The position numbers were made by a program, and so were the translations under genes. The notes below the pieces were generated by a model. The model searched no databases. It was not told the DNA's origin and saw only the letters and a program-made list of their open reading frames with translations. From an uncultured bacterium (GTDB taxonomy: Bacteria > Cyanobacteriota > Vampirovibrionia > Gastranaerophilales > Gastranaerophilaceae), in contig CACXCI010000062.1 of the NCBI GenBank assembly GCA_902766105.1, positions 1 to 64,000 on the forward strand: DNA of 64,000 nt. The letters run 5' to 3'. Positions 1 to 64,000 of this stretch are shown here, piece by piece. Each line of letters starts with the position of its first letter. Positions within the stretch are counted from its first letter, which is position 1.

Positions 1-72
1 ATTGGTAGACGTGCCAGACTCAAAATCTGGTGAGGATCACACCTCGTGTCGGTTCGACCCCGACCACCGGCA
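1..72 (+). tRNA. tRNA-Leu (anticodon CAA), 5' end outside the window
   Basis: Only the part from the D-loop onward is present. The anticodon stem CCAGA/TCTGG encloses the loop CTCAAAA, giving anticodon CAA (leucine, UUG codons). A long variable arm follows, as expected for a class II tRNA such as Leu, then a T-arm GTCGG-TTCGACC-CCGAC and the 3' half of the acceptor stem ending near position 71 with discriminator A at 72. No CCA is encoded. The 5' acceptor half lies before position 1. Confidence 0.9.
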
Positions 73-80
73 AATAAAAA

Positions 81-104
81 GACCACCGTGCGTGGTCTTT
101 TTAT
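81..104. terminator. Bidirectional rho-independent terminator
   Basis: GACCAC (81-86) pairs with GTGGTC (92-97) around a five-base loop, followed by a T-run on the plus strand and preceded by an A-run that becomes a T-run on the minus strand. It can end both the tRNA-Leu transcript and the converging minus-strand gene whose stop codon is at 105-107. Confidence 0.75.
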
Positions 105-944
105 TTACAGTGTAAACATCATATCTTCTGTCGGATCGAGGGTATTTGATGTTCCTTCATCAAGCTCTTTTATCATTTGAGGTTTAATTAAATGCTCTAA
201 AGCATTTGGAACAAATTTTGGTCCTTCAGACTCTTCAGTTTCATTTTTCTTAATCTTAAATGTTCTTACATCTTGCGGGAAAAATCTTATATAAATATTT
301 TGACTAATATTTTTTGACACATTTTCTTTATAGTACTGTTTGATTTTTTCTAATTGAGAAGCCGCTTGAGTTTGATTTTTTGCATAAAAATAGCCGTTAG
401 AATCGGAAAGTTGCTTGTTATATTTTGAACTCCACATAACAACATTGTTAACATTATCTGTTAAGACAACATTTGTAACCAAATTGTAAGGGTATGAAGT
501 TTTAAATGCACTTGCAATTTCTAAAATTTCCCATAAATTCCTTTTGACTGGTGTTTTGTCAGTCGTTGTATAAGTTGAAATAAGAATAATTGATTTTACA
601 CCGAACTCTTTTGATAACATCTTTAAAGTGTCAAAATCAACTTTATCATTGTTTTTGTATTCATTTAGCATGCTGATAGTTGCAGCTTTAAGCTCAGGCT
701 TAAATTCAAGCGTGGAACGAACCTCAGATAATCGTTTTATGTTGATTGTACCATAATTGTCTAAATCCTGAATGACATAAGTTGTTGCAATTTCTGAGGC
801 TTCAGGATAGCAAAAATAGTTATCACACACGCTAAACAACTCTGTCGGCAAAGCTAAAACATCAAATTGAACGGCCTGTGCTGAGCATACCGAACAAACA
901 ATAGTGATAATTGTAAATATTAGTTTCAAACACGATTTATTCAT
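105..944 (-). CDS. Secreted protein of unknown function
   Basis: 279 residues. The first ~24 residues form a clear signal peptide: basic start (MNKSCLK), a hydrophobic core rich in Ile/Val/Thr, and an AQA-type cleavage site, so the product should be exported to the periplasm or outside. The mature part is soluble, with an alternating alpha/beta look and segments such as FGVKSIILISTY and VLTDNVNNVVMWSSKYNK. These are faintly reminiscent of periplasmic nucleotide-independent folds such as the CsgG/TolB-N group, but this is a guess and I do not recognise the family. The gene stands alone, diverging from the wecG operon, and ends at the terminator shared with tRNA-Leu. The start is supported by a TGC-TATAAT box at 951-959 only six bases before the ATG. 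Confidence 0.7.
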   Translation of the reverse strand: MNKSCLKLIFTIITIVCSVCSAQAVQFDVLALPTELFSVCDNYFCYPEASEIATTYVIQDLDNYGTINIKRLSEVRSTLEFKPELKAATISMLNEYKNNDKVDFDTLKMLSKEFGVKSIILISTYTTTDKTPVKRNLWEILEIASAFKTSYPYNLVTNVVLTDNVNNVVMWSSKYNKQLSDSNGYFYAKNQTQAASQLEKIKQYYKENVSKNISQNIYIRFFPQDVRTFKIKKNETEESEGPKFVPNALEHLIKPQMIKELDEGTSNTLDPTEDMMFTL

Positions 945-990
945 ATAAAGATTATAGCATAATTATTTAACATGTGTTATAATATATTAT
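945..990. promoter_or_regulatory. Divergent promoters with -10 boxes abutting both start codons
   Basis: On the minus strand TATAAT (plus-strand 951-956) with upstream TGC lies six bases before the ATG at 944. On the plus strand TATAAT at 978-983 with upstream TGT lies seven bases before the ATG at 991. Both are extended -10 (TGnTATAAT) boxes. With a usual 6-7 base distance to the transcription start, both mRNAs would begin at or next to the A of the ATG. No Shine-Dalgarno sequence is present in either direction. Confidence 0.6.
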
Positions 991-1713
991 ATGGATAGAG
1001 ACAGGGTTAAAATACAGGGATTGGGAATTGATAATTGCTCTATGGATGAGGCTGTAGATTATGCTTATTCTAATGGCGGGCAAATCGTTACAATTAATCC
1101 TGAGATGATTTCTTATGCAAAGAAAAACCCGTATTTTACTGATATTGTTTCCTCAGCCGAGCTTGTTATTCCTGATGGTATCGGAGTTCAAATCGGGCTG
1201 AAAATTCTTGGATATGACGTTAAAAGAATCCCCGGTATTGAACTTGGAAAGGCCTTGATTACAAAATTTTCCGATAATAACAAGTCTGTTGCTTTGGTTG
1301 GTGCGAAGCCCGAGATATTAAAACTAACTGTAAAAAATCTTATAAAAGAGGTTGAAAATATAAACATTGTGTATGCACACGACGGTTATTATAAAGATGA
1401 AGATGAAATAGTAAATGCACTTGTTGATTCTAAGCCTGATCTTGTTTTGGTGGCTTTAGGTTCACCTAAGCAAGAATTTCTTATTAATAAATTAAAGACA
1501 AAACTTCCAAAGTCTGCTATGATAGGTCTTGGAGGTAGTTTTGATGTATGGTCAGGTGTTGTAAAAAGAGCTCCTAAAATATATCAAAAATTAGGCTTGG
1601 AGTGGTTGTATCGTACAATAAAAGAACCGCAGCGTTTAAAAAGAATTTTCCCAGCTCTACCGGTATTTATTTTTAAAGTTTTAAAAGAAAGGTTATTTGA
1701 CGGCAAATGTTAA
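991..1713 (+). CDS. WecG/TagA/CpsF family glycosyltransferase (GT26)
   Basis: 240 residues, the usual length for this family, which transfers N-acetylmannosamine or a related amino sugar from a UDP-sugar to a lipid-linked saccharide at the cytoplasmic membrane. Recognisable family motifs are TINPEM near residue 35, PDGIGVQIG near 62, and LVALGSPKQEFLI near 155, followed by GLGGSFDVWSGVVKRAP. The C-terminal WLYRTIKEPQRLKR is also typical. It is the first gene of an operon whose second gene (transketolase N-half) overlaps it by seven bases. The precise acceptor cannot be told from sequence. The start is preceded directly by a -10 box rather than a ribosome binding site. Confidence 0.88.
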   Translation: MDRDRVKIQGLGIDNCSMDEAVDYAYSNGGQIVTINPEMISYAKKNPYFTDIVSSAELVIPDGIGVQIGLKILGYDVKRIPGIELGKALITKFSDNNKSVALVGAKPEILKLTVKNLIKEVENINIVYAHDGYYKDEDEIVNALVDSKPDLVLVALGSPKQEFLINKLKTKLPKSAMIGLGGSFDVWSGVVKRAPKIYQKLGLEWLYRTIKEPQRLKRIFPALPVFIFKVLKERLFDGKC

Positions 1714-2531
1714 CACAAAATGAAATTGATGAATTAGAAAAATTAGCGTTAGAAAATAGACAAAATATAATAAAAATGGTTTATGAGGCTCAGTCAGGAC
1801 ATATTGGAGGATCATTGTCTGCATGTGATATTCTTACAGTGCTGTTTCATAAATGTATGAATCATGCTGTGGGTGGTAAATTCTCTCCTGAGTATCCGAA
1901 AAGAGATAGATTTGTATTATCAAAAGGTCATGTTTCACCTTTGTATTATTCAATATTAGCGCAGCTAGGCTTTTTTGAAAAGGAAGAACTCATGACATTC
2001 AGAAAGCTCGGCACAAGGCTTCAGGGGCATCCGTCAATGTGGACCCCGGGGGTAGAGGTTGCAACAGGCTCGCTTGGACAAGGCTTATCTATGGCTTGTG
2101 GTATTGCTATGGCTTTGAAACTTGAAAAAAATACTTCAAATGTTTTTGTTTTGTTAGGAGATGGTGAATTACAAGAAGGCAATGTATGGGAAGCTTTTAT
2201 GCAGGCAGGTCATAGAAAGTTGGACAATATAATTGCTATTGTTGACAGAAATTGTTTACAAATTGATGGTAATACAGAAAATATAATGGCTTTAGATAAT
2301 TTGTCCGATAAAATAAAGGCATTTAATTGGAATGTTATGGAAATTAATGGTCATGATTTTAATGATATATATGATTCTATTGAGAAGGCAAAATCTATAA
2401 ATGCTCCGACTTGTATTATTGCACATACAGTAAAAGGTAAAGGTGTAAGTTTTATGGAAAACAATGCAGGTTGGCATGGTAAAGCCCCTGGTAAAGAGGA
2501 TTATGAAAAAGCAATTAAAGAGTTAATATAA
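1707..2531 (+). CDS. Transketolase, N-terminal (thiamine diphosphate-binding) subunit
   Basis: 274 residues, matching the PP-binding half of transketolase as found in organisms with split enzymes. Visible motifs: GHIGGSLSACDIL near residue 32, SKGHVSPLYY near 73, the GxG-type TGSLGQGLSMACG near 121, and the diphosphate/Mg site GDGELQEGNVWEA followed by an acidic/Asn segment near 153. The enzyme moves two-carbon units between sugar phosphates in the non-oxidative pentose phosphate pathway. The partner half is encoded at 62640-63605, about 60 kb away, instead of adjacent. The gene overlaps the wecG-like gene by seven bases, so translation is probably coupled, and the prepilin gene follows after ten bases. 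Confidence 0.93.
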   Translation: MLTQNEIDELEKLALENRQNIIKMVYEAQSGHIGGSLSACDILTVLFHKCMNHAVGGKFSPEYPKRDRFVLSKGHVSPLYYSILAQLGFFEKEELMTFRKLGTRLQGHPSMWTPGVEVATGSLGQGLSMACGIAMALKLEKNTSNVFVLLGDGELQEGNVWEAFMQAGHRKLDNIIAIVDRNCLQIDGNTENIMALDNLSDKIKAFNWNVMEINGHDFNDIYDSIEKAKSINAPTCIIAHTVKGKGVSFMENNAGWHGKAPGKEDYEKAIKELI

Positions 2532-2541
2532 TGGAGGTCTG

Positions 2542-5190
2542 ATGAAAATTATAAATCGCAATAAAAAATACGGTTTTTCATTGATGGAGTTAACGTTGGC
2601 TGTGCTAATTGTTGCTATTTTGATAGTTATAACGTTACCGATAATAAACAGACAATTAGAAAAATCTGAAGAGTATTCCTATTTTATGGCATATAAATCT
2701 GTTGAAAAGTTGGCAGGTCAGATTGTTGCATTAGGAGACGACAGCGAAGATGCTTATGTCATGAAACCGCAAAAAACTCCTTTTAAAGATGTCATGTTAG
2801 CAAAATATAAGGATACTAAGTTTAGACTGAGTCGTATTGTTTCAAAATATAAGAATAAATTGGCTTTTTCAGAGATTTACGTGTTTTCAAAATTGTTTCC
2901 AAAAACTATGGCAGAAACAGTTGTCGTTGAAACATGGAATCATTATGCTTATGAAGAATTGTGGTTAGGTTATCATGCTTGTAAATATGCTGCAAACAAA
3001 GGTACCGAAACAAGAACTATAAATGTTGGCGGAAAGAATGTTACATTTACTGTGTTCAAGTATAATGATTCTGATATACAAAAATCCACGAAAGAGGTAA
3101 AATCAAAAGTAAAAAATGACGATGGCACAGAAACAGAAAAAACAACCAGTGTGCCTGTATATTACAGTATTTATGACTATAATTGTTGTGCCGGTTATAC
3201 CCATGAAAACGCTGCATGCAGAGTTCAAGATACTGATAAAGGTGATTATCAGTTAGCAGCTTCAAATGAAACTAATACTCTTACTATTGACGGGAAAAAA
3301 TATTCTTTAGTTTTGAGACAATCTCCTGTTCATTCAGTATTAAAAAATACTATGTTCCAAGAAGGAGCATGTCCTGCGTCAAGTTCTCAATTGAGTACTG
3401 TTGCTAATGTGATTACAGGAATAACAACAAGTGAGCAGGATGGAAAAGTTGTTTTGAGTAAATCCGCTTCTGATTTTTGTTCTTCAAGTGATTTTAAAGG
3501 CAAATGCTCAGGCTGTACGGTATCTTTCAACGTTACCGATGGGTCTGCTGGTGGAACAACATATAAAAATTCTGAGGATGCAGATGAAGATGAAGAAGGA
3601 GAGGAAATGGTAGACAAGGCTCCTCGTTCTTCTGTTATGGGTACCTGTTCTGTTTCTAAAAACGTGTCAACCTCAAGTAGTTCCGGCAGTTCTTCTATTG
3701 CCAGTGTTGCACGCCCATCATATCCTGCAAATTGGTGTACAAACTACAGAGATAGCGAAGGTCATCAAGTTTACTATGGTATGACGAACGCTGCTGCGAC
3801 AACGTCCATAGATTGTCAGCCTATGTCCGGATATGTAGTTGCAGCTAATAATGAAAAATTTGCATCGTTGCCATGTGCCGAAGGTCAAACCTTATATGCA
3901 GCATTTAATTCTATAACTAATACTTATTCTGCAGTTTGTACTGCGACTGATTTTAATGAATATACTCAAAAAGCTTGCGGAGCTCACTCGGTATATGCCG
4001 GTGGTACTACTTGTGAGTGTGTTTCAGGATGGACGAAAAATGCCAGCGGTGATTGTTCCGTTAGAGGTGAGTGTCCAAAAGGTACTCAACAAGCCTCAGA
4101 TGGTACTTGTATAACTAACCCGCCTATTATTAAGGCTAAAAAATTCTGCGAATTGGTAGATAAAAACTGGAATTTGGATAGTAAAAATTGTGATACTTTC
4201 ACTAACGGAGTATATACCTCCGTGTATAATGCCGCATTGGGTAATGATTCAAATCATGTATATCTTTCTATAAATAGCAAACCTAACGCATTTAGAGATA
4301 TAACCCCCAATATGGTGTTGGCAAACGGTTTGAGAATTTGGATATTAGGCGATAAAGCTGCATCAGTTCCCGGACTGTCATACTTCCCCGAAAACTTTTC
4401 TAAGAGTGTAAATAGCAGACAAAATATGTGTGAAAGAGTTTCCTTAACATCACATACTGAAGCTGCTTGTAAGTCTGCTACAAGTAATAAAGGGTATTTT
4501 TGCTCTAATGATAAAAATTGCTTTAAATTGGATAATTCAAGTTATGCAACCGGTACTCGTACTGTTGAGTTAAAAGATGCAAGAGGCTGTTGCTCTTCAA
4601 CTGATTTCACCGATTTACATACACTCTCTGAAGCGGCAGGAGATTCGAGATTGTACTTAAAAGATCCTACAGTATATGCTATAGGTGGTTATACAATATT
4701 TGTCGATATAAATGGCTCAAAGGGTGAAGGTACTTTGTGGGATGATGTTTTCCCATTCTATATTTCATCTAATGGCACAGTATATCCTGGGTATCCGTTA
4801 GATTCAGAAAAAGCTAAAAAGAAAGCAAATGGAACGGATACCGGTAATAGTTTGTATTTGGGCGGAAATAGTGATAAACAGCTTCCTGTAGATGTTTATT
4901 ATTATGAAGCTTCATCAAGTGGAGAGTCAAGAGAAAAGAAGGTTGCTTTCGCCAATGTTTCTTATGCAAGAGGCATGTGTTCGGCACGTAAAATCAGCAA
5001 ATATACTCCATACTGTATGAACCTTGGTAAACGGTATAAAGGCAAAGGTCTTAAAAAGACAGCATCCGGATATACTCCTGTTGACTTACCTGAAAATTAT
5101 ATAGCACTTGATGCTTCGACAAACTCTTATAATCCGTGCGATTATTTTGTATGTTATGTATCAGTTAAAAATAAATTGAGATTTTTCTAA
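2542..5190 (+). CDS. Very large prepilin-like protein with cysteine-rich, EGF-like ectodomain
   Basis: 882 residues. The N-terminus carries a textbook type IV prepilin site: KKYG before the cut, then FSLMEL with Glu at mature position 5, followed by a ~20-residue hydrophobic helix (residues 15-40). After it comes a long ectodomain with many cysteines. A segment near residues 480-525 reads C-x11-C-E-C-VSGWTKNASGDC, an EGF-like spacing. An acidic, Ser-rich linker (DADEDEEGEE) lies near residue 350. Near residues 725-750 VDINGSKGEG...VFPFYISSNGTVYP resembles the Ca/Gly loop motif found near the C-terminus of many pseudopilins. Typical pilins have 140-200 residues, so the ectodomain is exceptional. 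It has a strong ribosome site (TGGAGG) and is cotranscribed with the wecG-like and transketolase genes, ending at a terminator. A surface adhesin or tip subunit is inferred. Confidence 0.82.
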   Translation: MKIINRNKKYGFSLMELTLAVLIVAILIVITLPIINRQLEKSEEYSYFMAYKSVEKLAGQIVALGDDSEDAYVMKPQKTPFKDVMLAKYKDTKFRLSRIVSKYKNKLAFSEIYVFSKLFPKTMAETVVVETWNHYAYEELWLGYHACKYAANKGTETRTINVGGKNVTFTVFKYNDSDIQKSTKEVKSKVKNDDGTETEKTTSVPVYYSIYDYNCCAGYTHENAACRVQDTDKGDYQLAASNETNTLTIDGKKYSLVLRQSPVHSVLKNTMFQEGACPASSSQLSTVANVITGITTSEQDGKVVLSKSASDFCSSSDFKGKCSGCTVSFNVTDGSAGGTTYKNSEDADEDEEGEEMVDKAPRSSVMGTCSVSKNVSTSSSSGSSSIASVARPSYPANWCTNYRDSEGHQVYYGMTNAAATTSIDCQPMSGYVVAANNEKFASLPCAEGQTLYAAFNSITNTYSAVCTATDFNEYTQKACGAHSVYAGGTTCECVSGWTKNASGDCSVRGECPKGTQQASDGTCITNPPIIKAKKFCELVDKNWNLDSKNCDTFTNGVYTSVYNAALGNDSNHVYLSINSKPNAFRDITPNMVLANGLRIWILGDKAASVPGLSYFPENFSKSVNSRQNMCERVSLTSHTEAACKSATSNKGYFCSNDKNCFKLDNSSYATGTRTVELKDARGCCSSTDFTDLHTLSEAAGDSRLYLKDPTVYAIGGYTIFVDINGSKGEGTLWDDVFPFYISSNGTVYPGYPLDSEKAKKKANGTDTGNSLYLGGNSDKQLPVDVYYYEASSSGESREKKVAFANVSYARGMCSARKISKYTPYCMNLGKRYKGKGLKKTASGYTPVDLPENYIALDASTNSYNPCDYFVCYVSVKNKLRFF

Positions 5191-5199
5191 TGTGATAAT

Positions 5200-5233
5200 A
5201 AATGGGTTTGGATATTCCAAGCCCATTTGTTTT
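5200..5233 (+). terminator. Rho-independent terminator of the wecG-tkt-prepilin operon
   Basis: A 12-bp stem (5200-5211 with 5217-5228, one G-T pair) closes a five-base loop and is followed by GTTTT. It lies directly after the prepilin stop codon. An in-frame ATG at 5202 falls inside this stem, so it is not the start of the next gene. Confidence 0.8.
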
Positions 5234-5249
5234 GGAGGTTGGTAAAGTG
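5234..5249 (+). promoter_or_regulatory. Ribosome binding site that fixes a GTG start
   Basis: GGAGG at 5234-5238 lies eight bases before GTG at 5247-5249. This supports the GTG start of the YhcH-family gene over the upstream ATG buried in the terminator. Confidence 0.75.
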
Positions 5250-5693
5250 ATAGTAGATAAATTATCAAATATAGGTATATATTCAGAAATTCCAAGTTGT
5301 GTAAAAACTTTTATACAAAGTATTACACCAGATATAGACTTTGGTCGCTATGAGCTGGAGAATAACTCTTATGTAAATATTGAAGCTTATACCACAAAAA
5401 TGCTATCAGAGGCTAAATTTGAGGCTCATAAAAAATATGCTGATATTCAAATATTGTTGTCAGGCATAGAAAAAATATATATAAAGCCTGCAGATACTTT
5501 GATTTGCCCGCTTGAATATAATGAAGATAAAGATATAAGGTTTTTTAATGACGATATAAAATCTTCAGACTATGTAACACTTGATGGCTCAAATTTTGTA
5601 TTTATATACCCGCATGAAGCACATGCCCCGCAAATTGCATTTGATGATACACCCCAACAGGTTAAAAAAGCTGTTGTTAAATTATTTCTTTAA
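5247..5693 (+). CDS. YhcH/YjgK/YiaL (DUF386, EbgC-like) family protein
   Basis: 148 residues from the GTG start, the usual length for this family of small cupin-fold proteins, which include the EbgC subunit of evolved beta-galactosidase and proteins associated with sialic-acid catabolism. Supporting features are the opening MIVDKLSNIGIY, the central FEAHKKYADIQILLSG (metal-binding His/Glu region), a KDIRFFNDD segment and the end FIYPHEAHAPQIA. The family start MI-x-D-x-L agrees with choosing GTG 5247. Its biochemical role is probably handling a sugar anomer or ketose/aldose, but the substrate is unknown. The stop codon overlaps the converging miaA gene by 12 bases. Confidence 0.85.
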   Translation: MIVDKLSNIGIYSEIPSCVKTFIQSITPDIDFGRYELENNSYVNIEAYTTKMLSEAKFEAHKKYADIQILLSGIEKIYIKPADTLICPLEYNEDKDIRFFNDDIKSSDYVTLDGSNFVFIYPHEAHAPQIAFDDTPQQVKKAVVKLFL

Positions 5694-6566
5694 TTTATCG
5701 GGATAAACATCCCATATAATTTCTTCGTTCTTTCTAAACCACGTAAGTTGTCTTTTGGCATATCTTCTTGTGTTTTGCTTTAGAACATCTTTTGTTTCAT
5801 CAAGTGTCATTTTCCCGTCTAAATAGCCTATTACCTCTTTGTAGCCGATTGTTCCAATAAGATTTTTTATCCTGCCGTGCTTTGAAAGTAAGAATTTGGT
5901 TTCCTCAACTATTCCCTGTTCAAACATTATATCAACTCTTTTTTCAATCCTTTGGTAGAGAGTTTTTCTGTCGAAATTTTTACCAATCCATTCAATATTA
6001 TATCTTGCCGTATTTATTCCTCTTGAATCATTAAGAGATTTTCCTGTTGCTTTAAGAATTTCGATAGCTCTGACAATCTTTCTTCTGTCATTTATATTTA
6101 TTGTTTTTTCAGCATTTTTGTCAAGTTTGACTAACTTAGAATATAGGGTATCATTGTCTAATTCTGATAGTTCTGCTCTAAGCTGTTTATTCGGTTCTAT
6201 TCTCGGTAAATCATAGTTTTTTAATAAAATATCTATGTACAAACCAGTTCCGCCAACAATGATAGGTGTTTTGCCTTTGGCTATAATAATATCAATAAAT
6301 TTTGAAGCATCATCTTTGTATAGACCTGCAGTATAGTCAAATTCTGGCTCAACTATGTCAATCATATAATGAGGAATGCCTTCTTGTTCTTCAATTGTAG
6401 GTTTTGCTGTTCCTATATCAAAGCCCTTGTATACTAACCGTGAGTCAGCTGATATAATCTCGCCATTAATCTGTTTGGCCAAGTCAATAGCAAAAGCTGT
6501 TTTTCCGCTTGCTGTAGGGCCAACAACTGCGATAACTTTATTGCTGCTTGATAAAGGTTTGCTCAT
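5682..6566 (-). CDS. miaA: tRNA dimethylallyltransferase
   Basis: 294 residues from the chosen ATG (MSKPLSSSNK). It adds a dimethylallyl group to A37 of tRNAs reading UNN codons. The P-loop GPTASGKT appears near residue 16, followed by the substrate-binding region SADSRLVYKGFDIGTAKP, IVGGTGLYIDILL near 95, and the conserved C-terminal QNTRRYAKRQLTWFRKN. Another in-frame start eight codons upstream is possible, but the family normally begins only a few residues before the P-loop. It is the last gene of a five-gene minus-strand operon and its start lies inside the 3' end of the membrane-protein gene (29-base overlap). Confidence 0.95.
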   Translation of the reverse strand: MSKPLSSSNKVIAVVGPTASGKTAFAIDLAKQINGEIISADSRLVYKGFDIGTAKPTIEEQEGIPHYMIDIVEPEFDYTAGLYKDDASKFIDIIIAKGKTPIIVGGTGLYIDILLKNYDLPRIEPNKQLRAELSELDNDTLYSKLVKLDKNAEKTININDRRKIVRAIEILKATGKSLNDSRGINTARYNIEWIGKNFDRKTLYQRIEKRVDIMFEQGIVEETKFLLSKHGRIKNLIGTIGYKEVIGYLDGKMTLDETKDVLKQNTRRYAKRQLTWFRKNEEIIWDVYPDKLKK

Positions 6567-7272
6567 AATATGTAAATAATAGCACAACAATATAAACTAA
6601 AATATAATAAAATGTAATCAACATAAAAAATGTAATAATTGGGTGCATTGTTAATTGAAAATATATCACTAAAGAAAAACATAATAAAAACAAGATTATT
6701 ATGTATAAAAATAGAGATTCCCAAAAATTCATAAATACTTTGCAAATAGAATTATATAGAGCTGTTATAGTGTTTTTCTTATTGTAAACTACCTCAGGAA
6801 TCCATAGTAAAGTTATAAAAGCTACGACTAATAACCCTATAGTTATCATTAAATTCCAATAGTTTGCAAGTTCGCCGATTTTTGTTATTAGAAAAGCAAA
6901 TAATGAAAACATAACTAAATATATTATTATATAGAGTGCAATTACACTTGTGATAGGTAACAATAATCTTCCAATACCTTTTGGAAGAGAGCAAATAAGC
7001 TCAAAAATAGCTTTTATTCTGTCATTTTCAAATAAATATATGTTTTCAGACATAGCAATAGCTTTTTTCGTCATATATAGCCAAGCTGATAGAAAACCGC
7101 TCAGCATTATCAAAAAAGTCCCAAATGCAAAGAATAATTTGAATGGATTATCTGCGGCAAAGCTAGCATAACTAAGGTATAACCCCAATAATGTAAAAAA
7201 TATTATAAGTGGCGTTGCTAAGATTATACAATTATTTGTAGTTTTAAAGCTCTTAACTAAAATATCAAACAT
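6538..7272 (-). CDS. Polytopic membrane protein of unknown function
   Basis: 244 residues with about six hydrophobic helices: residues ~15-38, 45-67, 98-128, 135-158, 185-210 and 213-236. The arrangement resembles YciC/DUF975-type small integral membrane proteins, but I see no signature motif. It sits between the CoA-activase-like gene and miaA with a 10-base gap before it and an overlap after it. GGGTGAT precedes the ATG by a few bases and serves as a ribosome site. A start of translation far from any promoter suggests expression from the sigma-factor operon promoter. Confidence 0.75.
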   Translation of the reverse strand: MFDILVKSFKTTNNCIILATPLIIFFTLLGLYLSYASFAADNPFKLFFAFGTFLIMLSGFLSAWLYMTKKAIAMSENIYLFENDRIKAIFELICSLPKGIGRLLLPITSVIALYIIIYLVMFSLFAFLITKIGELANYWNLMITIGLLVVAFITLLWIPEVVYNKKNTITALYNSICKVFMNFWESLFLYIIILFLLCFSLVIYFQLTMHPIITFFMLITFYYILVYIVVLLFTYYEQTFIKQQ

Positions 7273-7282
7273 TTATCACCCA

Positions 7283-8425
7283 TTATTTTGTGCTAATTGC
7301 CTTTTGTTTTTCCATTTGACGTTTTCTCTTACGTCTTCTCATAAGATCAACAAAAGCCTCAATTCTTGTGATATAGCCTGCTCTGCCGGTTTGTTCATCC
7401 ATAATCAAAGGCAGAATAGGAATATCACAATCCTCTCTCATTGCAGGAAAGATATTTTGTGACATAATTTCAGGCATACAGGTAAACGGGCTGATGTGTA
7501 TAATTCCGTCAATTCCTCTTTCATTTGCATAAGCAACATCAGAAACACATTCCAAGGCATCTCCACCGATATCACGCATTAAATAAGGTTTTGCCAGCCT
7601 GTTTGCACGCTGAAGATGAGTTTCGCCTTTCCTAAAAATTTTTGGAATAATTGCATCTTTTAAGAAACTGCTGACAGTCAGACTTCTTCTTGTTTGTACA
7701 CCCATTCTGCCAAGTTCTTTTTCAATATTCTGATTAGAAAATTCATCATTGACCAGATAAATTTCACCTGTTATATCAACATTTAAAACCTCTTTATTTG
7801 GATTTATTTCTACTTTTTTCATCTCTTCATCGACAAGCTTTTGTGCTTTTTTTAAGCCAAAGAAGGTATCGTAAGAATCAATAATTTTCAATGATTTGTT
7901 GTAATGTTTTTCAGCATCACCTTGATGAATTTCTCTAGCTCTGTAGTACGAGAGTTTTGCTTCTAATTTGTCTATTAAAAAAACTTTAAGCATTGCAATA
8001 AATATAGCTCTGACAAATAATAACGGAGTATTTTTTCCGCTTGCTTCAACTAAAAAATTGTACATACCCTTTAAACCCTCATAGAGTTGCAATTCGAGAT
8101 ATTTTGCTTCATATCCCAAATCTGTTAGCGCATTGGCAATACATTTCCCGTATTCACCTAATCTACAGCAGCCGGGTGATGTAATCATCGCAACATAATC
8201 AGTACCGCCTTCGATTGCCTCAATAAAATTACCCAAAATAAGTTTGTATGGCAGGCAAATGGCTTCAGGCGCATGTTTTGTACCTAAAGACAATGCTTTT
8301 TTGCTTGTATATGGCTCTATATACGGTTCACAACCTATAATTCTGAGAGCGGCTGCCCATGCGTAGCATATTGTTCCCATGTGTGGGAATGAGATTTTTC
8401 TTTTTTTTGTGTCTTTTTTTGTCAT
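7283..8425 (-). CDS. Acyl-CoA dehydratase activase-related protein (2-hydroxyglutaryl-CoA dehydratase component superfamily)
   Basis: 380 residues. The N-terminus KISFPHMGTICYAW and the cysteine-bearing segment TSPGCCRLGEYGKC (near residue 85), together with EAICLPYKLILGN near 54, match the COG3581-type proteins. These are usually found either fused to or near the iron-sulfur activators of 2-hydroxyacyl-CoA dehydratases. A C-terminal segment IHISPFTCMPEIMSQNI with Cys near 318 is also conserved in that group. The cysteines probably hold an Fe-S cluster. No activator ATPase (ASKHA fold) is next to it here. It shares the operon with gcvPB (11-base gap). The reaction it supports is unknown. Confidence 0.78.
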   Translation of the reverse strand: MTKKDTKKRKISFPHMGTICYAWAAALRIIGCEPYIEPYTSKKALSLGTKHAPEAICLPYKLILGNFIEAIEGGTDYVAMITSPGCCRLGEYGKCIANALTDLGYEAKYLELQLYEGLKGMYNFLVEASGKNTPLLFVRAIFIAMLKVFLIDKLEAKLSYYRAREIHQGDAEKHYNKSLKIIDSYDTFFGLKKAQKLVDEEMKKVEINPNKEVLNVDITGEIYLVNDEFSNQNIEKELGRMGVQTRRSLTVSSFLKDAIIPKIFRKGETHLQRANRLAKPYLMRDIGGDALECVSDVAYANERGIDGIIHISPFTCMPEIMSQNIFPAMREDCDIPILPLIMDEQTGRAGYITRIEAFVDLMRRRKRKRQMEKQKAISTK

Positions 8426-8436
8426 ATTTATATTTC

Positions 8437-9858
8437 CTAATCTTTAAAATTCAAGTCCGGATGTCTTGCTGCATTTACCTCATCTATTTTCTTGACGGGA
8501 GTTGAATGTGGTGCATCAAGAATTTTTTGGGGGTTGGTTTTAGATGATTGAGCAATTTCAACCATAAGTTCTATAAATTCATCAAGCTTTTCTTTTGTTT
8601 CAGATTCTGTAGGTTCAATCATGATTGCCTCGTGAACAATAAGTGGAAAATACACTGTTGGTGGATGAGTATTTGCATCCATCATGGCTTTAGCAATATT
8701 TAATGTTGAAACGCCATTTTCATGTTTTTGCTTTTCCCCTGACAAAACAAATTCGTGCATGCAAGGTTCATTATACGGTAAATCATAATAATCTTTTAAT
8801 TTTTCTTTAAGATAGTTTGCGTTTAAAACTGCATTTTCTGATGCATCCTTCAGATTTTTACCCATCATCAAAATGTATGCGTATGCCCTGACTAAAACTG
8901 AAAAATTTCCGTAAAAATCTTTCACACTGCCTATAGAGTGCTTAATATCATAATTTTTAAAATATTTGTCTCCGTCAAAACATATAGTAGGTTTAGGCAG
9001 ATAATCTTTTAATTTTTCAACAACAGCAACAGGGCCGGCGCCGGGACCTCCACCACCATGTGGCGTTGAAAAAGTTTTGTGAAGATTAAGGTGTACAACA
9101 TCAAACCCCATAAGTTTTGGATTTGTATATCCCATAATTGCGTTAAAATTAGCTCCGTCGTAGTATAATAAAGAGCCGTTTTCGTGCATAATTTTCGAAA
9201 TTTCTTCGACTTTTTCTTCAAAAATTCCAAGGGTATTTGGATTTGTCATCATAATGGCCGCAACATCTTTATCCAGAACCGCTTTTAGTGCTTCTATATC
9301 TATCTGCCCTTTTTCGTTTGATTTAATTTCAACAGTTTCAAACCCTGCCATTTTAGCACTTGCAGGGTTTGTACCATGCGCAGAATCAGGGATAATCACC
9401 TTTTTACGATTTTCTCCAATTGTGTCAAAGTACTTTCTGATTATCATCATGCCTGTCATTTCTCCGTGAGCCCCTGCTGATGGTTGTAAGGTAATTGCAT
9501 CCATGCCTGTAATTTCAAGTAGTGCTTTTTGAAGGTTATACATAAGCTTTAATGAACCTTGAGAATCACAAGCACAAGAGCTTGGGTGAAGATTAAATTC
9601 TTCAAGACCGGACAAAAATTCATTTACTTTTGGGTTATATTTCATTGTACAAGAGCCAAGCGGATAAAATCCTTTTTCTATACAAAAATTCAAATCAGAT
9701 AGTGATTTGTAATGACGCATTACCTCTAATTCGCCAATTTGCGGCAAACCAATACTGTTTTTACGCAGAAAATTGCTCGGTATATAATCTATGTTTACCT
9801 TTTCATCTGTTAAATTGATTCCGTCTATACCGTTGCTCTTTTCAAATATTGTTCTCAT
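8437..9858 (-). CDS. gcvPB: Glycine dehydrogenase (decarboxylating) subunit 2
   Basis: 473 residues, the normal length of the PLP-carrying subunit of two-subunit glycine decarboxylase. The PLP lysine lies in NLHKTFSTPHGGGGPGAGP (Lys261). Other typical features are GSCTMKYNPK near residue 68, PSAGAHGE near 126 and PDSAHGTNPASA near 157. The enzyme releases CO2 from glycine and hands the aminomethyl group to the H protein. The partner subunit gcvPA and the genes gcvT and gcvH, which commonly adjoin it, are not in this window. The gene follows the sigma-factor gene by only three bases, which is an unusual neighbour. Confidence 0.96.
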   Translation of the reverse strand: MRTIFEKSNGIDGINLTDEKVNIDYIPSNFLRKNSIGLPQIGELEVMRHYKSLSDLNFCIEKGFYPLGSCTMKYNPKVNEFLSGLEEFNLHPSSCACDSQGSLKLMYNLQKALLEITGMDAITLQPSAGAHGEMTGMMIIRKYFDTIGENRKKVIIPDSAHGTNPASAKMAGFETVEIKSNEKGQIDIEALKAVLDKDVAAIMMTNPNTLGIFEEKVEEISKIMHENGSLLYYDGANFNAIMGYTNPKLMGFDVVHLNLHKTFSTPHGGGGPGAGPVAVVEKLKDYLPKPTICFDGDKYFKNYDIKHSIGSVKDFYGNFSVLVRAYAYILMMGKNLKDASENAVLNANYLKEKLKDYYDLPYNEPCMHEFVLSGEKQKHENGVSTLNIAKAMMDANTHPPTVYFPLIVHEAIMIEPTESETKEKLDEFIELMVEIAQSSKTNPQKILDAPHSTPVKKIDEVNAARHPDLNFKD

Positions 9859-9861
9859 AAC

Positions 9862-10479
9862 CTATATAATCCCCTGTTTAGTCAAGTCTTTCTTTATTCT
9901 GTCAAGTCCAGTCTGAATTATTCTTGAAATTCTTGACTGTGAAATATTAAATTCTTCTGCAATTTCTCTTAATTTTTTTTCTTTGAAAAACTTATATTCA
10001 ATCAGTTCTCTCTCTCTTGGAGGAAGCTTTTTCATTGCTTCTAATATTCCGTCTTTTAACTCGTAAAATTCTATGTTTTCTTCGGGATTTTTATCATTTG
10101 ATTTGATTTGTGTTGGGACTTCCGCTTCTTGTAATTCATCAATTGATAATATATTTTTATAAACTTCAGCTCTTATTTCTGCATCTTGAGTTTCGCTGTC
10201 TTCATCAATCACGCTTTGCTTATTTTTAAGAGTGTACCATTTATATCTTCTGCGAACTTCATTTCTTATAGCCCATTTTATAGCAGTAGACAAATATGTG
10301 CTGTTATACTCATGCGGTTCTTTATTCTTAAATAAAATATACAAGGCGTGAGTCCCTATGTTAACCAATTCCGGTAACTCTATTAAGTGAGATCTTGAAA
10401 ATTTTTGATATTCCACCTTTGCTATTATTTCAATTAAGTCTTTATACTCTCTAAGTTTTATATTTTCTTCTACTGACAT
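9862..10479 (-). CDS. RNA polymerase sigma factor of the sigma-70 family (group 3-like)
   Basis: 205 residues from ATG 10479, preceded by AGGA. Region 2 spans roughly residues 25-85 (SHLIELPELVNIGTHALYIL, then STAIKWAIRNEVRRRY, an LxxAIxxxIxxElR-like -10 recognition helix). Region 4 covers ~140-203, with LPPRERELIEYKF and the helix-turn-helix LREIAEEFNISQSRISRIIQ. The linker is acidic and short, so region 3 is reduced. Size and region layout fit the FliA/SigF/SigB-like alternative sigma group. A TTG start seven codons upstream is possible but lacks a ribosome site. It heads an operon with gcvPB, the activase-like gene, a membrane protein and miaA. Its regulon is unknown. Confidence 0.9.
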   Translation of the reverse strand: MSVEENIKLREYKDLIEIIAKVEYQKFSRSHLIELPELVNIGTHALYILFKNKEPHEYNSTYLSTAIKWAIRNEVRRRYKWYTLKNKQSVIDEDSETQDAEIRAEVYKNILSIDELQEAEVPTQIKSNDKNPEENIEFYELKDGILEAMKKLPPRERELIEYKFFKEKKLREIAEEFNISQSRISRIIQTGLDRIKKDLTKQGII

Positions 10480-10517
10480 TACTGTAACAGTCCTAATCAA
10501 ATAATATTCCTAATAGT

Positions 10518-10526
10518 ATAATAGCA
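10518..10526 (-). promoter_or_regulatory. Candidate extended -10 of the sigma-factor operon
   Basis: Read on the minus strand the bases give TGC-TATTAT, an extended -10 with one mismatch. A start about seven bases later leaves a leader of about 30 bases that contains the AGGA ribosome site. No convincing -35 is seen. Confidence 0.4.
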
Positions 10527-10597
10527 GAAAAATACCTGTGTGACCAGCTAATGTAATTTTCCTTAACATAAATTATATTCACAAATACAAGAAATTA

Positions 10598-11503
10598 TTA
10601 TCTAAGCAGATAATCTTTTATTGTTATCGTATCACCGTTTAACACCGCTGCTCCACCAATCGGTATAGTATCTTTTTGTATATCGTGAGTTAATTTGAAT
10701 CCTGAAATTATAGGAATATTATTTTTTTCTGCAATACTATATATTAGATTGTCAAAATACTCATTATTATCTATATCTAAAAAATCACCTAAAACAATAG
10801 CTTGAAGGTTGTTTTTGAATTTACTTATATTCAATAGCTGCGTAATATATCTGTCTACTTTGTAAGCTGGTTCATTTAAGTCCTCAGTAAAAAATATAAA
10901 TTTCTCATCCGGAACAAAGTCAGTACCGCATAATGATGATATTGTAGATAAATTTCCCCCAAAAACAATTCCTTCAGCGGTTATGTTCTTTGAATAGTAT
11001 TTGGGATAATCAGCCTTTAATTCAATTAAATCCGTTGTCAAAGCTTTGTAAAGCTTATCTTCTGTGTACATACAAATATTTTCTGATGAAAAATCACTCT
11101 GTGCCATTGGTCCTGAAAATGTTATAAGACCTGCTCTTTTTAAAATCATAGCATTTAATATTGTTACATCAGAATATCCGCAGAATATTTTGGGATTACT
11201 TCTTATTAAATTGTAATCGATTTTGTCAATAATTCTTAAAGCTCCATAGCCTCCTCTTGCGCAAATTATTGCAGCGACCTCACTATCTTCAAATGCACAA
11301 TTTATTGCGTTTGCTCTATCTTCGTCATTCCCTGCTAAATAATTGTTTTTATCAAATATATTTTTACTTAATTTTACCTTATAACCTTTGCATTCAAAAT
11401 ATGATTTTGCCGAATATATCTTATCCTTGTCGCAATCACCTGATGTCGCAATTATTGAGATAGTATCACCTAAATTTAACTTTTTTGGTTTAATTAAGTT
11501 CAT
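10598..11503 (-). CDS. ldcA: Muramoyltetrapeptide (LD-) carboxypeptidase, S66 family
   Basis: 301 residues, normal length for the LdcA/MccF family. This enzyme removes the terminal D-Ala from muropeptide tetrapeptides in the cytoplasm during wall recycling. Characteristic segments are IICARGGYGALRIIDKIDY near residue 78, the nucleophile Ser segment FCGYSDVTIL near 106, VFGGNLSTISSLCGT near 180 with the following EDLNEPAYKVDRY glutamate region, and a C-terminal segment with GFKLTHD that would supply the catalytic His. It diverges from dnaX across 40 bases. AAAGGA before the ATG is a good ribosome site. No other recycling gene is adjacent, although murI, amidases and glmS lie within the window. 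Confidence 0.9.
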   Translation of the reverse strand: MNLIKPKKLNLGDTISIIATSGDCDKDKIYSAKSYFECKGYKVKLSKNIFDKNNYLAGNDEDRANAINCAFEDSEVAAIICARGGYGALRIIDKIDYNLIRSNPKIFCGYSDVTILNAMILKRAGLITFSGPMAQSDFSSENICMYTEDKLYKALTTDLIELKADYPKYYSKNITAEGIVFGGNLSTISSLCGTDFVPDEKFIFFTEDLNEPAYKVDRYITQLLNISKFKNNLQAIVLGDFLDIDNNEYFDNLIYSIAEKNNIPIISGFKLTHDIQKDTIPIGGAAVLNGDTITIKDYLLR

Positions 11504-11543
11504 AATTTATCCTTTTTTATCAGTTATTTGGTATAATTTTATC
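11504..11543. promoter_or_regulatory. Bidirectional promoter with overlapping -10 boxes (ldcA / dnaX)
   Basis: On the plus strand TGG-TATAAT (box at 11532-11537) ends six bases before the dnaX ATG, predicting a leaderless dnaX mRNA. On the minus strand TGA-TAAAAT (box at 11536-11541 in plus coordinates) would start an ldcA mRNA with a leader of about 25 bases holding AAAGGA. The two -10 boxes share positions 11536-11537. Confidence 0.5.
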
Positions 11544-13406
11544 ATGAATACAAATTATATACCTTTATACAGAAAATACAGACCACAAGCAATCGAACAA
11601 ATTGTAGGGCAGGAGCATATAAAAAAAGCATTGGCAAATGCTATTCAAATGAACAGAATTTCACATGCTTATTTGTTTACAGGTCCACGAGGAACAGGAA
11701 AAACATCTACTGCAAGAATTTTTGCAAAATCTCTAAACTGCGTAAATGGTCCTACTATTACACCGTGTAATGAATGTGAAAATTGTAAAAACATTACAAA
11801 TTCAATTCCTATTGATGTAATTGAAATTGACGCAGCCAGCAATCGTTCGGTTTCCGATGCTGATGATATTATTCAAAAGGTTGCTTTAGCTCCTGTACAA
11901 AGCCGTTATAAAATCTATATTATTGACGAAGTTCACATGCTTACAAACCAAGCTTTCAATGCTCTGTTAAAAACACTTGAGGAACCTCCGAAAAATGTTA
12001 TCTTTATCCTTGCGACAACCGAGGTTCATAAGGTTTTAGATACTATAAAAAGCCGCTGTCAAAGATTTGATTTTAAGCGCATTACAACAGATGATATTGC
12101 AAAGCATCTAAGGTATATTGCAGATAATGAGAAAATAAATATTTCAGATGATGCTCTATTTTATATTGCACAAAATTCAGCAGGTGGAATGAGGGATAGT
12201 ATCGCTTTATTAGATCAATTAAGTATACTTAATTCCTCAAAGGAAGCTATCTCAGTTAATGATATAAACTCAATGCTTGGCAGACTTTCTTTTGATTCTT
12301 TAACAGCGTTATTTAAAGCAATTGCCCAATCTAATCAGAATGATGCTCTTATTACACTGAATGAAATTTATAATAAGGGAAATGAGCCGCTGCAGATATT
12401 ATCAAATTTGTTAGAGTATCTGCGTAATGCCCTAATTCTTTCAACCGCAAAAGAGGTTGATTCAACCGTTGTAAATTTGAATAATGAGCAAAAGAGTGCT
12501 TTAGAAGGCTTATTGAATGAAATTGAAGCTCATCAAATTATAAGCTTGATAAACAAATGTTCTGAATATATTAAGGAATTAAAATTAACAGCAAATCCAA
12601 AGTTATGGCTTGATGTTGCAATATTAGATATGGCAAATTTAACTCAAAATACTAAACTTGAGGATATGCAGCATAGATTATCTTTGATTGAAGGCGGAGA
12701 GGGGCAAAAGCTGGTTAATTCATCTCCGTACAATACGCCGCCTCAACCGGTTAAAAAGGTTGCCTCAAGTGTAGCACCATCTCCTAAACCATTAGCAAAA
12801 GATGATGATACAAAGCAACCTGTAATTAAAAATTCTGATAATTCTCAAAGGCAGACAGTCGAAGATGTTACAACAGACTCTATACCAATGTCAAAATCTG
12901 CCTCTAATTCTAATTCTAATTCTTTAAAAAATTCATGGGTAAAATTATTAGAAAATATTTCAAGTTTTCCATCTCGTGCAATATTAAAACAGCAGGCTAT
13001 GCCTGTAAAAATCACTTCGGATGAGGTCATTATATCAATTAAAAACCCCAGCTGGCTGAAGCAATTTGGACAAGATGGTTCAAAACATTCTTTTATTGTT
13101 GAAGCTGTAAATTCAATGTTTGGCAAAACTGTATCAAAAGTGCTTGTTAGAGAGCCTTTACAAGGTGATGAGGCTATTCGTAAGGAACAACAGGGTGATG
13201 ATGACGAAAAGCCTGCCCCTGCAGCTAAAAAAGAACCTCAAAAACAAGTGCCAACAAAAGAAGAACTGGATGAGGCTGTAACATCAAAAAATGAAATAAA
13301 TATTGAGCAAAAGCCTCATAGTCATAAAAAATCAGGAGATGAATTTAATCATTCTGACAATGTTAATATGGTTATGGAACTGTTTGAAGGCAAGCTTATT
13401 GAGTAG
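11544..13406 (+). CDS. dnaX: DNA polymerase III subunits gamma/tau
   Basis: 620 residues from ATG 11544. It loads the sliding clamp and couples the replisome. Domains: AAA+ module in the first ~235 residues with the P-loop GPRGTGKTS, the four-cysteine zinc element CNECENCKN, and the Walker B/sensor stretch DEVHMLTNQAF...LATTEVHKVL; collar domain ~235-365; then a long Ser/Pro/Lys-rich linker and a tau-like C-terminal domain with a Lys/Glu-rich tail. Open frame continues 52 codons upstream, but the family begins with YIPLYRKYRP, and that upstream part overlaps ldcA. The stop lies one base from the stop of the converging phosphohexomutase gene. Confidence 0.97.
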   Translation: MNTNYIPLYRKYRPQAIEQIVGQEHIKKALANAIQMNRISHAYLFTGPRGTGKTSTARIFAKSLNCVNGPTITPCNECENCKNITNSIPIDVIEIDAASNRSVSDADDIIQKVALAPVQSRYKIYIIDEVHMLTNQAFNALLKTLEEPPKNVIFILATTEVHKVLDTIKSRCQRFDFKRITTDDIAKHLRYIADNEKINISDDALFYIAQNSAGGMRDSIALLDQLSILNSSKEAISVNDINSMLGRLSFDSLTALFKAIAQSNQNDALITLNEIYNKGNEPLQILSNLLEYLRNALILSTAKEVDSTVVNLNNEQKSALEGLLNEIEAHQIISLINKCSEYIKELKLTANPKLWLDVAILDMANLTQNTKLEDMQHRLSLIEGGEGQKLVNSSPYNTPPQPVKKVASSVAPSPKPLAKDDDTKQPVIKNSDNSQRQTVEDVTTDSIPMSKSASNSNSNSLKNSWVKLLENISSFPSRAILKQQAMPVKITSDEVIISIKNPSWLKQFGQDGSKHSFIVEAVNSMFGKTVSKVLVREPLQGDEAIRKEQQGDDDEKPAPAAKKEPQKQVPTKEELDEAVTSKNEINIEQKPHSHKKSGDEFNHSDNVNMVMELFEGKLIE

Positions 13407-13407
13407 T

Positions 13408-14832
13408 CTATACCTTTGTTTTTACACAATTGTCAAGATAATCAACCATAGTGTTCTTAAACCTGTCGCACTCTTCTTTAGTTTTTGCCTCAAATCTCAT
13501 AGTAAAAACAGGCTCGGTATTGCTTTGTCTAATCATTGCAAATCCCCCGTCAAATACAATTCTCATACCATCAAGAGTGATAATGTCTTTAATTTCTGAA
13601 CCAAACATGTCTGGATGTTTTTTTACCTGTGTTTTAATTTCTTCCAGCACTTCTTTTTTCAAGTGGTTTGGACAAGGAAAACGCACTTCATCACTTGTAT
13701 AAACTTTATTAAAAGGTTCTAAAAGAGTTTCAAGCTTAAAATCAGAATTATTTTTCTTTTGTTTTGATACAATTTCAATCATTCTGCAACCTGCATAAAC
13801 GGCATCATCAAAACCGTAATATCTGTCTTTAAAGAAGGTATGGCCACTCATTTCTCCACCTAAAACGGCATTTGTTTCTTTCATTTTTTCTTTTATGTAT
13901 CCGTGGCCTGTTTTGCACATAACAGCTTTGCCACCCTCTTTATTGATTGTGTCAAACAAGACTTGTGAACATTTAACCTCTGAAACAACAGTAGGTTTTT
14001 TCGAAATTATATCCAGCGCATAAATTAGCAAAAGTTTATCGCCGGTAAGCGGATTTCCATTTGAATCAACAACTCCAATTCTGTCGCTATCGCCGTCATA
14101 GGCAATTCCAAAATCAGCATTATTATCTACAACAGTTTTTGATAATGTTTCAAGCGTTGATAAAAGGCTTGGATTTGGATGATGATTAGGAAATCTGCCA
14201 TCAGGTTCTGAAAACAGCTCAATCACATCACAGCCAAGCTTTTTGTATAATTCAGGTCCGACAATTCCGCCTGTTGCATTGGCACTATCTACAACAACCT
14301 TTACCCCTTCGCCAATATTTCCGAATTTATTATACATTTCGTTTATATACTCAGGAATAATATCTGTTTTGAAATCATAGGTTTTTAGAGATGTTGGCAA
14401 ATTTTTCCACTTAGAAAAAGTTAAATCTCTAACCTCCTTTATTTGTGTTTCATTTAGCGTTTGACGATTATAGGTCATTTTTAAACCGTTATACTCACTG
14501 GGGTTGTGGCTTGCAGTAATTATCATCGCACCATCTAAATGGTGTGCAATTTCTGAATAATAGCCAATAGGGGTAGGTGCAAGACCTAAATCTTCAATAT
14601 ATTTAACTCCGGTGTCAACTAATCCGTTAATTAGCGCTTTTTTAAGACTTGGAGAATGCAGTCTTGCATCCATACATACACTTATTTTAAGATTATTTTT
14701 ATCTTTGCCTGATTTTTCGCACAACCATTTAACGTACCCAAATGCAATATTATAAAATAATTCTTCTGTTATATCTTCGTTATAAATTCCTCTTATATCA
14801 TTTTTACCAAATGCATGCTCATATCTTTGCAT
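13408..14832 (-). CDS. Phosphomannomutase/phosphoglucomutase
   Basis: 474 residues, a normal alpha-D-phosphohexomutase. All four family loops are visible: phosphoserine loop TASHNPSEYNG (near residue 106), metal loop YDGDSDRIG (near 243), sugar-binding GGEMSGH (near 325) and phosphate-binding RQSNTEP (near 445). The N-terminal NDIRGIYNEDITEE is typical of the PMM/PGM (AlgC-like) branch. It interconverts hexose 1- and 6-phosphates for nucleotide sugar synthesis. It diverges from the permease gene and has a GGGAG ribosome site. A second, larger and more divergent superfamily member is encoded at 57391-59670. Confidence 0.92.
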   Translation of the reverse strand: MQRYEHAFGKNDIRGIYNEDITEELFYNIAFGYVKWLCEKSGKDKNNLKISVCMDARLHSPSLKKALINGLVDTGVKYIEDLGLAPTPIGYYSEIAHHLDGAMIITASHNPSEYNGLKMTYNRQTLNETQIKEVRDLTFSKWKNLPTSLKTYDFKTDIIPEYINEMYNKFGNIGEGVKVVVDSANATGGIVGPELYKKLGCDVIELFSEPDGRFPNHHPNPSLLSTLETLSKTVVDNNADFGIAYDGDSDRIGVVDSNGNPLTGDKLLLIYALDIISKKPTVVSEVKCSQVLFDTINKEGGKAVMCKTGHGYIKEKMKETNAVLGGEMSGHTFFKDRYYGFDDAVYAGCRMIEIVSKQKKNNSDFKLETLLEPFNKVYTSDEVRFPCPNHLKKEVLEEIKTQVKKHPDMFGSEIKDIITLDGMRIVFDGGFAMIRQSNTEPVFTMRFEAKTKEECDRFKNTMVDYLDNCVKTKV

Positions 14833-14874
14833 AATTCACATCTCCCAATCTTTTTACTATAATAAAATCATATC
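14833..14874. promoter_or_regulatory. Bidirectional promoter with shared -10 core (phosphohexomutase / permease)
   Basis: TATAAT on the plus strand at 14858-14863 lies 11 bases before the permease ATG, leaving at most a few leader bases. On the minus strand the same core reads TATTAT (14859-14864), which would give a leader of about 20 bases containing GGGAG (14842-14846) for the phosphohexomutase gene. Confidence 0.45.
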
Positions 14875-15759
14875 ATGAAAAGAATTTATAAAAAATTAGT
14901 TAATTCAAATAATTCTGCGGGTTTAATATTTATTTTTCCTGCGTTATTGGGAACGGCAATATTTATTATAATTCCTGTGATATGCTCGTTTGGATTGAGT
15001 TTCACTCACTGGGACCTGCTGAATAAAATTTCATTTGCAGGTTTTGATAATTACAGACAAATATTTTCGGAGCCACTGTTTTATAAAATATTGACTAACA
15101 CTATTGTTTTTGCTCTTGCTACATCTTTGTTAGGGGTTATTATTCCCTTAATTCTTGCATCTGTGCTTAATTCCAAAATCAGAGGAAGCGAATTTTTTAA
15201 AACATCATATTTTTTACCGTTTATTACCCCGATGGTCGTAATAGGCATAATTTGGGCATGGATATTTGATCCTAATATCGGATTTTTAAATCAGGTATTA
15301 CATATAAATATAAATTGGCTTTATGACTCAAATTTTGCTATGCCTGCGTTGATTATAGTGTCTGTTTGGAAACTAATAGGTTATAATATGATAATCTTTT
15401 TATCATCATTATCATCAATATCAAATAGCATGTTCGAAGCTGCAAAAATCGATGGTGCTAATGTATATCAGACATTTGTTAATGTAACAGTACCTTTGCT
15501 TTCTCCCACTATTTTCTTTGTTGTAATAATAACTGCAATATCATCATTTCAGGTGTTTGATTTAATCTATTTAATGACAGAAGGTGGACCTTTTGATAGT
15601 ACAAATGTTTTGGTTTATGCAATTTATAAAAATGCGTTTGAATATTTTAATGTGGGAAAAGCAAGTGCAATCGCTTATGTTCTTTTTGTAATAATTCTTG
15701 TTTTAACCCTTGTTCAATGGAGTTTACGTAAAAAAATTGTTTATAATGAAATTGAGTAA
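14875..15759 (+). CDS. Sugar ABC transporter permease (MalF/UgpA type), without visible partners
   Basis: 294 residues with six hydrophobic helices. The EAA loop typical of binding-protein-dependent permeases is present as MFEAAKIDGANVYQTFVNVTVP near residue 183 (EAA-x3-G). The N-terminus FIFPALLGTAIFIIIPV and IIPLILASVLNSK are typical of MalF/UgpA/LacF proteins. Such permeases work as a pair with a MalG-type partner, a periplasmic binding protein and an ATPase, but none of these lies next to it; the following genes are unrelated. The substrate may be a saccharide or glycerol phosphate. The gene diverges from a phosphohexomutase, which may hint at sugar use. No Shine-Dalgarno sequence precedes the ATG. 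Confidence 0.85.
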   Translation: MKRIYKKLVNSNNSAGLIFIFPALLGTAIFIIIPVICSFGLSFTHWDLLNKISFAGFDNYRQIFSEPLFYKILTNTIVFALATSLLGVIIPLILASVLNSKIRGSEFFKTSYFLPFITPMVVIGIIWAWIFDPNIGFLNQVLHININWLYDSNFAMPALIIVSVWKLIGYNMIIFLSSLSSISNSMFEAAKIDGANVYQTFVNVTVPLLSPTIFFVVIITAISSFQVFDLIYLMTEGGPFDSTNVLVYAIYKNAFEYFNVGKASAIAYVLFVIILVLTLVQWSLRKKIVYNEIE

Positions 15760-15846
15760 TGTAACAATTGTTAATATAACTAAAGTTTTTTGAAAAATTA
15801 TCCGTATATACATGTGTAGAAAGACATAATACGGGGTGTGTATCAC

Positions 15847-15987
15847 ATGTATGACGAGCTTTTAAATAACCAAATAATCATTGAACTAAGAGAGCTGATT
15901 GAAAAAGCAGAAAAACTTGAAGAAGATAAAGATGCTTATTGCAATCTTATGAAGACTATGATTTTAAATACATATAGTGAAAATTAG
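15847..15987 (+). CDS. Small acidic helical protein, 46 residues
   Basis: A short open frame from ATG 15847 to TAG 15985-15987 gives MYDELLNNQIIIELRELIEK and continues AEKLEEDKDAYCNLMKTM, a strongly helical, charged pattern consistent with a coiled coil. GGGGTG lies about ten bases upstream as a possible ribosome site. It fills most of an otherwise empty 274-base gap between the permease and the CoA-disulfide-reductase-like gene. Codon use (AAA, GAA, TTA rich) matches the neighbours. No family is recognised. Confidence 0.5.
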   Translation: MYDELLNNQIIIELRELIEKAEKLEEDKDAYCNLMKTMILNTYSEN

Positions 15988-16033
15988 TCTATAGGACAAT
16001 GAAAATTCATATCAAATCGATTAGATTGTTAAT

Positions 16034-17398
16034 ATGAATATTGTCATTATAGGCGGAGTTGCAGCCGGAGCAAAGGCTGCAGCTAAAATAAAACGTTTAC
16101 TTCCTGACTCAAAGGTTAGTATATATACTGATGATTCTCATGTATCATATTCTGCTTGTGGTTTGCCCTACTACATTGAGGGAAATTTTACTGATTATCG
16201 GATGCTTCTTGTTCGTTCAGTTGAGGAGTTCAAAGCTTCCGGTATAGATGTTTATTTACATAACAGGGTTGATAAAATATTACCCCAACAGCATAAAGTC
16301 CTCGTATCAACCGAAAATGATGCAAAATTAGTAGATTATGACAAGCTTATTATAGCTACGGGTGCAAGACCTTTGATTCCTGAAATAAAAGGTGTTAATG
16401 ACTATAATAATATTTATACACTAAGACGAGTGGAAGATGGCATAAAAATTAGAGAAAAAATGCTTCAATCAAAGCACGCCACAATAATCGGGAGCGGCTT
16501 TATCGGTTTAGAGGTTCTTGAGGCATTTGTTAAAAACGGTTTGTCTGTTGATTTAATTGAGCATAATAACAGAATTATGAAGGCATTTGACGAGGATATG
16601 TCTGAAGCTATCCGCAATCGCCTTGAAAGCATTGATAATCGCACATTTAATTTCTATACAGGTGAAAAAGTTATAGAATTTTCCGGTGATGGTACAAATG
16701 TAAATACGGTAAAAACAGAATCGGGTAAGGAATTTAAGACAGATTTTGTATTACTCAGTACAGGTATAATTCCAAATTCAGAAATAGCGAAAGATGCCGG
16801 AATAGAACTTGGTAAAAGTGGTGCAATTAAAGTGAATAAACTTATGCAAACATCTGTTGAAGATATTTTTGCCTGCGGGGACTGTTGTGAAGAAACTCAC
16901 ATTGTCAGCGGAAAACACGTATGGGTTCCGCTTGGTTCTACGGCAAATAAAGAAGGAAGATGCGCAGCGCTTAACGCTGCGGGCCACTATAATGTATTCG
17001 AAGGTGTTTTAGGTTCAATTGTTTCAAGATGTTTAAATACTACAATGGCAATGACCGGATTAAATGAGCAACAAGCTAAAGACGCCGGGTACACTCCGAT
17101 TAGCGCTACAATTTCAAAAGAAGACAAAGTTGCCTACATGCCAAACGTTGGCGATATTACTATTAAAGTTATTGCAGATAAGGTAACGGGTAAATTACTT
17201 GGTGCGCAAGCAATAGGCTCACTCGGGGCAGACAAAAGAATTAACTCTGTTGCAACAGCATTATTGGGTAAAATGTCTGTAAAAGATTTTAAAAATAACG
17301 ACTTAACTTACTCCCCTCCATATTCTACAACAATAGATCCGCTACTGGATATAATGGCTATATTATGTAAAAAACTGGACGAACATTGTGAAGATTAA
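16034..17398 (+). CDS. FAD-dependent pyridine nucleotide-disulfide oxidoreductase, CoA-disulfide reductase/NADH oxidase type
   Basis: 454 residues. The N-terminal FAD site is IIGGVAAGAKAAAKIKR and the single redox cysteine is Cys42 in SYSACGLPYYI, the hallmark of the CoA-disulfide reductase and NADH oxidase/peroxidase branch. The NAD(P) motif GSGFIGLEVLEAF lies near residue 155, the second FAD motif DIFACGDCCEE near 280, and a C-terminal dimerisation domain follows. It probably reduces CoA disulfide or a related low-molecular-weight disulfide or oxygen species with NAD(P)H. No rhodanese domain is fused. It meets the converging FAD oxidoreductase gene at a shared TTAA (four-base overlap). Confidence 0.88.
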   Translation: MNIVIIGGVAAGAKAAAKIKRLLPDSKVSIYTDDSHVSYSACGLPYYIEGNFTDYRMLLVRSVEEFKASGIDVYLHNRVDKILPQQHKVLVSTENDAKLVDYDKLIIATGARPLIPEIKGVNDYNNIYTLRRVEDGIKIREKMLQSKHATIIGSGFIGLEVLEAFVKNGLSVDLIEHNNRIMKAFDEDMSEAIRNRLESIDNRTFNFYTGEKVIEFSGDGTNVNTVKTESGKEFKTDFVLLSTGIIPNSEIAKDAGIELGKSGAIKVNKLMQTSVEDIFACGDCCEETHIVSGKHVWVPLGSTANKEGRCAALNAAGHYNVFEGVLGSIVSRCLNTTMAMTGLNEQQAKDAGYTPISATISKEDKVAYMPNVGDITIKVIADKVTGKLLGAQAIGSLGADKRINSVATALLGKMSVKDFKNNDLTYSPPYSTTIDPLLDIMAILCKKLDEHCED

Positions 17399-18708
17399 GT
17401 TATTCTAGCTTTTATGTGTTTTGCAACGGCTTCTCCCATAGAAAAACAGCTCGCCTGCACCCTTAATGCGCCTTGAGCCAAGTAATCTGCTGATAAATTT
17501 CTTCCCGCCATATATAAATTATCATAATTATATGACATTAAGCTTTCTATAGGTAGCTGATATTCCCCATTTTTTTCTAACGTTGAAGAATTTTTTTCGG
17601 AAGAATGTATATCAACCGGATAATTTGAAATAACTGCAGGATTTTTAAAGGTTTTACCTGATCTTAAATCTTCAATTGTATAAATATATTTTCCTCTTAT
17701 TCTATCTGAAGCTCTCACTCCAAGATAGTCTGAAATATTTGATATATAAGCATTTTCAAAACCGGGAAAATATTTCTTGCAAAACTCTGATAATCTCAAA
17801 ATCGCTTGCCTGCCATTAAGCAATGCCTTTGTTCTATCCTCAATAGCACTTGGGTTAAGGCTTTCAGCGACACGAGGGCAATTAAAAGCAAGACTATCTC
17901 GGGTTCCGGCTACTGAAAATACCTGAAAATAGTTCCTATCAGTATCTTTTAGTATGTTATTATTTACCGCATCATTAAATAAATCAGCCAAAGCCCAGTG
18001 TTTATCTGCATCCCAGGTGTATGCTGTAGATAAATACGTAACTCCGTCTACAACCTCTGCTGTTGTAACGTTTCTGTCATTATCTTTTTCCTGCAAATAT
18101 TGGGAAAATGTTTGAATATCAATACCTGACATGATAAATCTTAAACTCATAGGCTGAAATTTATTTTCATTTTTTAAAAAATCGCAATTAATTATTTTTG
18201 AAAAATAAGAATTTCCAGTCGAGTCTACAACATATCTCGCCTCGATATGTTCCGATAAAACACGTTCTCTGCAATCAGAAATATTATCACTATGTATCTT
18301 ATAGTTATATGGCGATAAAGTTTTGTTGACGGAGATTGATAAAATTGTGTTGTCTAATATCTCAGCATCAATTATTTCAGCATTAAATAATATGTCTACA
18401 TTATTATCAGTTAACATTTTATCTAAGACAATTTTTAATATTTCAGGGTTAAACCAGCCGGGATTACCCATATATTCTGCTTGTGCGCTGCATTTTTTCA
18501 TTTCGGAAATCAAATTTTCGTAAAAAAATGTGTTTATTTGATTATTACCGGAATTCATAACCGGAACAACAAGTCCGGAGGTCATTGTACCGCCAAGTAC
18601 CTCTGATTTTTCCAATAACAACGCCGATAGTCCAAGTTTTCCGCAATTCCATGCACAAGCACAGCCTGCAGTTCCCCCGCCTATAATAACTACATCATAT
18701 TTTTTCAT
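17395..18708 (-). CDS. FAD-dependent oxidoreductase (FAD_oxidored family)
   Basis: 437 residues. The dinucleotide-binding motif VVIIGGGTAGCACAWNCGK is at the N-terminus, followed by GGTMTSGLVVPV, a hallmark of the FAD_oxidored (PF12831) family. Further features are YVVDSTGNSYFSKII near residue 160 and the C-terminal FAD segment NLYMAGRNLSADYLAQGALR. Substrates for this family are poorly known. It has a single-gene promoter with TATAAT six bases before the ATG and no ribosome site. Its 3' end overlaps the converging reductase gene by four bases. Confidence 0.85.
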   Translation of the reverse strand: MKKYDVVIIGGGTAGCACAWNCGKLGLSALLLEKSEVLGGTMTSGLVVPVMNSGNNQINTFFYENLISEMKKCSAQAEYMGNPGWFNPEILKIVLDKMLTDNNVDILFNAEIIDAEILDNTILSISVNKTLSPYNYKIHSDNISDCRERVLSEHIEARYVVDSTGNSYFSKIINCDFLKNENKFQPMSLRFIMSGIDIQTFSQYLQEKDNDRNVTTAEVVDGVTYLSTAYTWDADKHWALADLFNDAVNNNILKDTDRNYFQVFSVAGTRDSLAFNCPRVAESLNPSAIEDRTKALLNGRQAILRLSEFCKKYFPGFENAYISNISDYLGVRASDRIRGKYIYTIEDLRSGKTFKNPAVISNYPVDIHSSEKNSSTLEKNGEYQLPIESLMSYNYDNLYMAGRNLSADYLAQGALRVQASCFSMGEAVAKHIKARIT

Positions 18709-18720
18709 ATTAATATTATA
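18709..18720 (-). promoter_or_regulatory. -10 box directly before the FAD oxidoreductase start
   Basis: Minus-strand TATAAT (18715-18720) is followed by six bases and then the ATG. There is no room for a ribosome site, so a leaderless mRNA is predicted. Confidence 0.5.
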
Positions 18721-18757
18721 GAAATTTAAGATAAGGTTTGCAAACTTGTAAATATTT

Positions 18758-20074
18758 CTATACTCTATGCAATTTATTGTATTTAGAACTTGACATAAGA
18801 TTGCTGTTATTAATTTCTAAATTTCGGCGCTCTATAATAGCCTCATTAAGGCCTGTTAAATTTTCATCACGATAAAATATACCTGCTCGAGTTTTTAATA
18901 GCCCTAAATCGTATTCTGAGAGGTGATATTTTATGAGGTTAGAATTTTTTACGGCAACAGTACCAATTGGAAAATTTTTATCCTTATTATATTTGTAACC
19001 AATTTTGAGTCCGGCGTTTATCATTGCATTTCGAATTGCAGCAGATGTTGAATATGTCAAGATTACTCCATCCTTATCGAGATGCTTATGCAATTGTTGA
19101 AAAAACTCTAAAGTCCAAAGACATGGACACTTAGAAGGTGAAAATGCGTCTAAAAATATTAAATTATAAATTGTTTTATCATTTTTTATAAAATTACGTG
19201 CATCATCTATTTTTAGTTCAAAATTAATATCCTGTAAATTATACCTTTTTAGACCCTTTTTATACTTATTAGATATATGGCTATAATATATATTATGTAA
19301 AAAGGGTAGTTTATACTCAATTTGTGATTTATTACACCTTTTATATTTATCAAGCTTATAAATACCCTTTATATCATCGTCAAATATCGGAAGATATTCT
19401 TTTCTTTCTAAAATTGATAAAATATCGGTATTTTCAAGAATTTCAGGGTAATTTTGGGCAATTTTTTGATAAATTAAAAAATTTATTAATTTATTAATTT
19501 TCAATTTTGATTTTTTATTATTTTTTTCGTTTATATATTTTTCGATTCTTTCATACTTAAATTCTAATTTATTGTTAGAAAAATTTTTTATATCAGTTTT
19601 TATAAACGGAGATAAAAATGTTAAATTTTTGTCATTATCTATAGCTGTTACAGAAATATTAGAGCAAATATTATTACCATATATCGAGTCGATATTATAT
19701 AACTTTTCATTGTTGGTATTGTTATTTATTAAATTATCAGTATGTATCGTATCGCTACAAATATTGTTGTTGATATGGGAGATATTATTTGTATATATCG
19801 CAGAGTTATATTGTTTTGATTTAAAATTTTTATCTTTTAAAAAATTTTCAAAAATATAATTTAAAAAACATTTTGAATTATATCCGATTCCATAGCAAAT
19901 ATCCAGAACATTGATTTTTGGTTTAGTCAGTAATAGCTCAAAGTTAACAGGCAATATAAATTTTTCATAAGCTTCGGTTATAGCGCCTGTAGCACTATGA
20001 TAAATATCGTTAAAATCCTCGTTATACAGCCCTATAGAGCCATCATTAGTTAAATATGGCTTAAATTTATACAT
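18758..20074 (-). CDS. MnmD-type tRNA (mnm5s2U34) methyltransferase homologue with long Asn-rich insertion
   Basis: 438 residues, against roughly 230-300 for MnmD or the MnmC methyltransferase domain. The SAM-binding motif VLDICYGIGYNSK (residues 56-68), the acidic motif VTAIDNDKN (~142), LIFLDAFSPSKCPCLW (~305-320) and the helix SAAIRNAMINAGLKIG are characteristic of the DUF752/MnmD fold. The tail RAGIFYRDENLTGLNEAIIE resembles the end of cyanobacterial homologues. Between the SAM motifs lie an Asn/Ile-rich stretch (~82-138) and a Lys/Asn-rich stretch (~160-280) not expected in the family. No FAD-dependent MnmC oxidase domain is present. The DNA of the insert is strikingly AT-rich. TATAAT lies six bases before the ATG. 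Confidence 0.8.
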   Translation of the reverse strand: MYKFKPYLTNDGSIGLYNEDFNDIYHSATGAITEAYEKFILPVNFELLLTKPKINVLDICYGIGYNSKCFLNYIFENFLKDKNFKSKQYNSAIYTNNISHINNNICSDTIHTDNLINNNTNNEKLYNIDSIYGNNICSNISVTAIDNDKNLTFLSPFIKTDIKNFSNNKLEFKYERIEKYINEKNNKKSKLKINKLINFLIYQKIAQNYPEILENTDILSILERKEYLPIFDDDIKGIYKLDKYKRCNKSQIEYKLPFLHNIYYSHISNKYKKGLKRYNLQDINFELKIDDARNFIKNDKTIYNLIFLDAFSPSKCPCLWTLEFFQQLHKHLDKDGVILTYSTSAAIRNAMINAGLKIGYKYNKDKNFPIGTVAVKNSNLIKYHLSEYDLGLLKTRAGIFYRDENLTGLNEAIIERRNLEINNSNLMSSSKYNKLHRV

Positions 20075-20086
20075 AGCTTGATTATA
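20075..20086 (-). promoter_or_regulatory. -10 box directly before the MnmD-like gene
   Basis: Minus-strand TATAAT (20081-20086) is separated from the ATG at 20074 by six bases, predicting a leaderless mRNA. Confidence 0.5.
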
Positions 20087-20178
20087 CGGCTATTTGCCAT
20101 GATTTACAACTTATTAAAATATCTTAAAAATATTGATATAATTGAATTGTAGCCTAAATTTGAATAAGAATTGCTTTT

Positions 20179-20200
20179 TGGTATAATATAATTGAAGGAA
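20179..20200 (+). promoter_or_regulatory. thrB promoter (extended -10) and ribosome site
   Basis: TGG-TATAAT (box at 20182-20187) is followed by a leader of about 15 bases containing GAAGGA, well placed for the ATG at 20209. This contrasts with genes in the window that use the same box but have no leader. Confidence 0.55.
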
Positions 20201-20208
20201 TAAATAGT

Positions 20209-21156
20209 ATGAAAGTAACTGTAAAAGTACCGGCGACAACGGCAAATCTAGGTCCAGGCTTTGATTGTTTGGGCATGGCATTACCAATATATAATACTGT
20301 AACGATTGAAGAAACTGTACTCCCGGGTACAGGTATAGAAATTAATGTGATGGCTGACAGCGATTCAATTGACCAAATATCGCTTGATCATGTACCTACG
20401 GACGAAAATAGTATTGTATATAAGGCTGTTGAATTATTATATAATTCAATTGGACAAACGCCAAGCGAGTTAAAGATTAATATACAGTCAAATATTCCTG
20501 TAGCAAGAGGGTTAGGCAGCAGCTCTGCTGTTATTGTAGGTGCTTTAATTGCTGCGAATGAATTGTTAGGCAGACCGGCAGATGAGGTAGCGCTTTTGTC
20601 AATTGCATGTGAAATTGAAGGACATCCTGACAATATTACACCGGCTATTGTTGGAGGTCTGGTTATTTCCTCATTAGAAGATGATGGAAGTGTTGCATAC
20701 AGCAAATTGTATTGGCCGTCTGATTGGAAAATTACCGTTTGCGTTCCTGATTTTGAGTTATCAACTGATATTGCAAGATCTGTTTTACCAAAAGAGGTTC
20801 CAATGAAGGATGCTATTTTTAATGCTCAGCGATTGGCAATGTTTGTTCAGGCAGTACATACAAAAGATTCAGAACTTATGAAGCTGGCTCTTCATGATAA
20901 ATTGCACCAACCCTACAGAATGAAATTAGTTCCTGGGTTGGATAAAATTATTGATAATTTAAGGCATTTTGACAATGTTTTAGGTTGCGTATTAAGTGGT
21001 GCAGGCTCTTCAATCTTGATTATTTCTGAGAAGGGTGATCTTGATAAGATCAGAGATGTTGTAAAAGACACCTGGGCAGACCAAAACATAAAATGTAATA
21101 TAAGAACTTTGTCTGTCGAAAATAACGGGGCTCAAGTTATTTCAAATGAAGATTAA
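20209..21156 (+). CDS. thrB: Homoserine kinase
   Basis: 315 residues, normal length for this GHMP kinase, which phosphorylates homoserine in threonine synthesis. The N-terminal VPATTANLGPGFDCLGMAL and the ATP-binding loop PVARGLGSSSAVIVGAL (near residue 98) are diagnostic, as is the C-terminal GCVLSGAGSSILII. It is a single-gene unit: thrA/hom and thrC, which often adjoin it, are absent here. The end faces the minus-strand glmS operon across a weak hairpin. Confidence 0.96.
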   Translation: MKVTVKVPATTANLGPGFDCLGMALPIYNTVTIEETVLPGTGIEINVMADSDSIDQISLDHVPTDENSIVYKAVELLYNSIGQTPSELKINIQSNIPVARGLGSSSAVIVGALIAANELLGRPADEVALLSIACEIEGHPDNITPAIVGGLVISSLEDDGSVAYSKLYWPSDWKITVCVPDFELSTDIARSVLPKEVPMKDAIFNAQRLAMFVQAVHTKDSELMKLALHDKLHQPYRMKLVPGLDKIIDNLRHFDNVLGCVLSGAGSSILIISEKGDLDKIRDVVKDTWADQNIKCNIRTLSVENNGAQVISNED

Positions 21157-21172
21157 AAGTTGCATAATATAA

Positions 21173-21190
21173 AAACTTATTATTAAGTTT
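21173..21190. terminator. Weak hairpin between converging thrB and the 55-codon gene
   Basis: AAACTTA (21173-21179) pairs with TAAGTTT (21184-21190). On the minus strand the stem is followed by TTTTATATT, so it fits best as the end of the glmS transcript. The stem is all A/T except one pair, hence low confidence. Confidence 0.35.
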
Positions 21191-21350
21191 CTCTTTCGTA
21201 TGTTACATTAATTTTTAGTTTTTTATCATCAACATCTGTAATCGCCCACCTTATAATAGAACCGCACTTTTTTGTCAATTCAGCCTCTATTTTTTCAGCG
21301 GTGTTTACAGATTTATCTATATATAAAATGTCAGACAGAACAGATTTCAT
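21183..21350 (-). CDS. Small protein of 55 residues cotranscribed with glmS
   Basis: Open frame from ATG 21350 to TAA 21183-21185. The product begins MKSVLSDILYIDKSVNTAEK and ends with IINVTYE-like beta residues (KLKINVTYERET). It starts eight bases after the glmS stop, with AGGGA at an ideal distance from the ATG, so it is very probably translated. Pattern suggests a small alpha/beta protein with a single Cys and a Trp. No family recognised. Too short for usual ORF cut-offs. Confidence 0.65.
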   Translation of the reverse strand: MKSVLSDILYIDKSVNTAEKIEAELTKKCGSIIRWAITDVDDKKLKINVTYERET

Positions 21351-21358
21351 AAAAGTCC

Positions 21359-23203
21359 CTATTCAACAGTTACGGATTTTGCCAAATTTCTGGGTTGATC
21401 AACATCTTTGCCCAAAAATTCTGCTATATAATAGGCTATCAGTTGAAGTGGAATCATCGCAATTAATGGAGATAATAATTCCATTACATCCGGGACTCTA
21501 ATAATAGAGTCAAATAAATCATTCAGTTTTTCATCCGTCGAATTTGTTAATGCAATCATTCGAGCGTTTCGTGCTTTTGCTTCTTCACTATTAGATAGCA
21601 ATTTTTCATAAACAGAGCCATTCATCAGTATTGATAGGACCGGCATAGTTTCATCAAGCATTGCAATAGGACCGTGCTTTAACTCTCCAGCAGGATAACC
21701 TGTTGCATTTATATAGCTTATTTCTTTTAATTTCAATGCACCCTCAAGTGCTGTAGGGTAATTTATACCCCTTGCAATATAGATAAAATCTCTTGTATTT
21801 GCATATTTTCTTGCACATTTTTGAATTTCTTCTTTATGAGCAAGTATTTGCTCTATTTTTTGAGGTAAAAGCAACATTTCTGATTTAATTTTCTTCAGAT
21901 TATCAGAGGTCATAGTACCTTTAATTTCAGCCATGTACAAAGCTAACAGGTAAAACGAGGTTAATTGTGCAATATATGATTTTGTTGCAGCAACTGACAC
22001 TTCTATGCCTGCATTTACGGAAAGTAAACTGTCTGCCTCTCTTGCCATTGCACTATCAGGTCTGTTTGTTATAATTAAAATGTGTGAGCCTCTTGCTTTT
22101 GACTGTTTAATAGCTGTAAGAGTATCAGCAGTTTCACCCGACTGAGATACACCAATAACAAGCGTATGCTTATCTGTTACGGTATTTCTATATATATACT
22201 CACTTGAAGCTTCTATATCAACAGGAATCTTACAAAAATCCTCAATAATATATTTACCGACCATTGCAGCATGCAAAGATGTACCACAAGCTATAATTTG
22301 AATTCGGTTTAAGTTTTTTAGTGTATCTTTTGTAAGATTTACTTCATCTAAAACGATATTATTATCGGAAGTTTTTATTTTACCAACCAAAATATTTCTT
22401 ATAATGTCTGGCTGTTCGTGGATTTCTTTTAACATAAAATGTTTGTAGCCCATTTTGCTTAATGCGACAGGTTCCCACGGAAGCAATTCGACTTTTGGTG
22501 ATATTTCCAACATATTTTCATTCTCAATTTTTATTGAAGATTTCGTTATTGTTGCAACTTGGTTATCTCCAAGGTAAATAGCTTGCTTTGTATGTTTAAT
22601 AAATGCCGGAACATCTGAGGCTATGTAGTATTCACCTTCACCCAGCCCGATTACAAGCGGTGCGTTACGCTTAGTTGCAACAATTTTGTCGGGTTCATCA
22701 TTGTGCATAATACAAAGTGCGTATGCGCCTTCTATTTTTTTTGCAGCTAAATGAACTGCTTTTGTTAAATCCTTAACCTCTCCATATATATTTGCTATAA
22801 GATGTGCAACTGTCTCTGTATCTGTTTGAGAGCGGAATTTACACCCTTTTGCTTCTAATTCGGCTTTTAATTCTTTGTAATTTTCTATAATACCGTTGTG
22901 AACAAGCACCAATTTGCCGCAATTACATGTATGAGGGTGAGCATTAACAACTGATGGCGCTCCGTGTGTAGCCCATCTTATATGACCAATGCCAACTGTT
23001 GCTTTAGAAATTTCATAAGCATGAGATGATAATTCTTCTCTTAAATTGCACAGTTTACCTTCTGCCTTATATATTTCTATTTTGTCAGAACATTTTACCG
23101 CAATACCAGATGAATCATATCCTCTATATTCTAACTGCTCTAATCCGTCAACTAATATATCTACAACAGGTTTATTACCAACGTAACCAACTATTCCACA
23201 CAT
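21359..23203 (-). CDS. glmS: Glutamine-fructose-6-phosphate aminotransferase (isomerizing)
   Basis: 614 residues, the normal length. It makes glucosamine 6-phosphate, the entry to UDP-GlcNAc for peptidoglycan and lipopolysaccharide. Cys2 of MCGIVGYVG is the glutaminase nucleophile, followed by LEYRGYDSSG. The isomerase half has two SIS domains: GTSLHAAMVGKY near residue 306, SQSGETADTL near 353, and the end DQPRNLAKSVTVE. AGGGAGAG is the ribosome site. The leader is short and contains no glmS ribozyme. It leads a two-gene unit with the 55-residue protein. Confidence 0.97.
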   Translation of the reverse strand: MCGIVGYVGNKPVVDILVDGLEQLEYRGYDSSGIAVKCSDKIEIYKAEGKLCNLREELSSHAYEISKATVGIGHIRWATHGAPSVVNAHPHTCNCGKLVLVHNGIIENYKELKAELEAKGCKFRSQTDTETVAHLIANIYGEVKDLTKAVHLAAKKIEGAYALCIMHNDEPDKIVATKRNAPLVIGLGEGEYYIASDVPAFIKHTKQAIYLGDNQVATITKSSIKIENENMLEISPKVELLPWEPVALSKMGYKHFMLKEIHEQPDIIRNILVGKIKTSDNNIVLDEVNLTKDTLKNLNRIQIIACGTSLHAAMVGKYIIEDFCKIPVDIEASSEYIYRNTVTDKHTLVIGVSQSGETADTLTAIKQSKARGSHILIITNRPDSAMAREADSLLSVNAGIEVSVAATKSYIAQLTSFYLLALYMAEIKGTMTSDNLKKIKSEMLLLPQKIEQILAHKEEIQKCARKYANTRDFIYIARGINYPTALEGALKLKEISYINATGYPAGELKHGPIAMLDETMPVLSILMNGSVYEKLLSNSEEAKARNARMIALTNSTDEKLNDLFDSIIRVPDVMELLSPLIAMIPLQLIAYYIAEFLGKDVDQPRNLAKSVTVE

Positions 23204-23291
23204 AATAAGGTTCTCTCCCTATAATCTTAAACTATATGTATATATTATCATCAAAATAGAAAGATATTAAAACCTTAATATAAATTTTACA

Positions 23292-23816
23292 TTAATCTAA
23301 TATTCGTATACCAGCACCTACATTTGCCGGCACGGTATTGCTGTAGTTGTATCCTCTGTTACTTGTATTATATCTGTTTATTCCAACAGGATATCCATAT
23401 CCGTTGTATGGCGTATTCATAATTGGTGGGGTAAAACCTGTAGGCTGTCCTATGAATCTGTTTAATATTTTTTGTGCCAATGTATCAGGATTTCTGCTGT
23501 TTGAAAGGTAATTATTATAATAGCGATCCTGATAATTTAACAAAATATTATTTACCCTGTCAACAGGAGCCATTGATGAATAATTTTGATTAAATAATCT
23601 GTTTTCAATTCTGTTTAGTCTGTAATTTAGCGAGTCAGTTCTGAAATTTCTGCCAAAAAGATATTCTTCAACATCAATTAAATCATTAGAATAAGTATTA
23701 TACCCGCTATAGTCAGTATTTGGAATTTGGTTGTAAGTTCTTATAGTACGCTTTTGAGCTTGGCAAACAGGTACAGTAAGTAACAATGCTAATATTACAA
23801 GAAAAATTTTATTCAT
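23292..23816 (-). CDS. Secreted Asn/Tyr-rich protein with LFG repeat motif
   Basis: 174 residues from ATG 23816, which has GAGGTGAT before it; an open frame of 28 more codons upstream lacks support. Residues 1-20 (MNKIFLVILALLLTVPVCQA) are a signal peptide. The mature part contains two related units, EEYLFGRNFRTDSLNYRLNR and IENRLFNQNYSSMAPVDRVN, each of the form LF-x4-(F/Y)-x5-8-R(L/V)-x-(R/N). It ends in a Gly/Tyr/Asn-rich low-complexity tail. The repeat pattern looks like one I associate with exported proteins of this lineage, but no function is assigned. It has its own transcript, diverging from the GH38 gene. Confidence 0.75.
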   Translation of the reverse strand: MNKIFLVILALLLTVPVCQAQKRTIRTYNQIPNTDYSGYNTYSNDLIDVEEYLFGRNFRTDSLNYRLNRIENRLFNQNYSSMAPVDRVNNILLNYQDRYYNNYLSNSRNPDTLAQKILNRFIGQPTGFTPPIMNTPYNGYGYPVGINRYNTSNRGYNYSNTVPANVGAGIRILD

Positions 23817-23911
23817 AATCACCTCTTTATCAAACTTATAATAATTATCATTACAAATTTTTTCATTATGCTGTTGTCTAATCTTAACAATTAGCCACAT
23901 ATTAAAAAAAA

Positions 23912-23926
23912 TGTTAATATATAGCT
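23912..23926 (+). promoter_or_regulatory. Extended -10 directly before the GH38 gene
   Basis: TGT-TAATAT (box at 23915-23920) ends six bases before ATG 23927. No ribosome site is visible, so a leaderless mRNA is predicted. The box deviates from consensus at two positions. Confidence 0.4.
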
Positions 23927-25990
23927 ATGTTTGGCAAGAAAAAAGGGAAAAAACAAGTTATAGCGTATGTACATACGCATTGGGACAGAGAGTGGTACAG
24001 AGAATTTGAGGTATTTAGGCTCAGACTGCTAAAGGTCTTTGACCATGTTTTAGACATGTTATCAAACGGTAAATTGCCATCTTTTTATTTTGATGGGCAA
24101 GTTGTTGCTCTTTTGGATTATTTAAAATTTCGTCCGGAAAAAGAGCAATTAATAAGAGATCTTATAGCGGATAAAAAGCTATTTATAGGTCCTTTTTATT
24201 GTTTAGTTGATGAGTTTTTAACTGACGGAATTTGTTACAGAAAAAATCTTGAAATAGGCTTAAAAATTGCCAAAGACTTTGGTTGTACAGATTTTGTCGG
24301 TTACTTGGCTGATACTTTTGGACATAGCCAAAATGTTCCTGAAATATTACAGGAATTTGATATTGATAAAGCTGTGGTATGGCGTGGCTGCGGAGATTTA
24401 AAATCAGAATTTATATGGAATGGAATTGATACTGTAAATCTTGTTAATGGCTATTTCATGGATATATTTTCTCTTGATAAGCAAGCCAAAACAAAGGCAG
24501 AGTTATTAGAAGCAAATTTGGATAAAATCGCAGCAAAATCCGGAGATGTTTTACTTTTACCTATTGGCGCAGATCACCTTGATGTTCCTGATAATTTGCT
24601 CGAACAAATTGATAAGTTTAATGATTTGTTAGAAAATTACGAAATTCGTGTGGGTTCCATATTTGATTACTTTGATGCCGTAAAATTTAAAGATAAGTTT
24701 AATGGAGAATTAAGAGATAATTCCAAAACATTTATCCTGCCGGGTACCTATTCGTCAAGAATAAAATTGAAACAATTAAATACTGAATGTTCTTACAAAC
24801 TTGATTTAGCCAATAAAATTCAGTTTAATTTTGGTTCAAAATATGAAGATATTGTTGAGTACGGATATAAATTATTATTGCAAAACCAGGCACATGACAG
24901 TATTTGCGGCTGTTCTACCGATATGGTACATGAAGAAAATGTTGTAAGATATAATAAAATTTTACAGATTGCTAATTACATAATTGACGATATAAAAGCT
25001 TCTCAGAAAAAAGATATTACAATAACCTTCCAAAATCCTGAAAAGTACAAAATTTTAGGACTTGAAAGATCTGAGATTTTACCTGATACACAGGTCTTAA
25101 CCAAAAGAAACGGTTTTTTACCGGAATTGTTATGTGATACAAATAAAATACCGGTAACAGAGGATTATACAACTATTTATACTTTATTGAAAGAATTTAA
25201 CTCAACTGAAGAAGATAGTGATTTGATTGTTAATGATAAAGTTATTGGCAATTCAAATGTTGAATTGGAGATAATTGACGGAAAATTAAATTTATATTTG
25301 GGTTCTAAAAAGTATCTTAATTTTATTGAATTTATACGTTGTAAGGATAAGGGCGATAGCTATAATCATGGTCCTGTTGCTGATGATGTTTATGAAATTG
25401 CAAAAATCAAATCCGCTAAAGTAATTATGGAAGGAAATTTACGTGTTGGAATTAGGATAACTACTGACTTTTTTAACGTTGATGTGTATCTTAATAAGCT
25501 GTCATCATTATTAAATTTTAAAATAAGGTGGGTAAATATCCTGTCAAACAGATTGTGGCAAGTAAGATTTAACTCCAATAAAAAAATTAAAGAAGTTTAT
25601 TCCGAAGATATGAATATGCTTATCAAGCGTAAATTTGATTCTTCCTACGATATAAGAAAGAATTTACCTATACAAAAAGGTATTGAAGCTAAAACTAATA
25701 CTGCACCTATGCAACGATTTGTATGGACAAACGGTTTTGGTATTATAACAAAGGGGTTAAATGAATATGAGGTTAGCGGTAACTCTCTTAGCATTACTAT
25801 ACTCAGAAGTACAGGAATGATTTCAAATCCGGAGAATACAGCAAGGACAACTCAAGCCGGACCTCCGATTGAAACTCCGGGATTACAGCAGCACGGAGAA
25901 AATAGCGTTGAATTTTCAGTTGGATTTTTCCATGTTGATGATTGGGCTGATTATGTTGAAGAAATATATCCTCAAACTTTAATCTTTTAG
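23927..25990 (+). CDS. Alpha-mannosidase-like glycoside hydrolase (GH38)
   Basis: 687 residues. The zinc-binding start VHTHWDREWYREFE near residue 15 and the nucleophile segment GYLADTFGHSQNVPEIL near residue 125 are GH38 hallmarks; NQAHDSICGCSTDMVHEE near 322 supplies another conserved His/Asp. The catalytic domain covers roughly 10-270, followed by the helical bundle and beta-sandwich regions. Bacterial GH38 enzymes commonly have 850-1050 residues, so the C-terminal part is short. No signal peptide is present, so it should act in the cytoplasm on imported mannosides or related oligosaccharides. It stands alone, with no transporter beside it. Confidence 0.87.
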   Translation: MFGKKKGKKQVIAYVHTHWDREWYREFEVFRLRLLKVFDHVLDMLSNGKLPSFYFDGQVVALLDYLKFRPEKEQLIRDLIADKKLFIGPFYCLVDEFLTDGICYRKNLEIGLKIAKDFGCTDFVGYLADTFGHSQNVPEILQEFDIDKAVVWRGCGDLKSEFIWNGIDTVNLVNGYFMDIFSLDKQAKTKAELLEANLDKIAAKSGDVLLLPIGADHLDVPDNLLEQIDKFNDLLENYEIRVGSIFDYFDAVKFKDKFNGELRDNSKTFILPGTYSSRIKLKQLNTECSYKLDLANKIQFNFGSKYEDIVEYGYKLLLQNQAHDSICGCSTDMVHEENVVRYNKILQIANYIIDDIKASQKKDITITFQNPEKYKILGLERSEILPDTQVLTKRNGFLPELLCDTNKIPVTEDYTTIYTLLKEFNSTEEDSDLIVNDKVIGNSNVELEIIDGKLNLYLGSKKYLNFIEFIRCKDKGDSYNHGPVADDVYEIAKIKSAKVIMEGNLRVGIRITTDFFNVDVYLNKLSSLLNFKIRWVNILSNRLWQVRFNSNKKIKEVYSEDMNMLIKRKFDSSYDIRKNLPIQKGIEAKTNTAPMQRFVWTNGFGIITKGLNEYEVSGNSLSITILRSTGMISNPENTARTTQAGPPIETPGLQQHGENSVEFSVGFFHVDDWADYVEEIYPQTLIF

Positions 25991-26004
25991 TTTGCAATAA
26001 AAAA

Positions 26005-26019
26005 GCGGTCTATGACCGC
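26005..26019. terminator. Hairpin terminator between GH38 and the 80-residue gene
   Basis: GCGGTC (26005-26010) pairs with GACCGC (26014-26019) around TAT. On the minus strand it is followed by TTTTTTATTG, a good terminator for the 80-residue gene; on the plus strand AATTTATT follows, weaker, for GH38. Confidence 0.7.
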
Positions 26020-26072
26020 AATTTATTCCTATCCTTTTCCTTTTATTATCCTGTTTCCTATTTTCCTTTTGA

Positions 26073-26315
26073 TTATCCAACGATTTTTGATACAAAATTT
26101 AAAGTTTCAAAAAATGTATCTTTTACAAATTCTTTAGCAAGAACTCCTAAAGGTCTGTTTTCTATACAATCGAATACATAATATATAGGATCCTGAGAAT
26201 TATTAAATCTCATTCTTCTATCTTTTTTGTTTAAATACTGAATATCTTCCACTGTTTTTTTTCTGGAAATTTTATTAGTCATAGTTCCAAAAGCATGTCC
26301 TGATGTTGCTAACAT
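26073..26315 (-). CDS. Small basic protein of unknown function
   Basis: 80 residues, rich in Lys, Arg, Asn and Phe, with no signal peptide or membrane helix. It includes KKDRRMRFNNSQDPIYYVFD and PLGVLAKEFVKDTFFETLNF. An internal ATG 11 codons on could be an alternative start. The gene has its own upstream A/T-rich region (TATAAAT-like boxes near 26335) with AGAGAG before the start, and a downstream terminator, which argue that it is real. No family recognised. Confidence 0.55.
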   Translation of the reverse strand: MLATSGHAFGTMTNKISRKKTVEDIQYLNKKDRRMRFNNSQDPIYYVFDCIENRPLGVLAKEFVKDTFFETLNFVSKIVG

Positions 26316-26421
26316 AGTCTTTAATCTCTCTCTTATTTATATCTTACATATATATAAAGTAGATATGATTAAAAAAATTGCTTTTTATAGATTATAAATG
26401 TTAACATTAATTTACAATTAG

Positions 26422-27837
26422 CTAATCATTTGATAGCTCAATAATATCGTCAGAGTCACAAATATTTTTTCCTATGGCTTTTTCAAGTTGAGCTTTTGCC
26501 GAATTATACTCATATAGCGCTGTATAATAATTTAATTGCGCTTGTTCATAAATATTTTCAGCATCTTTTAATTCAGTTGGAGAACCTTCTCCAACTCTGT
26601 ATCTGCCATAAGACAATTCGTAATTTTCTTTTGCCTGTTTTACCTGCAATATAGTTACAGGCATTTGGTTTCGCTTTTCTTCAAGTGCAAGATACGCATT
26701 TTGAATTTCTAAATATATTGAATTTTGCGTATTACGAGCATTTGCTATTTCTTTATCATATAAATAACGAGCCTCTTTTATTTCATTTCTTATCAGCATA
26801 CCGTTTACGGCAGGAAATGTCAGATAAGCACCATAGTTAAATCCAAAATTTGAGTTTATATGTCTACCCCCCCTTTGGTACTGTCCTTCTAAAGATATGG
26901 TCGGGAAAAATGATTTTTTTGCTAAGTTTAAAGTTTGATGAGCTTCTTCAACTTTAACCTCTGCCATTTTTAGTTCAGGCCTTGAATCTCTTGCAATATC
27001 TACAGCTTGTTCAAATGATATATTAACCGGTTTGAACTGTAAACGCTCAGGTACGCTATATTTTTCCAAATATGGTGTACCCATAATATTATTTAATTTT
27101 GCAATTGCCAAATTTACCAGATGATCGGCTTGTATTAATTTTAATTTTGCGTTACTTAAATTTGTTTCTGCTATTGTTACGTCAACTTTTGGATTTAAGC
27201 CGCTTTTATAAAAAGATTTTGCCTGATTATAGAATAATTCATATTTTTCTACTGTATCTTGAGCTACACGCTTGTTTTCGTAGGCATATAAAAGATTAAA
27301 ATAGGCATCTTTTGTCTGATATATTACGTCATTTACCACCGCTTCAAATGTTTTTTTGTATGCTTGATAATCCAATTTTCTGATAGTAGCCTGATTTTGA
27401 GTAACACCAAAATCATAAAGCATTTGCTGCAGCGATATTTGTCCTAATAGATAATAGTCGTACTCAAGCGTTTCTCCAATGGCATCTGAAAGTTGTAATT
27501 GCCTAATTCTTGTATATCCAGTTTGCCATGATATGGTTGGGAAATAATTTGACCAAACTTGTTTAATTCTTGCATCGGCAGCTAATGTATCATTTAATGC
27601 CATATTAATTTGAGGATTGTTTCCAAGAGCAATTTGAATACAGTTTTCTAATGTCATATCAATATTTTTTTCAATAGAACCTGATATAACAAATTCTGCA
27701 CCATTTTTATCCTCTCTTGGTAAGACTTTTTCCTGTGAAGGAAATTCCTTTGGATTGATTGAATTTCCGAGTTGATTGGCTAGTGATACAGGGGATAATA
27801 ACAAGATAAACACTAAAAATATTGTTTTTTTAAGCAT
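26422..27837 (-). CDS. TolC-family outer membrane efflux protein
   Basis: 471 residues. A signal peptide (MLKKTIFLVFILLLSPVSLA) is followed by the two-fold repeated coiled-coil and beta-strand plan of TolC/OprM proteins: LENCIQIALGNNPQINMALND near residue 62 and FEQAVDIARDSRPELKMAEV near 275. It forms the outer membrane channel of the tripartite pump encoded just upstream. Its start overlaps the end of the RND gene by eight bases. The presence of this protein is direct evidence for an outer membrane. No lipobox cysteine is seen. Confidence 0.92.
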   Translation of the reverse strand: MLKKTIFLVFILLLSPVSLANQLGNSINPKEFPSQEKVLPREDKNGAEFVISGSIEKNIDMTLENCIQIALGNNPQINMALNDTLAADARIKQVWSNYFPTISWQTGYTRIRQLQLSDAIGETLEYDYYLLGQISLQQMLYDFGVTQNQATIRKLDYQAYKKTFEAVVNDVIYQTKDAYFNLLYAYENKRVAQDTVEKYELFYNQAKSFYKSGLNPKVDVTIAETNLSNAKLKLIQADHLVNLAIAKLNNIMGTPYLEKYSVPERLQFKPVNISFEQAVDIARDSRPELKMAEVKVEEAHQTLNLAKKSFFPTISLEGQYQRGGRHINSNFGFNYGAYLTFPAVNGMLIRNEIKEARYLYDKEIANARNTQNSIYLEIQNAYLALEEKRNQMPVTILQVKQAKENYELSYGRYRVGEGSPTELKDAENIYEQAQLNYYTALYEYNSAKAQLEKAIGKNICDSDDIIELSND

Positions 27838-30800
27838 TATGTTTTTTTTCTTTCATTTCACGAATTTTCTTAGCGAAATTAATTTTGAACTCCTCAATCA
27901 TAACATAATATGCTGGAACTAAAAAAGTACCTATGAAGGCAACCGCAATCATCCCACCGATTACTGTCATACCGATAGAGTGTCTGGATGCTGCGCCTGC
28001 ACCTGTCGCAAAAACTAACGGCAACAAACCTAATATAAATGCAATATTTGTCATCATTACAGCACGGAATCTCAATCTTGCAGCCTGCATTGCGGCATCT
28101 CGGATTGACATACCCGCTTCATGAGCATCTTTAGCAAATTCAATAATCAAAATTGCCTGCTTTGTACTTAAACCGATTAACATAACAAGACCGATTTGTG
28201 AATATAAATCAAGAGCATAACCTGCGACATATTGGAAAATCAATGCACCAACCATAGCAACAGGAGTAACAAGAAGTACACTTACGGGTAATAACCAACT
28301 TTCATATAAGCCAACCAAGAACAAGAAAATAAATACCAAAGACATTAATAGTATCGGCAAAATTTGACCGCTGGATTGTTTTTCTTGTAAAGAAGAACCC
28401 GACCAGCTAAATGTCATATCATCAGGCAAAACTTTTTCAGAAATTTTTTCCATAATTTCCATAGCCTTACCGGAGCTAATACCTTCTCTTGCACTGCCAT
28501 TTATAGTAATTGCAGGATACATATTAAATCTTGTTCTGGTATACGGACCAACAACATTTTCAATTTTTATAACAGACATTAAAGGAACCATTTGCCCATA
28601 CATATTTTTCAAATAAATTTTATCTAAATCTGAAATAGTTTCTCTGAATTCAGAATCAGCCTGCATATATACACGATAAACACGGCCGTATTTGTTAAAG
28701 TCATTTACATATAATTGTGCAAAATACGAAGCAATCGCTTCATACACATCAGCAACGGGAACTCCTTGCGCCATAGCTTTATCAACATCAACATTCAATT
28801 GTAATTGCGGCAAGTTAGCAGTGTATGAAGTATATAACATTGTGAAATTAGGATTTTTTCGAGCTTCTTTCATAAGTTTTTGAGCTTCATCATATAACTG
28901 CTGTGCCGATCTGTCGCCTCTATCTAATAATTGATATTCAAATCCGCCAAACATACCAAGACCGAATATTGCCGGGGGAACAAAAGACGCAATTGTTGCT
29001 GAGGGATAATTCGCAAATTGTTTATTTATATTATCCATGATTGAATCTAACGATTCTTTAGAACTTTTGCGTTTTGACCAAGGTTTAAACTCGGAAACAA
29101 TAAATGCGGTATTTTCACCATTTAAACCAACAAGGGTAATTGTACCTTTAATCCCCGGTATTTTCATCAATTTTTTTTCAACATCTTTGGCAACCTCATC
29201 AGTTCTTGAGGCGGAAGAGCCGTCCGGTAATTGAATTTGAGTAAATGCAGCCCCCCTGTCTTCTTGCGGTAAAAATCCTCTTGGTATAATAAGAAACATA
29301 GCACCAACAATTAATGCGAGTATACCAATAACTGAAAGCGTTAATTTCCATGATGAAATAAATTGTTCAACATATTTTAAATACTTATCTCTTACCATAT
29401 TAAACCAATCATCAAATTTTTGAATAAATTTGAAATCAGCATGTCCCGCATCAGTTTTTAATATCATTGAACAAAGCGCAGGAGATAAGGTTAAGGCTAC
29501 AAATGTCGACAGCCCTATTGATGATGCAATACATAATGCAAATTGTCTAAACATTCTGCCCGTAATACCTTCCATAAAAGATACAGGCACAAACACCGCC
29601 ATCAAAACTAAGGATGTTGCAACAACAGCCCCAAAAACTTCTTTCATTGTAATTTCTGTTGCGGTTTTTGGGTCTTTACCTTCTTGAATATGCCGTTGAG
29701 TGTTTTCTAATACAACAATAGCATCATCAACAACCAACCCGACAGCAAGCACAAGTCCAAATAATATTAATAGATTTATTGAAAACCCAAATATATTCAT
29801 AAATATGAATACACCAATTAAAGACACCGGTATAGCTGCAAAAGGAATAAACGCCGCTCTGGCTGTACCTAAAAACAGATACGTAACAATAGATACCAGT
29901 AAAATAGCAAGAGCAACAGCACTAACAACTTCTTTGATAGATTCTCTTACAAATTCAGTTTCATCATGTTGCACTTTATATTCAATATCTTTTGGGAAAG
30001 TTTTGCTTAATTCTTCTAATTTTTTTCTGATTTTATTCGATAATTCAATAGCATTTGCTTCAGGCATTTGCGAAACAGGAATAATTGCGGAATTTCTTCC
30101 GCTTATACGTGAAAAATGAGAGTAGCTTTCAGCACCAAGTTCAATTCTTGCAACATCCTTCAGACGAACTTGCGCACCGTTTTGCAAAGATTTGATAACA
30201 ATATTTTCAAACTCTTTTGCCTCTTTTAATCTTCCTCTTGTTCGCATGGTGATTTTAATCATTTGCTTATTCTTCATAGGTTCAACACCCAAATCTCCTG
30301 CGGGGGATTGTATATTTTGCGACTGAACAGCTGCAAATATTTCATTTGGGGAAATTGAATAATTTGTCATCTTATCAGAATCAAGCCAAATTCTCATAGA
30401 ATAATTTGCTGCACCAAAGACATTAACATCACCCACACCCTGTATACGAGCAATTTCATCTTTTATGAAAATATCGGAATAGTTGGCTATGAAAAGGTTA
30501 TCATAAGTATTATGCGGTGAATTTACTGAAATCATCATCAGCCCCGGTCCACCTGTTGATTTTTTTACCTTCAAACCGTATCGCCGCACCTCTTCCGGTA
30601 ATCTCGGAGTAACCAATTGTAATTGGTTTTGCACATTAACCAAAGCCATATCAGGGTCAGTACCTACTATAAAGTACAAGGTTAATTGATATGAACCGTT
30701 TTTTGATGTAGAGGACATATATAAAAGATTATCAACACCATTTATTTGAGCTTCAACAGGTGCCGCAATTGTGTCCTCAATAACGTCAGAACTTGCACCG

Positions 30801-30970
30801 GCATAAGTTGCAGATACGACAACCTGAGGAGGTGTAATTGACGGATATTCTTCCAATGGAAGAGTTTTAATCATCAATATACCGGCTAAAAGTATTGCCA
30901 AAGATATTACTATTGCTAGCTTTGGTCTGCGAATAAAAAGATTACCCGAAAATTTATTTTGTTCTGACAT
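27830..30970 (-). CDS. RND efflux pump inner membrane transporter (HAE1 family)
   Basis: 1046 residues, the full length of AcrB/MexB-type pumps. The N-terminus FIRRPKLAIVISLAILLAG, the twelve-helix plan, the TM4 motif GLVLAVGLVVDDAIVVLEN with the paired Asp residues of the proton relay, and the C-terminal PAYYVMIEEF are characteristic. It exports hydrophobic drugs, bile salts or similar compounds using the proton gradient. The gene lies between the adaptor (14-base gap) and TolC genes in the order adaptor-pump-channel. No regulator adjoins the operon. Confidence 0.96.
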   Translation of the reverse strand: MSEQNKFSGNLFIRRPKLAIVISLAILLAGILMIKTLPLEEYPSITPPQVVVSATYAGASSDVIEDTIAAPVEAQINGVDNLLYMSSTSKNGSYQLTLYFIVGTDPDMALVNVQNQLQLVTPRLPEEVRRYGLKVKKSTGGPGLMMISVNSPHNTYDNLFIANYSDIFIKDEIARIQGVGDVNVFGAANYSMRIWLDSDKMTNYSISPNEIFAAVQSQNIQSPAGDLGVEPMKNKQMIKITMRTRGRLKEAKEFENIVIKSLQNGAQVRLKDVARIELGAESYSHFSRISGRNSAIIPVSQMPEANAIELSNKIRKKLEELSKTFPKDIEYKVQHDETEFVRESIKEVVSAVALAILLVSIVTYLFLGTARAAFIPFAAIPVSLIGVFIFMNIFGFSINLLILFGLVLAVGLVVDDAIVVLENTQRHIQEGKDPKTATEITMKEVFGAVVATSLVLMAVFVPVSFMEGITGRMFRQFALCIASSIGLSTFVALTLSPALCSMILKTDAGHADFKFIQKFDDWFNMVRDKYLKYVEQFISSWKLTLSVIGILALIVGAMFLIIPRGFLPQEDRGAAFTQIQLPDGSSASRTDEVAKDVEKKLMKIPGIKGTITLVGLNGENTAFIVSEFKPWSKRKSSKESLDSIMDNINKQFANYPSATIASFVPPAIFGLGMFGGFEYQLLDRGDRSAQQLYDEAQKLMKEARKNPNFTMLYTSYTANLPQLQLNVDVDKAMAQGVPVADVYEAIASYFAQLYVNDFNKYGRVYRVYMQADSEFRETISDLDKIYLKNMYGQMVPLMSVIKIENVVGPYTRTRFNMYPAITINGSAREGISSGKAMEIMEKISEKVLPDDMTFSWSGSSLQEKQSSGQILPILLMSLVFIFLFLVGLYESWLLPVSVLLVTPVAMVGALIFQYVAGYALDLYSQIGLVMLIGLSTKQAILIIEFAKDAHEAGMSIRDAAMQAARLRFRAVMMTNIAFILGLLPLVFATGAGAASRHSIGMTVIGGMIAVAFIGTFLVPAYYVMIEEFKINFAKKIREMKEKKHNA

Positions 30971-30984
30971 TTATATATTTCCAA

Positions 30985-32151
30985 TTATTTATTATTATCT
31001 TCATTTACTATTGATTTGTTTATTTTTTTCATTTCAGAAGGTGAAACTATTTTAACCGGAGAGCCCGGAGTAACCCTGACCACACCGTCAACAATTATTT
31101 TTTCACCGGATTTTAGGCCTTCTTTTACTATCCAATTATTTCCTTGCTGACCTTGAACTTTAATATACCTAAGTTCCGGCAGTCCTTTTTCATCAAAAGT
31201 GTAGACAAATTTTCCCTCCTGATTTTCCTGAACTGCAACAACAGGAACAACAGGGACTTTTGACGGTTTATTAGCAAAAAGCTTTACATTAACAAATTCT
31301 CCATGTAAAAGCTTATTTTCTTTATTTTCAAATGTAGCTCTTAATGTTACAGTACCTGTTGTTTGGTCTACTTTGTTATCTAAGAAATCCTGAACGCCAT
31401 CAGTATCATATTTTGTACCATTTTGAAAATATAATTCAACCCTTCTTTTTTCGTTTACATTATCAGAATTGTCGGTTAAAGTGGTAAAATCTTCAGTGGC
31501 AACAGGAAATGTAACGTATATCGGGTTTGTACTATTTATAGTAGTCAAAGAACCGGATGAAGGAGTAACATAATTACCTATGGTAACATCAATAATACCA
31601 ATTCTTCCGTCAACAGGTGCTTTAACTCTGGTATAAGCTAAATTTCTGTTTGAATCCTTATAAGTAGCTTGAGCAGCAGACAATTGCGCCTGCAAAGCAT
31701 TTCTATTAGATAAAATCTCATCATAACGTGATCTTGCTATGTAATCTTCTTTAACCAGTTCTTCTGCTCTTTGCAGTTGTTTGTTTGCATATTCAAGCTG
31801 CGCTTTTATATTTTGAATATTAGCACCTGCAACATTAGATGCATTCTGATACTCAACCGGTTCAATTAAGAATAAAGTTTCACCAGCCTTTACATAATCA
31901 CCTTCTTTAAAAAAGCTTTTTTGCAAATATCCAGAAATACGTGCCATTATGCTTACCTGATATTTCGAAACAACCCTGCCCGGAGCCTCCACTGTTTGAA
32001 TTACATCTTCTTCTTTAACTGTATCGGTAACAACATAAGGATTTTGCATTGCCTTTTTAGGAGTCATTATTTTTGAAACAAAAAAGCGTCCGCCAACCAA
32101 TATAAACAGACACGCTGCTATTGTTATAATTATTAATGTAATTTTTTTCAT
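30985..32151 (-). CDS. RND efflux periplasmic adaptor (membrane fusion protein)
   Basis: 388 residues. An N-terminal membrane anchor (residues ~4-24) is followed by a lipoyl half-motif (VSIMARISGYLQKSFFKEGD YVKAGETLFLIEP, near 68-100), an alpha-hairpin of about 70 residues, the second lipoyl half VKAPVDGRIGIIDVTIGNYV and beta-barrel domain, as in AcrA/MexA. There is no lipobox, so it is held by the helix. It leads the efflux operon. AGGGAG is the ribosome site and TATAAT on the minus strand near 32210 gives a leader of about 50 bases. Confidence 0.94.
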   Translation of the reverse strand: MKKITLIIITIAACLFILVGGRFFVSKIMTPKKAMQNPYVVTDTVKEEDVIQTVEAPGRVVSKYQVSIMARISGYLQKSFFKEGDYVKAGETLFLIEPVEYQNASNVAGANIQNIKAQLEYANKQLQRAEELVKEDYIARSRYDEILSNRNALQAQLSAAQATYKDSNRNLAYTRVKAPVDGRIGIIDVTIGNYVTPSSGSLTTINSTNPIYVTFPVATEDFTTLTDNSDNVNEKRRVELYFQNGTKYDTDGVQDFLDNKVDQTTGTVTLRATFENKENKLLHGEFVNVKLFANKPSKVPVVPVVAVQENQEGKFVYTFDEKGLPELRYIKVQGQQGNNWIVKEGLKSGEKIIVDGVVRVTPGSPVKIVSPSEMKKINKSIVNEDNNK

Positions 32152-32234
32152 ATTTTTCTCCCTAAAATTTAGAGTCCGGTTATCTTCAAAGCTATATTAC
32201 TATTGTATTATAGACACCAAGATTGTCAATAAAA

Positions 32235-32822
32235 TTAAGCACCTTGAGTCTGTTTGAGATAATTTAATATTTTTGTTAAAGCTGCAAATCTGTGCGATAC
32301 GGAGTTTTTTAAATCTTCAGACATTTCTGCCATTGTAATATCATACCCGTCAACCAAAAATACCGGATCATAGCCAAAACCGTTTGTTCCTGTTTGTTTA
32401 GTTGTTATTTTACCATTACACTCTCCAATTTCTTGGGTTAAAATATTACCGTTTTCATCAACAAGTGTCATAACACAAACAAATTTTGCCTTTCTATTAT
32501 CCGAGTAGGCAAGATTTTTTAAAAGTTTATCTATTCTTTCCTGAGCTGTTGGGGCATATCTTGCAGAATGTATTCCTGGCTCTCCGTTCAAAGCTTCGAC
32601 ACACAGCCCTGAATCATCAGCAAGTGATATTTGACCTGATAATCTTGCGGCTTCTTTTGCTTTTATATACGAATTTTGCGCAAAATCAGTACCGTTTTCT
32701 ACAGGATTAAACCCGTCAGGAGGAAGAATAAACTCTATACCACTTCCTTTTGAGATATCGTTGACCTCTTGTAATTTATGTAAATTCCCAGTTGCAAAAA
32801 CAACTTTTATATTATTTTCCAT
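32235..32822 (-). CDS. rdgB: XTP/dITP pyrophosphatase (RdgB/HAM1)
   Basis: 195 residues from ATG 32822. It hydrolyses non-canonical purine triphosphates such as XTP and dITP. The family start VVFATGNLHKLQEV, the motif LADDSGLCVEALNGEPGIHS near residue 70, and FGYDPVFL near 148 followed by a C-terminal SHRFAAL are diagnostic. Seven additional upstream codons are open, but they would extend further into uppS; the ATG used here overlaps uppS by 11 bases. Last gene of the six-gene PBP-murE operon. Confidence 0.93.
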   Translation of the reverse strand: MENNIKVVFATGNLHKLQEVNDISKGSGIEFILPPDGFNPVENGTDFAQNSYIKAKEAARLSGQISLADDSGLCVEALNGEPGIHSARYAPTAQERIDKLLKNLAYSDNRKAKFVCVMTLVDENGNILTQEIGECNGKITTKQTGTNGFGYDPVFLVDGYDITMAEMSEDLKNSVSHRFAALTKILNYLKQTQGA

Positions 32823-33519
32823 ATCTTCGTTGTCGTTTCCCAAATTCTTCTATACATTTTGAAAGTAATTCTTTTCCAAATTCCGGCCAGAACTCATCTA
32901 TAACAACAATTTCCGAATAAGCAATTTGCCATAAAAGATAATTTGATATCCTTTTTTCTCCGCCTGTTCTTATAAGCAAATCAGGATCGGGTACATTTGC
33001 AGTATATAAATAAGATTGAATTAACTTAGTATCAATTTTTTCAACAGGAATTTTATCTTTAACAATGTTTTTTACGGCATTTGTAATTTCATCACGTGAA
33101 CCGTAATTTAAAGCTATTTGCAATGTTACACCGGTATTATTCTTTGTTTTATCCACTGAATTATTGATTACTTTTTGCAATTTATCTGAAAGTTTTGATA
33201 AATCTCCAATGAATGTAATTTTAACATTTTCACTGTGCATTTCATCCAATTCATTAATCAATGTAACGGCGACCAGATCCATCAAAAAATCAACTTCTTC
33301 TTGTTTTCTATTCCAATTTTCGGTTGAAAAAGCATAGACCGTTAGGTATTTTATACCATAATCATTGCTAACTCTCAGTGTATTTTTCAAGGCTTCAACA
33401 CCTTTTTTATGCCCCATCGCCGATGGTAAATTCCTATTCTTAGCCCATCTTCTGTTGCCATCCATAATAATGGCAATATGATTTAAGTTTGTCTCTTTTA
33501 TTGTTTCTTTTATATTCAT
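32812..33519 (-). CDS. uppS: Isoprenyl transferase (undecaprenyl diphosphate synthase)
   Basis: 235 residues from ATG 33519. It extends farnesyl diphosphate with isopentenyl units in cis to make the lipid carrier for wall polymers. The catalytic Asp motif IAIIMDGNRRWAKNRNLP is near the start, with GHKKGVEAL, and the C-terminal pair DLLIRTGGEKRISNYLLWQ and FWPEF are family signatures. AGGA lies six bases before this ATG, which is two bases after the ilvD stop, so the eight-codon upstream extension is rejected. Confidence 0.95.
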   Translation of the reverse strand: MNIKETIKETNLNHIAIIMDGNRRWAKNRNLPSAMGHKKGVEALKNTLRVSNDYGIKYLTVYAFSTENWNRKQEEVDFLMDLVAVTLINELDEMHSENVKITFIGDLSKLSDKLQKVINNSVDKTKNNTGVTLQIALNYGSRDEITNAVKNIVKDKIPVEKIDTKLIQSYLYTANVPDPDLLIRTGGEKRISNYLLWQIAYSEIVVIDEFWPEFGKELLSKCIEEFGKRQRRYGK

Positions 33520-33521
33520 TT

Positions 33522-35180
33522 TTATCCTACTATTGCACCACAAGATGCATCCTTTACATTTTTTGCATATTTTAAAAGATAGCCTGAATTACATCTTAAT
33601 TCAAAAGGTTTCAAAGCTTCTCTTCGTTTTTCTAATTCTTCATCTGAAACTAATAAATCAATTTTTCGAGAATTTATATCAATTTTTATTTTATCTCCAT
33701 TTTGAATAAGGGCTATAGGTCCTCCATTTGCAGCTTCCGGACAAACATGTCCTATACAAATTCCTCTTGTACCTCCGGAAAAACGACCATCTGTAATCAA
33801 AGCACAAGAAGTACCTAACCCTTTTCCAACTAAAAGTGATGTAGGAGCAAGCATTTCTCTCATACCCGGTCCGCCTTTTGGTCCTTCATAGCGTATAATA
33901 AGAATATCTCCGGCTTTTATTTTATCCTCTTCCAAGGCATTCATTGCATCTTCTTCACTATCAAAAGTCCTTGCTACACCTTCAAATTCGTAACAAGACT
34001 CATCTATTCCGGATATTTTCGTAACACATCCGTCAGGTGCCAAATTCCCATACAGAATTCCAAGTCCGGGTTTTGTGGTAAACGGCTCATCATAAGGATG
34101 AATAAGTGAATTATTTATATACGCATTTGCTGTTATTTCAGATAATTTTAAACCGCTAGCAGTTAATTTATCGGCTATACCAACATTTGCATCTGTTAGT
34201 GCTTTTAACAAAGCCGGAACACCTCCAGCTTTATGAAAATCAGTCATAGTAGGCTCTGCTGACGGATCTAATTTTACAATTTGATGTATTTCATGGCTTA
34301 ATTGTTCAAAATCATCAAGTGTTACATTAATATTTCCTGCGTTTGCGAGAGCCAAAATATGTAAAAACGAGTTTGTAGAGCCGCCCATCGCCAAATCTGC
34401 AATTATGGCATTTCTCAAGGTGTCTCTATCAATTATATCTTTTGGACATATATTATTTTGCGCTAAATATACTGATTGCATACCACTTTCAAAGGCAATT
34501 CTGCGCTTTTTGGAAGAAACTGCAGAAGATGTTGCACAAAACGGCAGACTCATACCCATTACCTCAGTCAAGCATGCCATTGTATTTGCAGTATACATCC
34601 CCTGACATGAACCTGCTGAAGGACACGACTCTTCTTCCAGTTCTAATAATCTTTCTTCATCAATAATGCCGTTCCTGAACTTTCCGACAGCCTCAAATGA
34701 GCCTTTAATCATTGTTAATTTTTCACATTTACTTTCCCCATCAAGCATAGGACCTGCCGTAACAACTATCGTTGGGATATTTATTCTAAGAGCAGCAATA
34801 AGCATACCGGGGGTAATTTTATCACAGTTTGACAGCAATACTAACCCATCCAATTGATGAGCCTCAGCCATTGTTTCAACACAATCAGCAATTAAATCTC
34901 TTGAAGGAAGTGAATAACGCATTCCGGAATGTCCCATTGATATTCCGTCACACACCGCAGGCACACCAAAAATAAACGCTTGCCCTCCCGCAGAGTGTAT
35001 TCCTTTTTCAATTTGTCTTTCTAAATCTCGCATCCCGACATGCCCGGGTACTAAATCTGTAAAAGAACTGGCTATTCCAATATATGGGGCATTAATATTT
35101 TTTTTACTAACCCCTGTTGCCATTAATAGACCTCGGTGAGGCGTTCTTGCTATTCCTTTTTTTATTCTGTCACTTCTCAT
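33522..35180 (-). CDS. ilvD: Dihydroxy-acid dehydratase
   Basis: 552 residues, the standard length. It dehydrates dihydroxy-isovalerate and -methylvalerate in branched-chain amino acid synthesis. The Fe-S ligands are visible in [10 protein letters not shown] (near residue 117) and [15 protein letters not shown] (near 187), with the C-terminal signature [14 protein letters not shown] and [14 protein letters not shown]-like [14 protein letters not shown]. Other ilv genes are not in the window; the gene sits among cell wall genes, overlapping nagA by 11 bases and followed two bases later by uppS. Confidence 0.96.
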
Positions 35181-36096
35181 AATTTACTCTCACTATATTG
35201 TACTCTTCATCCCACTCAATTGAACCTTTTATATCTATATTATGATATTTGTATGGATTATCAACAAATTGAGGATTGAACATGTGCTTCTTACCCAAGA
35301 TTTGAACAATATCGGGTAACAATTTTGAACTGCCGGCTAATGTTCCAACAGCGGATGTTGCCTTTTCTCCGTCAAAATAAACTGTTTCATCCGCAAAAAT
35401 AAATTTTGAAATATTACTGTGCGCACAAGGCAGTGAATCTGAGATTAAAATAATTTTATCCTGAGGTTTTGCCTTAAATAAAAGCTTTAGAGCATCATCT
35501 GATACATGCACACCATCTGCAATAATTTCTGTTGTAATACTATCATCAATAAGACCTGTTAACGCTGTAGACTGTTTTCTGTGGCTTATACCTTCCATAG
35601 CGTTAAACATGTGTGTAACACCCGAGCAACCCACTAAATCTCCACCGACACAATGACCTGCCTGCACTTTTATCCCTTTAGATATTAAATATGTTATTAG
35701 ATTTTCATTATTTTTATAGTTTTTACAAAGCTCAGGCGCAAGAGTAACAATTTTAATAAAATCATCGGCAATTTTGTTAAAATTTTCGATAGTTGGCTCT
35801 AACAAATGCGCGGGGTTATGTATTCCTTTTTTTGCAGGATTTATAAAAATACCCTCTAAATGAATACCGTATATTTTTGCACAATCCCTTGTTTGTTTTT
35901 CTGAAGCCTTTTTAATTACCTTAATTTGACGTTGTATATTTTCTAAAGAATCAGTTACAAGAGTTGGGAAAATTCCACCAATTCCTATTTTTAACATTTC
36001 CCTTGTTAATTCGACAACATCATCTACGTCGGCTTTGTTAAAATCAATACCGAAAGCGCCATGAATATGTTGTTCTATGAGTAATTTTGTAAGCAT
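35170..36096 (-). CDS. N-acetylglucosamine-6-phosphate deacetylase-like amidohydrolase, barrel domain only
   Basis: 308 residues, against about 380 for NagA. It begins directly at the metal-binding [12 protein letters not shown], so the N-terminal strands that normally form the beta-sandwich domain are missing. Other NagA-like elements are [20 protein letters not shown] near residue 96, [10 protein letters not shown] near 155, [15 protein letters not shown] near 170, [13 protein letters not shown] near 205, and [12 protein letters not shown] near 228. The reaction would yield glucosamine 6-phosphate in hexosamine recycling, fitting its position among wall genes. Activity of the trimmed form is uncertain. 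Second metal ligands differ from E. coli NagA. Confidence 0.8.
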
Positions 36097-36102
36097 ACCA
36101 AC

Positions 36103-37578
36103 CTATATAACACTTCCTGCAAACACTTTTCTTGCCTGTTCTCTATCATCAAAATGAATTGTTCTATCTTTTAATATTTGATAATCTTCATGCCCTTTTC
36201 CTGCAATAACAACGACATCGTTATTATCTGCAATTGATTTTAAAAGAGCTATTGCTTCTCCTCTATCCGGTTCAACCGTAACAGTTTCGGGATTAACAGA
36301 TTGTAAGCCGGCAATTATATCCGTAATAATCTGCTGAGGATCTTCTGAACGTGGATTATCACTTGTAATTACTATTTTATCCGAGAGTTTTTGAGCAATA
36401 GCACCCATCTTTGGGCGTTTGGTCGCATCTCTATCACCGCCGCAGCCGAATAGACAAATCAGCTTACCGCCTTCCGGTGTAATTTCTCTTGCTGATTTCA
36501 GAACATTTTCCAAACCATCAGGAGTATGAGCATAATCAACTATCACTAACGGTTTTTTGTTAACAACCTCAAATCTTCCTGCAACACCATGGACATTTTG
36601 TAATGCTTTTATTGCTAAATTCAAATCAATACCCATAGCTATAGCAGCAGTTAATGCCGCCAAAACATTATATACACTAAACATTCCGTTCATGTGCAAA
36701 CTAACACTATATTCAGCATTATTAACAACCAGTTTAAATTCTGCACCATTTAAGGAAAAATGAATATTTTTCGCAAAAACATCCGCATTATTCTTAACCC
36801 CATAAGTATAAACTTTAACACCTTCAGGAACAGCATCAATAAATCTGTTTGCATACTCATCATCTTTGTTTATGACCGCAAAATCACCATCTGTTAAACG
36901 CTCAAATAAAAGAGCTTTTGCTTTAAAATAATTATCCATAGTAATATGATAATCAAGGTGATCCTGTGTTAAATTTGTTAATACAGCACCATTAAAACGA
37001 CAACCGCCAACCCTGTTTTGTTCTAATGCGTGTGAACTAACCTCCATCACGACATTATCTATTTTTTCTACATCTTTTATCATCCTTAATGTTGCTTGCA
37101 ACTCTGGAGCTTGCGGAGTTGTGTGTTTTGCATCTCTGTATTCACCTGTTGATGATAATTTATAACCTAATGTCCCTATCAAAGCACATTTTTGATTATT
37201 TTCTTCAAATATTTTCTGAATAAGGTGAGTTACTGTTGTTTTTCCATTAGTTCCGGTAATACCGATTAAATTTATGCCCAAAGACGGTCTTGAATAAAAT
37301 CGGTCTGCAATATCAGCAATCTTATGTCTTGTAGAATCAACCTGAACCTGTGGAATTTTTACCCCTTTAACTGGTCTTTCAACCAGTAATGCAGCTGCAC
37401 CATTATCAATCGCCATTTGAGCATATTCATGACCATCAGCATATTCTCCAACTAAGCATATAAAAATATCGCCTTTTTTTGTAGTTTTTGAATTATAAGA
37501 AATACCAGTTATTTCAACATTTTTAAAATTAATTAAATCCTCATACTTTAAATACTCTATCAATTCATCAAGTTTCAT
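36103..37578 (-). CDS. murE: UDP-N-acetylmuramoyl-L-alanyl-D-glutamate-2,6-diaminopimelate ligase
   Basis: 491 residues. This Mur ligase adds the third residue of the peptidoglycan stem. The ATP loop is GITGTNGKTTVTHL near residue 104, with NLTQDHLDYH near 210 and the C-terminal CGGDRD. The motif SDNPRSEDP near residue 405 is the signature of enzymes that select meso-diaminopimelate over lysine, so the wall is DAP-type. It lies between the class B PBP (19-base gap) and the nagA-like gene (6-base gap). Confidence 0.96.
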   Translation of the reverse strand: MKLDELIEYLKYEDLINFKNVEITGISYNSKTTKKGDIFICLVGEYADGHEYAQMAIDNGAAALLVERPVKGVKIPQVQVDSTRHKIADIADRFYSRPSLGINLIGITGTNGKTTVTHLIQKIFEENNQKCALIGTLGYKLSSTGEYRDAKHTTPQAPELQATLRMIKDVEKIDNVVMEVSSHALEQNRVGGCRFNGAVLTNLTQDHLDYHITMDNYFKAKALLFERLTDGDFAVINKDDEYANRFIDAVPEGVKVYTYGVKNNADVFAKNIHFSLNGAEFKLVVNNAEYSVSLHMNGMFSVYNVLAALTAAIAMGIDLNLAIKALQNVHGVAGRFEVVNKKPLVIVDYAHTPDGLENVLKSAREITPEGGKLICLFGCGGDRDATKRPKMGAIAQKLSDKIVITSDNPRSEDPQQIITDIIAGLQSVNPETVTVEPDRGEAIALLKSIADNNDVVVIAGKGHEDYQILKDRTIHFDDREQARKVFAGSVI

Positions 37579-37597
37579 TTTATATCTCCATTTCTAA

Positions 37598-39358
37598 CTA
37601 ATTCTTTTTATGCGCTGCCTGAATCTTATCAGGCTTTAAATCCAAAATCCTTGCAGTTTGCTCTGCCACCTCATGAAACACAGGACCTGCAACGGTATTT
37701 CCCCACACAGGACCTTTTCTTGCACTATCAACTACAACATATATCAAAACCTGAGGATCACTGGCCGGAAAATATCCGATTGTTGAGGTGTACATAGCAC
37801 CGGAATACCCTCTGCCGTTTTCTAAAGGTTTTCTTGATGTCCCGGTTTTTGCAGCAATATTATATTTGTCCATTTTTATGCAGGAGCGTCCGTTATTAAC
37901 ACTCGTTGCCAATAATTTTGTTATAATACGTGCTGTCTCAGGACTAATTGTAGGAATTCTTTTAATCTTCTCAACCTCTTCTTCAGGAGAATATTTTATT
38001 ACGTGAGGAGTAACCCTAACTCCACCGTTTGCTAAAGCTGAGACAGCAGAAACCATCTGCATTATTGATACAGACGTTCCATACCCGTATGACATAGTCA
38101 TGTGTAAACCTTTATCCCAGAATTTTGGTGGTGCAAGCAAGCCTGAGGATTCTCCGGGCAAGTCAATGCCTGATTTTTCCCCAAAACCGAATTTTTTCAG
38201 CATTGAATAAAATTCTTTATGAGTCATTAAAGCTCCGACATTTACAGAACCAATATTACTTGAGTGTTCAAATAAATACACTAAATTAATTCTACCCGGA
38301 GCGCCTTTTTCTTTATAGTCATAATTTTCAATAGTATATCCGCCAAATTTTAATCTTCCGGAATCTTCTATTGTTGAATTTTCATTAATTTTACCAAGCT
38401 CCATTGCACTTGTAACTGTTATTGTTTTAAAAGTAGATCCAGGAGGATATACATCCGTCAATGTCCAGTTCTTTATCTGAGTATTGCTGGCTTTTTGAAA
38501 GGTATTCGGATCATAAGTAGGATAAACTGCATAAGCTAAAATTTCTCCGTTTTTAGGATTCATTACAATAACAGCACCTCTCAATGCGTCTTTTTCAGCG
38601 ATAATTTTATGCAACTCTTTTTCACAAACATGCTGAATTGCAGCATCTATAGTAAGAGTTATGTCTTGTCCTTTTGGGTTTCTTGTAGGAATCACAGGAT
38701 CAGTTGGAATTTTATAAATAATTTTTCCGTCACGAGTTTTTTCATACGTTGCTCTTACCGCATGTTCTAACTTATCCTTTGCAGATAATTCAACACCGTT
38801 TGAAACACCAGCATCAAAGTTGTAAAAACCAAGAACATGAGATGCAAATACTCCTTGAGGATATTCTCTTGTATTTTTTTTATCAAGACTAATAGAACGA
38901 AATCCGTTATCAGAAATTATTGTCATTATTTTTTTTGCCGTATCCCTGTCTACATCTTTCTTTACGGCAATAACAGGTAATTTTGAAGATAATTTCTGAT
39001 ATAATGCTGCCTCTGAAATACCTAAAACAGGAGAAAACAAATGTGCAATTTTTCGGGGAGTCTCTTTTTTTGTATAATCAACAGGGCGAGCATATATATT
39101 GTAATAAATCCTGTCTGTCGCAAGTTTTATACCGTGCCTGTCGTAAATATCCCCACGTACAGCAAAATCATGGCTTGCTCTTTGCATTTTGCCACGTTCT
39201 CTATAATGCTTTGTATCAAAAATCTGTAGAATAAATAAATGAATTACCAACAAAAAAATAAGAAAACAATATAAAAAATCCCATATATTTATGGCTTTAT
39301 TACAATATTTTCCCAAAGAAAATTTCTTCTTTTTTTGATCTAAACTATCCCTATCCAT
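37598..39358 (-). CDS. Class B penicillin-binding protein (FtsI/PBP2-type transpeptidase)
   Basis: 586 residues. A cytoplasmic N-terminus (Lys-rich) precedes one membrane helix (~27-47), the pedestal domain with RGDIYDRHGIKLATD near 68, and the transpeptidase domain. Active site motifs: SxxK as PPGSTFK (Ser308), SxN in EHSSNIGS near 365 and KTG in AAKTGTSRKP near 495. It cross-links septal or lateral peptidoglycan. Being directly upstream of murE points to the division enzyme FtsI, the usual dcw order, but no ftsL or mraY is here. AGGGA lies six bases before the ATG. It leads the six-gene operon ending with rdgB. Confidence 0.93.
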   Translation of the reverse strand: MDRDSLDQKKKKFSLGKYCNKAINIWDFLYCFLIFLLVIHLFILQIFDTKHYRERGKMQRASHDFAVRGDIYDRHGIKLATDRIYYNIYARPVDYTKKETPRKIAHLFSPVLGISEAALYQKLSSKLPVIAVKKDVDRDTAKKIMTIISDNGFRSISLDKKNTREYPQGVFASHVLGFYNFDAGVSNGVELSAKDKLEHAVRATYEKTRDGKIIYKIPTDPVIPTRNPKGQDITLTIDAAIQHVCEKELHKIIAEKDALRGAVIVMNPKNGEILAYAVYPTYDPNTFQKASNTQIKNWTLTDVYPPGSTFKTITVTSAMELGKINENSTIEDSGRLKFGGYTIENYDYKEKGAPGRINLVYLFEHSSNIGSVNVGALMTHKEFYSMLKKFGFGEKSGIDLPGESSGLLAPPKFWDKGLHMTMSYGYGTSVSIMQMVSAVSALANGGVRVTPHVIKYSPEEEVEKIKRIPTISPETARIITKLLATSVNNGRSCIKMDKYNIAAKTGTSRKPLENGRGYSGAMYTSTIGYFPASDPQVLIYVVVDSARKGPVWGNTVAGPVFHEVAEQTARILDLKPDKIQAAHKKN

Positions 39359-39453
39359 TTAGCATCCCTTACTATATAATTTTATCACAATGGTGGTTAA
39401 ATTACACAAATATTAAATAAATTTACGAAATTAAATTTTTGAAATTTATATTA

Positions 39454-39466
39454 TATAATAAATTAC
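39454..39466 (+). promoter_or_regulatory. -10 box directly before the amidase start
   Basis: TATAAT at 39454-39459 is separated from ATG 39467 by seven bases (AAATTAC), with no ribosome site. Predicted leaderless. Confidence 0.5.
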
Positions 39467-40885
39467 ATGAAAGATTTAAAATACTTAATTATATTTTTGT
39501 TAACATTATGCATGTGCAGTAGAGTTAATGCTGCAAATATTGTATATCCAAAAACCACAACTACTAAAATTAATTCACCGGTTACTTTTTTTATTGGTAA
39601 TGAAAAACCGGATAAAAAGCTTAAAATTAATGGCGAAGAGGTAACTGTTCATCCATCGGGCGGATTTTATCATGTAGTAAAACTTAATGACGGAAATAAT
39701 GTTTTTACTATTGATAATGGTAATTCTTCTGAAACAAAAACATATACCATTATAAAACCCATAATAAAGGAAACTGAAGATAATCAAGAATACGTATCAT
39801 TCGATAATGATATGACATATATAACAATTGCTGATAATGTTCCGTTAAGGGCTTTTCCTAATGAAAGCGGTCAAGGAAGGCTTCAACACCTGCAAAAGGG
39901 AATACCTTTAAACATTATTGGAGAACAAGCCGGATATTATAAAGCTAAACTTGCAAGAGATGATTATGCATGGATAGATAAAAAATATGTATTCAGAAAT
40001 GACAATTTTGACAATTCACCGGCTAAGATATTGTCATACGACTATGAAGAGAACATAAAAGATAAAACATTTACAATAAAACTTGATAAAAAAGAACCGT
40101 TTATTTTATCCGAGACAAAAACATATAAGGTGATAGATAACAATTATGAAACCTTTGCAACGGGACTTGATTTGACGATTTACAATATGACAGGTTATCC
40201 TGAAAATAAATATGAGCTGCATATATCAAGTGATTCAATTCTATACGGCTACAAAGCCTTTTATAATGATGCAAACGAATTAATAATTAAAGTAAAAAAA
40301 CACCCGAAAGTATCACGCTCTTATCCGTTAAAAGGCGTAATAATAACTCTTGATCCTGGACATGGCGGAGATGAATTTGGTGCTATCGGTTGTCTTGGAG
40401 ATAATGAGAAGGATATAAATTTAAAATTTGCACTTGAGATAAAAAAAGCTTTGGAAAAAGTTGGAGCTACTGTGTATCTGACAAGAGATAATGATAGCGA
40501 AATCGGTCTATATGATAGAGTAAAGTTTTCGCAAGAAAAGAACTCTGACATCTTTATAAGTATTCATCAAAATGCACTACCGGACAGTCAGGCAGAATCT
40601 ATGAAATCCGGAACCGGAGTTTATTATTTTTACCCTCAATCAGCTCAACTCGCAAATACTATTTTAAAAGTTTTGACAAAAAATCTTTCTATGAATAACG
40701 ACAAAGTTCATCAGGAAAGCTTTGCAGTTGTAAGAAATCCTGAATCGTTAAGTATACTGGTAGAAATTGGCTATATTATAAATCCTGATGATAATGCAAA
40801 GCTGATAAATCATGAATTTCACAAAAAAACTGCTAATGCCTTTGTTAAAGCTTTGGAGAAATATTACGTTGATCAGCAAAATTAA
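39467..40885 (+). CDS. Exported N-acetylmuramoyl-L-alanine amidase with SH3-like domain
   Basis: 472 residues. A signal peptide (MKDLKYLIIFLLTLCMCSRV, cut near NA-A) is followed by a beta-rich N-terminal domain, a bacterial SH3-like segment (~105-160, VPLRAFPNESGQGRL...YAWIDKKYV) and a C-terminal Amidase_3 domain (~285-470). Zinc and catalytic residues show in LDPGHGGDEFGA, NEKDINL, FISIHQNA and LVEIGYI. It cleaves the amide between MurNAc and the stem peptide in the periplasm, for example during daughter cell separation. DUF3326 follows and overlaps. A second, AMIN-containing amidase lies at 42634-44496. Confidence 0.92.
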   Translation: MKDLKYLIIFLLTLCMCSRVNAANIVYPKTTTTKINSPVTFFIGNEKPDKKLKINGEEVTVHPSGGFYHVVKLNDGNNVFTIDNGNSSETKTYTIIKPIIKETEDNQEYVSFDNDMTYITIADNVPLRAFPNESGQGRLQHLQKGIPLNIIGEQAGYYKAKLARDDYAWIDKKYVFRNDNFDNSPAKILSYDYEENIKDKTFTIKLDKKEPFILSETKTYKVIDNNYETFATGLDLTIYNMTGYPENKYELHISSDSILYGYKAFYNDANELIIKVKKHPKVSRSYPLKGVIITLDPGHGGDEFGAIGCLGDNEKDINLKFALEIKKALEKVGATVYLTRDNDSEIGLYDRVKFSQEKNSDIFISIHQNALPDSQAESMKSGTGVYYFYPQSAQLANTILKVLTKNLSMNNDKVHQESFAVVRNPESLSILVEIGYIINPDDNAKLINHEFHKKTANAFVKALEKYYVDQQN

Positions 40886-41855
40886 GAAAACAGGGGCTTT
40901 TATAATACCTACAGGAATAGGTGCATCTATTGGCGGATACGCAGGAGATGGTGGCGCTTATGCTAGAAAATTTGCAAAATACACAAACATTATCGTCAAT
41001 CCAAATGTAGTTAATGCCGGTGGGTTTTCAGCAATAACAGATACTATGCTTTATGTTGAAGGTTATAGCTTAGATGAATTTTTTAAAGGAAACTTAAATT
41101 TAATTTCATCAAACAGCAATAAAATAGGCATAATATATGATAGAGCCATTCCTACAGATGTTTTAAACATTCATATTAATACTCAAAATGCCGTTAAGAC
41201 TGTCTATGGTGTTGACATAATTGCCCACAAAATAACAGATGAACCTGTAGGTGTTGAATTTTTTATGACAGATGATGGAATATCATCAGGCAAAGTAAAT
41301 AATATTGAAACTATAGGAAAAGCATGCAAAGCTCTAATTGATAAGGGTTGTAATGCGATTGCAATTGTATGCTTATTTGAAGATTCTGAGCTTGATAATC
41401 CCGATTATGCAAACGGTCAAGGGGCTGATCCTGTAGGTGGTGTTGAGGCGATAATTTCACATTATATTTCAAAACATTATAAATTTCCTTGTGCGCATTC
41501 ACCTGCATTTGCAGATTACTCTATTTCAACTGATTTAATTCACCCAAAATCAGCATCAGAATATATAACACCGACATTTTTGCCTTGTATTTTGCTGGGT
41601 TTATCTCAAGCTCCACAGCTCACAACAAATTTGACTGAAGGTTTAAATGTTAAAAACTTAGATTTTCTTGTTATGCCTTATAATGCGCTTGGTTCTATTC
41701 CTGTCTTTAAAGCATTAGATTTTAATATTCCAATTTATGCCATAAAAGAAAACATTACAGAATTAGATGTTACGAAAGAAAAATTATTTAATTATTCAAA
41801 AATCATTGAATTTGACACCTACGAAAATTGTCTAAAATCAATATTAAAAAACTAA
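40869..41855 (+). CDS. DUF3326 family protein
   Basis: 328 residues from a TTG start at 40869, inside the last codons of the amidase gene (17-base overlap); GGAG lies upstream. The alternative ATG 40812 would read 19 unrelated codons through the amidase. The family start KKTGAFIIPTGIGASIGGYAGDGG, the segment NPNVVNAGGFSAITDTMLYVEG (near 35) and NGQGADPVGGVEAIISH (near 178) are typical. DUF3326 is known chiefly from Cyanobacteria and plants, and its function is unknown; the Gly-rich N-terminus and ADPVGG loop suggest ligand binding. It converges with murI, overlapping by 12 bases. Confidence 0.82.
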   Translation: MISKIKKTGAFIIPTGIGASIGGYAGDGGAYARKFAKYTNIIVNPNVVNAGGFSAITDTMLYVEGYSLDEFFKGNLNLISSNSNKIGIIYDRAIPTDVLNIHINTQNAVKTVYGVDIIAHKITDEPVGVEFFMTDDGISSGKVNNIETIGKACKALIDKGCNAIAIVCLFEDSELDNPDYANGQGADPVGGVEAIISHYISKHYKFPCAHSPAFADYSISTDLIHPKSASEYITPTFLPCILLGLSQAPQLTTNLTEGLNVKNLDFLVMPYNALGSIPVFKALDFNIPIYAIKENITELDVTKEKLFNYSKIIEFDTYENCLKSILKN

Positions 41856-42653
41856 CAATTCAGGATTTTTTTCTAACTTATAAAACATAACTGAAGATTT
41901 TTTAAAATTATCGGGATTAGAACTTACATAAAATTCATCATTACCTGTTTTAAAATCAGATAACATACTATTTTTTGCCAAATATTCTTTAATATATTTG
42001 GCAAATGGTTCGGCAGGATCTATAAATAAATCTTTTGAGCCAAATTTTGCTAAAACATCTGTTAAAAACGGATAATGAGTACAGCCTAAAACTATTTTAT
42101 CAGGTTTATTTTGCATCATTTTATCAAAATCTGATTTTATAATTTTTACACTTTCAGGCAAGTTCATTGAATTTTCTTCAACTATATGAACCCAATTAGG
42201 GCAATATTGACCATAAACTTTTATATTTGGATTAAATTGCCCAATTTTTTCATTATAAGCACCGGACATAATAGTTGCTCTTGTTGCAAAAATCCCCAGT
42301 TTTTTTACCTGTAATTTTGACAAAACCTCAGATACCGAATGAACAATCGAAAATAATTTAAAATCATACTTATCTTTCACTGTTTCATAAACAACTGAAG
42401 ATGTTGTATTGCACGCCATAACAACAGCTTTACATTTTTTTTGTTCAAAAAATTTAAAGATTTTATCAGAATATTCCAGCAATTGTTCTTTTGTTTTATC
42501 ACCATAAGGCATGTGAAGGGTATCACCATAATAAATATAACTTTCATTTGGTAAAAGTTTTTTTAGCTTGTTTAATACTGTAAGCCCGCCAACGCCTGAG
42601 TCAAACAAGCCAATAGGAGAATTCTTATTTATATCATTTTTTGAAATAGTCAT
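41844..42653 (-). CDS. murI: Glutamate racemase
   Basis: 269 residues. It converts L- to D-glutamate for peptidoglycan. The catalytic cysteines sit in MACNTTSS (Cys81) and LGCTHYPFL (near 190), and the N-terminal PIGLFDSGVGGLTVL is diagnostic. The start lies in the 3' end of the AMIN amidase gene (20-base overlap), with GAGGG as ribosome site, so the two wall genes are cotranscribed. Its 3' end overlaps the DUF3326 gene. Confidence 0.96.
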   Translation of the reverse strand: MTISKNDINKNSPIGLFDSGVGGLTVLNKLKKLLPNESYIYYGDTLHMPYGDKTKEQLLEYSDKIFKFFEQKKCKAVVMACNTTSSVVYETVKDKYDFKLFSIVHSVSEVLSKLQVKKLGIFATRATIMSGAYNEKIGQFNPNIKVYGQYCPNWVHIVEENSMNLPESVKIIKSDFDKMMQNKPDKIVLGCTHYPFLTDVLAKFGSKDLFIDPAEPFAKYIKEYLAKNSMLSDFKTGNDEFYVSSNPDNFKKSSVMFYKLEKNPELLVF

Positions 42654-44496
42654 CTATACCCTCGGCTATTGCTTTTGCGGTTGCCTGCTTACGAGATTCG
42701 GTTACAAGCTGCGCTCTTTCCAAATCATTTGATAAAAAACCTATTTCTAACAATATTGCAGGTGCCGTTGTATGATTTATAACATAAAATTTTGATTTAA
42801 ACAAGCCACGGTTAGCGGCATTTATATGATTCAGCATAGAAGCATGAAGAGTTTTGGCAAGAACAAGACTATTGTCTTTATAATAATGAGTTTCTAAACC
42901 TTTTGGAGTAGAACTGTTACTTGAATTAACGTGAATACTTACAAAAATGTCGGGTTGTACATTCTCGCTAATTTCAACACGTTCTTGAAGGGAAACCGTT
43001 TCATCTCCTGTTCTTGTCATAAAGACCTCATAACCTTTTTTCTCCAAAAGCTTTTCAACCCTTTTAGAGATATCAAGAGTTATATCTTTTTCGTAAATCT
43101 TATTTCTAATTGCACCGCAATCAGAACCTCCATGACCTGCATCTATTACGACATAGAGTTTACCCTTATCATTCTTTTTATGAGAAATAATATCACTAAC
43201 TTTAGGGGTTTGAGGCACGACCGATGGTTTGGGCAAATCAACCTTATTAGATTTCAGCCTCAATCTTATAGTTTTACCGTCTAAACCTGTATGTAAATCT
43301 ATTATGTCATCATTATCTGTAGGAAACGAATATTTTATCCCACCGTTAGGCAATTGCCCTATTTTCGCTCCTGCAATTACCGAAGATGTTTTTAATTCTA
43401 CATCTGTATTTTTCTCAGCATTATACAATAACAAGTCAAATGACAGGTTATTTCTCTGCATGCTATATACAACAGGTTTAGAAAAAATAAATTTTACGGT
43501 ATATGTATTTTTATCAACGACATCATCATTTATTGATTTCAATACTGTTTTTGGCATCATAACATTTTGAAAATTTGTAGAATTTTTATCCATAAAGACG
43601 AGTTTTTGTCCATCAGCATTAAGTACAGGTAAGTAATTTTCCGGATTTTGCGATACTATAACGATTCTAACCGTTCTTTTGTCAAATTGACCAGCCTTAA
43701 CAAAATCTGATTGTGATAAGTAAATTTCTTTATTTCTAAGAGAAGGATTCAAATAAGCATTTGGTATATCATAAACAATTCTGCTCGGATTTTGAAGTAA
43801 AAAAGGTTTTGCTACAGTATAAGAACCTATACCATTAACAAAAATTTTATCATTTTTTATATTAACATCATCAATATAATATCTTGTATTTAGAACAAGA
43901 TCCTTTTTTGTCAGAATGTAATTCTTATCTTGAGTCGTTTCACCCAACTTGAATGCAGAATTAATCTGGTTTACCATGCTTTGACTTGCCAAAACCGGAA
44001 TTTGTACAGATGCTGCCTCATAAAACTCTTGAGTAGATGCGGCAGAGTTTGTATAAACATTTTGGAAATAATAATTTTGTACTGTTGTAGTCTTAAATCT
44101 AACTAGTAATAAGTTATTAAGCCGTTTTAGTTGTATATTTCTTGGATTAAACCCGTCATTATAAGAAAGAATAACCCTGACAACATTAGGATTTGTTGAG
44201 TGTTGTTTTATAATTACCTCTTTTATATTAGGGTTATTTAAAACTAAATCCTGAGCCGGACATCTTAAAATCGCAGAATCAATATCAAAATAAGCTTTAT
44301 TATCTTCTTCATTAATAAATAATTTAGGGAGCTGTTCAAACGAATAATTATCACTATCAAAAGAATTTATAGAGATAAATGTTCCTGAGTTATCGTAGGT
44401 AACTGAATTTATATTGAAATCTGCTGCTATCACATTTAATGCAAATGTTAGGATAAACGCAATAATAAAAAGTATTTTTAATATAAAATTTTTCAT
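42634..44496 (-). CDS. N-acetylmuramoyl-L-alanine amidase with AMIN-like N-terminal region (AmiC type)
   Basis: 620 residues. A signal peptide (residues 1-24) is followed by about 400 residues of beta-rich repeats resembling AMIN domains, which localise amidases to the septum or peptidoglycan; segments such as VRVILSYNDGFNPRNIQLKR and VRIVIVSQNPENYLPVL fit that pattern. The C-terminal Amidase_3 domain (~445-618) has IDAGHGGSDCGA, IYEKDITLD, FVSIHVNSS and LLEIGFLSN as zinc and catalytic elements. AGGGAAA is the ribosome site. It leads a two-gene unit with murI. Confidence 0.92.
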   Translation of the reverse strand: MKNFILKILFIIAFILTFALNVIAADFNINSVTYDNSGTFISINSFDSDNYSFEQLPKLFINEEDNKAYFDIDSAILRCPAQDLVLNNPNIKEVIIKQHSTNPNVVRVILSYNDGFNPRNIQLKRLNNLLLVRFKTTTVQNYYFQNVYTNSAASTQEFYEAASVQIPVLASQSMVNQINSAFKLGETTQDKNYILTKKDLVLNTRYYIDDVNIKNDKIFVNGIGSYTVAKPFLLQNPSRIVYDIPNAYLNPSLRNKEIYLSQSDFVKAGQFDKRTVRIVIVSQNPENYLPVLNADGQKLVFMDKNSTNFQNVMMPKTVLKSINDDVVDKNTYTVKFIFSKPVVYSMQRNNLSFDLLLYNAEKNTDVELKTSSVIAGAKIGQLPNGGIKYSFPTDNDDIIDLHTGLDGKTIRLRLKSNKVDLPKPSVVPQTPKVSDIISHKKNDKGKLYVVIDAGHGGSDCGAIRNKIYEKDITLDISKRVEKLLEKKGYEVFMTRTGDETVSLQERVEISENVQPDIFVSIHVNSSNSSTPKGLETHYYKDNSLVLAKTLHASMLNHINAANRGLFKSKFYVINHTTAPAILLEIGFLSNDLERAQLVTESRKQATAKAIAEGIDDYFKK

Positions 44497-44622
44497 AATA
44501 TTTCCCTAAATAAATTATATAATCATTATTATCTACAGGCAAAAATGTAAACTATGTTTATAAAAGAAGATATTGCTTGAAAAAATTTTATGTTTACAAT
44601 AGAATAAAAAAGGAATCAATAT

Positions 44623-44696
<74 letters not shown>

Positions 44697-44710
44697 AGTT
44701 TTTAAAAAGC

Positions 44711-44755
44711 AAAAAGTGTAAGGTTTTTTAGCCTTACACTTTTTTGTTTTTTTTT
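44711..44755 (+). terminator. Terminator of tRNA-Arg
   Basis: AAAAGTGTAAGG pairs with CCTTACACTTTT around an eight-base loop, followed by a long T-run (TTTTTTGTTTTTTTTTT). It is the strongest terminator in the window. Confidence 0.85.
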
Positions 44756-44896
44756 ATAAAAAATATCATATAGACTGATTTTTCTAAAAAATCAAATAAT
44801 ATGTTACAATTTATTAAACCTAAAATCGCAGATTATGACTACATTACATCATATCTTTTGAGATTAGCGGATATAATAATTTGACAAAATAAACCA

Positions 44897-44930
44897 AGAG
44901 TTATATACTACAACTGTAGTATATAACTCT
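44897..44930. repeat. Perfect 16-bp inverted repeat with two-base centre
   Basis: AGAGTTATATACTACA (44897-44912) is followed by AC and then its exact reverse complement (44915-44930). As DNA it could be a cruciform or operator site; as RNA a very long perfect hairpin. It is not followed by a simple T-run (TTATCTTCTT), so it is not an obvious terminator by itself. Confidence 0.85.
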
Positions 44931-44975
44931 TTATCTTCTTCTTTTGATATAACAAAATACTATGACGCACAATTT

Positions 44976-45003
44976 GACTCTCATTTGAGAGTCCTTTTTC
45001 TTT
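44976..45003 (+). terminator. Rho-independent terminator of the putative small RNA
   Basis: GACTCTCA (44976-44983) pairs with TGAGAGTC (44986-44993) around TT and is followed by CTTTTTCTTT. The tRNA transcript already ends at 44711-44755, so this second terminator implies an independent transcript between them. Confidence 0.65.
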
Positions 45004-45107
45004 ATGATACAATTTTTATGAAATAAGTCATGTATTACCCCATGTAGATTTTAATAACAGCAAATTATTTTTTTTTTTCGATTTAATACAAAAAAGAAGG
45101 TTAAATT

Positions 45108-47138
45108 ATGAGAATATATACAAACACATACAGTATACCAAAGTTTGGTACGACAAGAAATAATAGCGCATCAGATAACAAAAGTAATAATATAAGCTTT
45201 GGCTTAAATATATCAAGAGGAACGCACATTAGTAAGCAAAAAGCCTCGTATTTAAAGCATATTATATCAAAATATGGCGCATACCTTGGATTAGACTCTA
45301 ACACGGCAAAAAACTTACTAAGCGGCTTACCTGAGAAAAATTTAGAATTTTTCAAATGTATTGCGGACAGATATAACTGCCAAAATTTTTATGCCATCAA
45401 AAAAGAAGACCCAGGCATACCTTTACGAATTTTTAACACAATAAAAAAGCCACATTCTGAGCACTTTTACATACTTAGACACACGACTGGTGATTTTAAT
45501 ACTGTAGAGAAATTGTTGAAACACGCAAACAACAAAAAACATATGGAATTTATTTATGATTTTCATAAGAGAAATTACACCTTCAAGAACAAGGACGAAG
45601 TTTTGCTTGACATCCTTGAAGCAAAAAACAATGAGCATATTATAAGTGATATTGAAAAGTTTAAAACATATATGATACTGAATTCCGATAATCCTGAATT
45701 AATAAAGGAACTGGACAAGCTCATAAGTACAGGAAAGTTTAGTCAGGCAGAAAACGATATTAAGTACGTATTAAGCCTAATAAAATTGCATGGTAAGGAT
45801 GAACAAAATGTGTTAAGCCCGAATCTACTTGAAAAACATTATACACCGCAAGGTATAAAGCTATTAAAAAAACTTAATTTTGATTTCACATTCTTCACCC
45901 CAAATCAATCACATCAAGAAGAATTTCTTAGAATTTACAGCACTACAAACAAAGATAATTATAAATTTAGAAAAGATTTTATAAATGTTTTTAAACATAG
46001 CACTGATGATATGGATAAAAAAACTTTGTCTGATACAGAAATTACCGCGCTTAGAGAATTATTGGAAAAAGCTGACAAAGACAATCATACAAAAAAATTT
46101 TTAGAAAGTGCAATGACTCAAAAAATTGGTACAGAGAGCCTGGCGGAAATTAATGATATTCTAAAGGTTGTACCTTCTGATAAGGCAGAAATATTTTTTG
46201 ACAATATATCAAGAATTGTGTCAACTTTGAGAGGTAAAACGCGTTATGAAGCACTGGTTTACCACTTGGATGAACCTTTTTACACAGATAAAATTATTGC
46301 GCAAAGATACAAGCGAGAAGGACATGTACCTTTTTATAAGGAAAGCATTATAAATAAAACTAAGAGATATATAGAAAATAAAATTAACAAACTTAGATAC
46401 AATTCACCAAAAACTGAAACACTTCCCCCACAAGTACCGCCAACAATGCAGGATAAAATTGATATCCCTATTTCTCGATCCACAATAATTTCAAGAAAAA
46501 CAACCGCAATTGAAAAGGATCACACACTGGTTCCTATTCCAAAAACTCAATCAACATTAGAAAAAATACTTACAGGAATAAATCAAAACATAAAGGAAGC
46601 GGAAAAATTAGAAAATGAAAGAAAACTGGAGATAAAAAGGACTCTAAAAGAGGCCAGAGAAGCTAAAAAACTAAAACTTATTTCTGACATAAATGATATT
46701 ATAAGTAAAAAACTCGGCAAAAAAACCTATGATGATCAAGTGATTGACTACAACAAAAAAGCTACAAAAATTAGACTATCTCTTCTGCCTGAGATTTTTA
46801 ACTCAATTAAGGCAACAAGAAAGACAAACCGAGCTTTAGGCCAAAAAGAATCTATATCATCAAAAGATGCTCTTGAACTTTACAAACGCATAAACGGACA
46901 TAACAGAAAAATTGTAAGATATATGTTGCTAAAAGAGTCAAATGAAACAGCAACAAGGATGTTTAGCGTAAAAGATATAATAAATTTCATTGATAGTTCA
47001 GAAAAGATAATTGCAAAAAACAAGTCTATAGACAAAAATTTCAAACCAAAAGAATTTTATGATACGATGTTTGAACTTTATTCAGGAGCATTTGGCAAGG
47101 TTCAAACTCAAAAGCGCGTAAGTAAAAAAATAACCTAA
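45108..47138 (+). CDS. Large Lys/Asn-rich protein of unknown function with N-terminal FG motifs
   Basis: 676 residues, without signal peptide or membrane helices. The N-terminus (IPKFGTTRNN and NNISFGLNIS) has the short F-G pattern seen in other hypothetical proteins here (for example 54406-54816). The remainder looks mostly helical: a region near 60-330 with Leu/Lys heptad-like spacing, then a charged coiled-coil segment near 480-530 (EAEKLENERKLEIKRTLKEA). There is a GAAGG ribosome site seven bases before the ATG. The gene follows the palindrome region and overlaps sdaAA at the stop. No family is recognised; a lineage-specific cytoplasmic or cytoskeleton-like protein is only a guess. Confidence 0.75.
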   Translation: MRIYTNTYSIPKFGTTRNNSASDNKSNNISFGLNISRGTHISKQKASYLKHIISKYGAYLGLDSNTAKNLLSGLPEKNLEFFKCIADRYNCQNFYAIKKEDPGIPLRIFNTIKKPHSEHFYILRHTTGDFNTVEKLLKHANNKKHMEFIYDFHKRNYTFKNKDEVLLDILEAKNNEHIISDIEKFKTYMILNSDNPELIKELDKLISTGKFSQAENDIKYVLSLIKLHGKDEQNVLSPNLLEKHYTPQGIKLLKKLNFDFTFFTPNQSHQEEFLRIYSTTNKDNYKFRKDFINVFKHSTDDMDKKTLSDTEITALRELLEKADKDNHTKKFLESAMTQKIGTESLAEINDILKVVPSDKAEIFFDNISRIVSTLRGKTRYEALVYHLDEPFYTDKIIAQRYKREGHVPFYKESIINKTKRYIENKINKLRYNSPKTETLPPQVPPTMQDKIDIPISRSTIISRKTTAIEKDHTLVPIPKTQSTLEKILTGINQNIKEAEKLENERKLEIKRTLKEAREAKKLKLISDINDIISKKLGKKTYDDQVIDYNKKATKIRLSLLPEIFNSIKATRKTNRALGQKESISSKDALELYKRINGHNRKIVRYMLLKESNETATRMFSVKDIINFIDSSEKIIAKNKSIDKNFKPKEFYDTMFELYSGAFGKVQTQKRVSKKIT

Positions 47139-48007
47139 CCAAAAATTTCTTTTTGAACACGCATTGCTGATGGAGTTGTTGCAAGTCCGGCTTGAGAACT
47201 TTCTTTTAAAGTCGGCGACATCAAAGCTCCGGTTTGCTCCATTGCATCAATGACCTCATCAGGCGGTATTTTTGATTCAATTCCTGCTAGAGCCATTTCA
47301 ACAGCAGTAATTGAGTGAACTGCCATAAATGGATTTCTTTTAACACAAGGAACCTCAACCAAGCCCGCAACAGGATCGCAAGTTAAACCTAAAATATTTT
47401 TCATAGCAAGAGCCATAGCGTTTAATACTTGAGAAATATTACCTCCTCTAAGCTGACAAATTGCAGCTGCACTCATTGCAGCTGCCGTTCCACACTCAGC
47501 CTGACAGCCGGCAACAGCACCCGCTAACGCTACTTTTATCGAAATTATCCTGCCTATTTCTCCAGCTGTAATCACCGCATTTATCTGTTCTGATTCAGAA
47601 TAATTGTATTCTTCACTCACAGCAACTATAGTAGATGGCAAAATTCCGCATGAACCAGCTGTTGGACAAGCTACAATTTTACCCATTCTGATATTTTCTT
47701 CACTTGTTGCAAGGGCATACTCAATTATTTTTTCAAAAACAGAGCCAAACATCGGACGAGCTGTCTTATAGTATTTTTGCAATTTATAACAATCTTGTCC
47801 GCACATCCCGCTCATAGAAAGCTCTCTACTGTTCATCCCGATTTCAATGGCTTCTTTCATCGCAAACAAACTTCTATTTGCGAAAGCCCTTACTTGCTCA
47901 ACTGATATATCAGAACCAATTGCCATATTTTCTTGAGCTATTTCATATATTTTCTTATTTTTTGATATACATTCATCTTTAAGCTGTTCGAAAGTATTAA
48001 TTTCCAT
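47135..48007 (-). CDS. sdaAA: L-serine dehydratase, iron-sulfur-dependent, alpha subunit
   Basis: 290 residues. It deaminates serine to pyruvate with a 4Fe-4S cluster. The cluster cysteines are in CPTAGSCGILPSTIVA near residue 118 and CDPVAGLVEVPCVKRN near 213-226, with MSGMCGQDCYK near 66. It follows the beta subunit by one base in the same operon, the usual bacterial order SdaAB-SdaAA. Its 3' end overlaps the converging 676-residue gene by four bases. Confidence 0.95.
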   Translation of the reverse strand: MEINTFEQLKDECISKNKKIYEIAQENMAIGSDISVEQVRAFANRSLFAMKEAIEIGMNSRELSMSGMCGQDCYKLQKYYKTARPMFGSVFEKIIEYALATSEENIRMGKIVACPTAGSCGILPSTIVAVSEEYNYSESEQINAVITAGEIGRIISIKVALAGAVAGCQAECGTAAAMSAAAICQLRGGNISQVLNAMALAMKNILGLTCDPVAGLVEVPCVKRNPFMAVHSITAVEMALAGIESKIPPDEVIDAMEQTGALMSPTLKESSQAGLATTPSAMRVQKEIFG

Positions 48008-48008
48008 A

Positions 48009-48677
48009 CTAATTTTCCAATTTTTCTATGTAACTCACAAAATAAACTTCAGGGATTTCTTGAATAATTTCCAAAATTTCTGAGCTAATAGCACCATCAA
48101 TTCCGATTACCATAGAGGCCTGCTGACCTTTAGCGTTTCTATCGCAGTTTAAAAAGGCAATATTCAAATTGTGATACTGCAAAACAGATGACACCTGAGA
48201 TATAATTCCCGGCATATCTTTATATACAAGTAAAATTGTATTGAATTTTCCCGTAAGTTTAACATTAAAATCATTAATTTTTCTTATAGCAATTTCTCCT
48301 GCTCCTACAGAATCACCCTGTATAATCATCTTATTTTCACCTAAAAAAGTAATATCAACAGCATTTGGATGACGTTTAAAATTATCGGCATATTCAAATT
48401 CATATTCTACAGTTTTTGCAATATCAGACTCAAATACATCTTTAATTCTGCGATCATCAACTGACAGACCTAAAACACCTGCCAAAAGCCCTTTTTCAGT
48501 ACCATGCCCTTTTCCAGTATGTGCATAAGAGTTGTATAATCTGAAAATAATTTTATTTGGTTTATTCTTATATATATTTCTTGCCAATAAGCCAAGTCTG
48601 ACAGCACCTGCCGTATGAGAGCTGGAGGGGCCTATCATAACTGGTGAAATAATATCAAATAATGTTGTTTTTTTCAT
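48009..48677 (-). CDS. sdaAB: L-serine dehydratase, beta subunit
   Basis: 222 residues from ATG 48677. The N-terminal domain contains ISPVMIGPSSSHTAGAVRLG, the serine/Fe-S interface motif, and the C-terminal part (~145-215) is an ACT domain (LLVYKDMPGIISQVSSVLQ), which may sense serine. An open frame extends ten codons upstream into the pseudopilin gene but lacks a better start. The ATG lies one base after that gene's stop. Confidence 0.93.
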   Translation of the reverse strand: MKKTTLFDIISPVMIGPSSSHTAGAVRLGLLARNIYKNKPNKIIFRLYNSYAHTGKGHGTEKGLLAGVLGLSVDDRRIKDVFESDIAKTVEYEFEYADNFKRHPNAVDITFLGENKMIIQGDSVGAGEIAIRKINDFNVKLTGKFNTILLVYKDMPGIISQVSSVLQYHNLNIAFLNCDRNAKGQQASMVIGIDGAISSEILEIIQEIPEVYFVSYIEKLEN

Positions 48678-48678
48678 A

Positions 48679-48900
48679 TTAATAGCCCTTTTGCAGATTT
48701 TCTTCAATCTTATTTTTCAGCGCTTTTGTATCTTCTATGGTTTTTATTTTTTCATCAATAATTTGTGATTGCGTATTAACCTCTTTTAACTCTTCAAAAG
48801 GATTGTTTCTTGAAGAATTTGGCTTTAGACAAATAACAAATAGTATAATAATTACTACACATACAATAAGTATTTCAACTAAACCAAAAGCTTTTTTCAT
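48679..48900 (-). CDS. Short pseudopilin-like protein
   Basis: 73 residues. MKKA precedes FGLVEILIVCVVIIILFVI, which fits a class III prepilin site with Ala at -1, Phe at +1 and Glu at +5, followed by a 20-residue hydrophobic helix. The remaining ~45 residues are a charged helix (EELKEVNTQSQIIDEKIKTI). There is no room for a globular pilin head, so it may be a minor or assembly-related pseudopilin. It lies between a 100-residue membrane protein and sdaAB in the RNase E/G operon, with one- or two-base gaps. Confidence 0.72.
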   Translation of the reverse strand: MKKAFGLVEILIVCVVIIILFVICLKPNSSRNNPFEELKEVNTQSQIIDEKIKTIEDTKALKNKIEENLQKGY

Positions 48901-48901
48901 T

Positions 48902-49204
48902 TTAACCTAACCTGTTTCTGGTAATAAATGTAAGAACGGCATCTTCTTTATTTTTCGGAGTACGCAAAGAATCCTTGTTAAGATTGCAATCATAAATTCT
49001 TGGAGTAACAAAAATTTTGTTATATAGCAATAACACAAAATATAAAACAAAAGAAACAATAAAAATAGTCACCATTGCCACACCATATTTTGTTACAACT
49101 GATTTAACAGCAGAGTTTATTATCGGTTTGGCATATACGACATTAGCAGTCATAAAAAGGACTGCCAATGCCATGTATAAATTTTTAAAGGATTTACTAT
49201 TCAC
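48902..49204 (-). CDS. Small membrane protein with GTG start
   Basis: 100 residues. GAGG lies six bases before the GTG at 49202-49204, which overlaps the RNase E/G stop by eight bases. The same frame is open much farther upstream, but there it only shadows the RNase tail. The product has two hydrophobic stretches: residues ~9-26 ending in NVVYA (signal peptide-like) and ~42-64 (a firm transmembrane helix), followed by a soluble tail VTPRIYDCNLNKDSLRTPKN. Function unknown; tight linkage to the pseudopilin gene suggests an envelope role. Confidence 0.7.
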   Translation of the reverse strand: MNSKSFKNLYMALAVLFMTANVVYAKPIINSAVKSVVTKYGVAMVTIFIVSFVLYFVLLLYNKIFVTPRIYDCNLNKDSLRTPKNKEDAVLTFITRNRLG

Positions 49205-50948
49205 TTTTTTCCTCAGTTTTCTTAGTTTTTCGAGATGTTTTTGCAGTTTTAGAAGAACCTCTGTTAGGTCGTCTTGTTTTTTTCTTAACTTCTTCCTGCG
49301 GAGCAGACTCGGTAATAGGTTCTGTTTCCGGCTGGCTATTAACGATTTCTTCGGATTTTTTTGTTGTTCTGCGTCTTTTTGGTTTTGATTTTTCCGGAGT
49401 TTCTTCTTTAATGGATTCATTTGCAACCGGAGTTTCCGAAATTTCAGATAAATTTTCAGCCGAAGGAGAGATTTCCTGAGTTTGTTGCTTTTTATTCTTT
49501 TTATTAAATCTGTTCTTTTTATCTTTTTTAACTGCTTCTTCAGTAGCAACAACAGAAGGTTCTGTTTCAATCGTTGGTTTTTGAATTTCCTCAACTTGTT
49601 GTTCAGGCTGAGGTTGATTATTATTCTTACCGTTGAATTTGTTATTATTATTTTTCTTATAATTTCCTGTCGGTAATTTTAATTTAGCAGCTTTTGCTCG
49701 GTATTCACCCTCAGCAGTCGGAGTTGCAAAATTAAATTCAACCATAGAATAGCCGCTACCCTGACAATGAGGGCATTTCTTTGTAAAGATTTCCGACAAA
49801 GACTGACCTTGACGATGTCTTGTAAGCTCAACCAAGCCTAAATCTGATAATTGACCAACTTGAGGTTTTGCTTTATCAGGCTCTAATGCAATTTCCAATT
49901 CTTCCATCATAGCAAGCTTATCAGCTCTAGACATCATATCAATAAAGTCAACTATAATCATTCCGCCAATGTTTCTTAATCTTAATTGTCTTGCAATTTC
50001 ATGGACAGCTTCAATATTAGTCTTTAAAATTGTTTCATCTTGAGTAGCTGAGCTTACAAACTTACCGCTGTTAACATCAATTACTGTTAATGCTTCAGTT
50101 TGCTGTATAAACAGATAGCCACCTGACGGCATATTAACTTTTACATTCAAGGCTGCTTTTATTTCTTTATGAATATCCATAGCAATTAATAATGGCTCTG
50201 TACCTTTATACAAGGTAACTTGAATACCTCTTGCCATGTGCCAGTTTTGAAGAATATTTTGAACCCTGTTTAGCGCAAACGGAGTATCAACAATAATTTC
50301 ATTAACATCTTCGGTACAAGCCTCTCTTATGACTCTATAAAGTAAATCCTGATCTCTATAAATAAGATTTGGAGGAGTCAAAGTTTCAGCTGAATTTATT
50401 ATATTATTCCATTTTTCAAGCAAAATTTCCAAGTCTTCCTGAATATCAGCTTCAGTTTGACCTTCAGCCTCTGTTCTGATAATAACCCCGACACCTACAG
50501 GTTTTATCAGATTAACAATAGATTTTAGCCTTGCTCTTTCTTTTGAATTTTCAATTTTTTTACTAACACTTACACCGGGTTCATTCGGCATCAAAACTAA
50601 AAACCTTCCGGGCAAACTAATTTCAGTGGTAACCCTTGGACCTTTGTGTCCGGTTGGTTCTTTTACAACTTGAACAACAAGTTTTTGCTTTGGTTTTAGC
50701 TTTTCTTTTAAAGTACCCTTTCCCATAACATCTTGTGCATGTAAAAAGCCCATCTTGTCAGTACCAACATTTACAAATGCAGCATCAATACTTGGCAAAA
50801 TATTATCAACAGTTGCCAAATATACATCACCTAACAAGACTTCACCTCTATGGATGAAAAAGTCAGTTACTTTTTTGTTTTCAAGTACAGCAGCAATATT
50901 GTCTCGCTCTGCAATTACAATTTTCTTTTCAATGTTTTTTTCGTTCAT
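49197..50948 (-). CDS. rng: Ribonuclease E/G
   Basis: 583 residues from ATG 50948, which has AAAGGA seven bases before it. It is the endonuclease for rRNA, tRNA and mRNA processing. The S1 domain covers ~35-120 (GDVYLATVDNILPSIDAAFVNVG), the catalytic DNase-I-like region holds the metal ligands in TVIDVNSGKF and IIVDFIDMMSRADK, and CPHCQGSGY near 395 is the zinc-link. After ~420 the tail is a Lys/Glu/Gln/Asn-rich disordered region, probably an RNA or partner binding scaffold as in RNase E. It follows the radical-SAM gene by 13 bases. Confidence 0.95.
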   Translation of the reverse strand: MNEKNIEKKIVIAERDNIAAVLENKKVTDFFIHRGEVLLGDVYLATVDNILPSIDAAFVNVGTDKMGFLHAQDVMGKGTLKEKLKPKQKLVVQVVKEPTGHKGPRVTTEISLPGRFLVLMPNEPGVSVSKKIENSKERARLKSIVNLIKPVGVGVIIRTEAEGQTEADIQEDLEILLEKWNNIINSAETLTPPNLIYRDQDLLYRVIREACTEDVNEIIVDTPFALNRVQNILQNWHMARGIQVTLYKGTEPLLIAMDIHKEIKAALNVKVNMPSGGYLFIQQTEALTVIDVNSGKFVSSATQDETILKTNIEAVHEIARQLRLRNIGGMIIVDFIDMMSRADKLAMMEELEIALEPDKAKPQVGQLSDLGLVELTRHRQGQSLSEIFTKKCPHCQGSGYSMVEFNFATPTAEGEYRAKAAKLKLPTGNYKKNNNNKFNGKNNNQPQPEQQVEEIQKPTIETEPSVVATEEAVKKDKKNRFNKKNKKQQTQEISPSAENLSEISETPVANESIKEETPEKSKPKRRRTTKKSEEIVNSQPETEPITESAPQEEVKKKTRRPNRGSSKTAKTSRKTKKTEEKSE

Positions 50949-50961
50949 AAAAAATCCTTTT

Positions 50962-53487
50962 CTATAATTCATGCAAGGTCTCAGTAAGAAATTTTATTCT
51001 TGTAATATTAAATATTTCATCAGGAGCTATCAAATTCATTAAAACATCAGCCCTCAACGGTGGAATATCATTTCCCTGACCTGTCCTTAATACTATAAAC
51101 AAACATTCATTTTCAAACCGGTAAGAACCAATTGATTTTTTAATGTCTGTTTTTTTAATTAAACCTTTTTTGTTTTTTCTCTCAACTAAGATTTCGTTTT
51201 GAGATAAAACTCTTTCTGCATTATATACTAAATTGTTGTATTTATCAATATCACTATTAAACAATTTGATTTTGTATTCAGCCCAGCATACGATTCTATC
51301 AATTGCTAAATCAGATTTTGCAATCTGATTAACATCAATAATTTTTGCCTCTTTCGGTAATACGTTTGACAATTTTTCTTTAACAGTAAATATATCCATA
51401 TTTTCAAGCAATTCAATATCAACAAGTTCCGTCAAGCTTTCACAAAACAGGGGTAAAGCAATACCCATTGATACTTTCATTGTAGGGTTATACCCATGAG
51501 AAAATGCAACCTTTAAACCGGACCTTGAAATAGCTTTAAAAAAAGTATTTTGCCAATCAAGATGAGAGAAATAACGTAAAATACCTGTTTTTGTAATCTT
51601 TATTCGATACCTATAAGTTTGCTGAACAATATTTTTTTGAGCTGAAGGGTCAAAATTTGCAACCAATTTTATATTTTGAGCTATTTCAGAGGCAACATAT
51701 TTCTTGTCAAAAACCTTTTCAACACCCAAATTTTTACAAACACCGCATCCTACACACTGTTTTTGACAGGTAGGAATAATATGCTCGGAATTTTCGTCAA
51801 CTTCTAAGGCTTTGTTATACTCATTTATGAACCATTCTTTATTTATACCTACATCAACAAAATCCCAGGGAAGCGGCAAATCTAACTCGTACTGTTTTTG
51901 AGCAAGTTGACTTAAATCAATACCAATTTCATTTGCTGTTTCAAACCAAACATTTTTGTCAAAATATTCACCCCAAGCATCAAGGTAACATCCTTTTTTA
52001 TACAGAGCCTCAATATATTTACATAATTGAGAGTCTCCACGAGTTAAAACAGCTTCCAATAAAGATACAAACTTTTCATGATAATTTACTTTTACACCTT
52101 TGATATTCTTGACCTGCTCCATTAAATGATGAATATGCTCGGTAACTTTCTCCAAATCCATTTGAGGACACCACTGAAACGGAGTAAACGGTTTTGGAAC
52201 AAAGATTGACAATGTACAAGTCAAATCCAAAGAATGTTTTAAATCTTTTTCCTTCTTCAATAAACGAGAACGATAACGAATTTTTCTAAATAATTCCGCC
52301 ATTTCATCCATATCTTGAGTAGTTTCGGTCGGCAACCCGCATATAAAATAGAATTTTACTCTTGACCAGCCGTTTTCGTAAAGCGTCAAAACAGCATTCA
52401 TTATTTGTTCTTCTGTTATATTTTTCTTTATTACATCACGCAATCTTTGACTGCCGGCTTCGGGCGCAAGAGTCATTGTAGATTTTCTGACACTTTGAAC
52501 TAGATTTGCCAACTCCAGATTAAAACCGTCAATTCTTTGACTGGGCAACGAAACAGAAACCTTTTGTTCATTAAAATCAACAGCAAGCTCTTTTATAACC
52601 TCATTTATATTTGAGTAATCATTTGAAGATAGAGAAAGAAGTGAATATTCTTCATAACCCGTATTTTTAACCAATTCTTTGGTAATTTTTATAATATCTT
52701 CTGCGCTGCGTTCCCTAACAGGTAATGTTACATGCCCCGGTTGACAAAAACGGCACATTCTGCCACAACCTCTACGAATTTCTACAACTGCTCTATCCTG
52801 AACTGATGAAGAATACGGTATCGGATATTTTTTAGGCGATGTTTCGTATTTCAGCTGCGCTACTCGTTTTTTTACTTTTCCTCCGACAATAGCAGACCAT
52901 CTGCCTGAATTATCCCCTTCACACAAGGCTTTTATTCGCTCAATTCGAGGCCAACCTTTTGTTTTTTCCAGGATTTCGCATGCTTCAATAATAGAATCTT
53001 CTCCATCACCTATCAAGAAAACATCTATAAATTCGCTCATCGGCAGAGGATTAAAAGTGCATGGCCCACCTGCAACAACTATCGGATCTTCATCTGTTCT
53101 ATCAGAATTTTTGTATGGAATACCAGACATTTCCAGCATCTTTAAAACTGTAGGATATGACATTTCATACTGAAGTGAAAAACCGACAGCATCAAACTTA
53201 TTCAAAGGTCGTTTTGATTCAACACCATACAATATTTCAGGCTTAAAATCAGGCTCAGGAGCATACGCTCTATCACACATATAACCTTCATGCTGATTTA
53301 TCAATTCATAAAGAATTCTTACACCCAAATTAGATATACCTATTTCATATTTATCAGGAAAAATCAGAGCAAATTTTATTTTTGCAGAGTCAAAATCTTT
53401 GTTATACGACAAAAATTCTCCGCCTACATATTGATATGGCTTAGTGCATTTATAAAGGTTTTCGTGATATTTATTAAAAAAACACAT
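50962..53487 (-). CDS. Radical SAM protein (TIGR03960 type) fused to a DUF2344 domain
   Basis: 841 residues. The N-terminal half has a B12-binding-like Rossmann region (NKYHENLYKC...ALIFPDKYEIGISNLG...LIGDGEDSIIEACEIL) and a radical SAM core with the Fe-S cysteines in RRGCGRMCRFCQPGHV (near residue 240). The C-terminal ~220 residues (YRIKITKTGILRYFSHLDWQ...FSHGYNPTMKVSMG) are the DUF2344 (TIGR03936) domain. In Firmicutes and Cyanobacteria this pair lies directly upstream of rne/rng, as here. It is thought to modify RNA or protein, but the substrate is not established. A 4Cys cluster (CQKQCVGCGVCKNLG) lies between the domains. Confidence 0.9.
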   Translation of the reverse strand: MCFFNKYHENLYKCTKPYQYVGGEFLSYNKDFDSAKIKFALIFPDKYEIGISNLGVRILYELINQHEGYMCDRAYAPEPDFKPEILYGVESKRPLNKFDAVGFSLQYEMSYPTVLKMLEMSGIPYKNSDRTDEDPIVVAGGPCTFNPLPMSEFIDVFLIGDGEDSIIEACEILEKTKGWPRIERIKALCEGDNSGRWSAIVGGKVKKRVAQLKYETSPKKYPIPYSSSVQDRAVVEIRRGCGRMCRFCQPGHVTLPVRERSAEDIIKITKELVKNTGYEEYSLLSLSSNDYSNINEVIKELAVDFNEQKVSVSLPSQRIDGFNLELANLVQSVRKSTMTLAPEAGSQRLRDVIKKNITEEQIMNAVLTLYENGWSRVKFYFICGLPTETTQDMDEMAELFRKIRYRSRLLKKEKDLKHSLDLTCTLSIFVPKPFTPFQWCPQMDLEKVTEHIHHLMEQVKNIKGVKVNYHEKFVSLLEAVLTRGDSQLCKYIEALYKKGCYLDAWGEYFDKNVWFETANEIGIDLSQLAQKQYELDLPLPWDFVDVGINKEWFINEYNKALEVDENSEHIIPTCQKQCVGCGVCKNLGVEKVFDKKYVASEIAQNIKLVANFDPSAQKNIVQQTYRYRIKITKTGILRYFSHLDWQNTFFKAISRSGLKVAFSHGYNPTMKVSMGIALPLFCESLTELVDIELLENMDIFTVKEKLSNVLPKEAKIIDVNQIAKSDLAIDRIVCWAEYKIKLFNSDIDKYNNLVYNAERVLSQNEILVERKNKKGLIKKTDIKKSIGSYRFENECLFIVLRTGQGNDIPPLRADVLMNLIAPDEIFNITRIKFLTETLHEL

Positions 53488-53494
53488 AGTATTC

Positions 53495-53842
53495 TCACGC
53501 TAAATCATTCGGAAAATATTTCTCTATTTCTATAATTGTTCCGTCTAAAGTATTTTCCTCAAATGATTTCATAAATTTGAACAAATCCACATTTGGAACA
53601 TCATAACTGTACAAAACAATTTCCCCATATAATTCTCTCATTACAGTTACCATATAATGACATTTGCGGGCATAACTGAGCAAATTTGTTTTATTAAACT
53701 TATTACCGTTAGTGTCATGTTTTAATTTTACATAATTAAAACCGGCATAAAATTTAACCTTCTTCTTATCTTCAGGCTTAACAGTATTATTATTATGATT
53801 TGAGAACAAATTAATAACTTTTTTGTTTATATGCTCTGACAC
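53495..53842 (-). CDS. Hypothetical cytoplasmic protein
   Basis: 115 residues from GTG 53842, with GGAGGGG five bases upstream; an in-frame ATG four codons earlier (53854) is an alternative. The sequence MSEHINKKVINLFSNHNNNT is followed by KKVKFYAGFNYVKLKHDTNG and YGEIVLYSYDVPNVDLFKFM, a small alpha/beta protein without membrane or export signals. It is followed after seven bases by the radical-SAM gene, so it is probably expressed in the same unit. No family recognised. Confidence 0.62.
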   Translation of the reverse strand: MSEHINKKVINLFSNHNNNTVKPEDKKKVKFYAGFNYVKLKHDTNGNKFNKTNLLSYARKCHYMVTVMRELYGEIVLYSYDVPNVDLFKFMKSFEENTLDGTIIEIEKYFPNDLA

Positions 53843-53891
53843 ATACCCCTCCATAATAATTAAACTACAGTCTATAGAAAAAGTCTAAATA

Positions 53892-54209
53892 TTAAGATAA
53901 ATTATCATCCTTTGTTGTCAATTCTTTTAAATAATCTAAGACCTTTAAAGCTGTATCTCTGCGAACCTCTTTTGGAGAAAGACGCAAATATTCAATTGCA
54001 TGCGATACTTTAATATTTTTATCATACCAACGACGCATAATATAATTGTATTGATCTTCCAAACTTAATTTTTCAAGTTCAACATCCTTGAGTAAGTCAA
54101 TGATAAAATCCGCACACCTAACCTGAATAACCTCAGCTTGTTTCTCTAATTCATTGATTGCTCTTGACACAACTGCATCTGCATCATACCAACGTTTAAA
54201 CATATTCAT
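53892..54209 (-). CDS. Small helical protein with an internal duplication
   Basis: 105 residues. Two units align: residues ~6-47 (RWYDADAVVSRAINELEKQA..VRCADFIIDLLKD) and ~59-98 (RWYDKNIKVSHAIEYLRLSP..RDTALKVLDYLKE). Each starts with RWYD and has VSxAIxxL, so it is a tandem repeat of ~50 residues forming helical hairpins. GGAAGG before the ATG is a good ribosome site. Position at the head of the operon with the 115-residue protein and the radical-SAM/RNase genes suggests a regulatory or structural role, but none is known. Confidence 0.65.
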   Translation of the reverse strand: MNMFKRWYDADAVVSRAINELEKQAEVIQVRCADFIIDLLKDVELEKLSLEDQYNYIMRRWYDKNIKVSHAIEYLRLSPKEVRRDTALKVLDYLKELTTKDDNLS

Positions 54210-54230
54210 AATATAGCCTTCCCAATCTAT

Positions 54231-54298
54231 GAGATTCTTCGGAGCGTCATTCTGAGCGATAGCGAAGAATCCCCTTTCTTTTTCTCCTCAGAATGACA
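54231..54298. repeat. Short interspersed repeat, full copy
   Basis: The segment contains two interlocked inverted repeats: GATTCTTCG (54233-54241) with CGAAGAATC (54263-54271), and GTCATTCTGAG (54246-54256) with CTCAGAATGAC (54287-54297). The same word family recurs at 54933-54964. It lies between genes, in a pattern typical of non-autonomous repeated elements in bacterial chromosomes. Confidence 0.65.
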
Positions 54299-54405
54299 AT
54301 TAATTGTTAAGAATATTAAAGCAAATTTTTATAAAAAAGTAAATTATTTTACAAAAAAAAACTTTATATAAATGTAGGTTAGTTAAATAATTTTTGGTAG
54401 GTAAA

Positions 54406-54816
54406 ATGATTGATCCAAGTGTAGCATACGGTTTATACAATCCGGCTTTCGCAGAAGATATCGGGGCATCCCAAATTAAAAGAATGTTTCCTGTTGATGG
54501 CGATATGACAAGTTTTGGTATTGCCGGCACTGATTTCAGCAACATTGACATCCAGCGCCAATTACTAACAGATACTGTAGATTTTAAACAAAAACAAAAA
54601 ACGAAAAATATAATTACCGGTGCAATAATAGCAGCAGCAACACTCGGACTTGGGGTGTTGGGGTACAAATTTGGTAAACCTGCAATTAAAAACATAGGAA
54701 AACTTTTTAAAAAAGGTGGTCTTACAAAAGCTTGGAACAAAATAAAAGATTTACCAACTAAGGCTTGGAACTATGTAAAAAATGCTCCGGCAAAAATCAA
54801 AAATTTATTCAAATAA
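54406..54816 (+). CDS. Small membrane-associated protein with basic amphipathic tail
   Basis: 136 residues from ATG 54406, preceded by GGTAGG. Residues 1-45 contain SFGIAGTDFSN, an FG motif as in the 676-residue protein at 45108. A central helix (~66-88, TGAIIAAATLGLGVLGYKFG) is hydrophobic enough for a membrane. The last ~45 residues are Lys/Ala/Trp-rich with repeated patterns (AWNKIKDLPTKAWNYVKNAP) and look amphipathic. It is a monocistronic gene flanked by the two copies of the short repeat and ended by a terminator. No family recognised; a host-interaction or self-acting peptide role would be speculation. Confidence 0.7.
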   Translation: MIDPSVAYGLYNPAFAEDIGASQIKRMFPVDGDMTSFGIAGTDFSNIDIQRQLLTDTVDFKQKQKTKNIITGAIIAAATLGLGVLGYKFGKPAIKNIGKLFKKGGLTKAWNKIKDLPTKAWNYVKNAPAKIKNLFK

Positions 54817-54862
54817 TAATATATAATTTCCCCGTAATAAAAGCGAAGTAGTGTGTATGTAG

Positions 54863-54893
54863 GCAGGATTTTAAATATCCTGCTTTTTTATTT
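54863..54893 (+). terminator. Rho-independent terminator after the small membrane protein
   Basis: GCAGGAT (54863-54869) pairs with ATCCTGC (54877-54883), followed by TTTTTTATTTT. Confidence 0.8.
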
Positions 54894-54896
54894 TCA

Positions 54897-54905
54897 TGGT
54901 ATACT
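54897..54905 (+). promoter_or_regulatory. Candidate extended -10 of yajQ
   Basis: TGG-TATACT (box at 54900-54905) would start a transcript near 54912 with a leader of about 87 bases that includes the second short repeat and AAGGAG before the yajQ ATG. Confidence 0.4.
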
Positions 54906-54932
54906 AAGATTGTCTATCTGAGTATGTAACAC

Positions 54933-54964
54933 AAGAGATTCTTCCATACGCTCAGAATGACATT
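54933..54964. repeat. Short interspersed repeat, partial copy
   Basis: Carries GAGATTCTTC and CGCTCAGAATGACAT, the same words as in the copy at 54231-54298 with the order and orientation changed. It sits in the presumed yajQ leader. Confidence 0.6.
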
Positions 54965-54998
54965 ATAGGTGTTTCTCACAAAATAAGGAGTTTATATT

Positions 54999-55502
54999 AT
55001 GGCAAAAGAATGTAGTTTTGATATTGTATCGGAATATGATAAACAGGAATTAGTTAACGCAATTGATCAGGTTAAAAGAGAATTAACTTCAAGATTTGAC
55101 TTAAAAAATTCAAATTCTGAGGTTGAATTGGAAGCCGATAAGGCAATAACAATTACAACTAACGATGAAATGAAATTAAAAAATATTATTGATATTTTGC
55201 AAACAAAATTAGTAAAAAGAAATCTGAGCATAAAGATACTTTCACCAAAATCAATTGAAAACGCACTAGGCGGAAACGTAAGACAAGTATTTGAACTAAA
55301 AAAAGGTTTATCTCAAGAATTAGCAAAAACTATTGTAAACGATATTAAAGCCACAAAGCTAAAAGTTCAAGCATCAATTCAAGGGGAACAAGTCAGAGTA
55401 ACCGGCAAAGACAAAGATGATTTGCAAGCCGTTATTCAAACACTACGCAAAAACGAAGATAAATACGACTATCCGCTTCAATTTACAAACTACAGAGGCT
55501 AG
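54999..55502 (+). CDS. YajQ family nucleotide-binding protein
   Basis: 167 residues, the standard length. The start CSFDIVSEYDKQELVNAIDQ and the segments SRFDLKNSNSEV and VRVTGKDKDDLQAVIQTLR are typical of YajQ (DUF520), a two-domain ferredoxin-like protein reported to bind cyclic di-GMP in Xanthomonas and nucleic acid or tRNA elsewhere. AAGGAG lies about nine bases before the ATG. Its stop codon forms one arm of an inverted repeat shared with argS. Confidence 0.93.
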   Translation: MAKECSFDIVSEYDKQELVNAIDQVKRELTSRFDLKNSNSEVELEADKAITITTNDEMKLKNIIDILQTKLVKRNLSIKILSPKSIENALGGNVRQVFELKKGLSQELAKTIVNDIKATKLKVQASIQGEQVRVTGKDKDDLQAVIQTLRKNEDKYDYPLQFTNYRG

Positions 55503-55556
55503 GGGTAAATCCATTTTTAGCACATATATCAGCATTCTTAATTATATTTACCCCTA
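55500..55556. terminator. Shared long-loop inverted repeat between converging yajQ and argS
   Basis: TAGGGGTAAAT (55500-55510) and ATTTACCCCTA (55546-55556) are exact complements. Each arm begins with the stop codon of one gene (TAG of yajQ at 55500-55502 and of argS at 55554-55556). On the plus strand CATTTTTTCC follows. The ~35-base loop is long for an intrinsic terminator. Confidence 0.45.
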
Positions 55557-57293
55557 CATTTTTTCCGGAGTTGAAACCTCAAGAATTTTCAGAGCATTTG
55601 CAAGAACTCTTTTAAATGCCCAAACAAGAGCCAGTCTTGATTTTGTTAATTCCTTATCATCCGTAATTACCCTTGTTGAATTATAAAATGAATGAAATTC
55701 TGCTGCTAAATCCTGAACATAACGACATATTGTATAAACCTGTCTATCTCTTGCGGATGTAATAATTAGATTTTTAAAATCTTCAAGCTTCAATATAAGT
55801 TTTCGTGCATCTTTTATAGTTAGAGCTAAGGTTTTTAAATCTGCATCTTCTATTAGTTTCTCAAAATCATCAGCAGATAATATTGCTGGAATTGTTTTAC
55901 CTGTTTCAGTATCAAGCTTATTATTTACAGCATTTCTAATTATTGAACAAGCTCTTGCATGAGCGTATTGAACATAAAATACTGGGTTTTCATCAGAATT
56001 TGTTTTAGCCAATTCAATATCAAAATCCAAAGTCGTATCAATATTTCTCATTGACATCCAAAAACGAGTTGCATCAACACCAACCTCGTCAACCAAATCC
56101 TCTAATGTAACCATATTTTTACGCTTACCCATACGAACCTCATTGCCGTTTATAACAAGATTTACAAGTTGCCCCAACAGAACTTCTAATTTATCCGGAT
56201 TATAGCCAAGAGCTTCTAATGAAGCTTTTACTCTCGGGATATATCCATGGTGATCTGCCCCCCAGATATCAATCATTCTATCAAAACCACGTTCAAGTTT
56301 ATCTGCGTGATATGCAATATCTGCAGTTAAATAGGTATTTGTTCCGTCAACCTTTTTGATAACCCTATCTTGATCATCACCGAAATCAGTTGATCTAAAC
56401 CAAGTAGCACCGTCTTTTTCGTATATGTAACCGGATTGTTCAAGTTTGTCAATATAGTGTTTAACTTTACCGGAATTATGCAGTGTTAATTCTGAGTAAA
56501 AATTATCAAATTCTACGTGTAATCTGTCTAATAAATCACGCTGAACTTTTTCTTCATATTCTTTTGCAAAATCACAATATACTTGTAAATCAATTTTATC
56601 TACGTCATTTTGAGCGGTACGTAGAATTTCATCATATTTTTCTATAAAAGCTTTTGCAACAGGAATTAAATAATCACCGGGGTAATAATTTTTTCTTTCT
56701 TCTTCATCAGTCGGGAAGTCAACATCTTCACCAAGTTCCTGGCGAACTCTTATTTTTAGAGAATTACCAAGTTTTTGAATTTGTGAACCTGCATCATTTA
56801 TATAAAATTCCTGATAAACCTCATGTCCATAAAATTTCAACAAATTAGCCAATGCACTTCCCATTGCAGCCCATCTGCCATGTCCTATATGGAACGGTCC
56901 TGTAGGATTTGCAGAGATATATTCTAATATTATTTTTTCGGTTTCAACGTTTTCTGGGCGACCGAAATTCTCTTTTTTCTTTAAAATTTCAGCCAAGAGA
57001 TTAACCAAAAGAGTTTCACCTGCTTTAAAATTGATAAAACCGCCAATAACGGAGTATTCATTATCTTCTTTATCAACATAATCAACAATAGCATTAGCTA
57101 TCATCGGAGGTGCAATTTTTGCATTTCGAGCCAATGATGATACATTTATTGCAAAATCACCAAAATCAGCATTTTTTGGTTTTTCAACAGGCAAAGATCC
57201 TTTTGTGTATTCACTCATCTGCCCTAACTTATTATCTTTTATCGCCTTTTCTATGGCAGTTTCAATTTTATTTAAAAAGTAATCTCTTAGCAT
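55554..57293 (-). CDS. argS: Arginyl-tRNA synthetase
   Basis: 579 residues, normal for class Ia ArgRS. The HIGH-type motif is PTGPFHIGHGRWA near residue 130, WGADHHGYIPR near 343, and VRMGKRKNM replaces the KMSKS loop near 388. The C-terminal anticodon domain ends with LALVWAFKRVLANALKILEV. The N-terminal Add-1 domain (residues 1-110) is present. CGAGGG precedes the ATG. It is a single gene with an extended -10 (TGG-TACAAT) and follows the phosphohexomutase-like gene in the same direction after a terminator. Confidence 0.96.
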   Translation of the reverse strand: MLRDYFLNKIETAIEKAIKDNKLGQMSEYTKGSLPVEKPKNADFGDFAINVSSLARNAKIAPPMIANAIVDYVDKEDNEYSVIGGFINFKAGETLLVNLLAEILKKKENFGRPENVETEKIILEYISANPTGPFHIGHGRWAAMGSALANLLKFYGHEVYQEFYINDAGSQIQKLGNSLKIRVRQELGEDVDFPTDEEERKNYYPGDYLIPVAKAFIEKYDEILRTAQNDVDKIDLQVYCDFAKEYEEKVQRDLLDRLHVEFDNFYSELTLHNSGKVKHYIDKLEQSGYIYEKDGATWFRSTDFGDDQDRVIKKVDGTNTYLTADIAYHADKLERGFDRMIDIWGADHHGYIPRVKASLEALGYNPDKLEVLLGQLVNLVINGNEVRMGKRKNMVTLEDLVDEVGVDATRFWMSMRNIDTTLDFDIELAKTNSDENPVFYVQYAHARACSIIRNAVNNKLDTETGKTIPAILSADDFEKLIEDADLKTLALTIKDARKLILKLEDFKNLIITSARDRQVYTICRYVQDLAAEFHSFYNSTRVITDDKELTKSRLALVWAFKRVLANALKILEVSTPEKM

Positions 57294-57322
57294 AAATTCC
57301 CTCGTTTCATTTCAATATAATA

Positions 57323-57331
57323 ATTGTACCA
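57323..57331 (-). promoter_or_regulatory. argS promoter, extended -10
   Basis: Read on the minus strand the bases give TGG-TACAAT. A start about seven bases later leaves a ~20-base leader with CGAGGG. No clear -35. Confidence 0.45.
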
Positions 57332-57339
57332 CGAAAAGA

Positions 57340-57371
57340 GACAGGTTGAAAAATAAATACTTCAACCTGTC
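57340..57371 (-). terminator. Terminator after the large phosphohexomutase gene
   Basis: An 11-bp perfect stem, GACAGGTTGAA (57340-57350) with TTCAACCTGTC (57361-57371), around ten bases. On the minus strand it is followed by TCTTTTCG, so it ends the gene at 57391-59670 before the argS promoter. Confidence 0.65.
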
Positions 57372-57390
57372 TTTAATATATTAAAATCAA

Positions 57391-59670
57391 CTAAAATGAA
57401 TATTCAGGAATATCAAACGGTTCATTGTTTGCTCCTTTATCAACAAAGGCTAAGTAATATTCCATTGCATAATTCTTGCAATTATCGTACAAATCATCAG
57501 AAATCAGTTTTTTATGTAACTCTGTTCTGTTCCCCGAATAATTACCGAGGATATTTGCATATTTTGATATATCTTCTTTTTTCAAGCCGCCTCCGTAAGC
57601 TTTTGTTTTAGCATCGGTACCTGATGGGCGGATTTCAACATATTTATCCTCAAATTCAAGATAGGTACCATCTCCGACAAATTTTACCGATTTTAAATTA
57701 TTAAAAGATAAACCTTCTGCTCTAAAATTATCATTTAAAATTTCTTTAATTTGTTCAATTGAAATGCCACCTTTACGTTTAGCAATCGCCATGGACAGAT
57801 AGAACATATCGTTTTTGGTTCTCATAGCCTCACCCTCTACTTTTGATTGCTTTAACTTATCTATATCAGGCTCAGATTCATTATAATATGCAATATCAAC
57901 TCTTGTATCATATCTGCCTATAATATTATTTTCATTAAATACATTGAACAGATATTCCGATAGCGAAATATTATCCTGTTCTAACTTGGCAACAAGAGCA
58001 GAAGCAACAACGATAGCCTCAGTTGCACTTTTTTCTCTCATTGCTATTGCAAATCGACCATGCTGCGACATAATTAAATCTTCTGTACCCATAATCATTC
58101 CGCCTGATTCTTCTCCGCCAAACAACAATCTTGGGTTTGTACCTAAATTTATTGAATTACCAAAGACATCATCAACGATAACATCTTGTTCAGGGTTGTT
58201 TTTCAACTGTAGCTCAACTTTCTTCATAATATTTGCAATTTCTTTAAACCCAACAGGCACATTAACAACTTTTACTCCGTTCTTTGCAGCCCACTCATCC
58301 CATGAAAGCGCTGATGCCGTTGTTTTAATCATAAATCTGGGGTGATTGTTCCATAGATTATTTGATTTTAATTGCTTTGCCCAAAAATCAGTAAGCATTA
58401 AAAATGCCTGATTTGCAGTAAATACAGTAAGAATTCTACCATCTTTTAAATCAACATAATCAATACCCAAAGCCTTTAGGTCAGAAATTCTGCTTCCATC
58501 TTCAATTTGCGCAACCGTTAACCTATCATGATCCGGATCAGTAATTAAAACAGCAGTTCTGACAGGATAATCTCTGAGTTTTTCATCATAATGCAATGTT
58601 TCAATGACAGGAAAGTACGTAGTACCGTCAGGTTTCTTAGCCATAACTGTTGCATCAACAGAATAATCATAAAATGCTTTTTCTCCTTTTGGAGTAACAT
58701 CATATTTACCAATAGAATGAAAAAACGGATCTTCTTCTGTATTGAACCAGTCAAATTTATCAGAAATACCAAGCCTTTTCAATACTCTTGATAAAGTTCT
58801 GTATGCAGAACCTCCAACATTTTCAACAACAATCTTGTTCTTAATTGATTTAACAAAATCCAAATTAAAATCTTTAGCAACTCCTGAACGCAAATATTCT
58901 ACATATAAATTAACTCCGTCATCTAAATTCTTCATAACAGACTGGTTAATCAGCGGATTATCTTTAGCAGAAATTTTTATTTCATAAAAGCCTTTCTGCT
59001 CAACCTCATCAAATATTTGTTGAATCTTATTAACAAACTCCATAGATTCTTCGGGCAAATACTGACTTCCTTGGCAATTCAAATCTTTTGTAGCATTTTT
59101 TACAGAAATACCATGACTTGATGTAATATATTCACCACCAAGCAAATCAAGCTTAAAGGCTAAAAAGGATGCAAGCCAGATAGGAATTGATTGTTTGTTT
59201 TCGGGAATCAATGTTTCTATGCCGTTTGCTGCCTGAATTCTTGAAATTGCATCTAAAAATAATTTTGAATTATATCTAACCTCACACCCTGCAATTTTTA
59301 CTATTCGCTTATTCGGATATTTGTCAATGGCAACAAGGGCTTTGGCAAGAGTGGCAAGCACAATACCTACAAGATTTATAGGAAATCTTGTATCCTGAGG
59401 GAATAAAATATTTTGAGGGCCTCTTATGCCTGCGGTTGATACTTTCGCTTCTTTTGCATAATTTGCAAACCAATCTGATAAATTTAGTCCTTGAGGGTTA
59501 GTTTCTTTATTATAGGGATACAAATGTTCTTTTTTTAATACAAAAACAAATTCTCCGTCATTTGTAAAATCCATTAATTCCATGTTTTTTACATAATCCG
59601 GAGTCTTATCATAAACACTTTTAAACAATTCATTTTCTAATTCACAACTTGATTTTTTAGCTCCTAACAT
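57391..59670 (-). CDS. Large divergent alpha-D-phosphohexomutase superfamily protein
   Basis: 759 residues, far longer than PGM/PMM (450-580). All four superfamily loops are recognisable: phosphoserine loop YITSSHGISVKN near residue 178 (with GI in place of the usual NP), metal loop DPDHDRLTV near 380, GGEESGGM near 540 and phosphate loop RPSGTDAKTKAY near 688. The N-terminal ~60 residues and the insert around 205-320 are extra. It may interconvert glucose phosphates or another sugar phosphate. A normal paralogue is at 13408-14832. AAGGAGAAGG is the ribosome site; the transcript ends at the terminator at 57340. Confidence 0.85.
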   Translation of the reverse strand: MLGAKKSSCELENELFKSVYDKTPDYVKNMELMDFTNDGEFVFVLKKEHLYPYNKETNPQGLNLSDWFANYAKEAKVSTAGIRGPQNILFPQDTRFPINLVGIVLATLAKALVAIDKYPNKRIVKIAGCEVRYNSKLFLDAISRIQAANGIETLIPENKQSIPIWLASFLAFKLDLLGGEYITSSHGISVKNATKDLNCQGSQYLPEESMEFVNKIQQIFDEVEQKGFYEIKISAKDNPLINQSVMKNLDDGVNLYVEYLRSGVAKDFNLDFVKSIKNKIVVENVGGSAYRTLSRVLKRLGISDKFDWFNTEEDPFFHSIGKYDVTPKGEKAFYDYSVDATVMAKKPDGTTYFPVIETLHYDEKLRDYPVRTAVLITDPDHDRLTVAQIEDGSRISDLKALGIDYVDLKDGRILTVFTANQAFLMLTDFWAKQLKSNNLWNNHPRFMIKTTASALSWDEWAAKNGVKVVNVPVGFKEIANIMKKVELQLKNNPEQDVIVDDVFGNSINLGTNPRLLFGGEESGGMIMGTEDLIMSQHGRFAIAMREKSATEAIVVASALVAKLEQDNISLSEYLFNVFNENNIIGRYDTRVDIAYYNESEPDIDKLKQSKVEGEAMRTKNDMFYLSMAIAKRKGGISIEQIKEILNDNFRAEGLSFNNLKSVKFVGDGTYLEFEDKYVEIRPSGTDAKTKAYGGGLKKEDISKYANILGNYSGNRTELHKKLISDDLYDNCKNYAMEYYLAFVDKGANNEPFDIPEYSF

Positions 59671-59778
59671 AACCTTCTCCTTATAACTTAAAACATAATA
59701 CTATAAAAAAAGATTAATAATTAGATTGTATCATTATTTTTATGTATAATAAAATCAGAACTTAGGGAGCGTAAATAT

Positions 59779-60465
59779 ATGACAAAACAAAAAAAACAAT
59801 ATTCAGCACGTAACGCATCTCAATTTAATCGATGGAGATCATTGTTTCAATTTTTGGTATGCAAAATTGGATATATGGTCCGTTTAAAACTTGTGTATAG
59901 AATTGAAGTACACGGATTGGAAAATATACCAAAAGATAATAAATACATAGTTTGCCCTAATCATCTTTCCACGCTGGATCCGCCAATGATAGTTGCGATT
60001 TGGCCAAGAAGTGTTGCTTTTATGGCAAAAAAAGAATTATTCGACATTCCATTCATAAGGTGGTGGATAGATTGGCTTGGGGCTTTTGCCGTAAACAGAG
60101 AAAGTCTTGCTCCATCCACAGTAAAAACAGTACAGGAAATAAAAGACAGCAAATGGGTATTAGGCATGTTTCCCCAAGGAACAAGAGGTGTTCCCGGCGA
60201 AATCAGAGGCGTAACAACAGGGTTTGCCGGTCTTGCCAGATTAACAAAATGCGATATATTACCTGTTGGAATTACCGGAACTAATGAGGTAAAGAAACTC
60301 CCATTCAGCGGAAAAATTATAGTAAGAATAGGGAAACCAATTCCATTCAGCAAAGACACCGAAAGTGTAAAAAAGCAATGGCTTGAGCAAATAGAAGCAT
60401 TAACAGGTTTTAGATACATTGATACACCCGAATCAGAAGAAATGGTCAATGGAGGGGTCAAATAA
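59779..60465 (+). CDS. 1-acylglycerol-3-phosphate acyltransferase (PlsC family), first copy
   Basis: 228 residues. The acyltransferase motif NHLSTLD (HX4D, near residue 56) and the substrate motif FPQGTRG (near 130) are clear, with MAKKELFDIPFIRWWIDWLG between them. No strong transmembrane helix; one hydrophobic segment near 20-35 may tether it. It transfers an acyl chain to lysophosphatidic acid for phospholipid synthesis. TAGGGAG is the ribosome site. The stop codon touches the ATG of a second homologue, so the two are translated together. Confidence 0.92.
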   Translation: MTKQKKQYSARNASQFNRWRSLFQFLVCKIGYMVRLKLVYRIEVHGLENIPKDNKYIVCPNHLSTLDPPMIVAIWPRSVAFMAKKELFDIPFIRWWIDWLGAFAVNRESLAPSTVKTVQEIKDSKWVLGMFPQGTRGVPGEIRGVTTGFAGLARLTKCDILPVGITGTNEVKKLPFSGKIIVRIGKPIPFSKDTESVKKQWLEQIEALTGFRYIDTPESEEMVNGGVK

Positions 60466-61176
60466 ATGACAGAAAAAGAAACCAGAAATTTTAACAGAAG
60501 ATACGCTAAAGAATACCATATATGGCGAACCGCCTTTTATATGACATTTTTATATACGGTAGTTTTCAACTTTTTCAACATATTTTATGATTACAAAATT
60601 GAAGGCAGAGAAAACTTGCCCAAAGACAAACGTAAAGGAAGATACATATATGCGGCAAACCATGTTTCAATTTTTGACCCGACAATGGTTGTTATGGGTG
60701 CGCTAACACCTATTGCTTTTATGGCAAAAAAAGAATTATTTGAGCCAACCGAAAAACTGAGCTGGCTGGTTAAACGTTTAGGCGCTTTTGCAGTTGACAG
60801 AGAAAAGCCTGAAATTGCAACATTTAAAACTGTCAAAGAAATTCTTCAAACAAGTTGGTCTTTGGGTATTTTTCCACAAGGCGGAACAAGACCTTATGGT
60901 AAATTAGAAGATATCAGAAAAGGCTTTGTTGCAATTGCCAGAACAGCAAAAGCTGATATTATACCAATTGCAATTGCAGAATGGAACGGATATCCAAAAT
61001 TGAAACCATTTACACGCAGAAAAGTAAGAATAAGAATAGGAAAACCAATCTCTTATAAGCAGAGCGATGATGAGGTAATTTATCAATGGTGTCAACAAAT
61101 ATCAGAAATGGCTGATTATGAAAATTGCGCACCGATTCCAAATTCTGCAATAAATAGAGAAGAAATAAAAATGTAA
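60466..61176 (+). CDS. 1-acylglycerol-3-phosphate acyltransferase (PlsC family), second copy
   Basis: 236 residues. Motifs NHVSIFD and FPQGGTRPYG match the first copy, as does MAKKELFEPTEKLSWLVKRLGAFAVDRE. It begins immediately after the first gene's stop and is followed by a terminator. A hydrophobic N-terminal segment (TAFYMTFLYTVVFNFFNIFY) suggests membrane attachment. Tandem duplication with divergence, perhaps for different acyl chains or acceptors. Confidence 0.92.
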   Translation: MTEKETRNFNRRYAKEYHIWRTAFYMTFLYTVVFNFFNIFYDYKIEGRENLPKDKRKGRYIYAANHVSIFDPTMVVMGALTPIAFMAKKELFEPTEKLSWLVKRLGAFAVDREKPEIATFKTVKEILQTSWSLGIFPQGGTRPYGKLEDIRKGFVAIARTAKADIIPIAIAEWNGYPKLKPFTRRKVRIRIGKPISYKQSDDEVIYQWCQQISEMADYENCAPIPNSAINREEIKM

Positions 61177-61186
61177 TTCACATAAA

Positions 61187-61216
61187 AAAGCCCCTTATAC
61201 AGGGGCTTTATTTTAT
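61187..61216. terminator. Bidirectional terminator between plsC pair and HEAT protein
   Basis: AAAGCCCCT (61187-61195) pairs with AGGGGCTTT (61201-61209); A-run before and T-run after make it usable from both sides. Confidence 0.8.
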
Positions 61217-61249
61217 TAAAGAAAGGAATTTCTGTTTATAAATTTTCGA

Positions 61250-62380
61250 TTATACTTGATTTAACTTTTCAAGTGCTGCCTTTGCTGTTTCTGATACACC
61301 CGGATCAGAGTCATTTTGAGCAATACTGAATACTGTTGTTAAATCCTTCTTGTATGCAGGATTTTGAATATAACTCAAAGCTTCAATTGCAGATGCTCTA
61401 ACCATTGGGTTTGGATTGTCTTTCAAATGATCTACAACTGTTATTGCACCGGGCAACTCTGTCAAAGGAACTGTTTGATTTGATAATCTTTGAACCTCAT
61501 CGCCATATAATTTTTGCATCATTGCAGTTGTGAATAAAGCGTAGCTTTTATTTCTTTCAGCTTGTTCTTTTGGTGCAATCTTGTTTGCTAATTCTTTATC
61601 AGCTTCTGATACTTCTTGACCAGCCATTATTTTTTCTCTAATTGCAGATTGTTCTGCGGTAGGGCCTTCAAGCTTGCTTGAATCGAAATTCATAATATTT
61701 GTTAAAGCATCAAAAACTTTTGTATCAACTAATTCTGTTGCTTTTTCCGGAGATTGTTTTATAACATTTGCAATTTCTTCCATAGCTGATGCTTGAACAT
61801 CAAAATCAGGATTTGTTAATTTAGCTATAAAAGAATTCAAATCAACCTGAGGAGCAATTGTTTCTGCCGGAACTATTTCCGGTTTAGCCTCTGCTTTTGG
61901 AGTTTCCGGAGTTGAAACTACAGGAGCTGGTGCAGCCGGAGTTTGTTCTTGTGTTGTTTCTACAGCTGGCGGAACAGTTGCTACAGATGGAACATTAATA
62001 TTTTGTTGTTGAATTGTTGTTGGTTGCTGTTCCACAACAGGAGCCGGAACTACCACAGGCGCAGGTTGAACAGGTTGAGGTTCAACTGCTACAGGAGCAG
62101 GCTGCACAACTGGTTGCTGAGGGCAAGGCTGACAAATTACCGGTGGATAATATACCGGTTGTTGTGCCGGAGCTTGCGGATAATTGTATACTTGTTGTTG
62201 CGGATATTCATAATATGGCATTGTAGGTTGAGCATATTGCGGATTGTATTGAGGTGCTGCAATACCTGTACCTACTGTGGGGTTGTGAATATCAATTTTA
62301 ACAGCATTGTAATTCGGTTGCTGTGGAACCGGTTGTTGTACCATCATTGGGGCTATCGGTACACATGGAACTTGATTCAT
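61250..62380 (-). CDS. Pro/Gln-rich protein with C-terminal HEAT-like repeats
   Basis: 376 residues. The first ~170 are a low-complexity Pro/Gln/Tyr/Ala/Val region (QPVPQQPNYNAV, AQQPVYYPPVICQPCPQQPV). The C-terminal ~190 form helical repeats: LTNPDFDVQASAMEEIANVI near 192, LKDNPNPMVRASAIEALSYI near 322 and NDSDPGVSETAKAALEKL at the end, all with the HEAT pattern of D/P...VR..A..AL. Such repeats bind other proteins, and the disordered N-terminus may be an assembly or linker segment. No signal peptide. AGGAAAGGA is the ribosome site. It is transcribed alone. Confidence 0.8.
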   Translation of the reverse strand: MNQVPCVPIAPMMVQQPVPQQPNYNAVKIDIHNPTVGTGIAAPQYNPQYAQPTMPYYEYPQQQVYNYPQAPAQQPVYYPPVICQPCPQQPVVQPAPVAVEPQPVQPAPVVVPAPVVEQQPTTIQQQNINVPSVATVPPAVETTQEQTPAAPAPVVSTPETPKAEAKPEIVPAETIAPQVDLNSFIAKLTNPDFDVQASAMEEIANVIKQSPEKATELVDTKVFDALTNIMNFDSSKLEGPTAEQSAIREKIMAGQEVSEADKELANKIAPKEQAERNKSYALFTTAMMQKLYGDEVQRLSNQTVPLTELPGAITVVDHLKDNPNPMVRASAIEALSYIQNPAYKKDLTTVFSIAQNDSDPGVSETAKAALEKLNQV

Positions 62381-62601
62381 AAACTTTTTCCTTTCCTACA
62401 TAAAATTGAGTCTTTAACTATTCTACCTTTTAAATATCCGTGAATGTAAAATATTGCTAAAATGATTCCTTTTTTTAATAAAACTTTACATAAAAAGTTA
62501 AAAATCAAGTAATAAAACGATTTCAGACACTTGTATCACAAGAAAATAAGATAACACACAAAATTAATGAAATTTTTGTGCTAAGATATATACAGGAGAG
62601 T

Positions 62602-62643
62602 ATGTACAATTACAAAACGCTTATATTACTGAGGTTTAAATGA
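62602..62643 (+). CDS. Possible 13-codon upstream frame coupled to the transketolase C-half gene
   Basis: ATG 62602 with AGGAGAG just before it opens MYNYKTLILLRFK and stops at TGA 62641-62643, which overlaps the ATG at 62640 (ATGA). Such overlaps usually mean translational coupling, and the peptide is too short to be a protein. It may be a leader peptide or chance. Confidence 0.3.
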   Translation: MYNYKTLILLRFK

Positions 62644-63605
62644 ATATTGACAAAAACAATAAAAGTGCAATTAGGAAAGTTTTTGGTGAAACTTTAGCAC
62701 AACTTGGGGAACTAAATGAGAATATTGTAGTCATGGATGCTGATTTAGCATGCTCAACTCAGACTCAAATATTTGGGAAAAAGTTTCCGGAGAGATTTTT
62801 TGATTGTGGAATAGCAGAACAAAATATGGCAGCAACAGCAGCAGGTCTTGCTGCAGAAGGAAAGATTCCTTTTATTGCCAGCTTTGCAATGTTTGCAACA
62901 GGCAGGACTTATGATCAAATTCGAAATGCTATATGCTATCCAAACTTAAATGTAAAAATAATAGGAACCCACGGCGGGGTAACAGTAGGCGAAGATGGGG
63001 CTACACACCAAGCATTAGAAGATATTTCTCTGATGCGTAACATTCCGCACATGACGGTTATTGTACCGGCAGACAGCAAAGAATGTGAAGAGGTAATTAA
63101 ATATGCCGCATTACATGATGGTCCGATGTATATAAGAATTTCAAGGTGTAATGTTCCAAACATATTTGATGAACACTACCATTTCGACATAAAAAAAGCT
63201 ACTGTTATGAATGAAGGTAGCGACATATCAGTATTCACAAATGGTGAAACTTTGGCAGAAGCAATTATTGCTGCAGAAGAGCTAAAAAAAGAAGGAATTT
63301 TTGTCGAGGTAATAAATGTTCCTGTGGTTAAACCGCTTGATATACAAACAGTTGTTGACTGTGCTAAGAAAACAAAATTTTCAGTTACAATTGAAAATCA
63401 CTCTATTATTGGTGGTTTAGGCTCTGCAGTTTGTGAAGCTTTAGCAAGCAGATATCCGACAAAGGTTTTTAGAATAGGAATTCATGATGAATTTGGACAA
63501 AGCGGCAAATCTGATGAACTACTTGAATACTACGGTTTAGATTCTAAGGCTCTTGTAAAGAGATTAAGAACACTTTATAAAAAAGAAACAGAACAACAAG
63601 GATAA
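62640..63605 (+). CDS. Transketolase, C-terminal (pyrimidine-binding and C-terminal domain) subunit
   Basis: 321 residues. The pyrimidine-binding domain shows FFDCGIAEQNMAATAAGLAA near residue 52, with the catalytic Glu in GIAEQ, and YIRISR near 162. The C-terminal domain has INVPVVKPLDIQTV and TIENHSIIGGLGSAVCEAL. Together with the N-half at 1707-2531 it would form one transketolase. GAGG lies six bases before the ATG. The next gene is ftsE, so the pair are an unusual neighbourhood. Confidence 0.93.
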   Translation: MNIDKNNKSAIRKVFGETLAQLGELNENIVVMDADLACSTQTQIFGKKFPERFFDCGIAEQNMAATAAGLAAEGKIPFIASFAMFATGRTYDQIRNAICYPNLNVKIIGTHGGVTVGEDGATHQALEDISLMRNIPHMTVIVPADSKECEEVIKYAALHDGPMYIRISRCNVPNIFDEHYHFDIKKATVMNEGSDISVFTNGETLAEAIIAAEELKKEGIFVEVINVPVVKPLDIQTVVDCAKKTKFSVTIENHSIIGGLGSAVCEALASRYPTKVFRIGIHDEFGQSGKSDELLEYYGLDSKALVKRLRTLYKKETEQQG

Positions 63606-63610
63606 AACTT

Positions 63611-64000
63611 ATGATAACACTTCAAAATGTTACAAAGAGATATAAAAATAATCAATATGCACTCAAAAATGTCAGTCTTGAAATACATTCCGGAGAATTT
63701 GTATTTATAGTAGGTGCATCCGGTGCTGGTAAATCAACTCTTATGAAACTTTTGTACGGAGAGGAAAAACCAACCAGCGGTATTATATCAATTGGCGGAC
63801 TGAACATTGCAAATATTTCAAATAACAGAATTCCAAATTTAAGAAGATGCATGGGTATTGTTTTTCAGGATTACAAATTGCTTCAAAACCAAACAGTATA
63901 TGATAATGTTGCATACGTTATAAGAACGTTAGGTATTAGCAGCAAAGAAATAAATGCCAGAGTTAACGGCGCTTTAAAAATTGTGGGATTGCATGACAAA
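63611..64000 (+). CDS. ftsE: Cell division ATP-binding protein FtsE (5' part; continues beyond window)
   Basis: 130 codons from ATG 63611 to the end of the window. It begins MITLQNVTKRYKNNQYALKN, with Walker A GASGAGKST near residue 37, and a Q-loop GIVFQDYKLLQNQTVYDNV near 85. The phrase FQDYKLL is typical of FtsE rather than other small ABC ATPases. With FtsX it links the divisome to wall amidases, and two amidases are in this window. AAGGA precedes the ATG. FtsX would be expected beyond 64000. Confidence 0.88.
   Translation, partial: MITLQNVTKRYKNNQYALKNVSLEIHSGEFVFIVGASGAGKSTLMKLLYGEEKPTSGIISIGGLNIANISNNRIPNLRRCMGIVFQDYKLLQNQTVYDNVAYVIRTLGISSKEINARVNGALKIVGLHDK

Follow-up and report, generated by a model that had tools for sequence, protein, structure and literature searches.

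A giant Gastranaerophilales pilin enlarged mid-chain by about 460 residues and probably displaying an EGF-like arm

The gene at 2542-5190 of the window (the whole stretch of 64,000 nucleotides analysed here, from contig CACXCI010000062.1 of assembly GCA_902766105.1) was found to encode a giant modular pilin which is real, well conserved and belongs with the known modular type IV pilins. It is probably an ordinary pilin which has been enlarged mid-chain by about 460 residues so that the pilus can show a disulfide-rich EGF-like arm and grip an extracellular target. The acquisition of large modules within pilins is poorly documented; since one chromosomal slot is empty or holds a small, medium or giant pilin in related gut bacteria, modular pilin growth can be traced there stepwise. 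Moreover, the giant pilin is a concrete candidate for a surface-binding protein of the uncultured gut Gastranaerophilales. The coordinates of the gene, its parts and its neighbours are collected in Table 1.

Table 1. Features of the giant pilin gene and of its slot (window positions; residue numbers refer to the giant pilin).
Feature	Position	Strand	Evidence
WecG/TagA/CpsF-family glycosyltransferase (WecG), first gene of the conserved neighbourhood	991..1713	+	PF03808 E 9.6e-54; synteny
Transketolase N-terminal half (TktN)	1707..2531	+	PF00456 E 1.5e-55; synteny
Class III leader peptide, residues 1-11, cleaved after G11	2542..2574	+	Sequence; TIGR02532 and N_methyl matches
Pilin helix alpha1, residues 12-70, E5 = residue 16	2575..2751	+	AF2 helix 3-64; E16 invariance; dN
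Low-confidence linker opening the insert, residues 71-124	2752..2913	+	pLDDT <50 over 70-113 and 115-124
Insert domain 1, alpha/beta, residues ~125-395	2914..3726	+	AF2; column identity; dN; profile search
Acidic run EDADEDEEGEE, disordered loop, residues 345-355	3574..3606	+	Sequence; pLDDT <50 over 336-348 and 350-356
Cysteine-rich module, small beta-hairpins with EGF-like features, residues 396-529	3727..4128	+	Even Cys; AF2; Foldseek
EGF_2-type signature C491-E-C493-VSGW-...-C505	4012..4056	+	Pattern match; 0.145% of shuffles
Last Cys hairpin C511-C523, collinear with the single Cys unit of some ordinary slot pilins	4072..4110	+	Junction comparison with ordinary slot pilins L124, L128 and L142
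Pilin head, homologous to the ordinary slot pilin head, residues 530-882	4129..5187	+	hhalign; Cys even 28/28
Second, smaller insert inside the head, residues 613-705	4378..4656	+	Profile alignment; six Cys in all 28 homologues
DINGSKGEGTLWDDVFPFYI motif of the head (DING...VFPFYI, residues 722-741)	4705..4764	+	Common to ordinary prepilins
DUF386 / YhcH-YjgK-YiaL family protein (DUF386), closing the slot	5202..5693	+	PF04074 E 2.7e-32; synteny

The open reading frame runs on the plus strand from the ATG at 2542 to a stop ending at 5190 and encodes 882 amino acids; a strong Shine-Dalgarno sequence is present in AATGGAGGTCTGATG, upstream of the ATG. The N-terminus reads MKIINRNKKYG followed by FSLMELTLAVLIVAILIVITLPII, with cleavage after G11, mature F1 at residue 12 and E5 at residue 16, and the mature size is 871 amino acids. 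The preliminary description of this DNA had proposed a prepilin site of the form G/F...E5, and this has been confirmed as G11/F12...E16. The TIGR02532 score lies above its cutoff (17.0 against 16.3). Pfam N_methyl falls just short of its cutoff when the protein is scanned singly (19.4 bits, cutoff 21.2) and exceeds it when the whole genome is scanned (25.1 bits). The giant pilin has the leader ending in G/A, the hydrophobic alpha1 and the E5 by which a type IV pilin is recognised. In known pilins, E5 serves the docking of alpha1 into filaments; it is invariant in 29 homologues of the giant pilin, whereas GspK of the type II secretion system (T2SS) is thought to be without it. Further, when close pairs are compared region by region, the dN of alpha1 is the smallest or nearly so. 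A random long ORF or a pseudogene was ruled out by the conservation of the gene in about 33 assemblies and by a whole-gene dN/dS of about 0.1-0.2 in the closest pairs, ratios which are approximate because dS is near or above 1.

Profile alignment with hhalign, in which 29 sequences (28 giants and one relative of 469 aa) were compared with 11 ordinary slot pilins, paired giant residues 530-882 with residues 99-295 of the ordinary pilins (prob 99.9, E 1.7e-34), and the head of the giant is thus homologous to that of other pilins. In the resulting layout, alpha1 occupies 12-70, the insert, about 460 residues long, 70-529, and the head 530-882. On sequence comparison, the signal, the helix and the head identify the predicted protein as a pilin with a clade-specific insert, and both the prepilin and the modular character proposed at the outset are supported. 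The layout implied by the preliminary description, with a DING/VFPFYI-type pilin motif added at the far end, was found to be wrong. The motif does occur at that position, but as the profile alignment maps 530-882 to the ordinary head, it is part of a pilin head which is ordinary and complete, with the extra modules placed between alpha1 and this head. Modules appended behind a small pilin were ruled out by the same alignment, which puts the head at the C-terminus. The acidic spacer noticed earlier corresponds to the acidic run at 345-355.

The very large mature size may raise the question of whether the giant protein is incorporated in the pilus filament. We consider its exclusion from the filament improbable, as E5 is invariant, the head is that of ordinary pilins and the assembly of large modular pilins is believed to proceed via their pilin module (PMC8179133). 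The full-length AF2 model has a mean pLDDT of 75 and a pTM of only 0.54, due to which the packing of the head on alpha1 and the geometry of the arm stay proposals of the model. A Foldseek search of the PDB with this model gave no match at E 1e-3 or better and was led by EGF arrays of the Pvs25/Pfs25 and NELL kinds, all non-significant. Searches of PDB sequences with the protein, head and insert profiles returned no informative match, and the Pfam scan of the giant pilin and its homologues recognised no binding or adhesion domain. The extra modules are present in the giants and absent from the ordinary homologues, and none is a functional domain recognised by Pfam.

Insert domain 1 was modelled with a pLDDT of about 65-87 over most of residues 130-330. 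Its mean column identity is 18%, and its dN is the highest or near-highest in most close pairs, reaching about 2-6 times that of the head in the closest ones. Such fast change is as expected for an exposed variable binding domain. The cysteine count of this domain is even in 26 of 28 homologues; in the copy of the window, several cysteines typical of the family are lost and an odd number (9) is left in this domain. Among 60 genomes from 41 genera, the profiles of insert domain 1 and of the cysteine module (A4 and A6) matched only genus g1, both modules being found nowhere outside it, and mobile domains spread through the family were rejected as the origin of the insert.

The cysteine pattern C-x11-C-E-C-x11-C with GW, reported earlier for this protein, is present exactly at C479-C491-E-C493-C505. 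Within it, residues 491-505 agree with the PROSITE-type EGF_2 pattern C-x-C-x(2)-[GP]-[FYW]-x(4,8)-C, which arises in 0.145% of 20,000 shuffles of the giant protein, and an EGF_2-type signature was also seen in 19 of 37 relatives, not all of them of full length. In the module, 28/28 homologues have an even number of cysteines, and so have 28/28 in the head; the 28 homologues share ancestry, however, and do not amount to 28 independent trials, and the analyst set the module boundary from the model and the alignment. In the module the counts span 8 to 16 and are always even, which indicates that cysteines are gained and lost in pairs. The even counts suggest disulfide pairing. The AF2 model of the module alone has a pLDDT of 86 and a pTM of 0.71, and its 12 best Foldseek matches in the PDB were the Pvs25/Pfs25 and NELL1/2 EGF arrays (E 0.05-0.4, TM about 0.2), none of them at E 1e-3. 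Weak PDB sequence matches of the module profile include factor X, and TNFR cysteine-rich domains also occur among the weak matches. With Pfam EGF families, the window protein gave a non-significant EGF_Teneurin match (E 0.16, 12.5 bits against a cutoff of 24.3), and cEGF was matched by 4 of 29 homologues (best 2.2e-4).

The module shares with the EGF-like domains of Pvs25/Pfs25, NELL and factor X the motif C-x-C-x2-G-[WY]-x(n)-C, the even cysteine number and the predicted small beta-hairpins; it differs from them in that the window protein has no significant Pfam or Foldseek match and the cysteine spacing varies among relatives. The EGF-like module of the preliminary description is partly supported: the signature, the even cysteines, the confident model and the leading EGF arrays favour it, but no structural match reached E 1e-3, and the Pfam EGF models matched few relatives and only weakly. 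'EGF-like' is a reasonable label and a fair description of the sequence and the model, whereas a claim of membership in the EGF family would exceed the evidence. In the open-licence PMC papers, no paper was found on type IV pilins with EGF-like domains.

The giant pilin occupies a conserved slot. WecG overlaps TktN, the giant follows TktN by 10 bp, and DUF386 follows the giant by 11 bp, forming an apparent operon, and MiaA flanks the slot in the window genome. A scan with one genome per species (84,980 species) gave 36 loci in about 33 assemblies, including five other species of the same genus which carry orthologues. The homologue search proposed earlier for gut Gastranaerophilales has thus placed the gene at one locus in about 33 assemblies of this order; the complete giants measure 682-899 aa, and many of these assemblies are ruminant or other gut metagenome bins, judged by their titles. 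On every contig of sufficient extent, TktN precedes the giant and DUF386 follows it. Elsewhere in the family, the other genera have a prepilin of 242-334 residues between WecG-TktN and DUF386, or an empty slot; in genus g7 the slot pilin has 333 to 666 aa. Downstream of TktN, genera which are more distant have an ORF of about 311-341 aa, which in one locus (L132) is the transketolase C-half (PF02779 and PF02780). TktN of the window (1707-2531) stands without an adjoining transketolase C-half. In the TktN tree, the giants form one clade (support 0.894), and the genera beside it have either an ordinary pilin in the slot or none. Within the genus of the giants, one species (G139) shows a cleanly empty slot while its WecG, TktN and DUF386 are intact, and the giant pilin is dispensable because its gene is missing there. 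In another relative (L107), MiaA is followed by a 955-aa ORF (2075-4939) with no assigned function and by a 469-aa prepilin with a proline-rich linker (4966-6372).

These neighbours also bear on the earlier suggestion that the pilin could be glycosylated by the cotranscribed glycosyltransferase. The tight spacing of the genes would agree with it. However, many genera, and G139 as well, have WecG-TktN-DUF386 with no pilin in the slot, by which a pilin-specific glycosyltransferase neighbour was ruled out, and the enzyme is of the WecG type. The WecG/TagA/CpsF family acts on undecaprenyl-PP-linked sugars, which are lipid-linked polysaccharide precursors. The suggestion is left unsupported, and glycosylation of the pilin by this enzyme appears highly improbable.

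The genome of the window (1.89 Mb, 110 contigs) was examined for the pilus genes whose absence, by the preliminary description, would refute its reading; a prepilin peptidase together with assembly machinery was found in it, and the reading survives this check. It encodes one A24 prepilin peptidase (PilD), a contiguous secretin-PilB-PilC cluster on contig C69, two PilT-like ATPases and a VKOR-family disulfide oxidase; of its 19 N_methyl matches, 13 exceed the Pfam cutoff. Little on pili in Gastranaerophilales was found in the open-licence PMC papers; an earlier paper reported such genes, of type IV pili, for a Gastranaerophilales genome from termite gut (PMC5877343). On contig C75 of the window's own genome (L066), three further giant prepilin-like proteins of 591, 818 and 683 aa are encoded (3195-4967, 6739-9192 and 9207-11255), all of which have a Peptidase_S74 (endosialidase-type chaperone) domain at the C-terminus together with a coiled-coil-like tail; an S74 module in pilins has been mentioned (PMC8179133). 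A 1045-aa ORF near the prepilin peptidase gene (L065, 11188-14322) has only a weak coiled-coil match in Pfam.

With moderate confidence, we favour the giant as a modular minor type IV pilin which displays a disulfide-braced arm for ligand binding. In the proposed mechanism, Sec would export the protein, PilD would cleave it after G11 and a VKOR-type oxidase system would close its disulfides. PilB/PilC would then build it into the filament through alpha1, presumably as a low-copy subunit. The head would pack onto alpha1 and the insert would loop out as an arm, in which the compact disulfide hairpins may form a stiff stalk holding the variable domain outside the secretin. Minor pilins determine what pili do, and the most likely role of this one would be ligand binding, in the form of adhesion to a gut surface, mucus, a feed particle or another microbe. 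Points against this reading are that no binding domain was recognised by Pfam or in the PDB searches, that the full-length pTM is low, that G139 does without the gene and that the window's copy shows cysteine losses and an odd count in insert domain 1. For the giant pilin, both adhesion and the tip location are inferred.

In Streptococcus sanguinis, PilB (vWA) and PilC (lectin) are modular type IV pilins, and the grafted module of PilB mediates adhesion (PMC8179133). They share with the giant the class III signal, alpha1 and extra modules which are not pilus-specific, and in both cases adhesion has been proposed along with assembly through the pilin part. A mucosal tip adhesin, as proposed in the preliminary description, would be plausible by this likeness to PilB. 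In PilB the module lies C-terminal to the pilin module, whereas in the giant about 460 residues lie between alpha1 and the head; moreover, the giant's module is cysteine-rich and without a recognised binding domain. In this placement the giant resembles ComZ of Thermus and GspK of the T2SS, where the extra domain also lies within the pilin module and is not appended to it (PMC8179133). These two carry a beta-solenoid and an alpha-domain as inserts, whereas the insert of the giant comprises a variable domain and a disulfide-rich module.

ComZ and GspK provide examples of large inserts whose known or proposed roles are other than adhesion (PMC8179133), and the giant could likewise be a non-adhesive pseudopilin or minor pilin, active in assembly priming, DNA uptake or substrate secretion, with the insert as a structural spacer. 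This would agree with the single PilB-PilC-secretin set found, which serves at least a dozen prepilins, and with the Pfam result for adhesion domains. However, insert domain 1 is clade-restricted and evolves faster than alpha1 and the head, which better suits an exposed ligand-binding part, and the loss in one species speaks for a dispensable protein. A non-adhesive role is therefore rated as rather unlikely, though it deserves more weight than exclusion from the filament.

The ordinary slot pilins, 242-334 residues in the eleven compared, share with the giant one chromosomal slot and homologous alpha1 and head, and they lack both the 460-residue insert and the six-cysteine head insert of the giants. 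In some of them one cysteine unit lies just upstream of the head. Among living relatives, the number of cysteine units in the pilin varies from one through a few to many, several of these versions being at the same slot. In the 666-aa slot pilin of genus g7 (L138), a 90-bp tandem unit at 5218-5445 (2.5 copies, 89% match) encodes the cysteine motif; a DNA repeat of this kind was sought in the window gene and none was found. Growth of the insert by duplication of a unit can reasonably be inferred from these sequences for the family, and for the window gene it would be a candidate route. That stepwise tandem duplication of the cysteine unit made the giant, with an independently evolved EGF-like stalk showing the variable domain to an animal host, is a speculative and on balance doubtful extension. 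Outside the TktN slot, a prepilin of about 580-595 aa in genus g22 (L171, 3646-5385) contains 51 cysteines in many small cysteine repeats.
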